From Flavobacteriales bacterium (GTDB lineage Bacteria > Bacteroidota > Bacteroidia > Flavobacteriales > Flavobacteriaceae): DNA of 35,400 bases. The notes under the pieces were generated by a model that was not told where the DNA came from, ran no database searches, and saw nothing but the letters and a program-made list of their open reading frames with translations. The DNA lies in NCBI GenBank assembly GCA_004321735.1, contig SGZB01000010.1, positions 1-35,400 on the forward strand, written 5' to 3'. Both the position numbers and the translations under genes were made by a program. Every line of letters starts with the position of its first letter. Positions within the stretch are counted from its first letter, which is position 1. This document shows, piece by piece, positions 1 through 35,400 of the stretch.

Positions 1-144
1 GGTATAACTGAGGATACTGATGCGATTTCAATAGTTGTTTCTGAGGAAACTGGAAAAATTTCATACATAAAAAATGGTGAATTTATAGAGTTTAAAAACA
101 ATGAACAATTAAGAGATATTTTATTAGACGACCTCGCCAATTAA
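1..144 (+). CDS. cdaA: Diadenylate cyclase, C-terminal fragment (partial)
   Basis: The first 47 codons in frame 1 run to a TAA at 142-144 and are open at the left edge, so this is the 3' end of a longer gene. The visible sequence reads GITEDTDAISIVVSEETGKI and continues to an acidic end. This matches the end of the DisA_N diadenylate cyclase domain in CdaA-type proteins, where an S-E-E-T-G-K-I-S stretch is characteristic. These enzymes make cyclic di-AMP from two ATP and are usually membrane-anchored; the N-terminal membrane part lies outside the window. The gene converges on the ABC exporter gene, and their coding ends overlap by 21 bases. The call rests on a short fragment but the motif is distinctive. 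Confidence 0.8.
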   Translation, partial: GITEDTDAISIVVSEETGKISYIKNGEFIEFKNNEQLRDILLDDLAN

Positions 145-1893
145 TTCATCTTTTTGAAATTGTAGTTCATACAGTTTTTTATAAAATCCATTCTCTATAC
201 TAATCAATTGTTTATGAGAACCACTCTCAACTATCTTACCATTTTCTAGGACAATAATCTTATCTGAATTTAATATTGTTGATAATCTATGTGCGATAAT
301 AATTGATGTTTTATTTTGAATTATTTTAGATGTTGCATACTGTATTAACTTTTCAGTTTTACTATCAATAGAAGATGTTGCCTCATCTAAGATTAAGATT
401 CTAGGATTACTCAGATATGCTCTCAAAAATGAAATTAATTGCTTTTGCCCTTCAGAAAGCATAACACCTCTTTCACGTACGTTATAATAGTATCCTCCAG
501 GAAGTTTATTAATAAAGTCATGAATACCAATTTCTTTTGCAGCTTTTTTGACATCATCAATTGAGATATTAGGGTTAAATAATGTTATGTTGTTAAATAT
601 TGAATCTGCAAATAAAAATATGTCTTGCGTTACTAAAGAAATCTGAGATCTTAAATTTTTCAAGTCTATCTCTTTAATATTTTTATTATCAATAAATATA
701 TTACCAGAGTTACTTTCATAAAATCTCAATATCAAGTTAATTAAAGTAGTTTTACCAGAGCCTGTTGAGCCGACAATAGCTACTTTTTCACCACTATTTA
801 TACTTAGATTTAATTTATCAAAAACAGGCTTACTTTCTGAGTAATAAAAACTTAGTTCATCAAATTTAATTTTACCCTCAATTAAGTTATTTTTTTTAGT
901 TGTATGATTTTTTATAAAGTCTGAAGTATCTAAAATATTAAATACTCTGTTTGCTGCAACCATTCCCATTTGTAGCGTATTAAATTTATCAGCAATCTGT
1001 CTCAGAGGTCTAAACAACATCTGTGATAATTGAATAAATAAAAATATTGTTCCTATGGTAACTCCCGAAAACTCAACTCCAACTAATCGTCCACCAAACC
1101 AAACTAAAAGTCCTATTGTAATTGATGTTGATATCTCAGCTATTGGGAAGAAAATTGAATTATACCATACTGTTTTCAACCAAGCATTTTTATGTTTTTC
1201 ATTAATTTTTATGAAAGAATTTTGCTCTACTTCTTCTCTATTAAATATTTGAATTTCTTTAATACCACTTATTCTTTCTTGAACAAAAGAATTTAAATTT
1301 GCAACCTCACTTCTAACCTCATTAAAAGCTGATTTCATAGCTCTTTGAAAAAAACGTGTAGCAATTAAAATAAATGGTAAAACAGCAAAAACAATAATTG
1401 AAAGTTTAAAACTCAAATAAATCATAACTGAAATAACAGAAAGCATTAAGATCAGATCAGCAAAAATCATAAAGAGACCTTGACTAAATATACTCGCAAT
1501 GGTTTCCATATCATTGACAGATCTAGTAACAAGTCTTCCTACAGATGATTTATCGTAATAGGACATTTTAAATTTTATAATTCTTGAAAACAGTTTTGTT
1601 CGAATATCAAAAACTACTTTTTGTCCGAGAATATTCGTAAAATAAACAAATAAAAATTGAAATATTACTTGAAATATTAACACTGCAAACATTAAAGAAA
1701 TAATGTAAACCAGGCCTGAATAATTTTTAAGAGTTATGTAATCATCAACTCCTATTTTGAGTAGATACTGACTTAAAATTGAAAAAACAGAAATTAATAT
1801 TGCAGATATTGTGACAAATATAAAATTAGGCTTGTAAGGTTTAACAAATTCTAATAATCTAAAAAAGAGCTTAATGTTAAACTTATTATTCAT
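124..1893 (-). CDS. ABC exporter, fused permease and ATPase (MsbA-like)
   Basis: This 589-residue half-transporter has an N-terminal membrane domain (about 1-320) with several hydrophobic segments and a C-terminal nucleotide-binding domain (about 345-589). Visible ATPase motifs are Walker A GSTGSGKT (375-382), a Q-loop glutamine near 423, signature LSEGQ (479-483), Walker B ILILDE (499-504) and the switch histidine at 535. This is the type IV (MsbA/LmrA-like) exporter layout; it should dimerise in the inner membrane and export a hydrophobic substrate. The substrate cannot be read from sequence; lipid or drug export are the usual options. It begins 9 bases after the truA stop on the same strand and is probably cotranscribed with it. 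Its 3' end overlaps the convergent cdaA by 21 bases. Confidence 0.93.
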   Translation of the reverse strand: MNNKFNIKLFFRLLEFVKPYKPNFIFVTISAILISVFSILSQYLLKIGVDDYITLKNYSGLVYIISLMFAVLIFQVIFQFLFVYFTNILGQKVVFDIRTKLFSRIIKFKMSYYDKSSVGRLVTRSVNDMETIASIFSQGLFMIFADLILMLSVISVMIYLSFKLSIIVFAVLPFILIATRFFQRAMKSAFNEVRSEVANLNSFVQERISGIKEIQIFNREEVEQNSFIKINEKHKNAWLKTVWYNSIFFPIAEISTSITIGLLVWFGGRLVGVEFSGVTIGTIFLFIQLSQMLFRPLRQIADKFNTLQMGMVAANRVFNILDTSDFIKNHTTKKNNLIEGKIKFDELSFYYSESKPVFDKLNLSINSGEKVAIVGSTGSGKTTLINLILRFYESNSGNIFIDNKNIKEIDLKNLRSQISLVTQDIFLFADSIFNNITLFNPNISIDDVKKAAKEIGIHDFINKLPGGYYYNVRERGVMLSEGQKQLISFLRAYLSNPRILILDEATSSIDSKTEKLIQYATSKIIQNKTSIIIAHRLSTILNSDKIIVLENGKIVESGSHKQLISIENGFYKKLYELQFQKDELIGEVV

Positions 1894-1902
1894 CTAAGTA
1901 AT

Positions 1903-2640
1903 TTAATTAATATCATATTCAACGTCAGTTAAATACAGTCCATGGGCAGGAACCGAGTACCCCGCTTTGGCTCTGTTTTTAGAAAGAATAACATCATTAA
2001 ACTGATCAATTGTAATTATATTTTGACCAACTTCAATTAATGTACCAACAATAGCCCTGACCATATTTCTCAAAAATCTATTTGCTTTTATCTTGAAAAT
2101 AAAAGTATTATCATCGACTTGAGTCCAAGAAGCTTCTTGGATATCGCAAATGTAGGTCTTAACATCTGTTTTTGATTTGCTAAAAGACTTAAAATTATCA
2201 TTACTCAACAAATATTTACATGCTTCATTCATTTTTTTGATATCAAGTTTATTTTTTAAGAGATACGCTCTTTTTTGCATAAATGGATCCTTTCTATTTA
2301 TTAATAGATAACGATATGTTCTAGATAAAGCACTAAATCGTGCGTGATCATCATCATTAACACGAAAAATATTTCTTACACCTATGTCATTGGGAAGAAA
2401 TGAATTCAATTGATGAATAGTTTTTAAACAATCAAATTCTTTATCGTAATCAAAATGAGCAAACATTTTTTTTGCATGAACTCCAGTATCAGTTCTTCCA
2501 GCAGCAGTTAATGAAATATTTGAACTTAAAATTTTTGAGATACAGTCCTCAAATCTTTCTTGTATTGAAGTTTGGGATGGTTGTCTTTGCCATCCATGAT
2601 AATTTGATCCATTATATGAAAACTCAATGAAAAATCTCAA
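1903..2640 (-). CDS. truA: tRNA pseudouridine(38-40) synthase TruA
   Basis: The 245-residue protein has the usual length for TruA, which isomerises uridines 38-40 in the anticodon stem-loop of many tRNAs. The catalytic motif is clear as AAGRTDTGVHA with the nucleophile Asp51. The N-terminal F-I-E-F-S-Y-N-G-S-N-Y-H-G-W-Q-R-Q block and the later KANRFLRNMVRAIVGT block are also family hallmarks. The start at 2638-2640 follows a TATATTTG promoter-like element by about 25 bases. It heads a two-gene minus-strand unit with the ABC exporter downstream. Confidence 0.96.
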   Translation of the reverse strand: MRFFIEFSYNGSNYHGWQRQPSQTSIQERFEDCISKILSSNISLTAAGRTDTGVHAKKMFAHFDYDKEFDCLKTIHQLNSFLPNDIGVRNIFRVNDDDHARFSALSRTYRYLLINRKDPFMQKRAYLLKNKLDIKKMNEACKYLLSNDNFKSFSKSKTDVKTYICDIQEASWTQVDDNTFIFKIKANRFLRNMVRAIVGTLIEVGQNIITIDQFNDVILSKNRAKAGYSVPAHGLYLTDVEYDIN

Positions 2641-2665
2641 GTTAAAGTCTAAATATTATTATATT

Positions 2666-2673
2666 CAAATATA
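2666..2673 (-). promoter_or_regulatory. Bacteroidota -7 element upstream of truA
   Basis: Read on the minus strand this is TATATTTG, a match to the Bacteroidota -7 consensus TAnnTTTG, about 25 bases before the truA start. I see no TTG at the expected -33 position, so it is weaker than the complete promoters listed elsewhere. Confidence 0.5.
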
Positions 2674-2694
2674 GTTATTAGGACATTCAGTTGA

Positions 2695-3201
2695 GTGAAA
2701 AAAGTTTTAGTTATTTCAGATACGCATAGTTACATTGATGATAGAATTATTAAATATGCCTCAGAAGCTGATTATGTTATTCATGCAGGTGATATAGGCA
2801 CTTTTGATGTTATAAGGAAATTAAAATCTGTAAGTAAAGTACTTTTTGTTTATGGAAATATCGATGGTAATGAAATTAGATCGGAAAGCAATAAATTTGA
2901 ATTTTTTGAATTAAATAATTTAAAGATATTACTAACTCATATATCTGGTAAAACTCCCAAATACAATAAAGAAACTTTGATAAAAATCAAAGAGCATAAC
3001 CCAGATTTACTAATATCCGGGCACTCTCACATCTTGAAGATTCAATATGACAAGATTAATCAATTAATATTTTTAAATCCAGGTGCAGCAGGTAGACATG
3101 GTTTTCATTTAAAAAGAACAATGTTAAGATTTGAGATAAAACTTAATAAAATTGAAAATCTTGAAATTATCGAGCTTGGTAGTAGATCTAATTTATCTTA
3201 A
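2695..3201 (+). CDS. YfcE/MJ0936-family metallophosphodiesterase
   Basis: The 168-residue protein carries the calcineurin-like phosphoesterase motifs in order: SDTH (Asp9, His11), GDIG (Asp33), GNID (Asn55), a histidine near 82 and SGHSH (His110, His112). These residues bind two metal ions in the active site. The small single-domain layout is that of the YfcE/MJ0936 phosphodiesterases, which are active on model phosphodiesters but have uncertain natural substrates. The start is taken as GTG at 2695 because no in-frame ATG lies close by and the N-terminus MKKVLVISDTHS is typical. It is divergent from truA and overlaps the end of the convergent small membrane gene by 9 bases. Confidence 0.9.
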   Translation: MKKVLVISDTHSYIDDRIIKYASEADYVIHAGDIGTFDVIRKLKSVSKVLFVYGNIDGNEIRSESNKFEFFELNNLKILLTHISGKTPKYNKETLIKIKEHNPDLLISGHSHILKIQYDKINQLIFLNPGAAGRHGFHLKRTMLRFEIKLNKIENLEIIELGSRSNLS

Positions 3202-3546
3202 CCTATCAACAGAATCAATAAGGTCTTTATCCCTTTTTAGTGATTTGTAAATTAAAGCCGTAATCAGGGTAATTATTGCTAAATACAAGTATCCATAAAA
3301 TTCAGTTGAAGAATCAAAAATTATAAACTTTAGTATGTAAACACTATTGAGGAAAAAAATAATTTTAGAGAAATAAACTTGTTTTTTTAGGCTACTATTT
3401 AAAACTAAGATAAGTAATGAAAAAAATGAAATTATCAGAGGATAGATGGATAAATCAAACTTAATTGTATTCCTGTAGTCTAATATATACGTAATAATAC
3501 CCAATACTATCAATAATAGTAACAAATAGGAGTGTTTTCTAAACAT
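3193..3546 (-). CDS. Small integral membrane protein, function unknown
   Basis: I do not recognise this 117-residue protein. It has about four hydrophobic segments (roughly 6-24, 34-52, 59-78 and 85-102), a lysine/arginine-rich loop between the second and third, and a charged C-terminal tail from about 104. No catalytic motif or signal peptide is visible. It lies alone on the minus strand between the phosphodiesterase, whose end it overlaps by 9 bases, and rho, which is divergent from it. Codon use looks like that of its neighbours, and the start ATG at 3544-3546 is the only good candidate. It is probably real given its membrane topology and the tight packing. Confidence 0.7.
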   Translation of the reverse strand: MFRKHSYLLLLLIVLGIITYILDYRNTIKFDLSIYPLIISFFSLLILVLNSSLKKQVYFSKIIFFLNSVYILKFIIFDSSTEFYGYLYLAIITLITALIYKSLKRDKDLIDSVDRLR

Positions 3547-3589
3547 TTAAATAAAAATAAAGATTTTTAACTGTAATCTAAAAATATTG

Positions 3590-3597
3590 TATATTTG
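3590..3597 (+). promoter_or_regulatory. Bacteroidota -7 element upstream of rho
   Basis: TATATTTG matches TAnnTTTG exactly and lies 53 bases before the rho ATG, implying a leader of about 50 nucleotides. No clear TTG sits at the -33 position. It also shows that a TTG start codon at 3600 would sit at the transcription start, supporting the ATG at 3651. Confidence 0.5.
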
Positions 3598-3650
3598 AAT
3601 TGTTATCGAAAATCTTTCCAGGTAACAAAATCACAATAACAAAATTTTTT

Positions 3651-5015
3651 ATGTCAGATTTAAAAGATTTAACTAAGAAAAAAATAACTGAACTTGTAGA
3701 CCTATGTAAAGAATTAGGAATTGATAGTTCTGGGAAAAAAAATGAATTAATCGATAAAATCATTGAATTTCATTCTTCATCAAAACCGAAAAATGATATA
3801 AAAGATGATCAAAACGTTAAAAAAGTTTCTAAAAGAGAATCTAATGAAAAAAATCATAACAGAGATTCTAGAAATAAATACAAGGAACCTGATTTTGAGT
3901 TTGATGGTATTATTGAATCTGAAGGTGTTTTAGACATTATGCAAGAGGGCTATGGTTTTCTTAGATCATCTGATTACAACTACTTGAGCTCACCTGATGA
4001 TATTTATGTTTCACAATCTCAAGTAAGACTCTTTGGATTAAAAACTGGCGATACAGTATTAGGTCAAGTAAGACCTCCTAAGGATGGAGAAAAATATTTT
4101 CCACTCATTAAAGTCAATGAGATAAATGGATTACTACCAAATGTTGTTAGAGACAGAGTATCTTTTGAACACCTAACTCCATTATTTCCTGATGAAAAAT
4201 TTAATATTGCTGATAAGGAAAGTAGTATTTCAACCAGGATAATGGATCTTTTTTCACCAATTGGAAAAGGACAAAGAGGTATGATTGTTTCTCAGCCAAA
4301 AACAGGAAAAACAATGCTTCTTAAAGATGTTGCTAATGCTATTGCTGCTAATCATCCTGAGGTTTATCAAATTATTTTGTTAATTGATGAGAGACCTGAA
4401 GAAGTAACTGATATGCAAAGAAATGTTAAAGGAGAAGTTGTAGCATCAACTTTTGATGAACCTGCGGATAGGCATGTTAGGGTTGCTAATATTGTTCTAG
4501 AAAAAGCTAAAAGATTAGTTGAATGTGGTCATGATGTAGTTATTCTACTTGATTCAATAACACGTTTAGCTAGAGCTTATAATACTGTTCAACCAGCATC
4601 AGGAAAAATCCTAAGTGGTGGTGTGGATGCTAATGCTTTGCACAAACCTAAAAGATTCTTTGGAGCTGCTAGAAATATTGAAGGTGGTGGATCTTTATCA
4701 ATAATTGCTACAGCTCTTACAGAAACAGGATCTAAAATGGATGAAGTAATTTTTGAGGAATTTAAAGGAACCGGTAACATGGAATTACAACTAGATAGAA
4801 GAATTTCTAATCGTAGAATTTTTCCAGCAATTGATTTAGTATCATCAAGTACCAGAAGAGATGACTTGCTGTTAGATGAAAATACTATTCAAAGAATGTG
4901 GATTATGAGAAAATATTTGGCAGATATGAATCCAGTAGAATCTATGGAATTTGTTGCTGATAGAATTAAGAAAACCCTAAACAATGAGGAATTCTTAATA
5001 TCAATGAATTCCTAA
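3651..5015 (+). CDS. rho: Transcription termination factor Rho
   Basis: Counted from the ATG at 3651 the protein has 454 residues. It has a Rho_N helical domain (about 1-42), a charged Lys/Asn/Asp linker (43-80), the cold-shock-like RNA-binding domain (about 88-160) with GYGFLR, and the hexameric ATPase core with Walker A QPKTGKT (215-221), the [13 protein letters not shown] block and Walker B VVILLD (296-301) followed by [10 protein letters not shown]. Rho is the RNA translocase that terminates untranslated transcripts. The linker is short compared with the long N-terminal insertions reported in many Bacteroidota Rho proteins. An upstream TTG at 3600 in frame would add 17 residues, but the leading sequence looks non-conserved and overlaps the promoter. 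The gene ends one base before the rpsT stop on the other strand. Confidence 0.97.
4987..5013. repeat. 8-bp inverted repeat at the rho/rpsT convergent end
   Basis: AGGAATTC (4987-4994) and GAATTCCT (5006-5013) form a perfect 8-base inverted repeat with an 11-base loop, ending at the first base of the rho stop codon. It could form a hairpin in either transcript. It has no adjacent T-run on the plus strand and is A/T-rich, so it is not a convincing terminator. Confidence 0.4.
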
Positions 5016-5016
5016 A

Positions 5017-5307
5017 TTATGACTTAGTAGTCTTAGCTTTAGTTTTTTTAGTAGACTTTAAAGAATTAACATGACTAGCTAATTTAGATTTTAAATTAGC
5101 AGATTTATTCTTGTGAATGATGTTATTCTTAGCAAGTTTATCTAACATTGAAGTAACATTTGTAAAAAGTTTTTCAGCATCTTTTTTATTACTACTATCT
5201 TTTAATTGCTTGATAGCGTTTCTAGTAGTCTTGTATTGAAGACGATTTCTTAACTTTTTAGTTTCAGTTTGTCTTATTCTTTTATTTGCAGATTTATGAT
5301 TCGCCAT
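5017..5307 (-). CDS. rpsT: 30S ribosomal protein S20
   Basis: The 96-residue, strongly basic protein starts MANHKSANKRIRQTETKKLR, which is diagnostic of bS20, a 16S-rRNA-binding protein of the small subunit. It is about ten residues longer than the common 83-88, because of a Lys/Thr/Ser-rich tail. The start codon lies only 13 bases after the 3' end of tRNA-Glu on the same strand, so there is no room for its own full promoter. The likely source of its mRNA is the tRNA-Glu promoter, with tRNA processing releasing the 5' end. Confidence 0.96.
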   Translation of the reverse strand: MANHKSANKRIRQTETKKLRNRLQYKTTRNAIKQLKDSSNKKDAEKLFTNVTSMLDKLAKNNIIHKNKSANLKSKLASHVNSLKSTKKTKAKTTKS

Positions 5308-5320
5308 AAAATATTTTTAG

Positions 5321-5392
5321 TAGCCCGTAGGGGAATCGAACCCCTCTTACCAGGATGAAAACCTGGCGTCCTAGCCGATAGACGAACGGGCC
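5321..5392 (-). tRNA. tRNA-Glu (anticodon TTC)
   Basis: On the minus strand the 72-base gene folds as a full cloverleaf: acceptor GGCCCGT with ACGGGCT, anticodon stem CCAGG/CCTGG around the loop TTTTCAT (anticodon TTC), and a T-arm GAGGGGTTCGATTCCCCT. The CCA end is not encoded. It is followed 13 bases later by rpsT. Confidence 0.95.
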
Positions 5393-5405
5393 AAAATTAG
5401 CGATG

Positions 5406-5435
5406 CAAATTTATATAAAGGAAATAAACATGCAA
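5406..5435 (-). promoter_or_regulatory. Full -33/-7 promoter of the tRNA-Glu/rpsT unit
   Basis: On the minus strand TTG (5435-5433), a 19-base spacer and TAAATTTG (5413-5406) match the Bacteroidota sigma consensus TTG-N17-20-TAnnTTTG. The inferred start near 5402 lies about 10 bases upstream of mature tRNA-Glu. Confidence 0.75.
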
Positions 5436-5453
5436 AATTAATTTATGTTAAAA

Positions 5454-6926
5454 TTAATATGCTTTAGCAAAAACAACTCTTTTTGTTGATTTCTTTCCTG
5501 AAACGATACATTTTCCTTCTTCAGAATTTTCCTCAGGAATACATCTAATAGTGGCCTTAGTTTCTTTTTTTATTTTTTCTTCAGTATCCAAACTTCCATC
5601 CCAATGAGCAAGAACAAAACCTCCAGAACTAATCATTTTTTTAAATTCTTCGTAATCGTCAGTAACAAAAGTGTTTTCTTTTCTAAACTTTAATGCTTTT
5701 TCATGAAGATTTTTTTGAATATCAACAATAAGAGAATCAATTTCTTCAACCAATTTTTCAATACTAACGATATTTTTTGTTGAAGTATCTCTTCTAAAAA
5801 TTTCAATAGTTTTATTTTCAATATCTCGAGATCCAACAGCAATTCTAATTGGGACTCCTTTTAGATCATATTCATTGAACTTAAAACCTGGACTATGTGT
5901 ATTTCTATCATCAAACTTTACAGAAATATTCATTGATTTTAAAACTTCAATTTTATCATTCAAATATGATTTGATTTTTGATAGATCCTTATCTGATTTA
6001 AAAATAGGAACAACAACAACTTGAAATGGTGCTAATTTTGGAGGCAAAACCAAACCATTATCATCACCATGTGTCATAATTAATGCACCCATCAATCTTG
6101 TTGAGACTCCCCATGATGTAGCCCATACATGATCTAATCCACCATCCTTCGTTGCAAACTTAACATCAAATGCCTTAGCAAAATTTTGTCCTAAAAAATG
6201 TGAAGTACCGGCTTGTAAAGCCTTACCGTCTTGCATAAGAGCCTCTATACAATAAGTTTCTTCAGCACCTGCAAATCTTTCAGATTCTGATTTAGTTCCT
6301 TGAATAACAGGTATTGCCATAAAATTAGTTACAAAATTTGCGTACAAATCATTAATTAATCTTGCTTCAGAGATCGCTTCATCCTTAGTTGAATGAGCTG
6401 TGTGTCCCTCCTGCCATAAAAACTCAGCAGTTCTTAAAAACAATCTTGTTCTCATTTCCCATCTGACAACATTTGCCCATTGATTCATTAATATTGGCAA
6501 ATCCCTATATGATTGTATCCAGTTTTTATAAGTTCTCCAAATAATGGCTTCACTTGTTGGTCTTACAATTAATTCTTCTTCTAATTTTGAGTTTTCATCA
6601 ACTTTTAGTTTTCCAGGATTGTCTTCATCGTTTTTTAATCTGTAATGAGTAACGATTGCACACTCCTTAGCAAAACCTTTTGCGTTTTTCTCTTCAGCTT
6701 CAAACAAACTTTTGGGGACAAAAAGGGGGAAATAGGCATTATAATGCCCCGTCTCTTTAAATTTTGAATCTAATTCTTTCTGGATTTTTTCCCAAATGGC
6801 ATAACCATAAGGTTTTATAACCATGCAACCTCGTACACTACTGTTTTCAGCTAAATCAGCTTTAACAACCAATTCATTGTACCATTTTGAGTAATCTTCT
6901 GACCTTTTTGTTAATTTTTTTGACAT
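5454..6926 (-). CDS. proS: Prolyl-tRNA synthetase, ProS type 3 (archaeal/eukaryotic-like)
   Basis: The 490-residue protein is the short, eukaryote-like form of prolyl-tRNA synthetase, which lacks the editing insertion of the bacterial 570-residue form. It charges tRNA-Pro in the cytoplasm. Family features include the N-terminal [17 protein letters not shown], class II motif 2 around [18 protein letters not shown], the proline-pocket region [13 protein letters not shown] and the motif 3 region [11 protein letters not shown]. The C-terminus ends FAKAY, the terminal tyrosine typical of this type. The start ATG at 6926 follows a complete promoter. It is divergent from the lipoprotein gene. Confidence 0.96.
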
Positions 6927-6960
6927 GTGCTAATTGGCATAAATTTTGTCGTATATTTAA

Positions 6961-6990
6961 CAAAAGTAGTCTATTAATGCAAGCATTCAA
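6961..6990 (-). promoter_or_regulatory. Full -33/-7 promoter of proS
   Basis: On the minus strand TTG (6990-6988), a 19-base spacer and TACTTTTG (6968-6961) match the Bacteroidota consensus. The predicted start near 6957 gives a leader of about 30 bases. The -33 box and most of the spacer lie inside the first codons of the divergent lipoprotein gene. Confidence 0.7.
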
Positions 6991-8272
6991 ATTTAATTTT
7001 CTTCAAAAAATTTCTTTATCAATTACTACATTAGTGTTTTTGAGCTGTGGGTCTTTTAGCCCAAGTTCTTTTGTATCATCAGACGGAATATACCAAAGTC
7101 AAGAAGTTGTTTCGGAAACAAATAATGGGGAATTCTATAAAAACTATTTCAAGGAAAAAGAATTAGAACTTGAAAATAATTACGAATTAATGACAGAAAG
7201 TTTAGATACTGATTTTATAAGTTCAAGTGATATTGCATATACAGAAAACAATGCTAGATGGGGAGATATTCCTGATACAAAAACTTTGGTATTCGATTTT
7301 TCTAGAACTTATTACAATAGATATTTTGGATATGGATATGGATATTCCAGACCTTACATGCTTGGATATGGATATTATGACTATTGGAATCCTTATTACA
7401 GTCCATGGTACAGCTATTCTTACTGGGATCCTTATTACAGCTACGGAAGATATTGGGCTTGGGGTTACAACCCATGGATATATTACGGTTGGGGATATAA
7501 TAGATGGGGATATAACAGATGGGGAAATTCAAATTATTATGAAAACTCTTACGAAAGTAGATCTTACACTAACAGAAATAATCAAGATGTTTCATACAGT
7601 AAAGGTAGAAGAGGAAGTTCAAGTGGTGTTATAGTTTATAGTAGTGGTCGAAGTTCTAGAATGGATGACCTTATTAGCACCGAAAATGAAGAAAAGACAT
7701 ATAATGGAAGATCCGTAAAGTCATTTGATATATTAGTCGAAAGAGATAATGGAGATATAGACAAAGTACGAACTTATCAAACTAAGCCAGGTAGTGATGA
7801 CTTAATAGACAAAAGATCTGCAAGTGATTCTCAGAAGGGTGCAAGAATATATTTGAATAGAGGATCAAGATTTTCAGACAGTAAAAGTTCATCAAGAAAT
7901 TACAACCAAGATGCCTCAACTTTTTCAAATAACAGGAGGTACTATGTAAATCCTAATTCAAATTCAACTAATAACAGCAATAGTAACAGAAGATATTATG
8001 CTAATCCGAATTATAACAACAACGCTGGCTGGAGGTTAAGCGGAAAAGGTAGTTCTAACAATATTGACAGATCATCTAGTTCAGGGGTTTCCACTAGATC
8101 ATACTCAAATCCAGGTAGTTCATCAATCAATAGCTCAACATCAACTCCGTCAAGAAATTTTTCATCAAGTTCAATTTCAAGCCCAACACGTGGTTCAAGC
8201 GGTGGTAGTTCTTCAATAGGTAGAGGCAGTTCATCATCTTCTGGATCATCCCGAGGTGGTGGTCCAAGGTAA
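6977..8272 (+). CDS. Predicted lipoprotein, Tyr/Trp-rich then Ser/Asn-rich, function unknown
   Basis: The start is set at ATG 6977, giving 431 residues, because this places a lipoprotein signal at the N-terminus: basic residues, a hydrophobic core and the lipobox LSC with Cys24. The frame remains open upstream to 6887, but that part overlaps proS and is not signal-like. After an acidic segment, residues about 110-190 are full of Tyr, Trp, Pro and Gly (DYWNPYYSPWYSYSYWDPYY). A short repeat YNRWG follows, and the last 150 residues are low-complexity Ser/Asn/Arg/Gly. No enzyme domain is visible. The protein is probably surface or outer-membrane anchored. The next gene, an OmpP1/FadL-like barrel, starts at the base after its stop, so the two are surely cotranscribed and may act together. 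Confidence 0.85.
   Translation: MQAFKFNFLQKISLSITTLVFLSCGSFSPSSFVSSDGIYQSQEVVSETNNGEFYKNYFKEKELELENNYELMTESLDTDFISSSDIAYTENNARWGDIPDTKTLVFDFSRTYYNRYFGYGYGYSRPYMLGYGYYDYWNPYYSPWYSYSYWDPYYSYGRYWAWGYNPWIYYGWGYNRWGYNRWGNSNYYENSYESRSYTNRNNQDVSYSKGRRGSSSGVIVYSSGRSSRMDDLISTENEEKTYNGRSVKSFDILVERDNGDIDKVRTYQTKPGSDDLIDKRSASDSQKGARIYLNRGSRFSDSKSSSRNYNQDASTFSNNRRYYVNPNSNSTNNSNSNRRYYANPNYNNNAGWRLSGKGSSNNIDRSSSSGVSTRSYSNPGSSSINSSTSTPSRNFSSSSISSPTRGSSGGSSSIGRGSSSSSGSSRGGGPR
7491..7520 (+). repeat. Two tandem 15-bp in-frame repeats
   Basis: GGGGATATAATAGAT (7491-7505) is followed at once by GGGGATATAACAGAT (7506-7520), a one-base difference. The unit encodes a pentapeptide YNRWG-type repeat within the lipoprotein's aromatic region. 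Such tandem units are prone to slippage in multiples of five residues. Confidence 0.8.
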
Positions 8273-9754
8273 ATGCGATATATAAATTTAGTTTTTCTTC
8301 TTCTTTTTACTGTTATTGGATTTTCTCAAAATCTTTATGACGCAATTAATTATTCTTTTGAAGAAGAGATTGGTAATGCTCGGTTTTTGTCAATGGGAAA
8401 TTCATTTGGAGCATTAGGTGGAAATTTATCTGCCATAAGTAAGAATCCGGCTGCAGGATCAGTTTTTGAACTTTCAAGATCTGGCGGTTCAATTATAATA
8501 GACAACAACAAAATTAAAAGCGATTTTAAAGGATCTGAAAATTCAGTAAATAACACAAATGCTTATTGGCAAGCTGGAATTATTTATGTTTTTAAAAATT
8601 ATGGTCAAGGAAAAATAAACAAGTTTTCTTTTGGAATTAATGCACAATCATACAACACTTACAATCAAGATTTTCTTGTAGAGGGAAGAAATAATAATTC
8701 AATTGATAGTTTTTTCTTGAACAATTCAGTTGGCATCAATGTAAATGATGTTAGTGTAAATAACAATGAAACAATTCAAAGTGTTTACAGGTGGCTCGGG
8801 AATAATTATGGTTATTCAGCTCAACAAACGTTCTTAGCCTACCAAGCATATCTTTTAAATTATGATGAGGACAAAAAACAATTCTACTCTTTGTCAAAGT
8901 TTAATGATGGTTTAAGTCAAAGAAATGAAATCTCATCAATAGGAACCAACAATAAAATTACATTGAATTTTTCTTCACTTTATAACAACAAATTACATTT
9001 TGGAATGAATCTAAATATTCATGAAATTACTATCGAATCAAGAAATAATTTTTTTGAAAATAATTATGATACTGACTCATTAGTAAATTACATAGATTTT
9101 AATAATGATTTATTTATTAAAGGAGGTGGATTTTCAGTTCAAATTGGATTAATTTACCTGATAAATAAATTTAGATTTGGCTTATCATACAACTCCCCAA
9201 CCTGGTACTCATTTGATGATGAATTATATCAAAAATTAGAAGTACAGTCCGAGGATTACAGTCCAGATATTATTGATCCAAACATTATTAATTATTATGA
9301 GTATAATTTTAGGTCACCAAGTAAAACCACTATATCACTTGCAACCGTTGTTAAAAATATGTTGGCCGTAAATTTAGATATTACATCAAAAAAATATTCT
9401 AATGGAAAATTTAGTTCTAATTCAAACGGAGCTTATGAAAGTGTTAATAATAACTTAAACAGAAGCTTGTCTGATGTTGTTGATTACAACATAGGAACAG
9501 AATTAAAATTAGGTATGTTAAGTTTAAGAGGGGGAATAATAAGAAAAAATAATCCATTGGACTCTGAAATTAGCCAGATTGAATCAACTACATTCGGTTT
9601 TGGATTAGAATTTGATAATTCAACTTTAGATTTTGGTTTTTCTGAAAGTAATATTCAAAAGAATCATCAACTATTTGATACTGGACTTACTGATTTTGCT
9701 GCATTAAGCAACAAAAGATTTAGATCTGTTATTACATACAATTTAATTTTTTAA
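8273..9754 (+). CDS. OmpP1/FadL-like outer membrane beta-barrel protein
   Basis: The 493-residue protein opens with a signal peptide (hydrophobic LVFLLLFTVIGFSQ, cleavage likely after the FSQ region) and then the family signature RFLSMGNSFGALGGNLSAIS followed by NPAAGSVF. Bacteroidota proteins with this N-terminus belong to the OmpP1/FadL/TodX transporter group and are often annotated as hemin receptor; FadL-type barrels take up hydrophobic molecules. The rest is a run of alternating-polarity segments consistent with beta strands, ending in phenylalanine as outer membrane barrels often do. The ATG overlaps nothing and begins directly after the lipoprotein stop. The substrate cannot be deduced here, and the hemin label should not be taken literally. 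Confidence 0.85.
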   Translation: MRYINLVFLLLFTVIGFSQNLYDAINYSFEEEIGNARFLSMGNSFGALGGNLSAISKNPAAGSVFELSRSGGSIIIDNNKIKSDFKGSENSVNNTNAYWQAGIIYVFKNYGQGKINKFSFGINAQSYNTYNQDFLVEGRNNNSIDSFFLNNSVGINVNDVSVNNNETIQSVYRWLGNNYGYSAQQTFLAYQAYLLNYDEDKKQFYSLSKFNDGLSQRNEISSIGTNNKITLNFSSLYNNKLHFGMNLNIHEITIESRNNFFENNYDTDSLVNYIDFNNDLFIKGGGFSVQIGLIYLINKFRFGLSYNSPTWYSFDDELYQKLEVQSEDYSPDIIDPNIINYYEYNFRSPSKTTISLATVVKNMLAVNLDITSKKYSNGKFSSNSNGAYESVNNNLNRSLSDVVDYNIGTELKLGMLSLRGGIIRKNNPLDSEISQIESTTFGFGLEFDNSTLDFGFSESNIQKNHQLFDTGLTDFAALSNKRFRSVITYNLIF

Positions 9755-9759
9755 ATATA

Positions 9760-9767
9760 TATCTTTG
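9760..9767 (+). promoter_or_regulatory. Bacteroidota -7 element upstream of folE
   Basis: TATCTTTG matches TAnnTTTG and lies 10 bases before the folE ATG, implying a leader of only about 7 nucleotides. No clear TTG is seen at -33. It probably drives the nine-gene run that follows. Confidence 0.55.
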
Positions 9768-9777
9768 CAATACAATT

Positions 9778-10458
9778 ATGAAATACAATAAATTTCTTGA
9801 AGATTTTGACCTTATAGAATCAGATCATAAAAAATTCTCAATTGAAACACCGTTAAGAGAAGATGCTTTTGAACTTTCAGATCAAGAAAAAATAGATTTA
9901 ATAAAAAAGAATGTAGGCGAAATACTCCATACTCTTGGTATGGACATGACTGATGACAGCCTTAAAGGAACGCCTTTAAGAGTTGCAAAAGCATATGTTA
10001 ATGAAATATTTGGAGGTCTTAATCCTAAAAATTTACCAAAAGGTTCTACGTTTGATAATAAATATAAATACAAAGAAATGTTAGTTGAAAAAAACATAAC
10101 TGTTTTTTCAACTTGTGAACATCATTTATTACCAATATATGGAAAAGCTCATGTTGCTTATTTTTCCAATGGAAATGTTATTGGGCTTTCGAAAATGAAT
10201 AGAATTGTTGACTATTATGCCAGAAGACCACAAGTACAAGAAAGATTGAATATTCAAATTGTTAGAAAATTACAAGATTTTCTAGACACAGAGGATGTAG
10301 CTTGTGTTATAGATGCAAAACATATGTGTGTTAATTCAAGAGGGATTAGACACATTGATTGCAGTACAGTAACTGGTGAATTTGGTGGTAAATTCAAGGA
10401 CAAATCAATAAAAAGAGAATTTTTAGATTATATTCGTTCTGATAGCCAATTAAAATAA
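9778..10458 (+). CDS. folE: GTP cyclohydrolase I
   Basis: The 226-residue enzyme converts GTP to 7,8-dihydroneopterin triphosphate, the first step toward tetrahydrofolate and, by another branch, queuosine precursors. Zinc ligands are visible as Cys113 and His116 in STCEHH and Cys184 in KHMCVNSRG. Other conserved blocks are GTPLRVAKAYVNEIF, LPIYGKAHVAYF, GLSKMNRIVDYYARRPQVQE and IRHIDCSTVTG. Length is typical. It heads the operon-like run to rplT, with cysS starting 2 bases after its stop. The presence of tgt in the same window fits a queuosine-making cell, though no other queuosine gene is seen here. Confidence 0.97.
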   Translation: MKYNKFLEDFDLIESDHKKFSIETPLREDAFELSDQEKIDLIKKNVGEILHTLGMDMTDDSLKGTPLRVAKAYVNEIFGGLNPKNLPKGSTFDNKYKYKEMLVEKNITVFSTCEHHLLPIYGKAHVAYFSNGNVIGLSKMNRIVDYYARRPQVQERLNIQIVRKLQDFLDTEDVACVIDAKHMCVNSRGIRHIDCSTVTGEFGGKFKDKSIKREFLDYIRSDSQLK

Positions 10459-10460
10459 TA

Positions 10461-11900
10461 ATGTCAGCTTACAAGCAGCAACTAAAAATATACAACTCGT
10501 TATCATCCAAAAAAGAAGTATTTAAGTCTATAAATAAAGACCTAGTTGGAATGTATGTTTGTGGACCAACTGTCTATAACACTGTTCATCTAGGTAATTG
10601 TAGAACCTTTATTTCCTTTGATCTAATATTTAGATATTTGAAGCATTTGGGATACAATGTAAGGTATGTAAGAAATATTACTGATGTAGGTCATCTTGAA
10701 GAAAATGAAGAAGATGATAAGATTTTGAAAAGAGCTCAGATTGAAAAAATCGAACCCATGGAAGTTGTTCAAAAGTACACTAATGAATTTCACTTGATAC
10801 TCGATAAGTTCAATTTAAAAAAACCAAATATTGAACCTAGTGCGTCAGGTCATATAATTGAACAAATTGAAATGATTCAAGAGATTATTGATGCTGGATA
10901 TGCGTATGAGAAGAATGGTTCTGTATATTTTGATACTATAACTTATAATAAGAATAATAATTACGGAGTTTTAAGTAATAGAGATCTTGTACATGTTGTT
11001 AACGAATCTAGAGAGTTGGAAGGGACAACTGAAAAAAATAATCAACAAGATTTTGCTCTTTGGAAAAAAGCAAATAAAAAACATCTTATGAGATGGAACT
11101 CGCCATGGAGTTATGGATTTCCTGGATGGCATCTTGAATGTTCTGCAATGAGCAAAAAATATCTAGGAGAAAAATTTGATATTCATGGAGGTGGTTTAGA
11201 TTTAAAATTTCCTCATCATGACTGTGAAATTGCTCAATGTAAATCTTTAAGTAATGAAATTCCTGCGAATTATTGGCTTCATACCAATATGTTGACACTA
11301 AACGGCAAAAAAATGTCTAAATCAACTGGTAATTCCGTATTACCTTTTGAAATTTTTAATGGCTCAAATAAAATTTTTTCAAAGAGTTATTCTCCGATGG
11401 TACTTAAATTCTTTATTTTTCAGGCTCACTACAGAAATACTATTGACCTTTCAGATGAAGCCTTAAAAGCTTCTGAAAAAGCATATGAAAAAATTAAAAC
11501 AATCCCCATTGAGTTAAACTCAATTATACCTGGGAATGAAAACGATTGTGATGCTGAATTATGGATTAAAAATTGTTACAATTCTTTGAATGATGATTTT
11601 AATTCTCCAAAATTGATTGCTGAGTTTTTCAACTTGTATAAAAATATTCAAGAGATTAAAAGTAAAAGTAAAAGCATTGATTCCACTAATCTTAAGAAGT
11701 TTCAAGAATACTTTTCAATTTTCTACACAGATATTTTAGGTTTTGATGATGAAAAATCTGAAAAAAATCAATTAGATGAAGTCCTTGATATTTTGTTAGA
11801 AATTAGAGATAATGAAAGAGATAAAAAAAACTATGAAGTTTCGGATTTGATAAGAGACAAACTCTCAAAACTTGGGATCAATATCAATGATAAACAATGA
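10461..11900 (+). CDS. cysS: Cysteinyl-tRNA synthetase
   Basis: The 479-residue class I synthetase charges tRNA-Cys. It shows the zinc cysteine and ATP-binding HIGH-type motif in MYVCGPTVYNTVHLGN (Cys34, HLGN 43-46), the GWHLECSAMS zinc-site block, the HHDCEIAQ region and the KMSKS loop in LNGKKMSKSTGN. The C-terminal helical anticodon-binding part is present. The gene begins 2 bases after folE and its stop overlaps the yidD start in an ATGA junction, indicating translational coupling. Confidence 0.97.
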   Translation: MSAYKQQLKIYNSLSSKKEVFKSINKDLVGMYVCGPTVYNTVHLGNCRTFISFDLIFRYLKHLGYNVRYVRNITDVGHLEENEEDDKILKRAQIEKIEPMEVVQKYTNEFHLILDKFNLKKPNIEPSASGHIIEQIEMIQEIIDAGYAYEKNGSVYFDTITYNKNNNYGVLSNRDLVHVVNESRELEGTTEKNNQQDFALWKKANKKHLMRWNSPWSYGFPGWHLECSAMSKKYLGEKFDIHGGGLDLKFPHHDCEIAQCKSLSNEIPANYWLHTNMLTLNGKKMSKSTGNSVLPFEIFNGSNKIFSKSYSPMVLKFFIFQAHYRNTIDLSDEALKASEKAYEKIKTIPIELNSIIPGNENDCDAELWIKNCYNSLNDDFNSPKLIAEFFNLYKNIQEIKSKSKSIDSTNLKKFQEYFSIFYTDILGFDDEKSEKNQLDEVLDILLEIRDNERDKKNYEVSDLIRDKLSKLGININDKQ

Positions 11901-12133
11901 GAGGGATTTTAATATTTCCATTTGTTTTTTTAATTAAAATTTATCAATTTTTAATTTCTCCCATAATAGGTAAAAATTGCAGGTTTAATCCAACCTGCTC
12001 TAATTACGCTTTGGAAGCGCTAAAAAAACATGGACTTATTTTAGGAATGTACTACTCAATAATAAGAATTTCAAAATGTCATCCATGGGGAGGTTCAGGT
12101 CATGATCCTGTCCCAAGTAAAAAATTAAAGTAA
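11897..12133 (+). CDS. yidD: Membrane protein insertion efficiency factor YidD
   Basis: The 78-residue protein has the whole YidD signature: a hydrophobic N-terminal helix (FPFVFLIKIYQFLISP), then NCRFNPTCSNYALEAL with two cysteines, HGLILGMYYSIIRISKCHPW and the end GGSGHDPVP. YidD is a small membrane-associated protein that assists YidC-dependent insertion of inner membrane proteins. Here it is not next to yidC or rnpA but sits between cysS and lgt. It overlaps cysS by 4 bases and abuts lgt. Confidence 0.96.
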   Translation: MRGILIFPFVFLIKIYQFLISPIIGKNCRFNPTCSNYALEALKKHGLILGMYYSIIRISKCHPWGGSGHDPVPSKKLK

Positions 12134-12967
12134 ATGAATGATTTAATAATAGAATGGTCTCCTAACGTAAAAGCAATCTCAATAGGGCCGATTGCAATTC
12201 ATTGGTATAGCTTAATGTTTTTATTAGCTTTCTACATAGGATTTAAAATAATGAAAAAAATATATGTTAAAGAAAATAAAGATATAGCACTATTGGATCC
12301 TTTTCTAGTTCATATGGTGGTTGGTACAATCGTTGGAGCCAGATTAGGAGAAGTATTCTTTTACAACTGGGATTATTTTCAAAATAATCTTCTAGAAATT
12401 TTTCTTCCTTTTAAGATAGATAGCTCAGGATGGGAATTTATAGGATTTAGAGGTTTATCTAGTCATGGAGCTACAGTTGGAATTATTATATCTATAATTT
12501 TATATAAGATTCGGTACAAATATGATTCAGTTCTTTGGATTTTTGACAGAATCGTAATTGCTGTTGCTTTAGGTGGAATGTTTGTAAGAATAGGTAATTT
12601 TTTCAACTCTGAAATTGTTGGAAAATATACTAATTCAGATTTTGGCGTTATTTTTTTAAACAGATCTGAAGTTCTACCAAGACACCCTGCACAGTTGTAC
12701 GAAGCATTTGGCTATTTACTTCTATTTATTCTTTTAATAATTGTATACAACAAAACCAAGCTTAGTCAAAATAAAGGTTTCGTTTTTGGTCTCTTTCTAA
12801 GTATATTATTTGGAATTAGATTTATTGTAGAGTATGTTAAAGAAAGTCAAGGTGGCATTGAAGAAGCATTAGGTATTTTTTCAACTGGTCAATGGCTAAG
12901 TATTCCATTTATTTTAATTGGATTATCACTGATGACTCTAGGCTTAAAAAATAAATATAATGGATAA
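12134..12967 (+). CDS. lgt: Prolipoprotein diacylglyceryl transferase
   Basis: The 277-residue multi-pass membrane enzyme moves diacylglycerol from phosphatidylglycerol to the lipobox cysteine of prolipoproteins, the first step of lipoprotein maturation. Signature parts are the N-terminal IHWYSLMFLLAFYIGF, GARLGEVFFYNW, the conserved GLSSHGATVG and RIGNFFNSEIVGK, and RHPAQLYEA. About seven hydrophobic segments are visible. It starts one base after the yidD stop and overlaps the next gene by 8 bases. Its products would include the lipoproteins at 6977 and 24598 in this window. Confidence 0.96.
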   Translation: MNDLIIEWSPNVKAISIGPIAIHWYSLMFLLAFYIGFKIMKKIYVKENKDIALLDPFLVHMVVGTIVGARLGEVFFYNWDYFQNNLLEIFLPFKIDSSGWEFIGFRGLSSHGATVGIIISIILYKIRYKYDSVLWIFDRIVIAVALGGMFVRIGNFFNSEIVGKYTNSDFGVIFLNRSEVLPRHPAQLYEAFGYLLLFILLIIVYNKTKLSQNKGFVFGLFLSILFGIRFIVEYVKESQGGIEEALGIFSTGQWLSIPFILIGLSLMTLGLKNKYNG

Positions 12968-13181
12968 AAATTATTTAAGCATTGGCTTTAAAAGGCTTCT
13001 TATAAGTCTTTTTTTAATGTTTTTAGGTCCTACAATCTTGTTTCAAGCATTTAAGAACGAGTCTCACGAATGGTATTATTATGTTTTGATTGTTGGATTA
13101 ATTTTATGTTTATGTGCAATTTTAGCTCTTTACTCAGGTATTATGTCCATTATTAAACATATTTTTGAAAAAGATTTATAG
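12960..13181 (+). CDS. Small two-helix membrane protein (DUF6095-like)
   Basis: The 73-residue protein has two hydrophobic segments (about 13-29 and 40-62) separated by a short polar stretch NESHEWYYY, with basic ends. The arrangement and the GPTILFQAF block recall a small Flavobacteriia family that I remember as DUF6095, whose function is unknown; I cannot confirm the match. It overlaps lgt by 8 bases and is 3 bases ahead of thrS, so it is an integral member of the operon-like run. Confidence 0.7.
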   Translation: MDKNYLSIGFKRLLISLFLMFLGPTILFQAFKNESHEWYYYVLIVGLILCLCAILALYSGIMSIIKHIFEKDL

Positions 13182-13184
13182 AAG

Positions 13185-15116
13185 ATGATTAACATTACTT
13201 TTCCAGATAATTCAGTTAGAAAATATGAAAAAGGAATTACTCCCTATGAAATTGCTAAATCTATAAGTAACTCCTTAGCAAGAGAAGTCTTAAGCGCTTC
13301 ACATGATGGTGAAATTATTGAAGTTCATAAGAGTATAGAAAATGATGGGTTAATTAAATTTTTTAAATGGGATGACAAAGAAGGAAAAGCAGCATTTTGG
13401 CATTCAACAGCTCACGTTTTAGCTCAAGTTATTTTAGAAATTTATCCTCATTCAAAATTAACAATAGGCCCTGCAATCGAATCAGGTTTTTATTATGATG
13501 TAGATTTTGGAGATCATAGTTTTTCAGAAAATGATTTTGAAAAAATTGAAAAAAGGATTCTGGAAATTTCAAAAGAAAATCATGAGTTTAAACTAAGAGA
13601 ACTATCAAAAAAAGATGCTCTAAATTATTATAAAATAAATAAGAACAAATACAAATCAGAACTAATTGAAAATTTAGAGGGTAAAATTACATTTTGCGAT
13701 CATTCAAACTTTACTGATTTGTGTAAAGGAGGGCATCTTCCTAATACTGGGTTTATAAAATCAGTTAAACTATTAAATGTAGCTGGAGCATACTGGAGAG
13801 GTGATGAAAACAACAAACAATTAACAAGGATTTATGGAATTTCCTTTCCAAAACAAAAACTACTTAATGAACACCTTGAAATGGTGGAAAAAGCTAAAAA
13901 AAGAGATCACAGAGTTCTTGGAAAAAAGTTAAATCTTTTTACGTTTTCAGAAAAAGTTGGTCAAGGACTTCCATTATGGTTACCAGAGGGAGCTGAACTA
14001 AGGAACAGACTTGAAAATTTTCTGAAAAAAGCACAAAAAGAAGCTGGATATGAAATGGTAGTTTCACCACACATTGGTAGTAAAAAACTATATGAAACAT
14101 CTGGTCACTATGAAAAATATGGTGAAGACAGCTTTCAACCAATAAAAACTCCAAACGATAACGAAGAGTTTTTATTAAAGCCTATGAATTGCCCTCATCA
14201 TTGTGAAATTTATAATTCTCAACAATGGAGCTATAGGGACTTACCAAAAAGATTTGCAGAATTCGGTACAGTCTATAGGTACGAACAAAGTGGTGAATTA
14301 CATGGACTAACTCGTGTAAGAGGTTTTACTCAAGATGATGCTCACATATTTTGTACTCAAGAACAACTGATTTCTGAATTCAAAAATGTAATTGATTTAG
14401 TTCTTTATGTTTTTAAATCACTTGGATTTGAAAATTTTACAGCACAAATTTCTCTTAGAGATAATGAAAATAGTGACAAATATATTGGCAGTGATGATAA
14501 ATGGAATGAAGCTGAAAAAGCAATAGTTGATGCCACAAAGGAAAAAGGATTAAAATATAGAATTGAACATGGTGAAGCTGCTTTCTATGGACCTAAGCTA
14601 GATTTTATGGTGAAAGATGCTCTTAATCGTGAATGGCAACTTGGAACGATTCAAGTGGATTATAACTTACCTGAAAGATTTGATTTAACATTTAAAAATG
14701 AAAAAAATGAAAATTCCAGACCTGTAATGATTCACAGAGCACCTTTTGGTAGTTTAGAAAGATTTGTTGCTATTTTAATTGAACATACTGGAGGTAATTT
14801 CCCCTTATGGTTAATTTCAAAACAAATTGTTTTAATTGCTGTTGGAGGAAATCATGAAAATTACACTGAAAAAGTTTCAAAATTATTAGAAAAGTCCGAA
14901 ATTCGCGCAACTTACGATATTAGAAACGAGACAGTTGGAAAGAAGATTCGTGATGCAGAACAAATGAAAATACCATTTATGGGAATTATTGGTGATAAAG
15001 AAATTGAAAATGAAATAATTTCAGTAAGAGCTCATGGTGGTAAGATAATTGGTGAAATGAAAATCAATAAATTAGTTGATTACATTAAAAAAGAAGAAAA
15101 AGAATCATATAATTAA
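13185..15116 (+). CDS. thrS: Threonyl-tRNA synthetase
   Basis: The 643-residue protein has the full bacterial layout: N-terminal TGS domain (1-60), the editing domain with HSTAHVLAQ and the [19 protein letters not shown] block, the class II catalytic core and a C-terminal anticodon-binding domain. The zinc ligands of the active site are visible in [18 protein letters not shown] and MIHRAPFGS. It charges tRNA-Thr. The start ATG follows the stop of the small membrane gene by 3 bases, and infC follows 11 bases after its stop, the common thrS-infC-rpmI-rplT order. Confidence 0.97.
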
Positions 15117-15127
15117 AATTTAAAGCT

Positions 15128-15688
15128 ATAGCACTTAGAAGAAAAAGAGGTAGAAGACCTGGAAGAGTAATAAAACAAAACCCTCACAAAACCAACGAGG
15201 AAATAACAGCTAGAGAAGTTCGATTAGTTGGGGATAATGTAGAAATAGGAATTTATCCAATTTCCAAAGCATTAGATATAGCAAAAAGTCTTGAAACAGA
15301 TCTTGTAGAAATCTCTCCAAAAGCCAATCCACCTGTTTGTAAAGTATTAGATTATAAAAAGTTTTTATATGATCAAAGAAAAAGAGAAAAGATACTAAAA
15401 GCTAAAACTCAAAAAGTAGTTGTAAAAGAAATCAGATTTGGTCCCCAGACGGACCAGCATGATTACGAGTTTAAGAAAAAACATGCAATAAAGTTTTTAG
15501 AAGATGGAGCTAAGTTAAAAGCTTTTGTATTTTTTAAAGGAAGATCAATAATTTTTAAAGAGCAAGGTCAAATATTGTTATTAAAATTAGCTCAAGAACT
15601 TGAAGAATATGGAAAAGTTGAGCAATTACCTAAGCTAGAAGGAAAAAAAATGATTATGTTTGTGAGCCCAAAAAAGACAAAAAAGTAA
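15128..15688 (+). CDS. infC: Translation initiation factor IF-3, probable AUA start
   Basis: This 186-residue gene has no ATG, GTG or TTG near its 5' end and is easily missed. The frame is open from 15113; reading from ATA at 15128 gives a basic N-terminus ([14 protein letters not shown] if ATA is read as Met). The IF-3 blocks follow: [61 protein letters not shown] and [17 protein letters not shown]-3 checks the start codon on the 30S subunit and discriminates against near-cognate codons; E. coli infC itself starts with AUU and is autoregulated in this way. ATA is the only near-cognate codon in the right place: the upstream in-frame codons are TTA, AAA, TTT, AAA and GCT. It lies 11 bases after thrS and 2 bases before rpmI. 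Confidence 0.92.
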
Positions 15689-15690
15689 AA

Positions 15691-15888
15691 ATGAGTAAAC
15701 AGAAGACAAAATCTAGTGCAAAAAAAAGATTCAAGGTCACTGGAACTGGAAAGATTAAAAGAAAACATGCTTTTAAAAATCACATTCTAACTAAAAAATC
15801 TAAGAAAAGAAAACTTAAACTTACACATGATGGTTTGGTTAATGATAGTGATTTACCAAACATAAAAAAACAATTAAGATTAAAATAA
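15691..15888 (+). CDS. rpmI: 50S ribosomal protein L35
   Basis: The 65-residue basic protein reads [20 protein letters not shown] and continues [20 protein letters not shown]-like sequence, the standard bL35 pattern. It lies 2 bases after infC and 67 bases before rplT, in the conserved infC-rpmI-rplT order. Confidence 0.97.
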
Positions 15889-15918
15889 GAATTTGTTAAA
15901 CAGGCAAAAGGTCCAAAG

Positions 15919-15957
15919 TTTATTAAAATAACACCCCAGCCAAAATTTTATTAAAAT
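15919..15957 (+). repeat. Short direct repeat in the rpmI-rplT spacer
   Basis: TTTATTAAAAT occurs at 15919-15929 and again at 15947-15957, each preceded by a CCAAA-type stretch, with copy starts 28 bases apart. The second copy ends in the rplT start codon. It may be a small local duplication or part of a translational control site. Confidence 0.5.
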
Positions 15958-16300
15958 GCCAAGATCAGTAAATACAGTAGCATCGAGACAAAAAAGAAAG
16001 AAAATTCTAAAAAAAGCGAAAGGTTATTTCGGAAGAAGAAAAAATGTTTACACAGTAGCTAAAAATGCTGTTGAGAAAGCATTATCTTATGCATACAGAG
16101 ATAGAAAAAATAGAAAAAGAGTTTTCAGATCTCTATGGATAACAAGAATTAATGCTGGTGCTAGAGAACATGGTTTAAGTTATTCTGAACTAATATCTAA
16201 ACTTAAGTCGAACAATATCTCAATTAATAGAAAAGTATTAGCAGACTTAGCAATGAATGATCCTAAAAAATTTGAGCAGATAATAAAGAACTTAAAATAA
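15956..16300 (+). CDS. rplT: 50S ribosomal protein L20
   Basis: The 114-residue protein matches bL20 throughout: [20 protein letters not shown], then [38 protein letters not shown] and a C-terminal [15 protein letters not shown]. It is an early 23S-rRNA assembly protein and in other bacteria represses its own operon by binding the mRNA. It ends the nine-gene plus-strand run, 3 bases before the convergent dnaB stop. Confidence 0.97.
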
Positions 16301-16303
16301 AAG

Positions 16304-17824
16304 CTAGAACGGTTCATCCTCACTATCCTCATTTCTATAGCTTCCGCTTTCAAATGCTTGATCTGGGTTAATTCTGGTATCGTTGTTGATTTTAGATTGA
16401 AATTCAAAAGGATTTTCAAAAGTGTTCAGATTTTCAAATTTTCCTAGAGAACTTATAAATTTAAGCTTAATAGAGTTTAAGCCTCCGTTTCTGTGTTTAG
16501 AGACAATGAATTCAGCTTGCCCTGCAGATGGTGTTCTGTCTTCATCATCCCATTCATCAATTTTATAATATTCAGGTCTATATAAAAAAGAAACAATATC
16601 GGCGTCCTGCTCAATTGCTCCTGATTCACGTAAATCGGAAAGTATTGGCCTCTTAGTTCCTCCTCTTAGTTCAACAGCTCTTGAAAGCTGGGAAAGAGCA
16701 ATAATCGGTATTTCTAACTCCTTTGAAAGTGCTTTTAAGTTTCTAGAAATTGTAGATATTTCTTGTTCCCTGTTTCCTGTTTTTTGAGATGAACCAACAG
16801 TCATCAATTGAAGATAATCTAAGACTATTAATTTAATACCATATTGAGAAGATAATCTTCTTGCTTTCGCTCTTAAGTCAAAAATTGACAAAGAAGGTGT
16901 ATCATCAATATATAGAGGAGCACTTTCTAAGTTGGAAACTTTTACGTTTAGCTGTTCCCACTCAAATTTTTCTAGCTTTCCAGTTCTCAATTTTTCAGAG
17001 TTAAGTCCAGTCTCGGAGGAAATTAATCTAGTAATGAGCTGAATTGCTGACATTTCAAGAGAGAAAAATGCTACAGGAATATTATTCTCTACAGAAATAT
17101 TTCTAGCCATTGAAAGAGTAAAAGCGGTTTTACCCATTCCTGGTCTTGCTGCTATAATTATTAAATCACTTTCTTGCCATCCTGATGTAAGTTTATCAAT
17201 TTCATGGAAACCAGATGGAATACCACTAAGCCCCTCTTTTTTTGATATTTCTTCAATTTTTGCTTTTGCTAGACTTACTAAACTTTCAGCAGTTTGAGAA
17301 TTCTTTTTAAGATTTCCTTGAGATATATCGTAAATTTTAGATTCTGCTGCATCTAATAAATCAAAAACATCACTTGTTTCATCATAAGAATTTTCAATTA
17401 TTTCATTTGAAATTTCAATAAGTCTTCTTTGAATATATTTTTGAAGAATAATTCTTGAATGAAATTCAATATGGGCTGAAGATGAAACTTTCTGAGTTAA
17501 GCCAATTAAATAAACATCTCCACCAATAAAAGAGAGTTTAGAGTCTTTTTTTAATTGATAAGAAACAGTTTTTAAATCAATGGGCTCTTGTTTTTCAAAT
17601 AAACTAATAATTGCTTCAAAAATAGCTTTGTGTGTATCTTTATAGAAGACGTTAGAATGTAAAATATCAATAACTTCATCAACACCTTTTTTATCAATCA
17701 TCATGGCACCTAGAACAATCTCTTCTAAATCAACAGCTTGCGGTGGAATTTTTCCTTTTTGAAGTGAATATAAGGATCCAGAATTTGGATTATTAGATGA
17801 ACCAAGGTTAGTAACACTCTTCAT
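16304..17824 (-). CDS. dnaB: Replicative DNA helicase DnaB
   Basis: The 506-residue helicase has an N-terminal primase-interacting domain beginning near PPQAVDLEEIVLGAMM and a RecA-like C-terminal domain with Walker A ARPGMGKT (226-233), the FFSLEMSA block, Walker B LIVLDYLQLM and the SRAVELRGGTKRPILSDLRESGAIEQ-region motif. It unwinds DNA at the replication fork as a hexamer. No intein is present. The C-terminal tail after about 470 is acidic and poorly conserved. The gene stands alone on the minus strand, between rplT and accA. No clear promoter element was found in the 103-base gap upstream. Confidence 0.97.
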   Translation of the reverse strand: MKSVTNLGSSNNPNSGSLYSLQKGKIPPQAVDLEEIVLGAMMIDKKGVDEVIDILHSNVFYKDTHKAIFEAIISLFEKQEPIDLKTVSYQLKKDSKLSFIGGDVYLIGLTQKVSSSAHIEFHSRIILQKYIQRRLIEISNEIIENSYDETSDVFDLLDAAESKIYDISQGNLKKNSQTAESLVSLAKAKIEEISKKEGLSGIPSGFHEIDKLTSGWQESDLIIIAARPGMGKTAFTLSMARNISVENNIPVAFFSLEMSAIQLITRLISSETGLNSEKLRTGKLEKFEWEQLNVKVSNLESAPLYIDDTPSLSIFDLRAKARRLSSQYGIKLIVLDYLQLMTVGSSQKTGNREQEISTISRNLKALSKELEIPIIALSQLSRAVELRGGTKRPILSDLRESGAIEQDADIVSFLYRPEYYKIDEWDDEDRTPSAGQAEFIVSKHRNGGLNSIKLKFISSLGKFENLNTFENPFEFQSKINNDTRINPDQAFESGSYRNEDSEDEPF

Positions 17825-17927
17825 ACTACTAACTTATTAAATCATTAAATAAAATGAATTAATCTAAAAAGATAAGAGATAACAATTAAATGTTAATAAG
17901 TGTAAGAAAACTGTTGATAGAGATATT

Positions 17928-18881
17928 TTAATCAGAAAAAACTCCCATAGAAATGTATCTGTCCGATCTTTTCTTGAGTAAAGATGATACTGAAATAGAT
18001 TTAAGTTCTTTAAATGATTCTAAAATTTCATTTTTTACTGTGTTAAAAACTTTTTCTCTATTTTGATGAGCACCACCTAGGGGTTCTTTAATAATTTTAT
18101 CAATCAACTTATTTTTTTTCATGTCCTGTGGAGTAAGTTTAAGTGCTTCAGCTGCTTTTTCCTTGTAATCCCAGCTTCTCCATAAAATTGAGGAACACGA
18201 TTCAGGTGAAATAACTGAATACCAAGTATTTTCTAACATCATAACTTTATCTCCAATTCCAATTCCGAGAGCTCCACCAGATGCGCCCTCTCCTATCACA
18301 ATGCAAATAATTTGTGTTTTCAAAGAAAACATTTCAAATAAATTTCTTGCAATTGCCTCTGCCTGTCCTTTTTCCTCAGCCTCAATACCTGGATATGCTC
18401 CTGGTGTATCTATCAAAGTGATAATTGGAATTTTAAATTTTTCAGCTGACTTCATTAGCCTTAGAGCTTTTCTGTATCCCTCAGGGTTAGCCATTCCAAA
18501 GTTTCTAAACTGTCTTGTTTTAATATTGTTTCCTTTCTGCTGTCCAATAAACATGAAAGATTGATTATTGATTTTTCCTAGTCCACCAATCATAGCTTTA
18601 TCATCTGAAATATTTCTGTCACCGTGTAGCTCAAGAAAATTACCATCAGTTAAAGCATTGATATAATCTAGGGTATAGGGTCTTGAGGGATGTCTAGATA
18701 GCTGGACCCTTTGCCATGGTGTAAGATTTGAATAAATATCTTTCTTTGTTTGTTCAATCTTAGCTTTAAGATTTTTGTAAGTATCTTTAACATCAACCTT
18801 ACTTTCATTCCGTATTTCATTACACTTTTCAAGTTGATCCTCTAATTCTTTGAGAGGTAATTCAAAATCTAAATACTCCAT
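17928..18881 (-). CDS. accA: Acetyl-CoA carboxylase carboxyltransferase, alpha subunit
   Basis: The 317-residue protein is the alpha subunit of the carboxyltransferase that makes malonyl-CoA for fatty acid synthesis, acting with AccD, which is not in the window. Clear blocks are [38 protein letters not shown], the [19 protein letters not shown] stretch, [20 protein letters not shown] and [13 protein letters not shown], followed by [20 protein letters not shown]. Length is usual. It follows the LptF/G-family gene by 31 bases on the same strand and has its own promoter at the end of that gene. Confidence 0.97.
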
Positions 18882-18895
18882 TAAAAAAGTTTAGT

Positions 18896-18926
18896 CAAAA
18901 TTAAAGTATTCGTCACTTTCTTACAA
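18896..18926 (-). promoter_or_regulatory. Promoter of accA overlapping the upstream gene end
   Basis: On the minus strand TTG (18926-18924), a 20-base spacer and TAATTTTG (18903-18896) fit the Bacteroidota consensus with a spacer at the long end. The start would fall near 18892, about 11 bases before the accA ATG. The -33 half lies in the last codons of the LptF/G-family gene. Confidence 0.55.
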
Positions 18927-19989
18927 CTTTGATAATGTATAATGTTACAAAAAGAAATAAAAAGTTGGGTAGCCAAGCTCCTATGTTTGGGTTTATTTCA
19001 GATTTAGAAACCAAAACTGAAAAGAGTTTGTCAAAAAAAATAAAAATAAAAGCTAGAATTATTCCGACGGCTAAATTTAAACCAATACCCCCTCTTTTTT
19101 TAGTTGAAGCTACTGCTAAAGCCAGAATTGTTAATATCAATACGGTTATTGGTAAAGTATAGCGCTTATTTCGCTCTAAAATATGGCTTGATAAAAGTGG
19201 TGAGCCGCTAGCTCTTTCCAAATCAATAAATTTATTTAACTCAAAAAGATTTAAGGTTTTAGCTTGATAATTTACCGGAGATAAATCATCAATTTTAAAA
19301 TTAAATACAGTGTCAAGAATCTTTTTTGTGTATATAAATTCTAGATCGTTACTATATGATCTTTTAAAGTAATCAGTCAATCTATATATACTATCCTCCT
19401 CAACCCATCTAATATTTCTTGCAAAAATTTTTTCTTTTAAAACATTATCTTCGAAGACTTCGTACGAAAAATTATATGCTTGTGCCCTAGTTGGGTTGTA
19501 AGAACTTACATAAATAAAATCATTATCTCCGATTTGCTTGTAAAGTTTTGTAACATTCCTGTCTTTTTTATTCTTACTTAAATATTGATACTGAAATTCA
19601 TTAAAGCTTTTATTCTTTTCTGGAACTACAAACATTCCTGAATAAAATGTGAGAAGAGAAATAAGTAATCCTGAAATTAAAAATGGTTGCATATATCTTT
19701 TAAATGATATACCTGAACTCAAAATAGCAATCACCTCAGAATTACTTGATAATTTTGAAGTAAACCAAATAACAGATAAAAAAACGAATATCGGAACTAA
19801 AAAATATCCATAATACCATATAAAATCTGAATAATATTCAAGTATTTGATTAAAACTCAAATCGTGTTCTTTAAACTTGTCAACTTTTTCAGAAATATCT
19901 ACAAGAATACCTATTGGAATAAATAATAAAAACATAGTTAAAAATGTTTTTATGAACTTTTTTATTATATATATATCAATAATTTTCAT
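18913..19989 (-). CDS. LptF/LptG-family permease
   Basis: The 358-residue protein has the YjgP/YjgQ layout: two or three membrane helices at the N-terminus (about 12-120), a periplasmic beta-jellyroll domain (about 130-265) and three C-terminal helices (about 275-355). The opening MKIIDIYIIKKFIKTFLTMF and the SSNSEVIAILSSGISFKRYM stretch are characteristic. LptF and LptG form the membrane part of the ABC machine that extracts lipopolysaccharide from the inner membrane. Sequence alone does not separate LptF from LptG here. The gene overlaps the tgt stop by one base, so the two are coupled; this tgt-lptG-like pairing is common in the lineage, which weakly favours LptG. Confidence 0.9.
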   Translation of the reverse strand: MKIIDIYIIKKFIKTFLTMFLLFIPIGILVDISEKVDKFKEHDLSFNQILEYYSDFIWYYGYFLVPIFVFLSVIWFTSKLSSNSEVIAILSSGISFKRYMQPFLISGLLISLLTFYSGMFVVPEKNKSFNEFQYQYLSKNKKDRNVTKLYKQIGDNDFIYVSSYNPTRAQAYNFSYEVFEDNVLKEKIFARNIRWVEEDSIYRLTDYFKRSYSNDLEFIYTKKILDTVFNFKIDDLSPVNYQAKTLNLFELNKFIDLERASGSPLLSSHILERNKRYTLPITVLILTILALAVASTKKRGGIGLNLAVGIILAFIFIFFDKLFSVLVSKSEINPNIGAWLPNFLFLFVTLYIIKVVRK

Positions 19990-21119
19990 TAAAGCCTCTG
20001 ATCTAGTTTCTTTATAATTTTATTTTTCCAAGATAGAAAATTATCTTTTTTAATTTCTTCTTTAGCTTTTTCAATAATCCACTTATAAAAACCTAAATTA
20101 TGTATTGTAGCAATCTGTTTGCCTAAATTTTCATTTATTGAAAATAAATGTCTTAAGTATGCTTTGGTATAGGAATTATCAACAAAAGTTTTTCCATTAG
20201 TATCGATTATAGTATGATCATTTTTCCATTTTTCATTCTTTATATTGATTGTACCTTCAGAGGTAAAAAGCATTCCATTCCTTGCATTTCTTGTTGGCAT
20301 AACACAATCAAACATATCTATACCAAGACTGATGTTTTCAATTAAATTTCCAGGTGTTCCAACACCCATTAGATATCTGGGTTTTTGCTTTGGAAGAATA
20401 CCACAAACAACTTCTGAAATTTCGTACATAATTTCATGAGGTTCACCAACTGACAACCCCCCTATTGCATTACCTGGTAAGTCTTTTGACGAAATAAATT
20501 TTGCTGATTCTAACCTTAAGTCTTTATGCATTCCACCTTGAACTATAGGAAATAAAACCTGATTATGAGAATATTTACTTTTTGTTTCATTAAATCTATT
20601 TATACACCTATCTAACCATTCATGTGTCAAATGCATAGAAGATCGAACGTAAGATTTTTCACAAGGATATGGAGTGCACTCATCAAATGCCATTATAATG
20701 TCAGCACCAATTGATCTCTGTATGTCAACAGCTTTTTCAGGATTAAAAAAATGGTATGACCCATCAATATGTGACTTAAACTTCACTCCGTCTTCATTAA
20801 TTTTTCTGTTATTTGAAAGAGAATAAACTTGATACCCTCCACTATCAGTTAAAATATTTTTTTTCCAATTCATAAATTTGTGTATACCACCAGCATTTTC
20901 TAAAATTTCAGTACCAGGCCTTAAGTACAAATGATATGTATTTGAAAGTATAACATCTGGTGAGATACTTTCATTAAGATCTTTTACATGTACTCCTTTA
21001 ATTGCTGCAGATGTAGCAACTGGCATAAAAATAGGTGTATCAAATTTTCCGTGAGAAGTTTGTATTTCACCCAAACGAGCTTTTGAATCTTTATCTTCTT
21101 TAATTAATGAAAACTGCAT
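19989..21119 (-). CDS. tgt: tRNA-guanine transglycosylase (queuine tRNA-ribosyltransferase)
   Basis: The 376-residue enzyme exchanges guanine 34 of certain tRNAs for a queuosine precursor. The catalytic parts are clear: TDSGGYQVYSL (Asp92), FDECTPYPC, GGLSVGEP and the nucleophile region FDCVMPTRNARNG (Asp271). The YLRHLF block and the histidine in IATIHNLGFY (His340) also match. Unusually, the region 300-320, where standard bacterial Tgt has the CxCxxC zinc cysteines, has no cysteine at all. The start follows a TATATTTG element with a predicted leader of about four bases. It overlaps the next gene by one base. Confidence 0.95.
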   Translation of the reverse strand: MQFSLIKEDKDSKARLGEIQTSHGKFDTPIFMPVATSAAIKGVHVKDLNESISPDVILSNTYHLYLRPGTEILENAGGIHKFMNWKKNILTDSGGYQVYSLSNNRKINEDGVKFKSHIDGSYHFFNPEKAVDIQRSIGADIIMAFDECTPYPCEKSYVRSSMHLTHEWLDRCINRFNETKSKYSHNQVLFPIVQGGMHKDLRLESAKFISSKDLPGNAIGGLSVGEPHEIMYEISEVVCGILPKQKPRYLMGVGTPGNLIENISLGIDMFDCVMPTRNARNGMLFTSEGTINIKNEKWKNDHTIIDTNGKTFVDNSYTKAYLRHLFSINENLGKQIATIHNLGFYKWIIEKAKEEIKKDNFLSWKNKIIKKLDQRL

Positions 21120-21126
21120 TGAATAT

Positions 21127-21134
21127 CAAATATA
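21127..21134 (-). promoter_or_regulatory. Bacteroidota -7 element of tgt
   Basis: On the minus strand this is TATATTTG, seven bases before the tgt ATG. No TTG lies at the right distance, so only the -7 half is supported. It implies a very short leader. Confidence 0.5.
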
Positions 21135-21212
21135 ATTCATCTATATATTCTATTTCATTAATCTTGTTAATTAAAATTAAAGATTAGTTGATAAGTTTAA
21201 TTTTATTTTAAG

Positions 21213-21241
21213 TTGCTTTAAAAAGTTTGAATCTATTTTTG
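21213..21241 (+). promoter_or_regulatory. Full -33/-7 promoter of the transketolase genes
   Basis: TTG (21213-21215), an 18-base spacer and TATTTTTG (21234-21241) match the Bacteroidota consensus. The -7 box ends four bases before the ATG at 21246, so transcription would begin at or within a base or two of the start codon. Confidence 0.65.
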
Positions 21242-21245
21242 AATT

Positions 21246-22082
21246 ATGAACTATCACCAAAAATTAATTTATCAAATTAGACGCGATATCTTAAGAATGG
21301 TAAATGCAGTTAATTCTGGACACCCGGGTGGATCTCTTGGGTGCGTTGAGTTTTTTGTAGCACTTTTCTTTAGCGTGATGGATAGAAATAATGAGTTTAG
21401 TATGGATGGCATCAATGAAGATATATTTTTTCTATCAAACGGACATATTTCTCCAGTATACTACTCTACTTTATCAAGGGCCGAATACTTTCCTGTAGTA
21501 GAACTTAAAACTTTTAGAAAAATTAATTCCAGATTGCAGGGACACCCTACAACACACGAAAATCTTCCAGGTGTAAGAATTGCCAGTGGATCTTTAGGAC
21601 AGGGAATGTCTGTAGCTATTGGTGCTGCTCTTTCAAAAAAATTTAATGAAGATGATAAAATTGTTTACAGCCTTCATGGTGACGGTGAGTTACAAGAAGG
21701 ACAAAATTGGGAGGCCATCATGTTTGCCTCTGCCAACAAAGTAGATAACCTCATATGTACTGTTGATTACAATAAAAAACAAATTGATGGTTCTCTAGAC
21801 GATGTATTAGACTTAGGAAATTTAGAGCAAAAATTTAAAGCTTTTGATTGGGAAGTCATTTCAAATGTAAATGGAAATAATTACGAAGAAATAGAATCAG
21901 CACTCAATAAAGCAAAGACATTGACTGGAAACGAGAAACCAATTGTAATTATCATGGATACTGAAATGGGTAATGGAGTTGATTTTATGATGGGAAGTCA
22001 CAAATGGCACGGTGTTGCACCAAACGACGAACAATTAGGTGAAGCACTAAAACAAAATCCAGAAACAATTAAAGATTATTAG
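21246..22082 (+). CDS. Transketolase, N-terminal (thiamine diphosphate-binding) subunit
   Basis: The 278-residue protein covers the first third of a transketolase: QIRRDILRMVNAVNSGHPGG, the GSLGQGMSVAIGAALS block and the thiamine diphosphate/Mg motif LHGDGELQEGQNWEA. Transketolase moves two-carbon units between sugars of the pentose phosphate pathway. The chain is split here, the remainder being the next gene, which starts 1 base after its stop; two-subunit transketolases are common and this is not a frameshift. The predicted mRNA is close to leaderless. Confidence 0.95.
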   Translation: MNYHQKLIYQIRRDILRMVNAVNSGHPGGSLGCVEFFVALFFSVMDRNNEFSMDGINEDIFFLSNGHISPVYYSTLSRAEYFPVVELKTFRKINSRLQGHPTTHENLPGVRIASGSLGQGMSVAIGAALSKKFNEDDKIVYSLHGDGELQEGQNWEAIMFASANKVDNLICTVDYNKKQIDGSLDDVLDLGNLEQKFKAFDWEVISNVNGNNYEEIESALNKAKTLTGNEKPIVIIMDTEMGNGVDFMMGSHKWHGVAPNDEQLGEALKQNPETIKDY

Positions 22083-22083
22083 T

Positions 22084-23040
22084 ATGATTAAGTTTAAAAA
22101 TACAGGAAATGTAGATACTAGGTCTGGTTTTGGCGAGGGTTTACTAGAACTTGGAAGAGAAAATAAAAATATTGTAGCTCTTTGTGCAGATTTGACTGGA
22201 TCCCTAAAGATGAATGCATTTAAAGAAAACTTTCCAGAAAGATTTATACAAGTTGGAATTGCTGAAGCAAATATGATGGGTATAGCTGCAGGCCTAACAA
22301 TTGGTGGTAAAATACCATACACAGGAACTTTTGCTAATTTTTCGACAGGAAGAGTTTATGATCAAATTAGACAATCTATAGCATATTCTGGAAAAAATGT
22401 AAAAATTTGTGCATCTCATGCAGGAATTACTTTGGGTGAAGATGGAGCTACCCACCAAATTTTAGAAGATATCGGATTAATGAAGATGTTACCTGGAATG
22501 ACAGTTATCAATCCATGTGATTTTAATCAAACAAAAGCTGCAACAAAAGCTATATCAATGATTAATGGTCCAGTTTATTTAAGGTTTGGTAGACCAAAGG
22601 TTCCAAATTTTACATCTGATTCAATAGATTTTCAAATTGGTAAAGGAATTAAATTGGTTGAAGGTAATGATGTTACTATAATAGCGACTGGACATTTAGT
22701 TTGGGAGGCTTTGGAAGCTGAAAAAGAGTTATCGAAAATAGGAATAAGTGCTGAAGTTATTAATATCCATACAATTAAACCTTTAGACGAAGATATTGTC
22801 TTAAAATCGGTTAATAAAACCAAGTGTGTAGTTTCATGCGAAGAACATAATATTATTGGAGGGTTAGGAGAATCTATTTCCAGAGTTTTAGTCAATAATT
22901 TTTTATGTCCTATGGAGTTTGTTGGTGTTAATGATAAATTTGGTGAATCAGGCATACCTAGTGAACTTATGGAAAAATATGGTTTAAACTCTAAAAACAT
23001 CATTGAAAAATGCAAAAAAGTAATTTCAAGAAAAAGCTAA
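22084..23040 (+). CDS. Transketolase, C-terminal subunit
   Basis: The 318-residue protein carries the pyrimidine-binding and C-terminal domains of transketolase. Visible blocks are TRSGFGEGLLELG, the GIAEANMMGIAAGL motif with the catalytic glutamate, SHAGITLGEDGATHQ, and VYLRFGRPKVP. The C-terminal domain has NIHTIKPLDEDIV and EEHNIIGGLGE. It works as a complex with the preceding subunit. Its start is separated by one base from the previous stop, and its last 31 bases overlap the start of the beta-barrel gene in another frame. Confidence 0.95.
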   Translation: MIKFKNTGNVDTRSGFGEGLLELGRENKNIVALCADLTGSLKMNAFKENFPERFIQVGIAEANMMGIAAGLTIGGKIPYTGTFANFSTGRVYDQIRQSIAYSGKNVKICASHAGITLGEDGATHQILEDIGLMKMLPGMTVINPCDFNQTKAATKAISMINGPVYLRFGRPKVPNFTSDSIDFQIGKGIKLVEGNDVTIIATGHLVWEALEAEKELSKIGISAEVINIHTIKPLDEDIVLKSVNKTKCVVSCEEHNIIGGLGESISRVLVNNFLCPMEFVGVNDKFGESGIPSELMEKYGLNSKNIIEKCKKVISRKS

Positions 23041-23696
23041 TTATATTTAAGGTTTTTTTTATCTTATTTATGATCAGCAGTTCTGCCACTGCTCAAATTG
23101 AATTTGGAATTAAAGGTGGATTAAATTTTAATTCTGGTTTGAATGAGACTTATCTAATTGAAGCCTTGCAAAGTCAGGGAAAACCTGATGGTGACTTTAA
23201 TATTTTTGATAAAAAAACTGGTCATTTTTTTGGTCTATATTCAAAAATCAAATTTGGTGGCTTTTTCTTACAACCAGAATTCCTATATACAAAGATTAAT
23301 AGTAAGTATGATCTAACATATTCTTGGAATATTATGGGAGAAATTGTTGATGAATTTTCTGAAAACAGAATTCAAATCCCAGTAACAGTTGGTATTGATT
23401 TATTACAAGGAAAATTAAGTTTTTTTGCAGGTCCAGCCTTTAATTTCATATCTGATGTCTATTTCACTGATAATAATGAAAAGCAGTCAATTGCTGATTT
23501 ATATGAAAAATCACTCATTACACTACAGTATGGCATGTCTTTAAATTTTGGAAAACTCGGTTTTGATTTTAGGATTAATAGAGGTTTTGGAGAAAAAGAA
23601 ATTGTTTACGTTGAAAAGGTTTTGGGAGGAAATAAAAATCAGATTGTGCGAACTGATGGACTAATGACAATGCTGTCAGCAAAATATAGGTTTTAG
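23010..23696 (+). CDS. Outer membrane beta-barrel protein (PorT/OMP_b-brl-like)
   Basis: The 228-residue protein has a lysine-rich N-terminus, a hydrophobic signal core and likely cleavage after the SSATAQ segment. It then shows IEFGIKGGLNFNSG, a typical opening of small Bacteroidota barrels of the porin/PorT-like group. The remaining sequence alternates in polarity with GLYSKIKFGGFFLQPEFLYT and ends in phenylalanine after LSAKYRF. No ligand or catalytic motif is visible. The start ATG is inside the transketolase gene and preserves a good signal peptide; a later methionine would cut into the hydrophobic core. It is likely cotranscribed with the transketolase genes. Its end overlaps the convergent lipoprotein gene by 4 bases. 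Confidence 0.85.
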   Translation: MQKSNFKKKLIIFKVFFILFMISSSATAQIEFGIKGGLNFNSGLNETYLIEALQSQGKPDGDFNIFDKKTGHFFGLYSKIKFGGFFLQPEFLYTKINSKYDLTYSWNIMGEIVDEFSENRIQIPVTVGIDLLQGKLSFFAGPAFNFISDVYFTDNNEKQSIADLYEKSLITLQYGMSLNFGKLGFDFRINRGFGEKEIVYVEKVLGGNKNQIVRTDGLMTMLSAKYRF

Positions 23697-24598
23697 TTAT
23701 CTGGGTCTAAATAATCTGGAACACCATCACCGTCAGTATCATCTATAACTCCATCATTATTCTTGTCTAATTCATCTTTTGTTAAGACTCCATCACCATC
23801 ATCATCATTATCTCTATAGTTTGCAAAGCCGTCTGAGTCTGTATCATCATTCTCAAAATCTCTATCACCATCCACATCTTCATCAATAGTTAAGACATTA
23901 TCATTATCATGATCAGTAACATTAATAGTCATCATATCAACAGAGAATATTAGAGGAGAATATGCTGGTATGATTGTAGTGCCGTTTTGGAAATAACCTA
24001 GACCTGATGGCATGATAACGAATCCTATACCAAAATTTTTGAATTCATAAGTCCCATCATTATTTATTATAATTTCACCTCTTTTTAAATTTGGAATAAA
24101 CTCTTTAAAACCTTTAACTAGATTTTTTGCTTCAAGCCAAACAGGAGTTTTTCTAGAATCAAAAGTTTTATTATTAAATAAAAAACCCTTATAAGAAACA
24201 TAAATTGAATCAGCAATAGTTGGATTAGATCCAGACCCCTCTCTAATTATATGATAATATAAATTGTGTTTTATTATATTGTCGTTCTCATCTTTAACAT
24301 CTATTTCAATAGTTGATACTTGGTCATATAACGAAGTTTTTGATGCATTATCTCCAGCAATGGTGTCAATTATAAACTCTGTGGTTTCATTTGGATTTAG
24401 GTTTACAAAATCTTCATAGTTGTAAAAATGAGTTTGCATAAATTCAATTATCGAATCATTTTCAACAATGTGTTGTTCAGCCATATCTCGTGGTGGTTCA
24501 ACATTATCTTCTTCAGAATCTTTCTTACAAGAAAAAAATATTAGCGATATGGAAAGAATTAAAAAATGTGATTTATTAATTTTAATCAAAGTGAACAT
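23693..24598 (-). CDS. FKBP-type peptidyl-prolyl isomerase-like lipoprotein with Asp-rich tail
   Basis: The 301-residue protein opens with a lipoprotein signal ending FFSC (Cys24) followed by KKDSEEDN, a Lys/acidic stretch common on Bacteroidota lipoproteins. The middle (about 110-230) resembles an FKBP fold: DSIYVSYKGFLFNNKTFDS, WLEAKNLVKGFKEFIPNLKRGE and FVIMPSGLGYFQNG. The C-terminal 70 residues are a run of D-x-D/N-x-D-G units (for example DVDGDRDFENDDTDSDGFAN), as in thrombospondin type 3 calcium-binding repeats. FKBP proteins catalyse proline isomerisation and assist folding; whether this one is active is not clear from sequence. The gene stands alone on the minus strand. It probably faces the periplasm or cell surface. 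Confidence 0.85.
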   Translation of the reverse strand: MFTLIKINKSHFLILSISLIFFSCKKDSEEDNVEPPRDMAEQHIVENDSIIEFMQTHFYNYEDFVNLNPNETTEFIIDTIAGDNASKTSLYDQVSTIEIDVKDENDNIIKHNLYYHIIREGSGSNPTIADSIYVSYKGFLFNNKTFDSRKTPVWLEAKNLVKGFKEFIPNLKRGEIIINNDGTYEFKNFGIGFVIMPSGLGYFQNGTTIIPAYSPLIFSVDMMTINVTDHDNDNVLTIDEDVDGDRDFENDDTDSDGFANYRDNDDDGDGVLTKDELDKNNDGVIDDTDGDGVPDYLDPDN

Positions 24599-24662
24599 TT
24601 TTAAACAGGCGCAAGATACAATTTTCTAAATATTTTATGTTAGATTTATAATGATATTTCAT

Positions 24663-25154
24663 ATGAAAAAACAAGTATTAGATTTCGAAAAAATAAATAG
24701 AATTTGCGGAAGACTTGCCTATCAAATTCTTGAAAATAACATTAATGAAGATGAAATCCTTTTAGTTGGGATTAAAGAAAAAGGATATGAAATAGCAAAA
24801 ATAATTGAGCAAAAACTGAAGGATATAACTTCAAGTAAAGTACACTTAAAATCAATAACGATAGATAAAAAAAATCCAAATCAAATATCTGAATTTGACA
24901 TTAATTTCAATCAAATGCCAAAAAGTGTTTATTTAGTTGATGATGTTCTCAACACAGGTAAAACTCTCATGTTTGCTGTAAACTCACTTCTGAAGTATGA
25001 TTTTGACCTGATAAAAACTCTTGTTTTAATAGATAGAAATCACAAAAGATATCCAATAAAAGTAGATTTTAAAGGCATCTCACTTTCCACAAATCTAGAC
25101 GATACTGTTAAATTAATTTCAGAAAATAAAAATTTGGAGGCAGTTCTAGTTTAA
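24663..25154 (+). CDS. Phosphoribosyltransferase (PyrR-like type I fold)
   Basis: From the ATG at 24663 the protein has 163 residues. It contains the PRPP-binding motif VYLVDDVLNTGKTL, with the paired aspartates and following Gly/Thr typical of type I phosphoribosyltransferases. VGIKEKGYEIAK and the end VDFKGISLSTNLDD also fit the PyrR/uracil phosphoribosyltransferase-like branch found in Flavobacteriia. The base substrate is not evident; PyrR-like proteins can bind RNA or salvage uracil. An alternative ATG at 24651 would add four residues, but the later start gives the better N-terminus MKKQVLDF. It overlaps the convergent aroK end by 9 bases, an arrangement I recall as common in the group. 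Confidence 0.88.
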   Translation: MKKQVLDFEKINRICGRLAYQILENNINEDEILLVGIKEKGYEIAKIIEQKLKDITSSKVHLKSITIDKKNPNQISEFDINFNQMPKSVYLVDDVLNTGKTLMFAVNSLLKYDFDLIKTLVLIDRNHKRYPIKVDFKGISLSTNLDDTVKLISENKNLEAVLV

Positions 25155-25676
25155 AAGAGATAAAATCTCTTTAACTACATTTTCAGAGTCGTTTCTGTTA
25201 GATGTTATTGAGTGAGTTGCCATTGAGTAAAATTGTCTTCTTTCAAAATAATGTTTATTAATAAATTGTTTCATTTCTTCTATTGTGTCAATTGAAGAAA
25301 TAAGTGGTCTTTTCTCTTTTTTCTTAAATAATCTTTCGGAAAGTATTTCAGAATTTACATCAATAAAAAAAACATTTGTTGTGTAAGAAAGAATTAGTCT
25401 CATATTATCATGATAACATGGCGTCCCTCCACCTAAAGAAAGAACACAATTCTTATAATTACTTAACACAGAATTCAATTCAGAATTCTCTATACTTCTA
25501 AATTTAATTTCACCTAGATCATTAAATATTTGACTAATTGACTTTGAATATTTTTTTTCAATAACACTATCTAAGTCTAAGAATTTTACATTCAATTTTT
25601 GTGAAAGCTTCTTTCCTACAGAACTCTTTCCACAACCCATATAACCAATCAAAACGATAACTGAATTATCACTCAT
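25146..25676 (-). CDS. aroK: Shikimate kinase
   Basis: The 176-residue kinase phosphorylates shikimate using ATP in aromatic amino acid synthesis. It shows Walker A GYMGCGKSSVGKKL (G-x4-GKS), the shikimate-binding FLDLDSVIE aspartates, FRSIENSEL and the VLSLGGGTPCY glycine triplet, then the lid arginine region RPLIS. Length is normal. The ATG at 25676 is preceded by a -7 element. It converges on the phosphoribosyltransferase and is divergent from the tRNA operon. Confidence 0.96.
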   Translation of the reverse strand: MSDNSVIVLIGYMGCGKSSVGKKLSQKLNVKFLDLDSVIEKKYSKSISQIFNDLGEIKFRSIENSELNSVLSNYKNCVLSLGGGTPCYHDNMRLILSYTTNVFFIDVNSEILSERLFKKKEKRPLISSIDTIEEMKQFINKHYFERRQFYSMATHSITSNRNDSENVVKEILSLLN

Positions 25677-25698
25677 AAATGTGAAAAATATTATTAAA

Positions 25699-25706
25699 CA
25701 AATTTA
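25699..25706 (-). promoter_or_regulatory. Bacteroidota -7 element of aroK
   Basis: On the minus strand this is TAAATTTG, 22 bases before the aroK ATG. No TTG at the expected -33 distance was found. Confidence 0.5.
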
Positions 25707-25719
25707 TGAGAAATAATCT

Positions 25720-25749
25720 TTGAATAATATATTAATGGTCCTATATTTG
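25720..25749 (+). promoter_or_regulatory. Full -33/-7 promoter of tRNA-Lys/tRNA-Leu (and probably crtIBZ)
   Basis: TTG (25720-25722), a 19-base spacer and TATATTTG (25742-25749) make an exact Bacteroidota promoter. The start would fall near 25753, about 12 bases before mature tRNA-Lys. No other promoter-like sequence was found before crtI. Confidence 0.8.
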
Positions 25750-25764
25750 CAGGCGTTGAAATTA

Positions 25765-25837
25765 GACCTGGTAGCTCAGTTGGTAGAGCATCTCCCTTTT
25801 AAGGAGAGGGTCCTGGGTTCGAGCCCCAGCCAGGTCA
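25765..25837 (+). tRNA. tRNA-Lys (anticodon TTT)
   Basis: The 73-base gene has acceptor GACCTGG/CCAGGTC, D-arm GCTCAGTTGGTAGAGC, anticodon stem TCTCC/GGAGA around CTTTTAA (anticodon TTT) and T-arm CTGGGTTCGAGCCCCAG. CCA is not encoded. tRNA-Leu begins 8 bases later. Confidence 0.96.
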
Positions 25838-25845
25838 CTTCTCTA

Positions 25846-25930
25846 GCGCACGTGGCGGAATTGGTAGACGCGCTAGGTTGAGGGCCTAGTGGGAAGTTTT
25901 CCCTTGGAGGTTCGATTCCTCTCGTGTGCA
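25846..25930 (+). tRNA. tRNA-Leu (anticodon GAG)
   Basis: The 85-base class II tRNA has acceptor GCGCACG/CGTGTGC, anticodon stem CTAGG/CCTAG around TTGAGGG (anticodon GAG), a long variable arm (TGGGAAGTTTTCCC) and a T-arm GAGGTTCGATTCCTC. It is followed 18 bases later by the crtI start codon. Confidence 0.95.
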
Positions 25931-25948
25931 CAATCTTTTTTTAATATA

Positions 25949-27421
25949 GTGAGTAAACAAATTTTTATCATTGGCTCAGGGTTCTCCTCTTTATCTGCAG
26001 CTTGCTATTTGTCAAAAAAAGGGTATAATGTTTCTGTTTTTGAAAAAAATAAAAATTTTGGTGGTAGAGCTAGACAGTTTGAGTCGGATGGATTTACATT
26101 TGATATGGGACCTAGCTGGTATTGGATGCCTGATGTTTTTGAAAGATTTTTCGATGATTTCGGTAAAAAGGTTTCAGATCTATATGAGCTTAAAAAATTA
26201 AATCCAGCATACAGAGTAGTTTTCGATAAAAATTCTCAATTTGAAATTGAAGATAACATTAATTCAATCGTCAAATTATTTGAAAAGCACGAAAAAGGTA
26301 GTGGAAAAAAATTAGAGTCATTTATGAAAGAGGCTAAAGATAATTATGACTTAGCTGTGACCAATATGCTTTATAAAATGCCTGGTTTATCTCCTCTAGA
26401 ATTAGTGAATTCAAAAACTATCGCAAAAGCCAATTTATTTCTTACTAATATTAAAAAGCAAATTGAAAAAAGATTTAAAAATCATAAACTGAGATCTATT
26501 TTACAGTTTCCAGTTCTATTTCTAGGAGCTAAACCATCCAATACACCTGCATTCTATAATTTCATGAATTATGCTGATTTTGGTTTGGGAACTTGGCAAC
26601 CAAAAAATGGATTTTATGATGTTGTAAAAGCAATGATTAAAGTTGCCAAAGAAAATGGTGTAAAATTTTATAATAATTCAAATATCGAGAAAATTGAAGT
26701 TCAAAATGGTCAGGTATATGGTATTTCAATTAATAATAAAATTCATAAATGTGACATACTTATTTCAGGTGCTGATTATGCTCATACTGAAAAATTACTT
26801 CCCAAAGAACTTAGGCAGTATTCTGATAAGTATTGGGATACTAGAACCTGGTCACCATCATCCCTGCTTTTTTACTTAGGACTGAATAAAAAAATAAGTA
26901 ATTTAAATCACCATAACCTATTTTTTGATACTGATTTTGATAAGCATGCTGATGAAATTTACTCAAATCCAAAGTGGCCTGAATCTCCGTTATTTTATCT
27001 AAATATTACAAGCAAAACTTTTAAACATACAGCGCCTAAAGGTCATGAGAATTGTTTTATATTAATACCTATTGCAACAGATTTAGAGGATAATGAAGAT
27101 ATTAGAAATAAATACTTTGAAATAGTTGCTAAAAGGTTGTTTTCAATAACTGGTTATGATCTAAAAAAACACATTGTTTTCAAAAAAAGTTATTGTATCG
27201 AAGAATTTAAATCTGATTATAACTCATATGGTGGAAATGCCTATGGATTAGCAAATACCTTAACTCAAACTGCATTTCTTAGACCTAACCTTAAAAGCAA
27301 GAAAGTAAAAAAATTGTATTTTAGTGGACAGCTGACGGTTCCAGGACCAGGTGTTCCACCTGCTGTAGTTTCTGGCAAGCTTGTTGCGGATTTAATACTA
27401 AAGAATGAAGGATCTGTTTGA
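25949..27421 (+). CDS. crtI: Phytoene desaturase (carotenoid dehydrogenase)
   Basis: The protein is read from the GTG at 25949 (490 residues), because an open frame extending further upstream runs into tRNA-Leu and the FAD motif then sits correctly at the N-terminus: IFIIGSGFSSLSAACYLSKK with Glu32 after it. The next block, FGGRARQFESDGFTFDMGPS, and the C-terminal FSGQLTVPGPGVPPAVVSGK are hallmarks of CrtI desaturases. The enzyme introduces double bases into phytoene to give lycopene at the membrane. The gene overlaps crtB by 17 bases and begins 18 bases after tRNA-Leu. No dedicated promoter or regulator gene is nearby. Confidence 0.95.
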   Translation: MSKQIFIIGSGFSSLSAACYLSKKGYNVSVFEKNKNFGGRARQFESDGFTFDMGPSWYWMPDVFERFFDDFGKKVSDLYELKKLNPAYRVVFDKNSQFEIEDNINSIVKLFEKHEKGSGKKLESFMKEAKDNYDLAVTNMLYKMPGLSPLELVNSKTIAKANLFLTNIKKQIEKRFKNHKLRSILQFPVLFLGAKPSNTPAFYNFMNYADFGLGTWQPKNGFYDVVKAMIKVAKENGVKFYNNSNIEKIEVQNGQVYGISINNKIHKCDILISGADYAHTEKLLPKELRQYSDKYWDTRTWSPSSLLFYLGLNKKISNLNHHNLFFDTDFDKHADEIYSNPKWPESPLFYLNITSKTFKHTAPKGHENCFILIPIATDLEDNEDIRNKYFEIVAKRLFSITGYDLKKHIVFKKSYCIEEFKSDYNSYGGNAYGLANTLTQTAFLRPNLKSKKVKKLYFSGQLTVPGPGVPPAVVSGKLVADLILKNEGSV

Positions 27422-28244
27422 TAAAGTTTCTCTTGAATGTTCTAGGAATGTTACAAATTCCTATAGCACATCTTTTAGTCTAGCAACAAAAATGCTTTCA
27501 AAAAATATAAGACAAGACATATATAATATATATGGATTTGTCAGACTAGCAGATGAAATAGTAGATACATTTCATGATTTTGACAAAAAAATTCTTTTAG
27601 ACAGATTTATTGATGAACTTGATTATTCTCTTAAAAATAATATAAGTACCAATCCAATACTCAACTCTTTTCAATTTACAGTCAATAAATATAAAATTGA
27701 TTACGAATTAATAGATGCATTCTTGACCAGTATGAAAATGGATTTGAAAAAAGTAAAGTATTCAACTGAAAAAGAATATAAAGATTACATATATGGTTCT
27801 GCCGATGTCGTAGGATTGATGTGCCTTAAAGTTTTTGTAGGTGGTAATAAAGAAACATACAACAGACTTAAGCCAAGTGCAATGTCACTAGGAAGTGCGT
27901 TTCAAAAAGTTAATTTTTTAAGAGATCTTAATGCTGATTACAGTCTACTGAATAGAACATATTTTCCAAATTTAGATTTTAATGAATTTGACGATGATGC
28001 AAAAATGTTAATTATGAATGATATTGAAGAGGATTTTAGAAAAGCTCTCAAAGGTATATATGAGCTACCAAATAATTCTAAGTTTGGAGTTTATGCAGCA
28101 TATAAATATTATAAGAGACTTCTAAAGAAATTAAAAAAGACTTCATACTTAAAGATCAAAAATCAAAGAGTAAGGGTTCCAAATTATCAGAAAGTTGATG
28201 TCTTGGCAAGATCTTATGTTAGATATAGACTAAATATTCTTTAA
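27405..28244 (+). CDS. crtB: Phytoene synthase
   Basis: The 279-residue enzyme condenses two geranylgeranyl diphosphates into phytoene. The two aspartate-rich motifs are visible: ADEIVDTFHDF near the N-terminus and FLRDLNADYSLLNRTYFPN in the middle. The region YGSADVVGLMCLKVF lies between them, as usual in squalene/phytoene synthases. Length is normal. It overlaps crtI by 17 bases and ends 2 bases before crtZ, so the three are one transcription unit. Confidence 0.95.
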   Translation: MKDLFDKVSLECSRNVTNSYSTSFSLATKMLSKNIRQDIYNIYGFVRLADEIVDTFHDFDKKILLDRFIDELDYSLKNNISTNPILNSFQFTVNKYKIDYELIDAFLTSMKMDLKKVKYSTEKEYKDYIYGSADVVGLMCLKVFVGGNKETYNRLKPSAMSLGSAFQKVNFLRDLNADYSLLNRTYFPNLDFNEFDDDAKMLIMNDIEEDFRKALKGIYELPNNSKFGVYAAYKYYKRLLKKLKKTSYLKIKNQRVRVPNYQKVDVLARSYVRYRLNIL

Positions 28245-28246
28245 AA

Positions 28247-28693
28247 ATGGAAACTATTGTTTGGATTTTAGCTCTAATTGGTTCATTTTCTATTATGGAA
28301 TTTATGGCTTGGTTTACCCACAAATACATTATGCACGGAGTTCTATGGTCATTACACAAAGATCATCACAAGAAAGATCATAAGTCATGGTTTGAAAGAA
28401 ATGATACTTTTTTCATTTTCTATGCTGTTGTTAGTATGATATTCGTAATTAGTTGGTCTGATTATGGTTTTATATTAGGATTACCAATAGCTATAGGTAT
28501 ATTTTTATATGGTTTAACTTACTTTATAGTTCACGACATATTTATACACCAGAGGTTTAAAATATTTAGAAACATTGACAACAAATATGCAAGAGGGGTT
28601 AGAAGGGCTCACAAAATACATCACAAAAATATTAACAAAGATGGTGGTGAATGTTTTGGAATGCTAGTTGTCCCTTTTAAGTACTTTAAATAA
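28247..28693 (+). CDS. crtZ: Beta-carotene hydroxylase, fatty-acid-hydroxylase type
   Basis: The 148-residue membrane protein has the histidine clusters of the CrtZ di-iron hydroxylases: HKYIMHG, HKDHHKKDH, HDIFIHQR and RAHKIHHK. Three or four hydrophobic segments carry them. CrtZ hydroxylates the rings of beta-carotene to give zeaxanthin. It needs cyclised substrate, but no lycopene cyclase gene follows; the next gene on the minus strand is ribH, whose end overlaps crtZ by 8 bases. Confidence 0.94.
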   Translation: METIVWILALIGSFSIMEFMAWFTHKYIMHGVLWSLHKDHHKKDHKSWFERNDTFFIFYAVVSMIFVISWSDYGFILGLPIAIGIFLYGLTYFIVHDIFIHQRFKIFRNIDNKYARGVRRAHKIHHKNINKDGGECFGMLVVPFKYFK

Positions 28694-29156
28694 GTGTCAT
28701 TTTAACTGCAGCCTCAGCACAATCATAACCTTTATTTCCATGCTTACCCCCACTCCTATCAATAGCTTGTTGATAATCATTATCAGTTAGGAGACATAAT
28801 ATTATAGGACAATTTCCAACAATATTTAAGTCTTTTATTCCGTTACAAACACTTTGAGAAATAAAATCAAAGTGTCTAGTTTCACCTTGAATAATACTTC
28901 CAATAGCGATTATGGCATCTAAATCATGGTCAGATTGCATTTTAACACATCCACTAATTAGTTCGAAACTTCCTGGAACACTATAGTGTTGAACACTGTC
29001 CTTATTAATATCGATTTTTGAAAAAAATTCATAGGCGCCATTCAAAAGTCTTTGAATAATTTCAGAATTCCATTCAGATGAAACTATACCAAATTTTTTA
29101 TTGGATGCTTGTTTAAAAACTTCTATACTATAGGATGGCTTATAGTGGGAAGACAT
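28686..29156 (-). CDS. ribH: 6,7-Dimethyl-8-ribityllumazine synthase
   Basis: The 156-residue enzyme makes the immediate riboflavin precursor and usually forms large icosahedral or pentameric shells. Clear motifs are VSSEWNSEIIQRLLNGA, VPGSFELI, AIGSIIQGETRHFDFIS with the catalytic His-region, and the C-terminal KGYDCAEAAVKM. It follows the TPR gene with no gap on the same strand, a neighbourhood shared with recF in related bacteria. Its end overlaps crtZ by 8 bases. Confidence 0.96.
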   Translation of the reverse strand: MSSHYKPSYSIEVFKQASNKKFGIVSSEWNSEIIQRLLNGAYEFFSKIDINKDSVQHYSVPGSFELISGCVKMQSDHDLDAIIAIGSIIQGETRHFDFISQSVCNGIKDLNIVGNCPIILCLLTDNDYQQAIDRSGGKHGNKGYDCAEAAVKMTLI

Positions 29157-29906
29157 TTAATTTACTTGAGACAATTTAATATCAATATTGATTGCTTGCT
29201 GAGAATCTGGATAACCTTCCTTAATTTCTTCAAAATATTTTTTTGCTTTATTTTTTTTATTCAATCTTAAGCAAATACTACCTGACTTATCTAAAATAAT
29301 TGGCCTTAAGAAACTATTAGATGTTGTTGATAAAGCTTTTTCATAATAATTTAAACCATCATCAAGTTGATTTAGTTGAACAAAAGAATCTCCAATTGTG
29401 GACAGGGCTAAAGTTCCTAAAAATTCATCATCAGAGCTGAAGTCATTTAAATACTTTATTCCCAAATCATATTTTTTCAAATTGAAGTATGCTATTCCAG
29501 CAGAGTAGTTTGAAATATTTGCTGCTGGTGTTCCTGAATAATCTTCAATAATGTCAAGAAATCCGTACTTACCATCAGCTCCATTAAGTGATAAATTATA
29601 TAAAGAGTCAGATGTTTCAGCAGCTTCAACGGCTAAGTTGAAATATTTTTGAGCTGTAAAAAGCTCAGCATTACTTTCATCAACTTTAGGTTGATAGATT
29701 AATTTATCATATCCAAAATATAATACAAAAACAATAACAATTCCGGAGATTAATCCAACTAAGAGTTTTTGATATTTATTAATAAAAATCTCTGTTTTTG
29801 AAGCTCCCTGATCCAGGGATTCAAACACTTGTTTAGTGGAGCTTATATTATTCCCAATACCTGGTTTGTCTACTTTTGATTTTGATCTTTTCTTGTATGT
29901 TGCCAT
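29157..29906 (-). CDS. Single-pass membrane protein with TPR-like domain
   Basis: The 249-residue protein has a basic cytoplasmic N-terminus (MATYKKRSKSKV), one membrane segment at about 49-66 (VGLISGIVIVFVLYFGYDKL) and a helical C-terminal region with tetratricopeptide-like repeats. The TPR-like signs include IAYFNLKKYDLGIKYLNDF, IGDSFVQLNQLDDGLNYYEKAL and LRLNKKNKAKKYFEEIKEGYPDSQ. The layout recalls YfgM/AncA, which links the Sec translocon to periplasmic chaperones, but that assignment is only by architecture. The gene has a complete promoter and a predicted 5-base leader. It is directly upstream of ribH. Confidence 0.85.
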   Translation of the reverse strand: MATYKKRSKSKVDKPGIGNNISSTKQVFESLDQGASKTEIFINKYQKLLVGLISGIVIVFVLYFGYDKLIYQPKVDESNAELFTAQKYFNLAVEAAETSDSLYNLSLNGADGKYGFLDIIEDYSGTPAANISNYSAGIAYFNLKKYDLGIKYLNDFSSDDEFLGTLALSTIGDSFVQLNQLDDGLNYYEKALSTTSNSFLRPIILDKSGSICLRLNKKNKAKKYFEEIKEGYPDSQQAINIDIKLSQVN

Positions 29907-29914
29907 TACTCACG

Positions 29915-29943
29915 CAAAAATAAAATTTTATTCTAACGTACAA
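29915..29943 (-). promoter_or_regulatory. Full -33/-7 promoter of the TPR gene and ribH
   Basis: On the minus strand TTG (29943-29941), an 18-base spacer and TATTTTTG (29922-29915) match the Bacteroidota consensus. The -7 box ends eight bases before the ATG, implying a leader of about five nucleotides. Confidence 0.65.
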
Positions 29944-29993
29944 GGAGAATACTTAATTATTTTCTATAATTTGCATTGAGTATAAATCACTTC

Positions 29994-31082
29994 ATGATAC
30001 ATAATTTTCTTCACAAACTACAATTATTTAATTACAAGAATATTATAGAGAATGAATTTATTTTTGATAAAAAAATCAATTGTTTAGTAGGTGATAATGG
30101 GGTTGGAAAAACTAATGTTCTAGATACAATTTATCACTTATCAATTGGTAAAAGTTATTTTAAATTAAAAAATGACCAAATAATTAATAATGATTCTGAT
30201 TTTCTGCTGATTGAAGGAGATTTTGAATGTAATGAAAAAAAAGAAAATATAATTTGCAGCATAAAAAGTGGTGGCAAAAAGGTTTTAAAAAGAAATTCAA
30301 AAGTTTACAAAAAATTCTCAAATCACATTGGGCTTATTCCCGTAGTCATGATTTCACCTTATGATACTGATTTAATAAATGAAGGCAGTTTAGAAAGAAG
30401 AAAATTTATTGATAGTATAATTTCTCAAAATGACAAAAGCTACCTTCAAGATTTAATTGATTACAATAAAATAATTCAGAACCGAAATAAACTATTAAAA
30501 AATTCAAGTTATAATACAAAATCAAATCTTGAAATGATAGATGTTTATGATGATAAAATAATTGAATTATCAGATCCTATTCATGAAAAAAGAATAAGTT
30601 TTGTTAAAGAATTTTTACCATATTTTTTAGAAAAATATAATGATATCTCCTCAGGGAAAGAAGACGTTAGTATATATTACAAAAGCGATCTCAATGATAA
30701 ATCAATTAAAGAAATTTTGAAGGAAACTTTAAAAAAGGATTTTATTTTACAATACACTAGTGCTGGAATACACAAAGATGATTTAATACTTGAGATTGAT
30801 AATAATCCAGTTAAAAAATTTGGAAGTCAAGGACAGCAAAAATCATTTATTATTGCATTAAAACTAGCTCAATTTGAATATTTAAAAGTAAAAACAGGAA
30901 TATCACCTATTTTATTGATGGATGACATATTTGACAAACTTGATTTTATTAGAGTAAAAAACATAGTCAATTTAGTTAATTCAAGTAACTTTGGACAGTT
31001 ATTTATTTCTGATACTGATAACGATCGTATTGTCAAAATATTAGAAAGTTTAAATCTTTCCTCAAAGGTTTTTAGATTATGA
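29994..31082 (+). CDS. recF: DNA replication and repair protein RecF
   Basis: From the ATG at 29994 the protein has 362 residues. It shows the SMC-like ATPase motifs: Walker A GDNGVGKT (33-40) after the HKLQLFNYKNI opening, signature GSQGQQKSFIIALKLAQ and Walker B PILLMDDIFDKLD. RecF loads RecA at gaps together with RecO and RecR. A TTG at 29976 would add six residues, but it is not backed by any good initiation context. The gene overlaps the next one by 4 bases (ATGA), the recF-DUF721 pair typical of the phylum. Confidence 0.95.
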   Translation: MIHNFLHKLQLFNYKNIIENEFIFDKKINCLVGDNGVGKTNVLDTIYHLSIGKSYFKLKNDQIINNDSDFLLIEGDFECNEKKENIICSIKSGGKKVLKRNSKVYKKFSNHIGLIPVVMISPYDTDLINEGSLERRKFIDSIISQNDKSYLQDLIDYNKIIQNRNKLLKNSSYNTKSNLEMIDVYDDKIIELSDPIHEKRISFVKEFLPYFLEKYNDISSGKEDVSIYYKSDLNDKSIKEILKETLKKDFILQYTSAGIHKDDLILEIDNNPVKKFGSQGQQKSFIIALKLAQFEYLKVKTGISPILLMDDIFDKLDFIRVKNIVNLVNSSNFGQLFISDTDNDRIVKILESLNLSSKVFRL

Positions 31083-31372
31083 AAAGAATTAGAAAAACAG
31101 AGAGAATAAATGTTATGCTTAATGATTTTATGAATCAAGAGAAAATATCAGATGGTATTTTTAATGTAAAGATTAATGAAGCATGGAAGAAATCAGTTGG
31201 AAAAAATATTTATAAATACACTAAATCTGTTAATCTTAAAGACAATATTCTATACATTGAGGTTGACAACCCAATTCTAAAACAGGAGATTCTTTACAGT
31301 AAGCAAAAAATAATTGATATGCTTAATGAAGAAATCAACGAAAAAATTATAGATAAAATTATTTTAAGATAA
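31079..31372 (+). CDS. DUF721 (DciA-like) protein
   Basis: The 97-residue basic protein has the pattern of the DUF721 domain: an N-terminal helix with [37 protein letters not shown] in the middle and [19 protein letters not shown] near the end. DciA, the DUF721 founding member studied in other bacteria, helps load the DnaB helicase in species that lack DnaC/DnaI-type loaders. The short single-domain form here retains only the KH-like core. It overlaps recF by 4 bases and shares a convergent 9-base overlap with ndk. The role as a helicase loader is by family only. Confidence 0.85.
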
Positions 31373-31783
31373 AATTTCTCTTCCAGAAAAGTGAAAAGAT
31401 GCTTCTATTAGAGCATTGTCATCACTGTCAGATCCATGAACAGAATTTTCACCTTTGGAAATCGCATACTTTTTTCTAATTGTACCCTCATCAGCTGTGC
31501 TTGGATCTGTATCACCAATAAGTTTTCTGAAATCTGAAACTGCATTATCTTTCTCTAAAAAAGCTGCAACTATAGGACTTCTGCTCATATAAGATGTCAA
31601 TTCATTGAAAAAAGGCCTTTCTTTATGAACAGAATAAAAAGTTTGAGCTTCATTTATGCTAATTTGAGTTAGTTTTAAAGCAATGATTTTAAAACCAGCA
31701 TCAGTTATATCTTTGAGGATATCCCCAATTAAGCCTCTTTCAACAGCGTCAGGCTTAATCATCATAAAAGTTTTGTTTGACAT
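31364..31783 (-). CDS. ndk: Nucleoside diphosphate kinase
   Basis: The 139-residue enzyme transfers phosphate from NTPs to NDPs through His116 in the [13 protein letters not shown] motif. Other family parts are [29 protein letters not shown] and [15 protein letters not shown]. The length and sequence are ordinary. The start ATG is preceded by TAGGTTTG. Its end overlaps the DUF721 gene by 9 bases. Confidence 0.97.
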
Positions 31784-31796
31784 TTTATTTTTTTTG

Positions 31797-31804
31797 CAAA
31801 CCTA
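31797..31804 (-). promoter_or_regulatory. Bacteroidota -7 element of ndk
   Basis: On the minus strand this is TAGGTTTG, 13 bases before the ndk ATG, implying a leader of about 10 bases. No TTG was found at the right -33 distance. Confidence 0.5.
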
Positions 31805-31842
31805 ACAAAAAGAATCAAATGAAATGTTTAATTTAATTATAA

Positions 31843-32619
31843 ATGATCAAAGAGATATCTATTGTTGGAACTGGAAATTTAGCTTACCATTTTGTTGAAA
31901 TGATATCAAGAGTTGATGGACTAAATATTAATGAAATAATAGGTCGGCAAGAAAAGATTCCGAAAGCTTTTAGAAAATTTGAATTAAACTATAGCTCAAA
32001 AATATCCAACACATTAAAAAGTGATTTATATCTGATCCTAGTTTCAGATGACTATATAAAAGACATTTGTTGTAATCTTAAAAATCTAAATGGTATAGTT
32101 TCACATTGTTCTGGTAGTATTGACATTGAAGTTTTGAAAGAATGTAACAACTATGGTGTGATATATCCATTACAAACATTCAGTATGAATTCAAAATTAG
32201 ATTACTCTAAAATCCCTTTTTTATTAGAAGCTTCGGACAAAGAGGTTAAAAATCAATTGAATGAATTTATATCAAAGATTTCAAAAAACATATCCTTTGA
32301 AAACTCAGAATCCAGATTTATTTATCATATTACAGGTGTAATTATAAATAATTTTACTAATCACCTAATTGTAAAAAGTCAACAAATTATTAAATCTAAT
32401 AATCTCAATTTCGAATTTCTACATCCACTTATTGAAGAAACGATTAAAAAAACTGAACTTATTTCTGCGCTAGAAGCTCAAACTGGACCTGCAAAAAGAA
32501 ATGACAAAATTACAATAGAAAAACATATTGATTATTTAAAAAAATATGACGTCGAAAAACTATATCGGGCAATTAGCGATTCAATAATTAATACTAATTT
32601 TGTGGAAGATGAGCTATAA
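31843..32619 (+). CDS. Rossmann-fold protein with DUF2520 domain
   Basis: The 258-residue protein opens with a nucleotide-binding glycine pattern IVGTGNLAYHF and has the two-domain layout of the Rossmann-like/DUF2520 family: a dinucleotide domain (about 1-125, ending near GVIYPLQTFS) and a helical C-terminal domain with NNFTNHLIVKSQQI and the ALEAQTGPAKRNDKITIEKH block. The fold resembles pyrroline-5-carboxylate reductase-type oxidoreductases, but the substrate is unknown. It overlaps the KdsC-like gene by 11 bases; this pairing is standard in Flavobacteriia. Confidence 0.88.
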   Translation: MIKEISIVGTGNLAYHFVEMISRVDGLNINEIIGRQEKIPKAFRKFELNYSSKISNTLKSDLYLILVSDDYIKDICCNLKNLNGIVSHCSGSIDIEVLKECNNYGVIYPLQTFSMNSKLDYSKIPFLLEASDKEVKNQLNEFISKISKNISFENSESRFIYHITGVIINNFTNHLIVKSQQIIKSNNLNFEFLHPLIEETIKKTELISALEAQTGPAKRNDKITIEKHIDYLKKYDVEKLYRAISDSIINTNFVEDEL

Positions 32620-33130
32620 ATTAAAATTAAAAAATATTAAAAATTTTATTTTTGATGTTGATGGAGTCTTTACTGATGGATCTATTCTAGTTGATTCACA
32701 GGGTGAGGAATACAGAACTTTTAATACAAAAGACGGCATTGCTGTTAAATTAGCTACAGACTTAAATTATAATATCTGTGTAATAAGTGGAGGAAATAAT
32801 GAAGGTGTTAGAAAAAGACTTGAGAGACTAGGTGTACGCAATGTACATCTAGGTGTGGGAAATAAAAAAGATGTTTACTTAAAATTTCTTTCTGATAATG
32901 ATTTAAAAAATGATGAGACTGTTTACATGGGAGATGATTTACCTGATGAAGAAATTCTTAAATTATGTGGTTTATCAACTTGTCCATATGATGCATGCCC
33001 AGAAATCAGAGAAATTGTTGATTATATAAGTGTTAAGAAGGGTGGAGATGGATGTGTAAGAGACATAATCGAACAAGTTTTAAGAATTCAAGAAAACTGG
33101 AAAATTCACCACGATTCAAAAAACATATGA
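32609..33130 (+). CDS. KdsC-like HAD phosphatase
   Basis: From the ATG at 32609 the protein has 173 residues. It carries the HAD motifs FDVDGVFTDG (nucleophile Asp16, acid Asp18), the Ser of VISGGNNEGVRKR, the lysine in GNKKDVYLKF and MGDDLPDEE. The end DYISVKKGGDGCVRDIIE is typical of KdsC, 3-deoxy-D-manno-octulosonate 8-phosphate phosphatase, which makes Kdo for lipopolysaccharide. The capless small form is correct for that family, though some lineage members act on other phosphates. A TTG at 32600 would add three residues but ATG is favoured. Its stop overlaps the start of the microprotein gene in an ATGA junction. Confidence 0.9.
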   Translation: MSYKLKLKNIKNFIFDVDGVFTDGSILVDSQGEEYRTFNTKDGIAVKLATDLNYNICVISGGNNEGVRKRLERLGVRNVHLGVGNKKDVYLKFLSDNDLKNDETVYMGDDLPDEEILKLCGLSTCPYDACPEIREIVDYISVKKGGDGCVRDIIEQVLRIQENWKIHHDSKNI

Positions 33131-33210
33131 TGTCTAATTGGAAAAAAGAATATTCTCTAGTTCTTATATTAAATTTTATATATCTGATTATTTTTACACT
33201 ACTGATGTAA
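33127..33210 (+). CDS. 27-residue single-pass membrane microprotein
   Basis: This gene is too short for ordinary gene calling. It starts at ATG 33127 (or 33130), overlapping the KdsC-like stop as ATGA, and ends with TAA at 33208-33210, one base before the symporter ATG at 33212. The peptide begins MMSNWKKEYS and then has a hydrophobic run from about residue 10 to 27, so a charged cytoplasmic start followed by one membrane helix is likely. The placement, with no room left on either side, argues that it is translated. A tiny peptide coupled to a transporter suggests an accessory subunit or a translational coupling device, as KdpF-like and YhdT-like peptides do for other transporters; that role is inference. 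Confidence 0.65.
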   Translation: MMSNWKKEYSLVLILNFIYLIIFTLLM

Positions 33211-33211
33211 T

Positions 33212-34870
33212 ATGGTAATTTTTGATTGGATTGTTCTAGCCCTAACAATTTTATTTATTGTTACATACGGTGTTTTAAAGACAAGTAAAAGTTCAAACAT
33301 AAAATCATTTTTAAAAGATAACAACAATACTAATTGGTTTACTATTGGAGTATCTGTCATGGCTACTCAGGCAAGTGCAATCACTTTCCTTTCAACCCCA
33401 GGTCAAGCATATAATGATGGTATGGGATTTCTACAATTTTATCTAGGATTACCAATTGCAATGATAATAATATGTGCCTTTTTTGTTCCATTATATCACA
33501 AGCTTAAAGTTTACACAGCTTATGAGTTTTTAGAAAAAAGGTTTGATCAAAAAACAAGAACATTGGGTGCAGTTTTATTTCTTATACAAAGAGGATTAGC
33601 CGCTGGTATTACAATTTTTGCTCCTTCAATTATTCTTTCCTCAGTACTCAATATAGATTTAAAACTTTTAAATATAATCATTGGTTTACTTGTTATCATT
33701 TATACAGTTTCAGGTGGGACAAGAGCTGTTAATACTACTCAGAAACAACAAATGTTCATAATTTTCACTGGACTTTTTGTAGTATTTTTTATAATTCAAA
33801 ACAACTTACCTGATCAGCTAACTTTCAATAAGTTTTTAGATTATGCACGTGAATCTGAAAAAATGAATATACTTGATTTTTCAATTGATTATGAAAATCG
33901 ATACACGTTTTGGAGTGGAATAACCGGAGGACTTTTCTTAGCACTTTCATACTTTGGGACTGACCAAAGTCAAGTTCAAAGATATTTAGGTGGTAAATCT
34001 GTAAAAGAAATTAGACTAGGGTTAATATTTAATGGAATTTTTAAAATCCCGATGCAGTTTTTTATTTTATTAATTGGTGTATCAGTATTTATTTTTTATG
34101 AATTCAATACAAGTCCAATTAATTTTAATCCACAGGCAACTCAATACCTTGAGCAAAACCTAAGAGATAATTTTACGGAGATAAATTCCGAATTAGAATC
34201 AATAAATTATAAAAAAAAGAAATTTCATGAAGAATTTTTTAATGAATCTGATATTGATTTTGAAAAACTAAAAATTATTCAATCAGAGGAGAAAATATTA
34301 AGAACTCGAGTTAAAGAACTTATAGATACTAATACTGATATTGAATCAAATGATAAAGACTATGTTTTTTTACATTTCATCTTAAATTATCTGCCATCTG
34401 GGATAATTGGATTACTAATAGCAGTGATTATTTCAGCTGCAATGTCCTCAACTGCCTCAGAACTTAATGCCCTGGCTGCAACAACCACAATTGATATTTA
34501 CAAGAGAAATACAACAAAGAAAAAAAGTGAAAAACACTTTCTGAAAATGTCAAAAATATTCACTGTAATGTGGGGATTAATAGCAATATGTTTTGCAAGC
34601 TTTGGAACTTTATTTGAGAATTTAATACAACTTGTAAATATTATTGGCTCTATTTTTTATGGAACAATCTTAGGAATTTTTCTTGTTGCATTTTTCTTTA
34701 AAAGAATTACTTCAAATTCAGTTTTTTATGCAGCCTGTTGTTCACAATTATTAATTTTCATCATATATTTTAACATTGATATTAGCTACCTATGGCTTAA
34801 TTTTATAGGAGCTGTATTTACTGTAATCCTTTCAGTATTCTTAGAAAATACAGGCTTATTCAGAAGATAA
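33212..34870 (+). CDS. Sodium:solute symporter (SSS family)
   Basis: The 552-residue protein has about 13-14 membrane helices and the SSS-family pattern: FTIGVSVMATQASAITFLSTPGQAY near the first helices, YEFLEKRF, VSGGTRAVNTTQKQQ, YFGTDQSQVQRYL and the sodium-site region ISAAMSSTASELNALAATTT. It should couple sodium entry to uptake of an organic solute; the substrate is not evident. Residues about 300-385 form a long hydrophilic, charged, probably coiled-coil insert between two helices, which I recall from other Flavobacteriia members. The gene starts 1 base after the microprotein. Its end overlaps the convergent DUF2911 gene by 15 bases. Confidence 0.92.
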   Translation: MVIFDWIVLALTILFIVTYGVLKTSKSSNIKSFLKDNNNTNWFTIGVSVMATQASAITFLSTPGQAYNDGMGFLQFYLGLPIAMIIICAFFVPLYHKLKVYTAYEFLEKRFDQKTRTLGAVLFLIQRGLAAGITIFAPSIILSSVLNIDLKLLNIIIGLLVIIYTVSGGTRAVNTTQKQQMFIIFTGLFVVFFIIQNNLPDQLTFNKFLDYARESEKMNILDFSIDYENRYTFWSGITGGLFLALSYFGTDQSQVQRYLGGKSVKEIRLGLIFNGIFKIPMQFFILLIGVSVFIFYEFNTSPINFNPQATQYLEQNLRDNFTEINSELESINYKKKKFHEEFFNESDIDFEKLKIIQSEEKILRTRVKELIDTNTDIESNDKDYVFLHFILNYLPSGIIGLLIAVIISAAMSSTASELNALAATTTIDIYKRNTTKKKSEKHFLKMSKIFTVMWGLIAICFASFGTLFENLIQLVNIIGSIFYGTILGIFLVAFFFKRITSNSVFYAACCSQLLIFIIYFNIDISYLWLNFIGAVFTVILSVFLENTGLFRR

Positions 34871-35400
34871 TAATCTATTATTTAACCTTTTTAAAGTATT
34901 AATTCCATCAGGACCCCCTGTTTTCATTGCATCATCTAATCCTAATTTTGCATATTCTTTAGCTTTTTTTAATTTACCGGCTTTTTCATAAATCAAAGAC
35001 TTATATCTGTATTGCCAATATCTATGTTTTTTATTATTAGGATATGCTAAATTAATCCACTTCATTGCTTGTTTAATATTTATGTTTTCCTCTAAATAGT
35101 ATACTGCTGCAGCACTCAAATCACTAACGGTAGGGTTATTTGCCATTACGTTTTCAATTTGAACTTTCATTTTTTCTTTAGTCATAACATCTAAATCAAA
35201 GGAAATTAATTGATTATCCCACAAAAAATCTAATGTCCCCCCTTTGTTCGAAATATTATTGATCGAAATAGTAAATGTTTCTACTGTAAATGGAAGTGAT
35301 ACAAAACTTGAAAAAACATTAAGTAAAACCTTGCTTTCATCTATTTCTTTCAATGCACCCCAATTTCTATTTTTTTCATAAAAAATAAGATTTAGCCCTT
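34856..35400 (-). CDS. DUF2911-domain protein with TPR-like tail (partial)
   Basis: The frame stays open on the minus strand to the right edge, so the N-terminus is outside the window. The visible 181 or so residues begin GLNLIFYEKNRNWGALKEID, which matches the DUF2911 pattern of a W-G pair after an N-x-N-W region. The next block VETFTISINNISNKGGTLDFLWDNQ is also DUF2911-like. The C-terminal 80 residues read as helical repeats (AAAVYYLEENINIKQAMKWINLAY, then KHRYWQYRYKSLIYEKAG), like TPR units. DUF2911 proteins in this phylum are usually secreted and of unknown function; the likely signal peptide lies off the edge. The TTG at 35353 is only an internal codon. Confidence 0.85.
   Translation of the reverse strand, partial: GLNLIFYEKNRNWGALKEIDESKVLLNVFSSFVSLPFTVETFTISINNISNKGGTLDFLWDNQLISFDLDVMTKEKMKVQIENVMANNPTVSDLSAAAVYYLEENINIKQAMKWINLAYPNNKKHRYWQYRYKSLIYEKAGKLKKAKEYAKLGLDDAMKTGGPDGINTLKRLNNRLLSSE

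Follow-up and report, generated by a model that had tools for sequence, protein, structure and literature searches.

A candidate single-helix accessory subunit encoded beside an SSS symporter across the Bacteroidota

The large SSS family of transporters has human members that serve as drug targets, and the role of the one-helix helper of one of these, SGLT2, is still debated. Small membrane proteins are also encoded with bacterial SSS transporters: YjcH (DUF485) accompanies the acetate permease ActP, and DUF4212 is a two-helix partner of another SSS type, the VC_2705 type. KdpF of KdpFABC is a very short subunit with one helix, its gene lying right next to those of the transporter. SGLT2 itself is an SSS-fold transporter with its N-terminus outside, and MAP17 (PDZK1IP1) is required for its robust activity or stability and packs on its helix TM13 (PMC10803289). 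The locus described below encodes a protein that would assist a sodium symporter of the SSS fold as a single-pass accessory component, as MAP17 does with human SGLT2 and SGLT1.

The gene and its neighbours

The window, by which we mean the whole 35,400-nucleotide stretch of DNA analysed here, carries on its plus strand a microprotein gene (33130..33210) whose product of 26 aa (MSNWKKEYSLVLILNFIYLIIFTLLM) has one transmembrane helix. The gene is recognized from the ORF list, from relatives, from coding constraint and from a phylum-wide family, and its reality as a gene is close to certain. It is flanked by two further plus-strand genes, one for a KdsC-like HAD phosphatase (32612..33130) and one for a 552-aa SSS-family sodium/solute symporter (33212..34870), its constant genomic partner. 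These neighbours had been named in a first-pass annotation made from the sequence, and both assignments stand: the phosphatase scores 127 bits with TIGR01670 (KdsC-phosphatase; cut-off 107) and the symporter 237 bits with TIGR00813 (cut-off 184), the latter also matching Pfam SSF (6.6e-41) and agreeing with the fold match of a homologue's model.

Direct reading of the sequence confirmed the 27-residue ORF reported between these two genes, together with its ATGA overlap with the upstream stop and its end one base before the symporter ATG. The KdsC-like gene terminates in ATA-TGA (33128-33130), and an alternative start codon, ATG 33127, shares an ATGA (33127..33130, plus strand) with that stop. 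The peptide MMSNWKKEYSLVLILNFIYLIIFTLLM has 27 aa when read from ATG 33127 and 26 aa from ATG 33130, the upstream in-frame ATG adding a single Met. We favour the start at 33130, because the start conserved in same-genus relatives (M-x-x-W) aligns to it. The microprotein stop is TAA (33208-33210), followed by T 33211 and then the symporter ATG at 33212.

The upstream neighbour is exchanged between lineages, being the KdsC-like gene in the window's genus, a gene for an 858-aa PIG-L protein in one other family member examined and other genes elsewhere; the microprotein-symporter pair persists through these changes. Within the symporter (33212-34870), a long variable charged insertion at about residues 305-365 diverges strongly among orthologues. 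On its 3' side lies a convergent gene on the minus strand (34856-35398) with a DUF2911 match (5.6e-8), which continues past the window end.

Distribution of the pair

An SSS match was present in 57 of 60 relatives, and in the best-matching relatives with upstream DNA a short ORF whose product has W, Y, N, Y and F at constant intervals terminates a few bases 5' of the symporter start. The homologues carry, on a single helix, the pattern W-x(3)-Y-x(6)-[NL]-x(2)-Y-x(3)-F, and are found upstream of the same SSS orthologue across Bacteroidota. The conserved ORF that the first-pass annotation had suggested looking for in relatives was found upstream of the symporter in all 80 further named genomes (Flavobacterium, Maribacter, Zobellia, Robiginitalea, Cellulophaga and others), in 74 of 74 symporter-bearing genomes of the window's family, and, at E<1e-3, at 68 of 80 symporter loci outside that family.

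The family figure comes from an order sample of 395 genomes, 76 of them from the window's family, which was searched with a microprotein profile and for the symporter. The profile gave one strong match in each of 74 of the 76 family genomes; the symporter was found in the same 74, adjacent to the microprotein, and the remaining two lack both genes. By coordinates, 78 matches in this sample adjoin the symporter, five of them being weaker matches from another family, and every strong match with listed coordinates does so. In one genome without a coordinate in the adjacency listing (G388), the pair is adjacent at locus L176. Unlinked matches were weak (E ~0.001 or worse) and, with one exception, occurred in genomes with no listed symporter coordinate. 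There is one microprotein copy per genome despite several SSS paralogues per genome.

In other families, and in other orders and classes as well, the same kind of ORF precedes the symporter orthologue; it often overlaps the symporter start by 4 bases, and the members there have a longer N-terminus with PPxFxSW and end in FYxFTxxFS. Members of the family of microproteins are 25-52 aa long, with a median of 37. Six of the 80 outside-family loci (L131, L157, L161, L162, L164, L166) hold a one-helix ORF in the right position that is barely similar or not similar to the microprotein, and a further six with the symporter (L066, L105, L107, L123, L147, L158) show no evident candidate ORF. Since 12 of these 80 loci are without a significant match, six of them without an evident candidate, the microprotein is not indispensable everywhere. 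At L105 and L107 the symporter stands without it; in L310, which lies upstream of L107, the genes nearby include a biotin-carboxylase-like ORF.

A phylum sample of 395 genomes, searched with a 69-member profile, gave a match to the microprotein in 126 genomes and to the symporter in 143. Both genes occur in 125 genomes, the microprotein only in 1, the symporter only in 18 and neither in 251 (Fisher p ~1e-81, with shared ancestry ignored), and 120 of the 125 pairs are adjacent by coordinates. The microprotein is essentially confined to genomes with this symporter orthologue and normally lies directly 5' of it. In the sole microprotein-only genome a short stretch similar to the symporter C-terminus follows the microprotein (L316; G452:C19:31000-33700), an apparent remnant corresponding to residues 492-532. 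One other genome, G687, has microprotein and symporter at two places (C1:21415-23087 and 3845670-3847468), with an internal TAG in one symporter copy; a contig-end overlap or a duplication is possible. A plasmid collection gave no match to the peptide or to the symporter.

Five phylum genomes depart from the usual arrangement. Four genomes of one genus (G451, G462, G477, G518; loci L311-L314) have the microprotein gene ~15 kb away from the symporter, and in G672 the distance is ~108 kb. The four one-genus copies keep the full sequence, with a pN/pS of 0.13 among them, and of 0.20-0.27 against a copy of that genus which adjoins its symporter. Because these four unlinked copies are still under purifying selection, the microprotein can, as judged from sequence, act in trans.

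Coding constraint, helix pattern and structure models

The first-pass annotation had also proposed that substitutions be checked for coding constraint, and such constraint is evident. Counted pairwise, 15 distinct same-genus sequences gave pS 0.68, pN 0.21 and a pN/pS of 0.31, against a mean of 0.94 and a minimum of 0.70 in 300 trials of simulated neutral evolution; in the simulation each sequence is set against the window, and on that basis the observed ratio is 0.34. The length of the ORF at 33127-33210, 27 aa, would be unremarkable in AT-rich DNA, and it is conservation that places it beyond chance. Both the gap to the symporter and the frame relative to it vary, so the microprotein is not a frameshifted symporter N-terminus.

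Homologue alignment and helical-wheel analysis define a conserved helix region, WKKEYSLVLILNFIYLIIFTLLM (33139..33207, plus strand). The residues W, Y, N, Y and F are invariant in the first 19 homologues and lie within ~40 degrees of one helical-wheel direction. In 69 diverse members the strongest period of conservation is 100 degrees (permutation p = 2e-4); a sharp signal there is expected when a helix packs on a partner with one of its faces. The N-terminal flank is more positive than the C-terminal flank in 46 of the 69 members, and the reverse holds in 4. As more positive charge precedes the helix, an N-in/C-out orientation is predicted.

The model of a homologous symporter has a complete SSS fold, with SiaT (5nva) as the nearest structure (Z = 40.5, rmsd = 2.2, 464 aligned) and the match spanning model residues 52-614. 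Fold searches matched the symporter part only, residues 49-616 being spanned by at least a fifth of the rows. Since the SSS core looks complete in this model without it, the microprotein would be an added helix, not a missing piece. An AlphaFold2 model of the natural read-through fusion of one relative gave a single microprotein helix at 11-36, with pLDDT ~87 and a disordered linker. For the window's own read-through pair, joined by a one-residue linker, this confident helix did not recur, pLDDT in the microprotein helix being ~50. The models fit a helix, and neither yielded a docking site. Among the loci inspected, none was noticed in which microprotein and symporter are fused in frame into a single gene. 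Covariation between the two proteins, calculated as mutual information with APC from 157 paired sequences (effective number 70), gave its top signals on variable loops and termini.

Possible roles of the microprotein

Taken together, these data make it quite probable that the genuine single-pass membrane microprotein encoded at 33130-33210 is an accessory subunit dedicated to the SSS symporter downstream. That it serves the adjacent symporter is very likely, and it is likely to be a structural subunit, not a regulator. Two alternatives had been offered in the first-pass annotation, a symporter-associated peptide and a coupling element that sets symporter translation; the former is favoured, and the constrained distant copies speak against the latter. 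Its likeliest role is to stabilise or assemble the symporter, given the analogy with known single-helix transporter helpers, and regulation is the main alternative. We envisage that the microprotein inserts N-in/C-out, as its flank charges suggest, and that its W/Y/N/Y/F face would pack against a membrane-facing helix of the symporter. With the N-terminus of SGLT2 outside as a guide, the end of the microprotein and the start of the symporter would meet at the outer face of the membrane. Tight gene spacing could aid co-translational and roughly stoichiometric assembly, and the symporter may depend on the microprotein to fold, to remain stable or to reach full activity, as SGLT2 depends on MAP17.

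A conditional regulator would instead bind the symporter and act as an inhibitor, adjust its specificity or govern its proteolytic turnover. The models for such a role are MgtS, MgtR and AcrZ, which regulate other transporters, and the evidence for association with the symporter would fit it just as it fits a subunit. Several small-protein regulators or modulators of bacterial transporters have been reviewed (PMC10710835). The two genes nevertheless share an apparent operon with tight spacing, an arrangement better suited to a stoichiometric subunit than to a separately controlled regulator, and we regard a regulatory role as unlikely. It is far harder to reconcile the data with a co-transcribed membrane microprotein whose function is unrelated to the symporter: co-occurrence with one symporter orthologue is near-perfect, a single copy is kept despite several SSS paralogues, and the pair is retained through changes of neighbour. 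We consider an unrelated function very improbable.

Equally improbable is a cis-acting leader or translational-coupling ORF whose sole job is symporter translation and whose peptide is inert. The overlaps or very short gaps to both neighbours, and the 4-base overlap with the symporter start that is common in other families, are what such an ORF would display. Constraint, however, acts at the amino-acid level and follows a helical face, gaps and frames relative to the symporter are variable, and protein-level constraint persists in copies ~15 kb from the symporter, which disfavours the coupling element proposed earlier and leaves a coupling-only role largely refuted. A chance ORF without a product, for which 27 codons in AT-rich DNA might speak, is refuted by the conservation results, and its probability is negligible.

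Returning to the accessory subunit, the microprotein family, unnamed until now, is best read as supplying a one-helix accessory protein to an SSS transporter, much as MAP17 does for SGLT2 or KdpF for its own complex; transporter subunits of this kind are known. The window peptide matches no Pfam or NCBIfam family at E<=1, the 69 members give scattered, insignificant matches to family profiles, and a PDB search returned nothing convincing for the microprotein. At 25-52 aa the gene is short enough to escape annotation length cut-offs, and no family model was found here. A literature search found no paper on the pair; an anonymous listing in the supplementary tables of a small-protein survey, which lay outside that search, is possible. 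We lean towards seeing here an unnamed family, spread through the phylum, whose single-helix members are obligate subunits of one SSS clade; it would be an independently arisen bacterial counterpart of SGLT-MAP17. If so, one-helix helpers would be a recurrent feature of SSS transporters. Species that are easily grown carry the conserved pair, and in them genetic and structural work could address why an SSS transporter should require an extra helix.

The likeness to MAP17 is not one of sequence, as a PF15807 match came from only one of the 69 members, at E 0.099, and none is significant. MAP17 packs on TM13 of SGLT2, and the symporter here seems to stop short of that helix, the C-terminus of the model aligning at about SGLT2 residue 550. 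The comparison with KdpF made in the first-pass annotation is apt as an analogy but does not extend to kinship: KdpF belongs with a different transporter superfamily, and no sequence match to the microprotein was found. Identity with DUF485/YjcH was considered and rejected, as the window peptide has no match at E<=1 and PF04341 was not found in its own genome. DUF485 is an 88-position family of longer proteins, and was found in 2 of 61 phylum genomes.

DUF4212 proteins resemble the microprotein in being small membrane proteins with a W/K-rich stretch before the first helix. This similar start prompted a comparison with PF13937, and homology was rejected (hhalign probability 0.5%, E 0.11); PF13937 is also absent among the matches listed for the 69 members, which cover 25 of the 40 families matched. 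Six aligned DUF4212 sequences are 84-90 aa long and contain a GFWFAQQGSIY block, which microprotein members lack. The partners differ as well, the window SSS protein reaching only 65 bits with TIGR03648 (VC_2705), for which the cut-off is 320.75. A DUF4212 protein is encoded elsewhere in the window's own genome (G000:C23:18591-18815, L182), and this organism may have two unrelated kinds of SSS helper.
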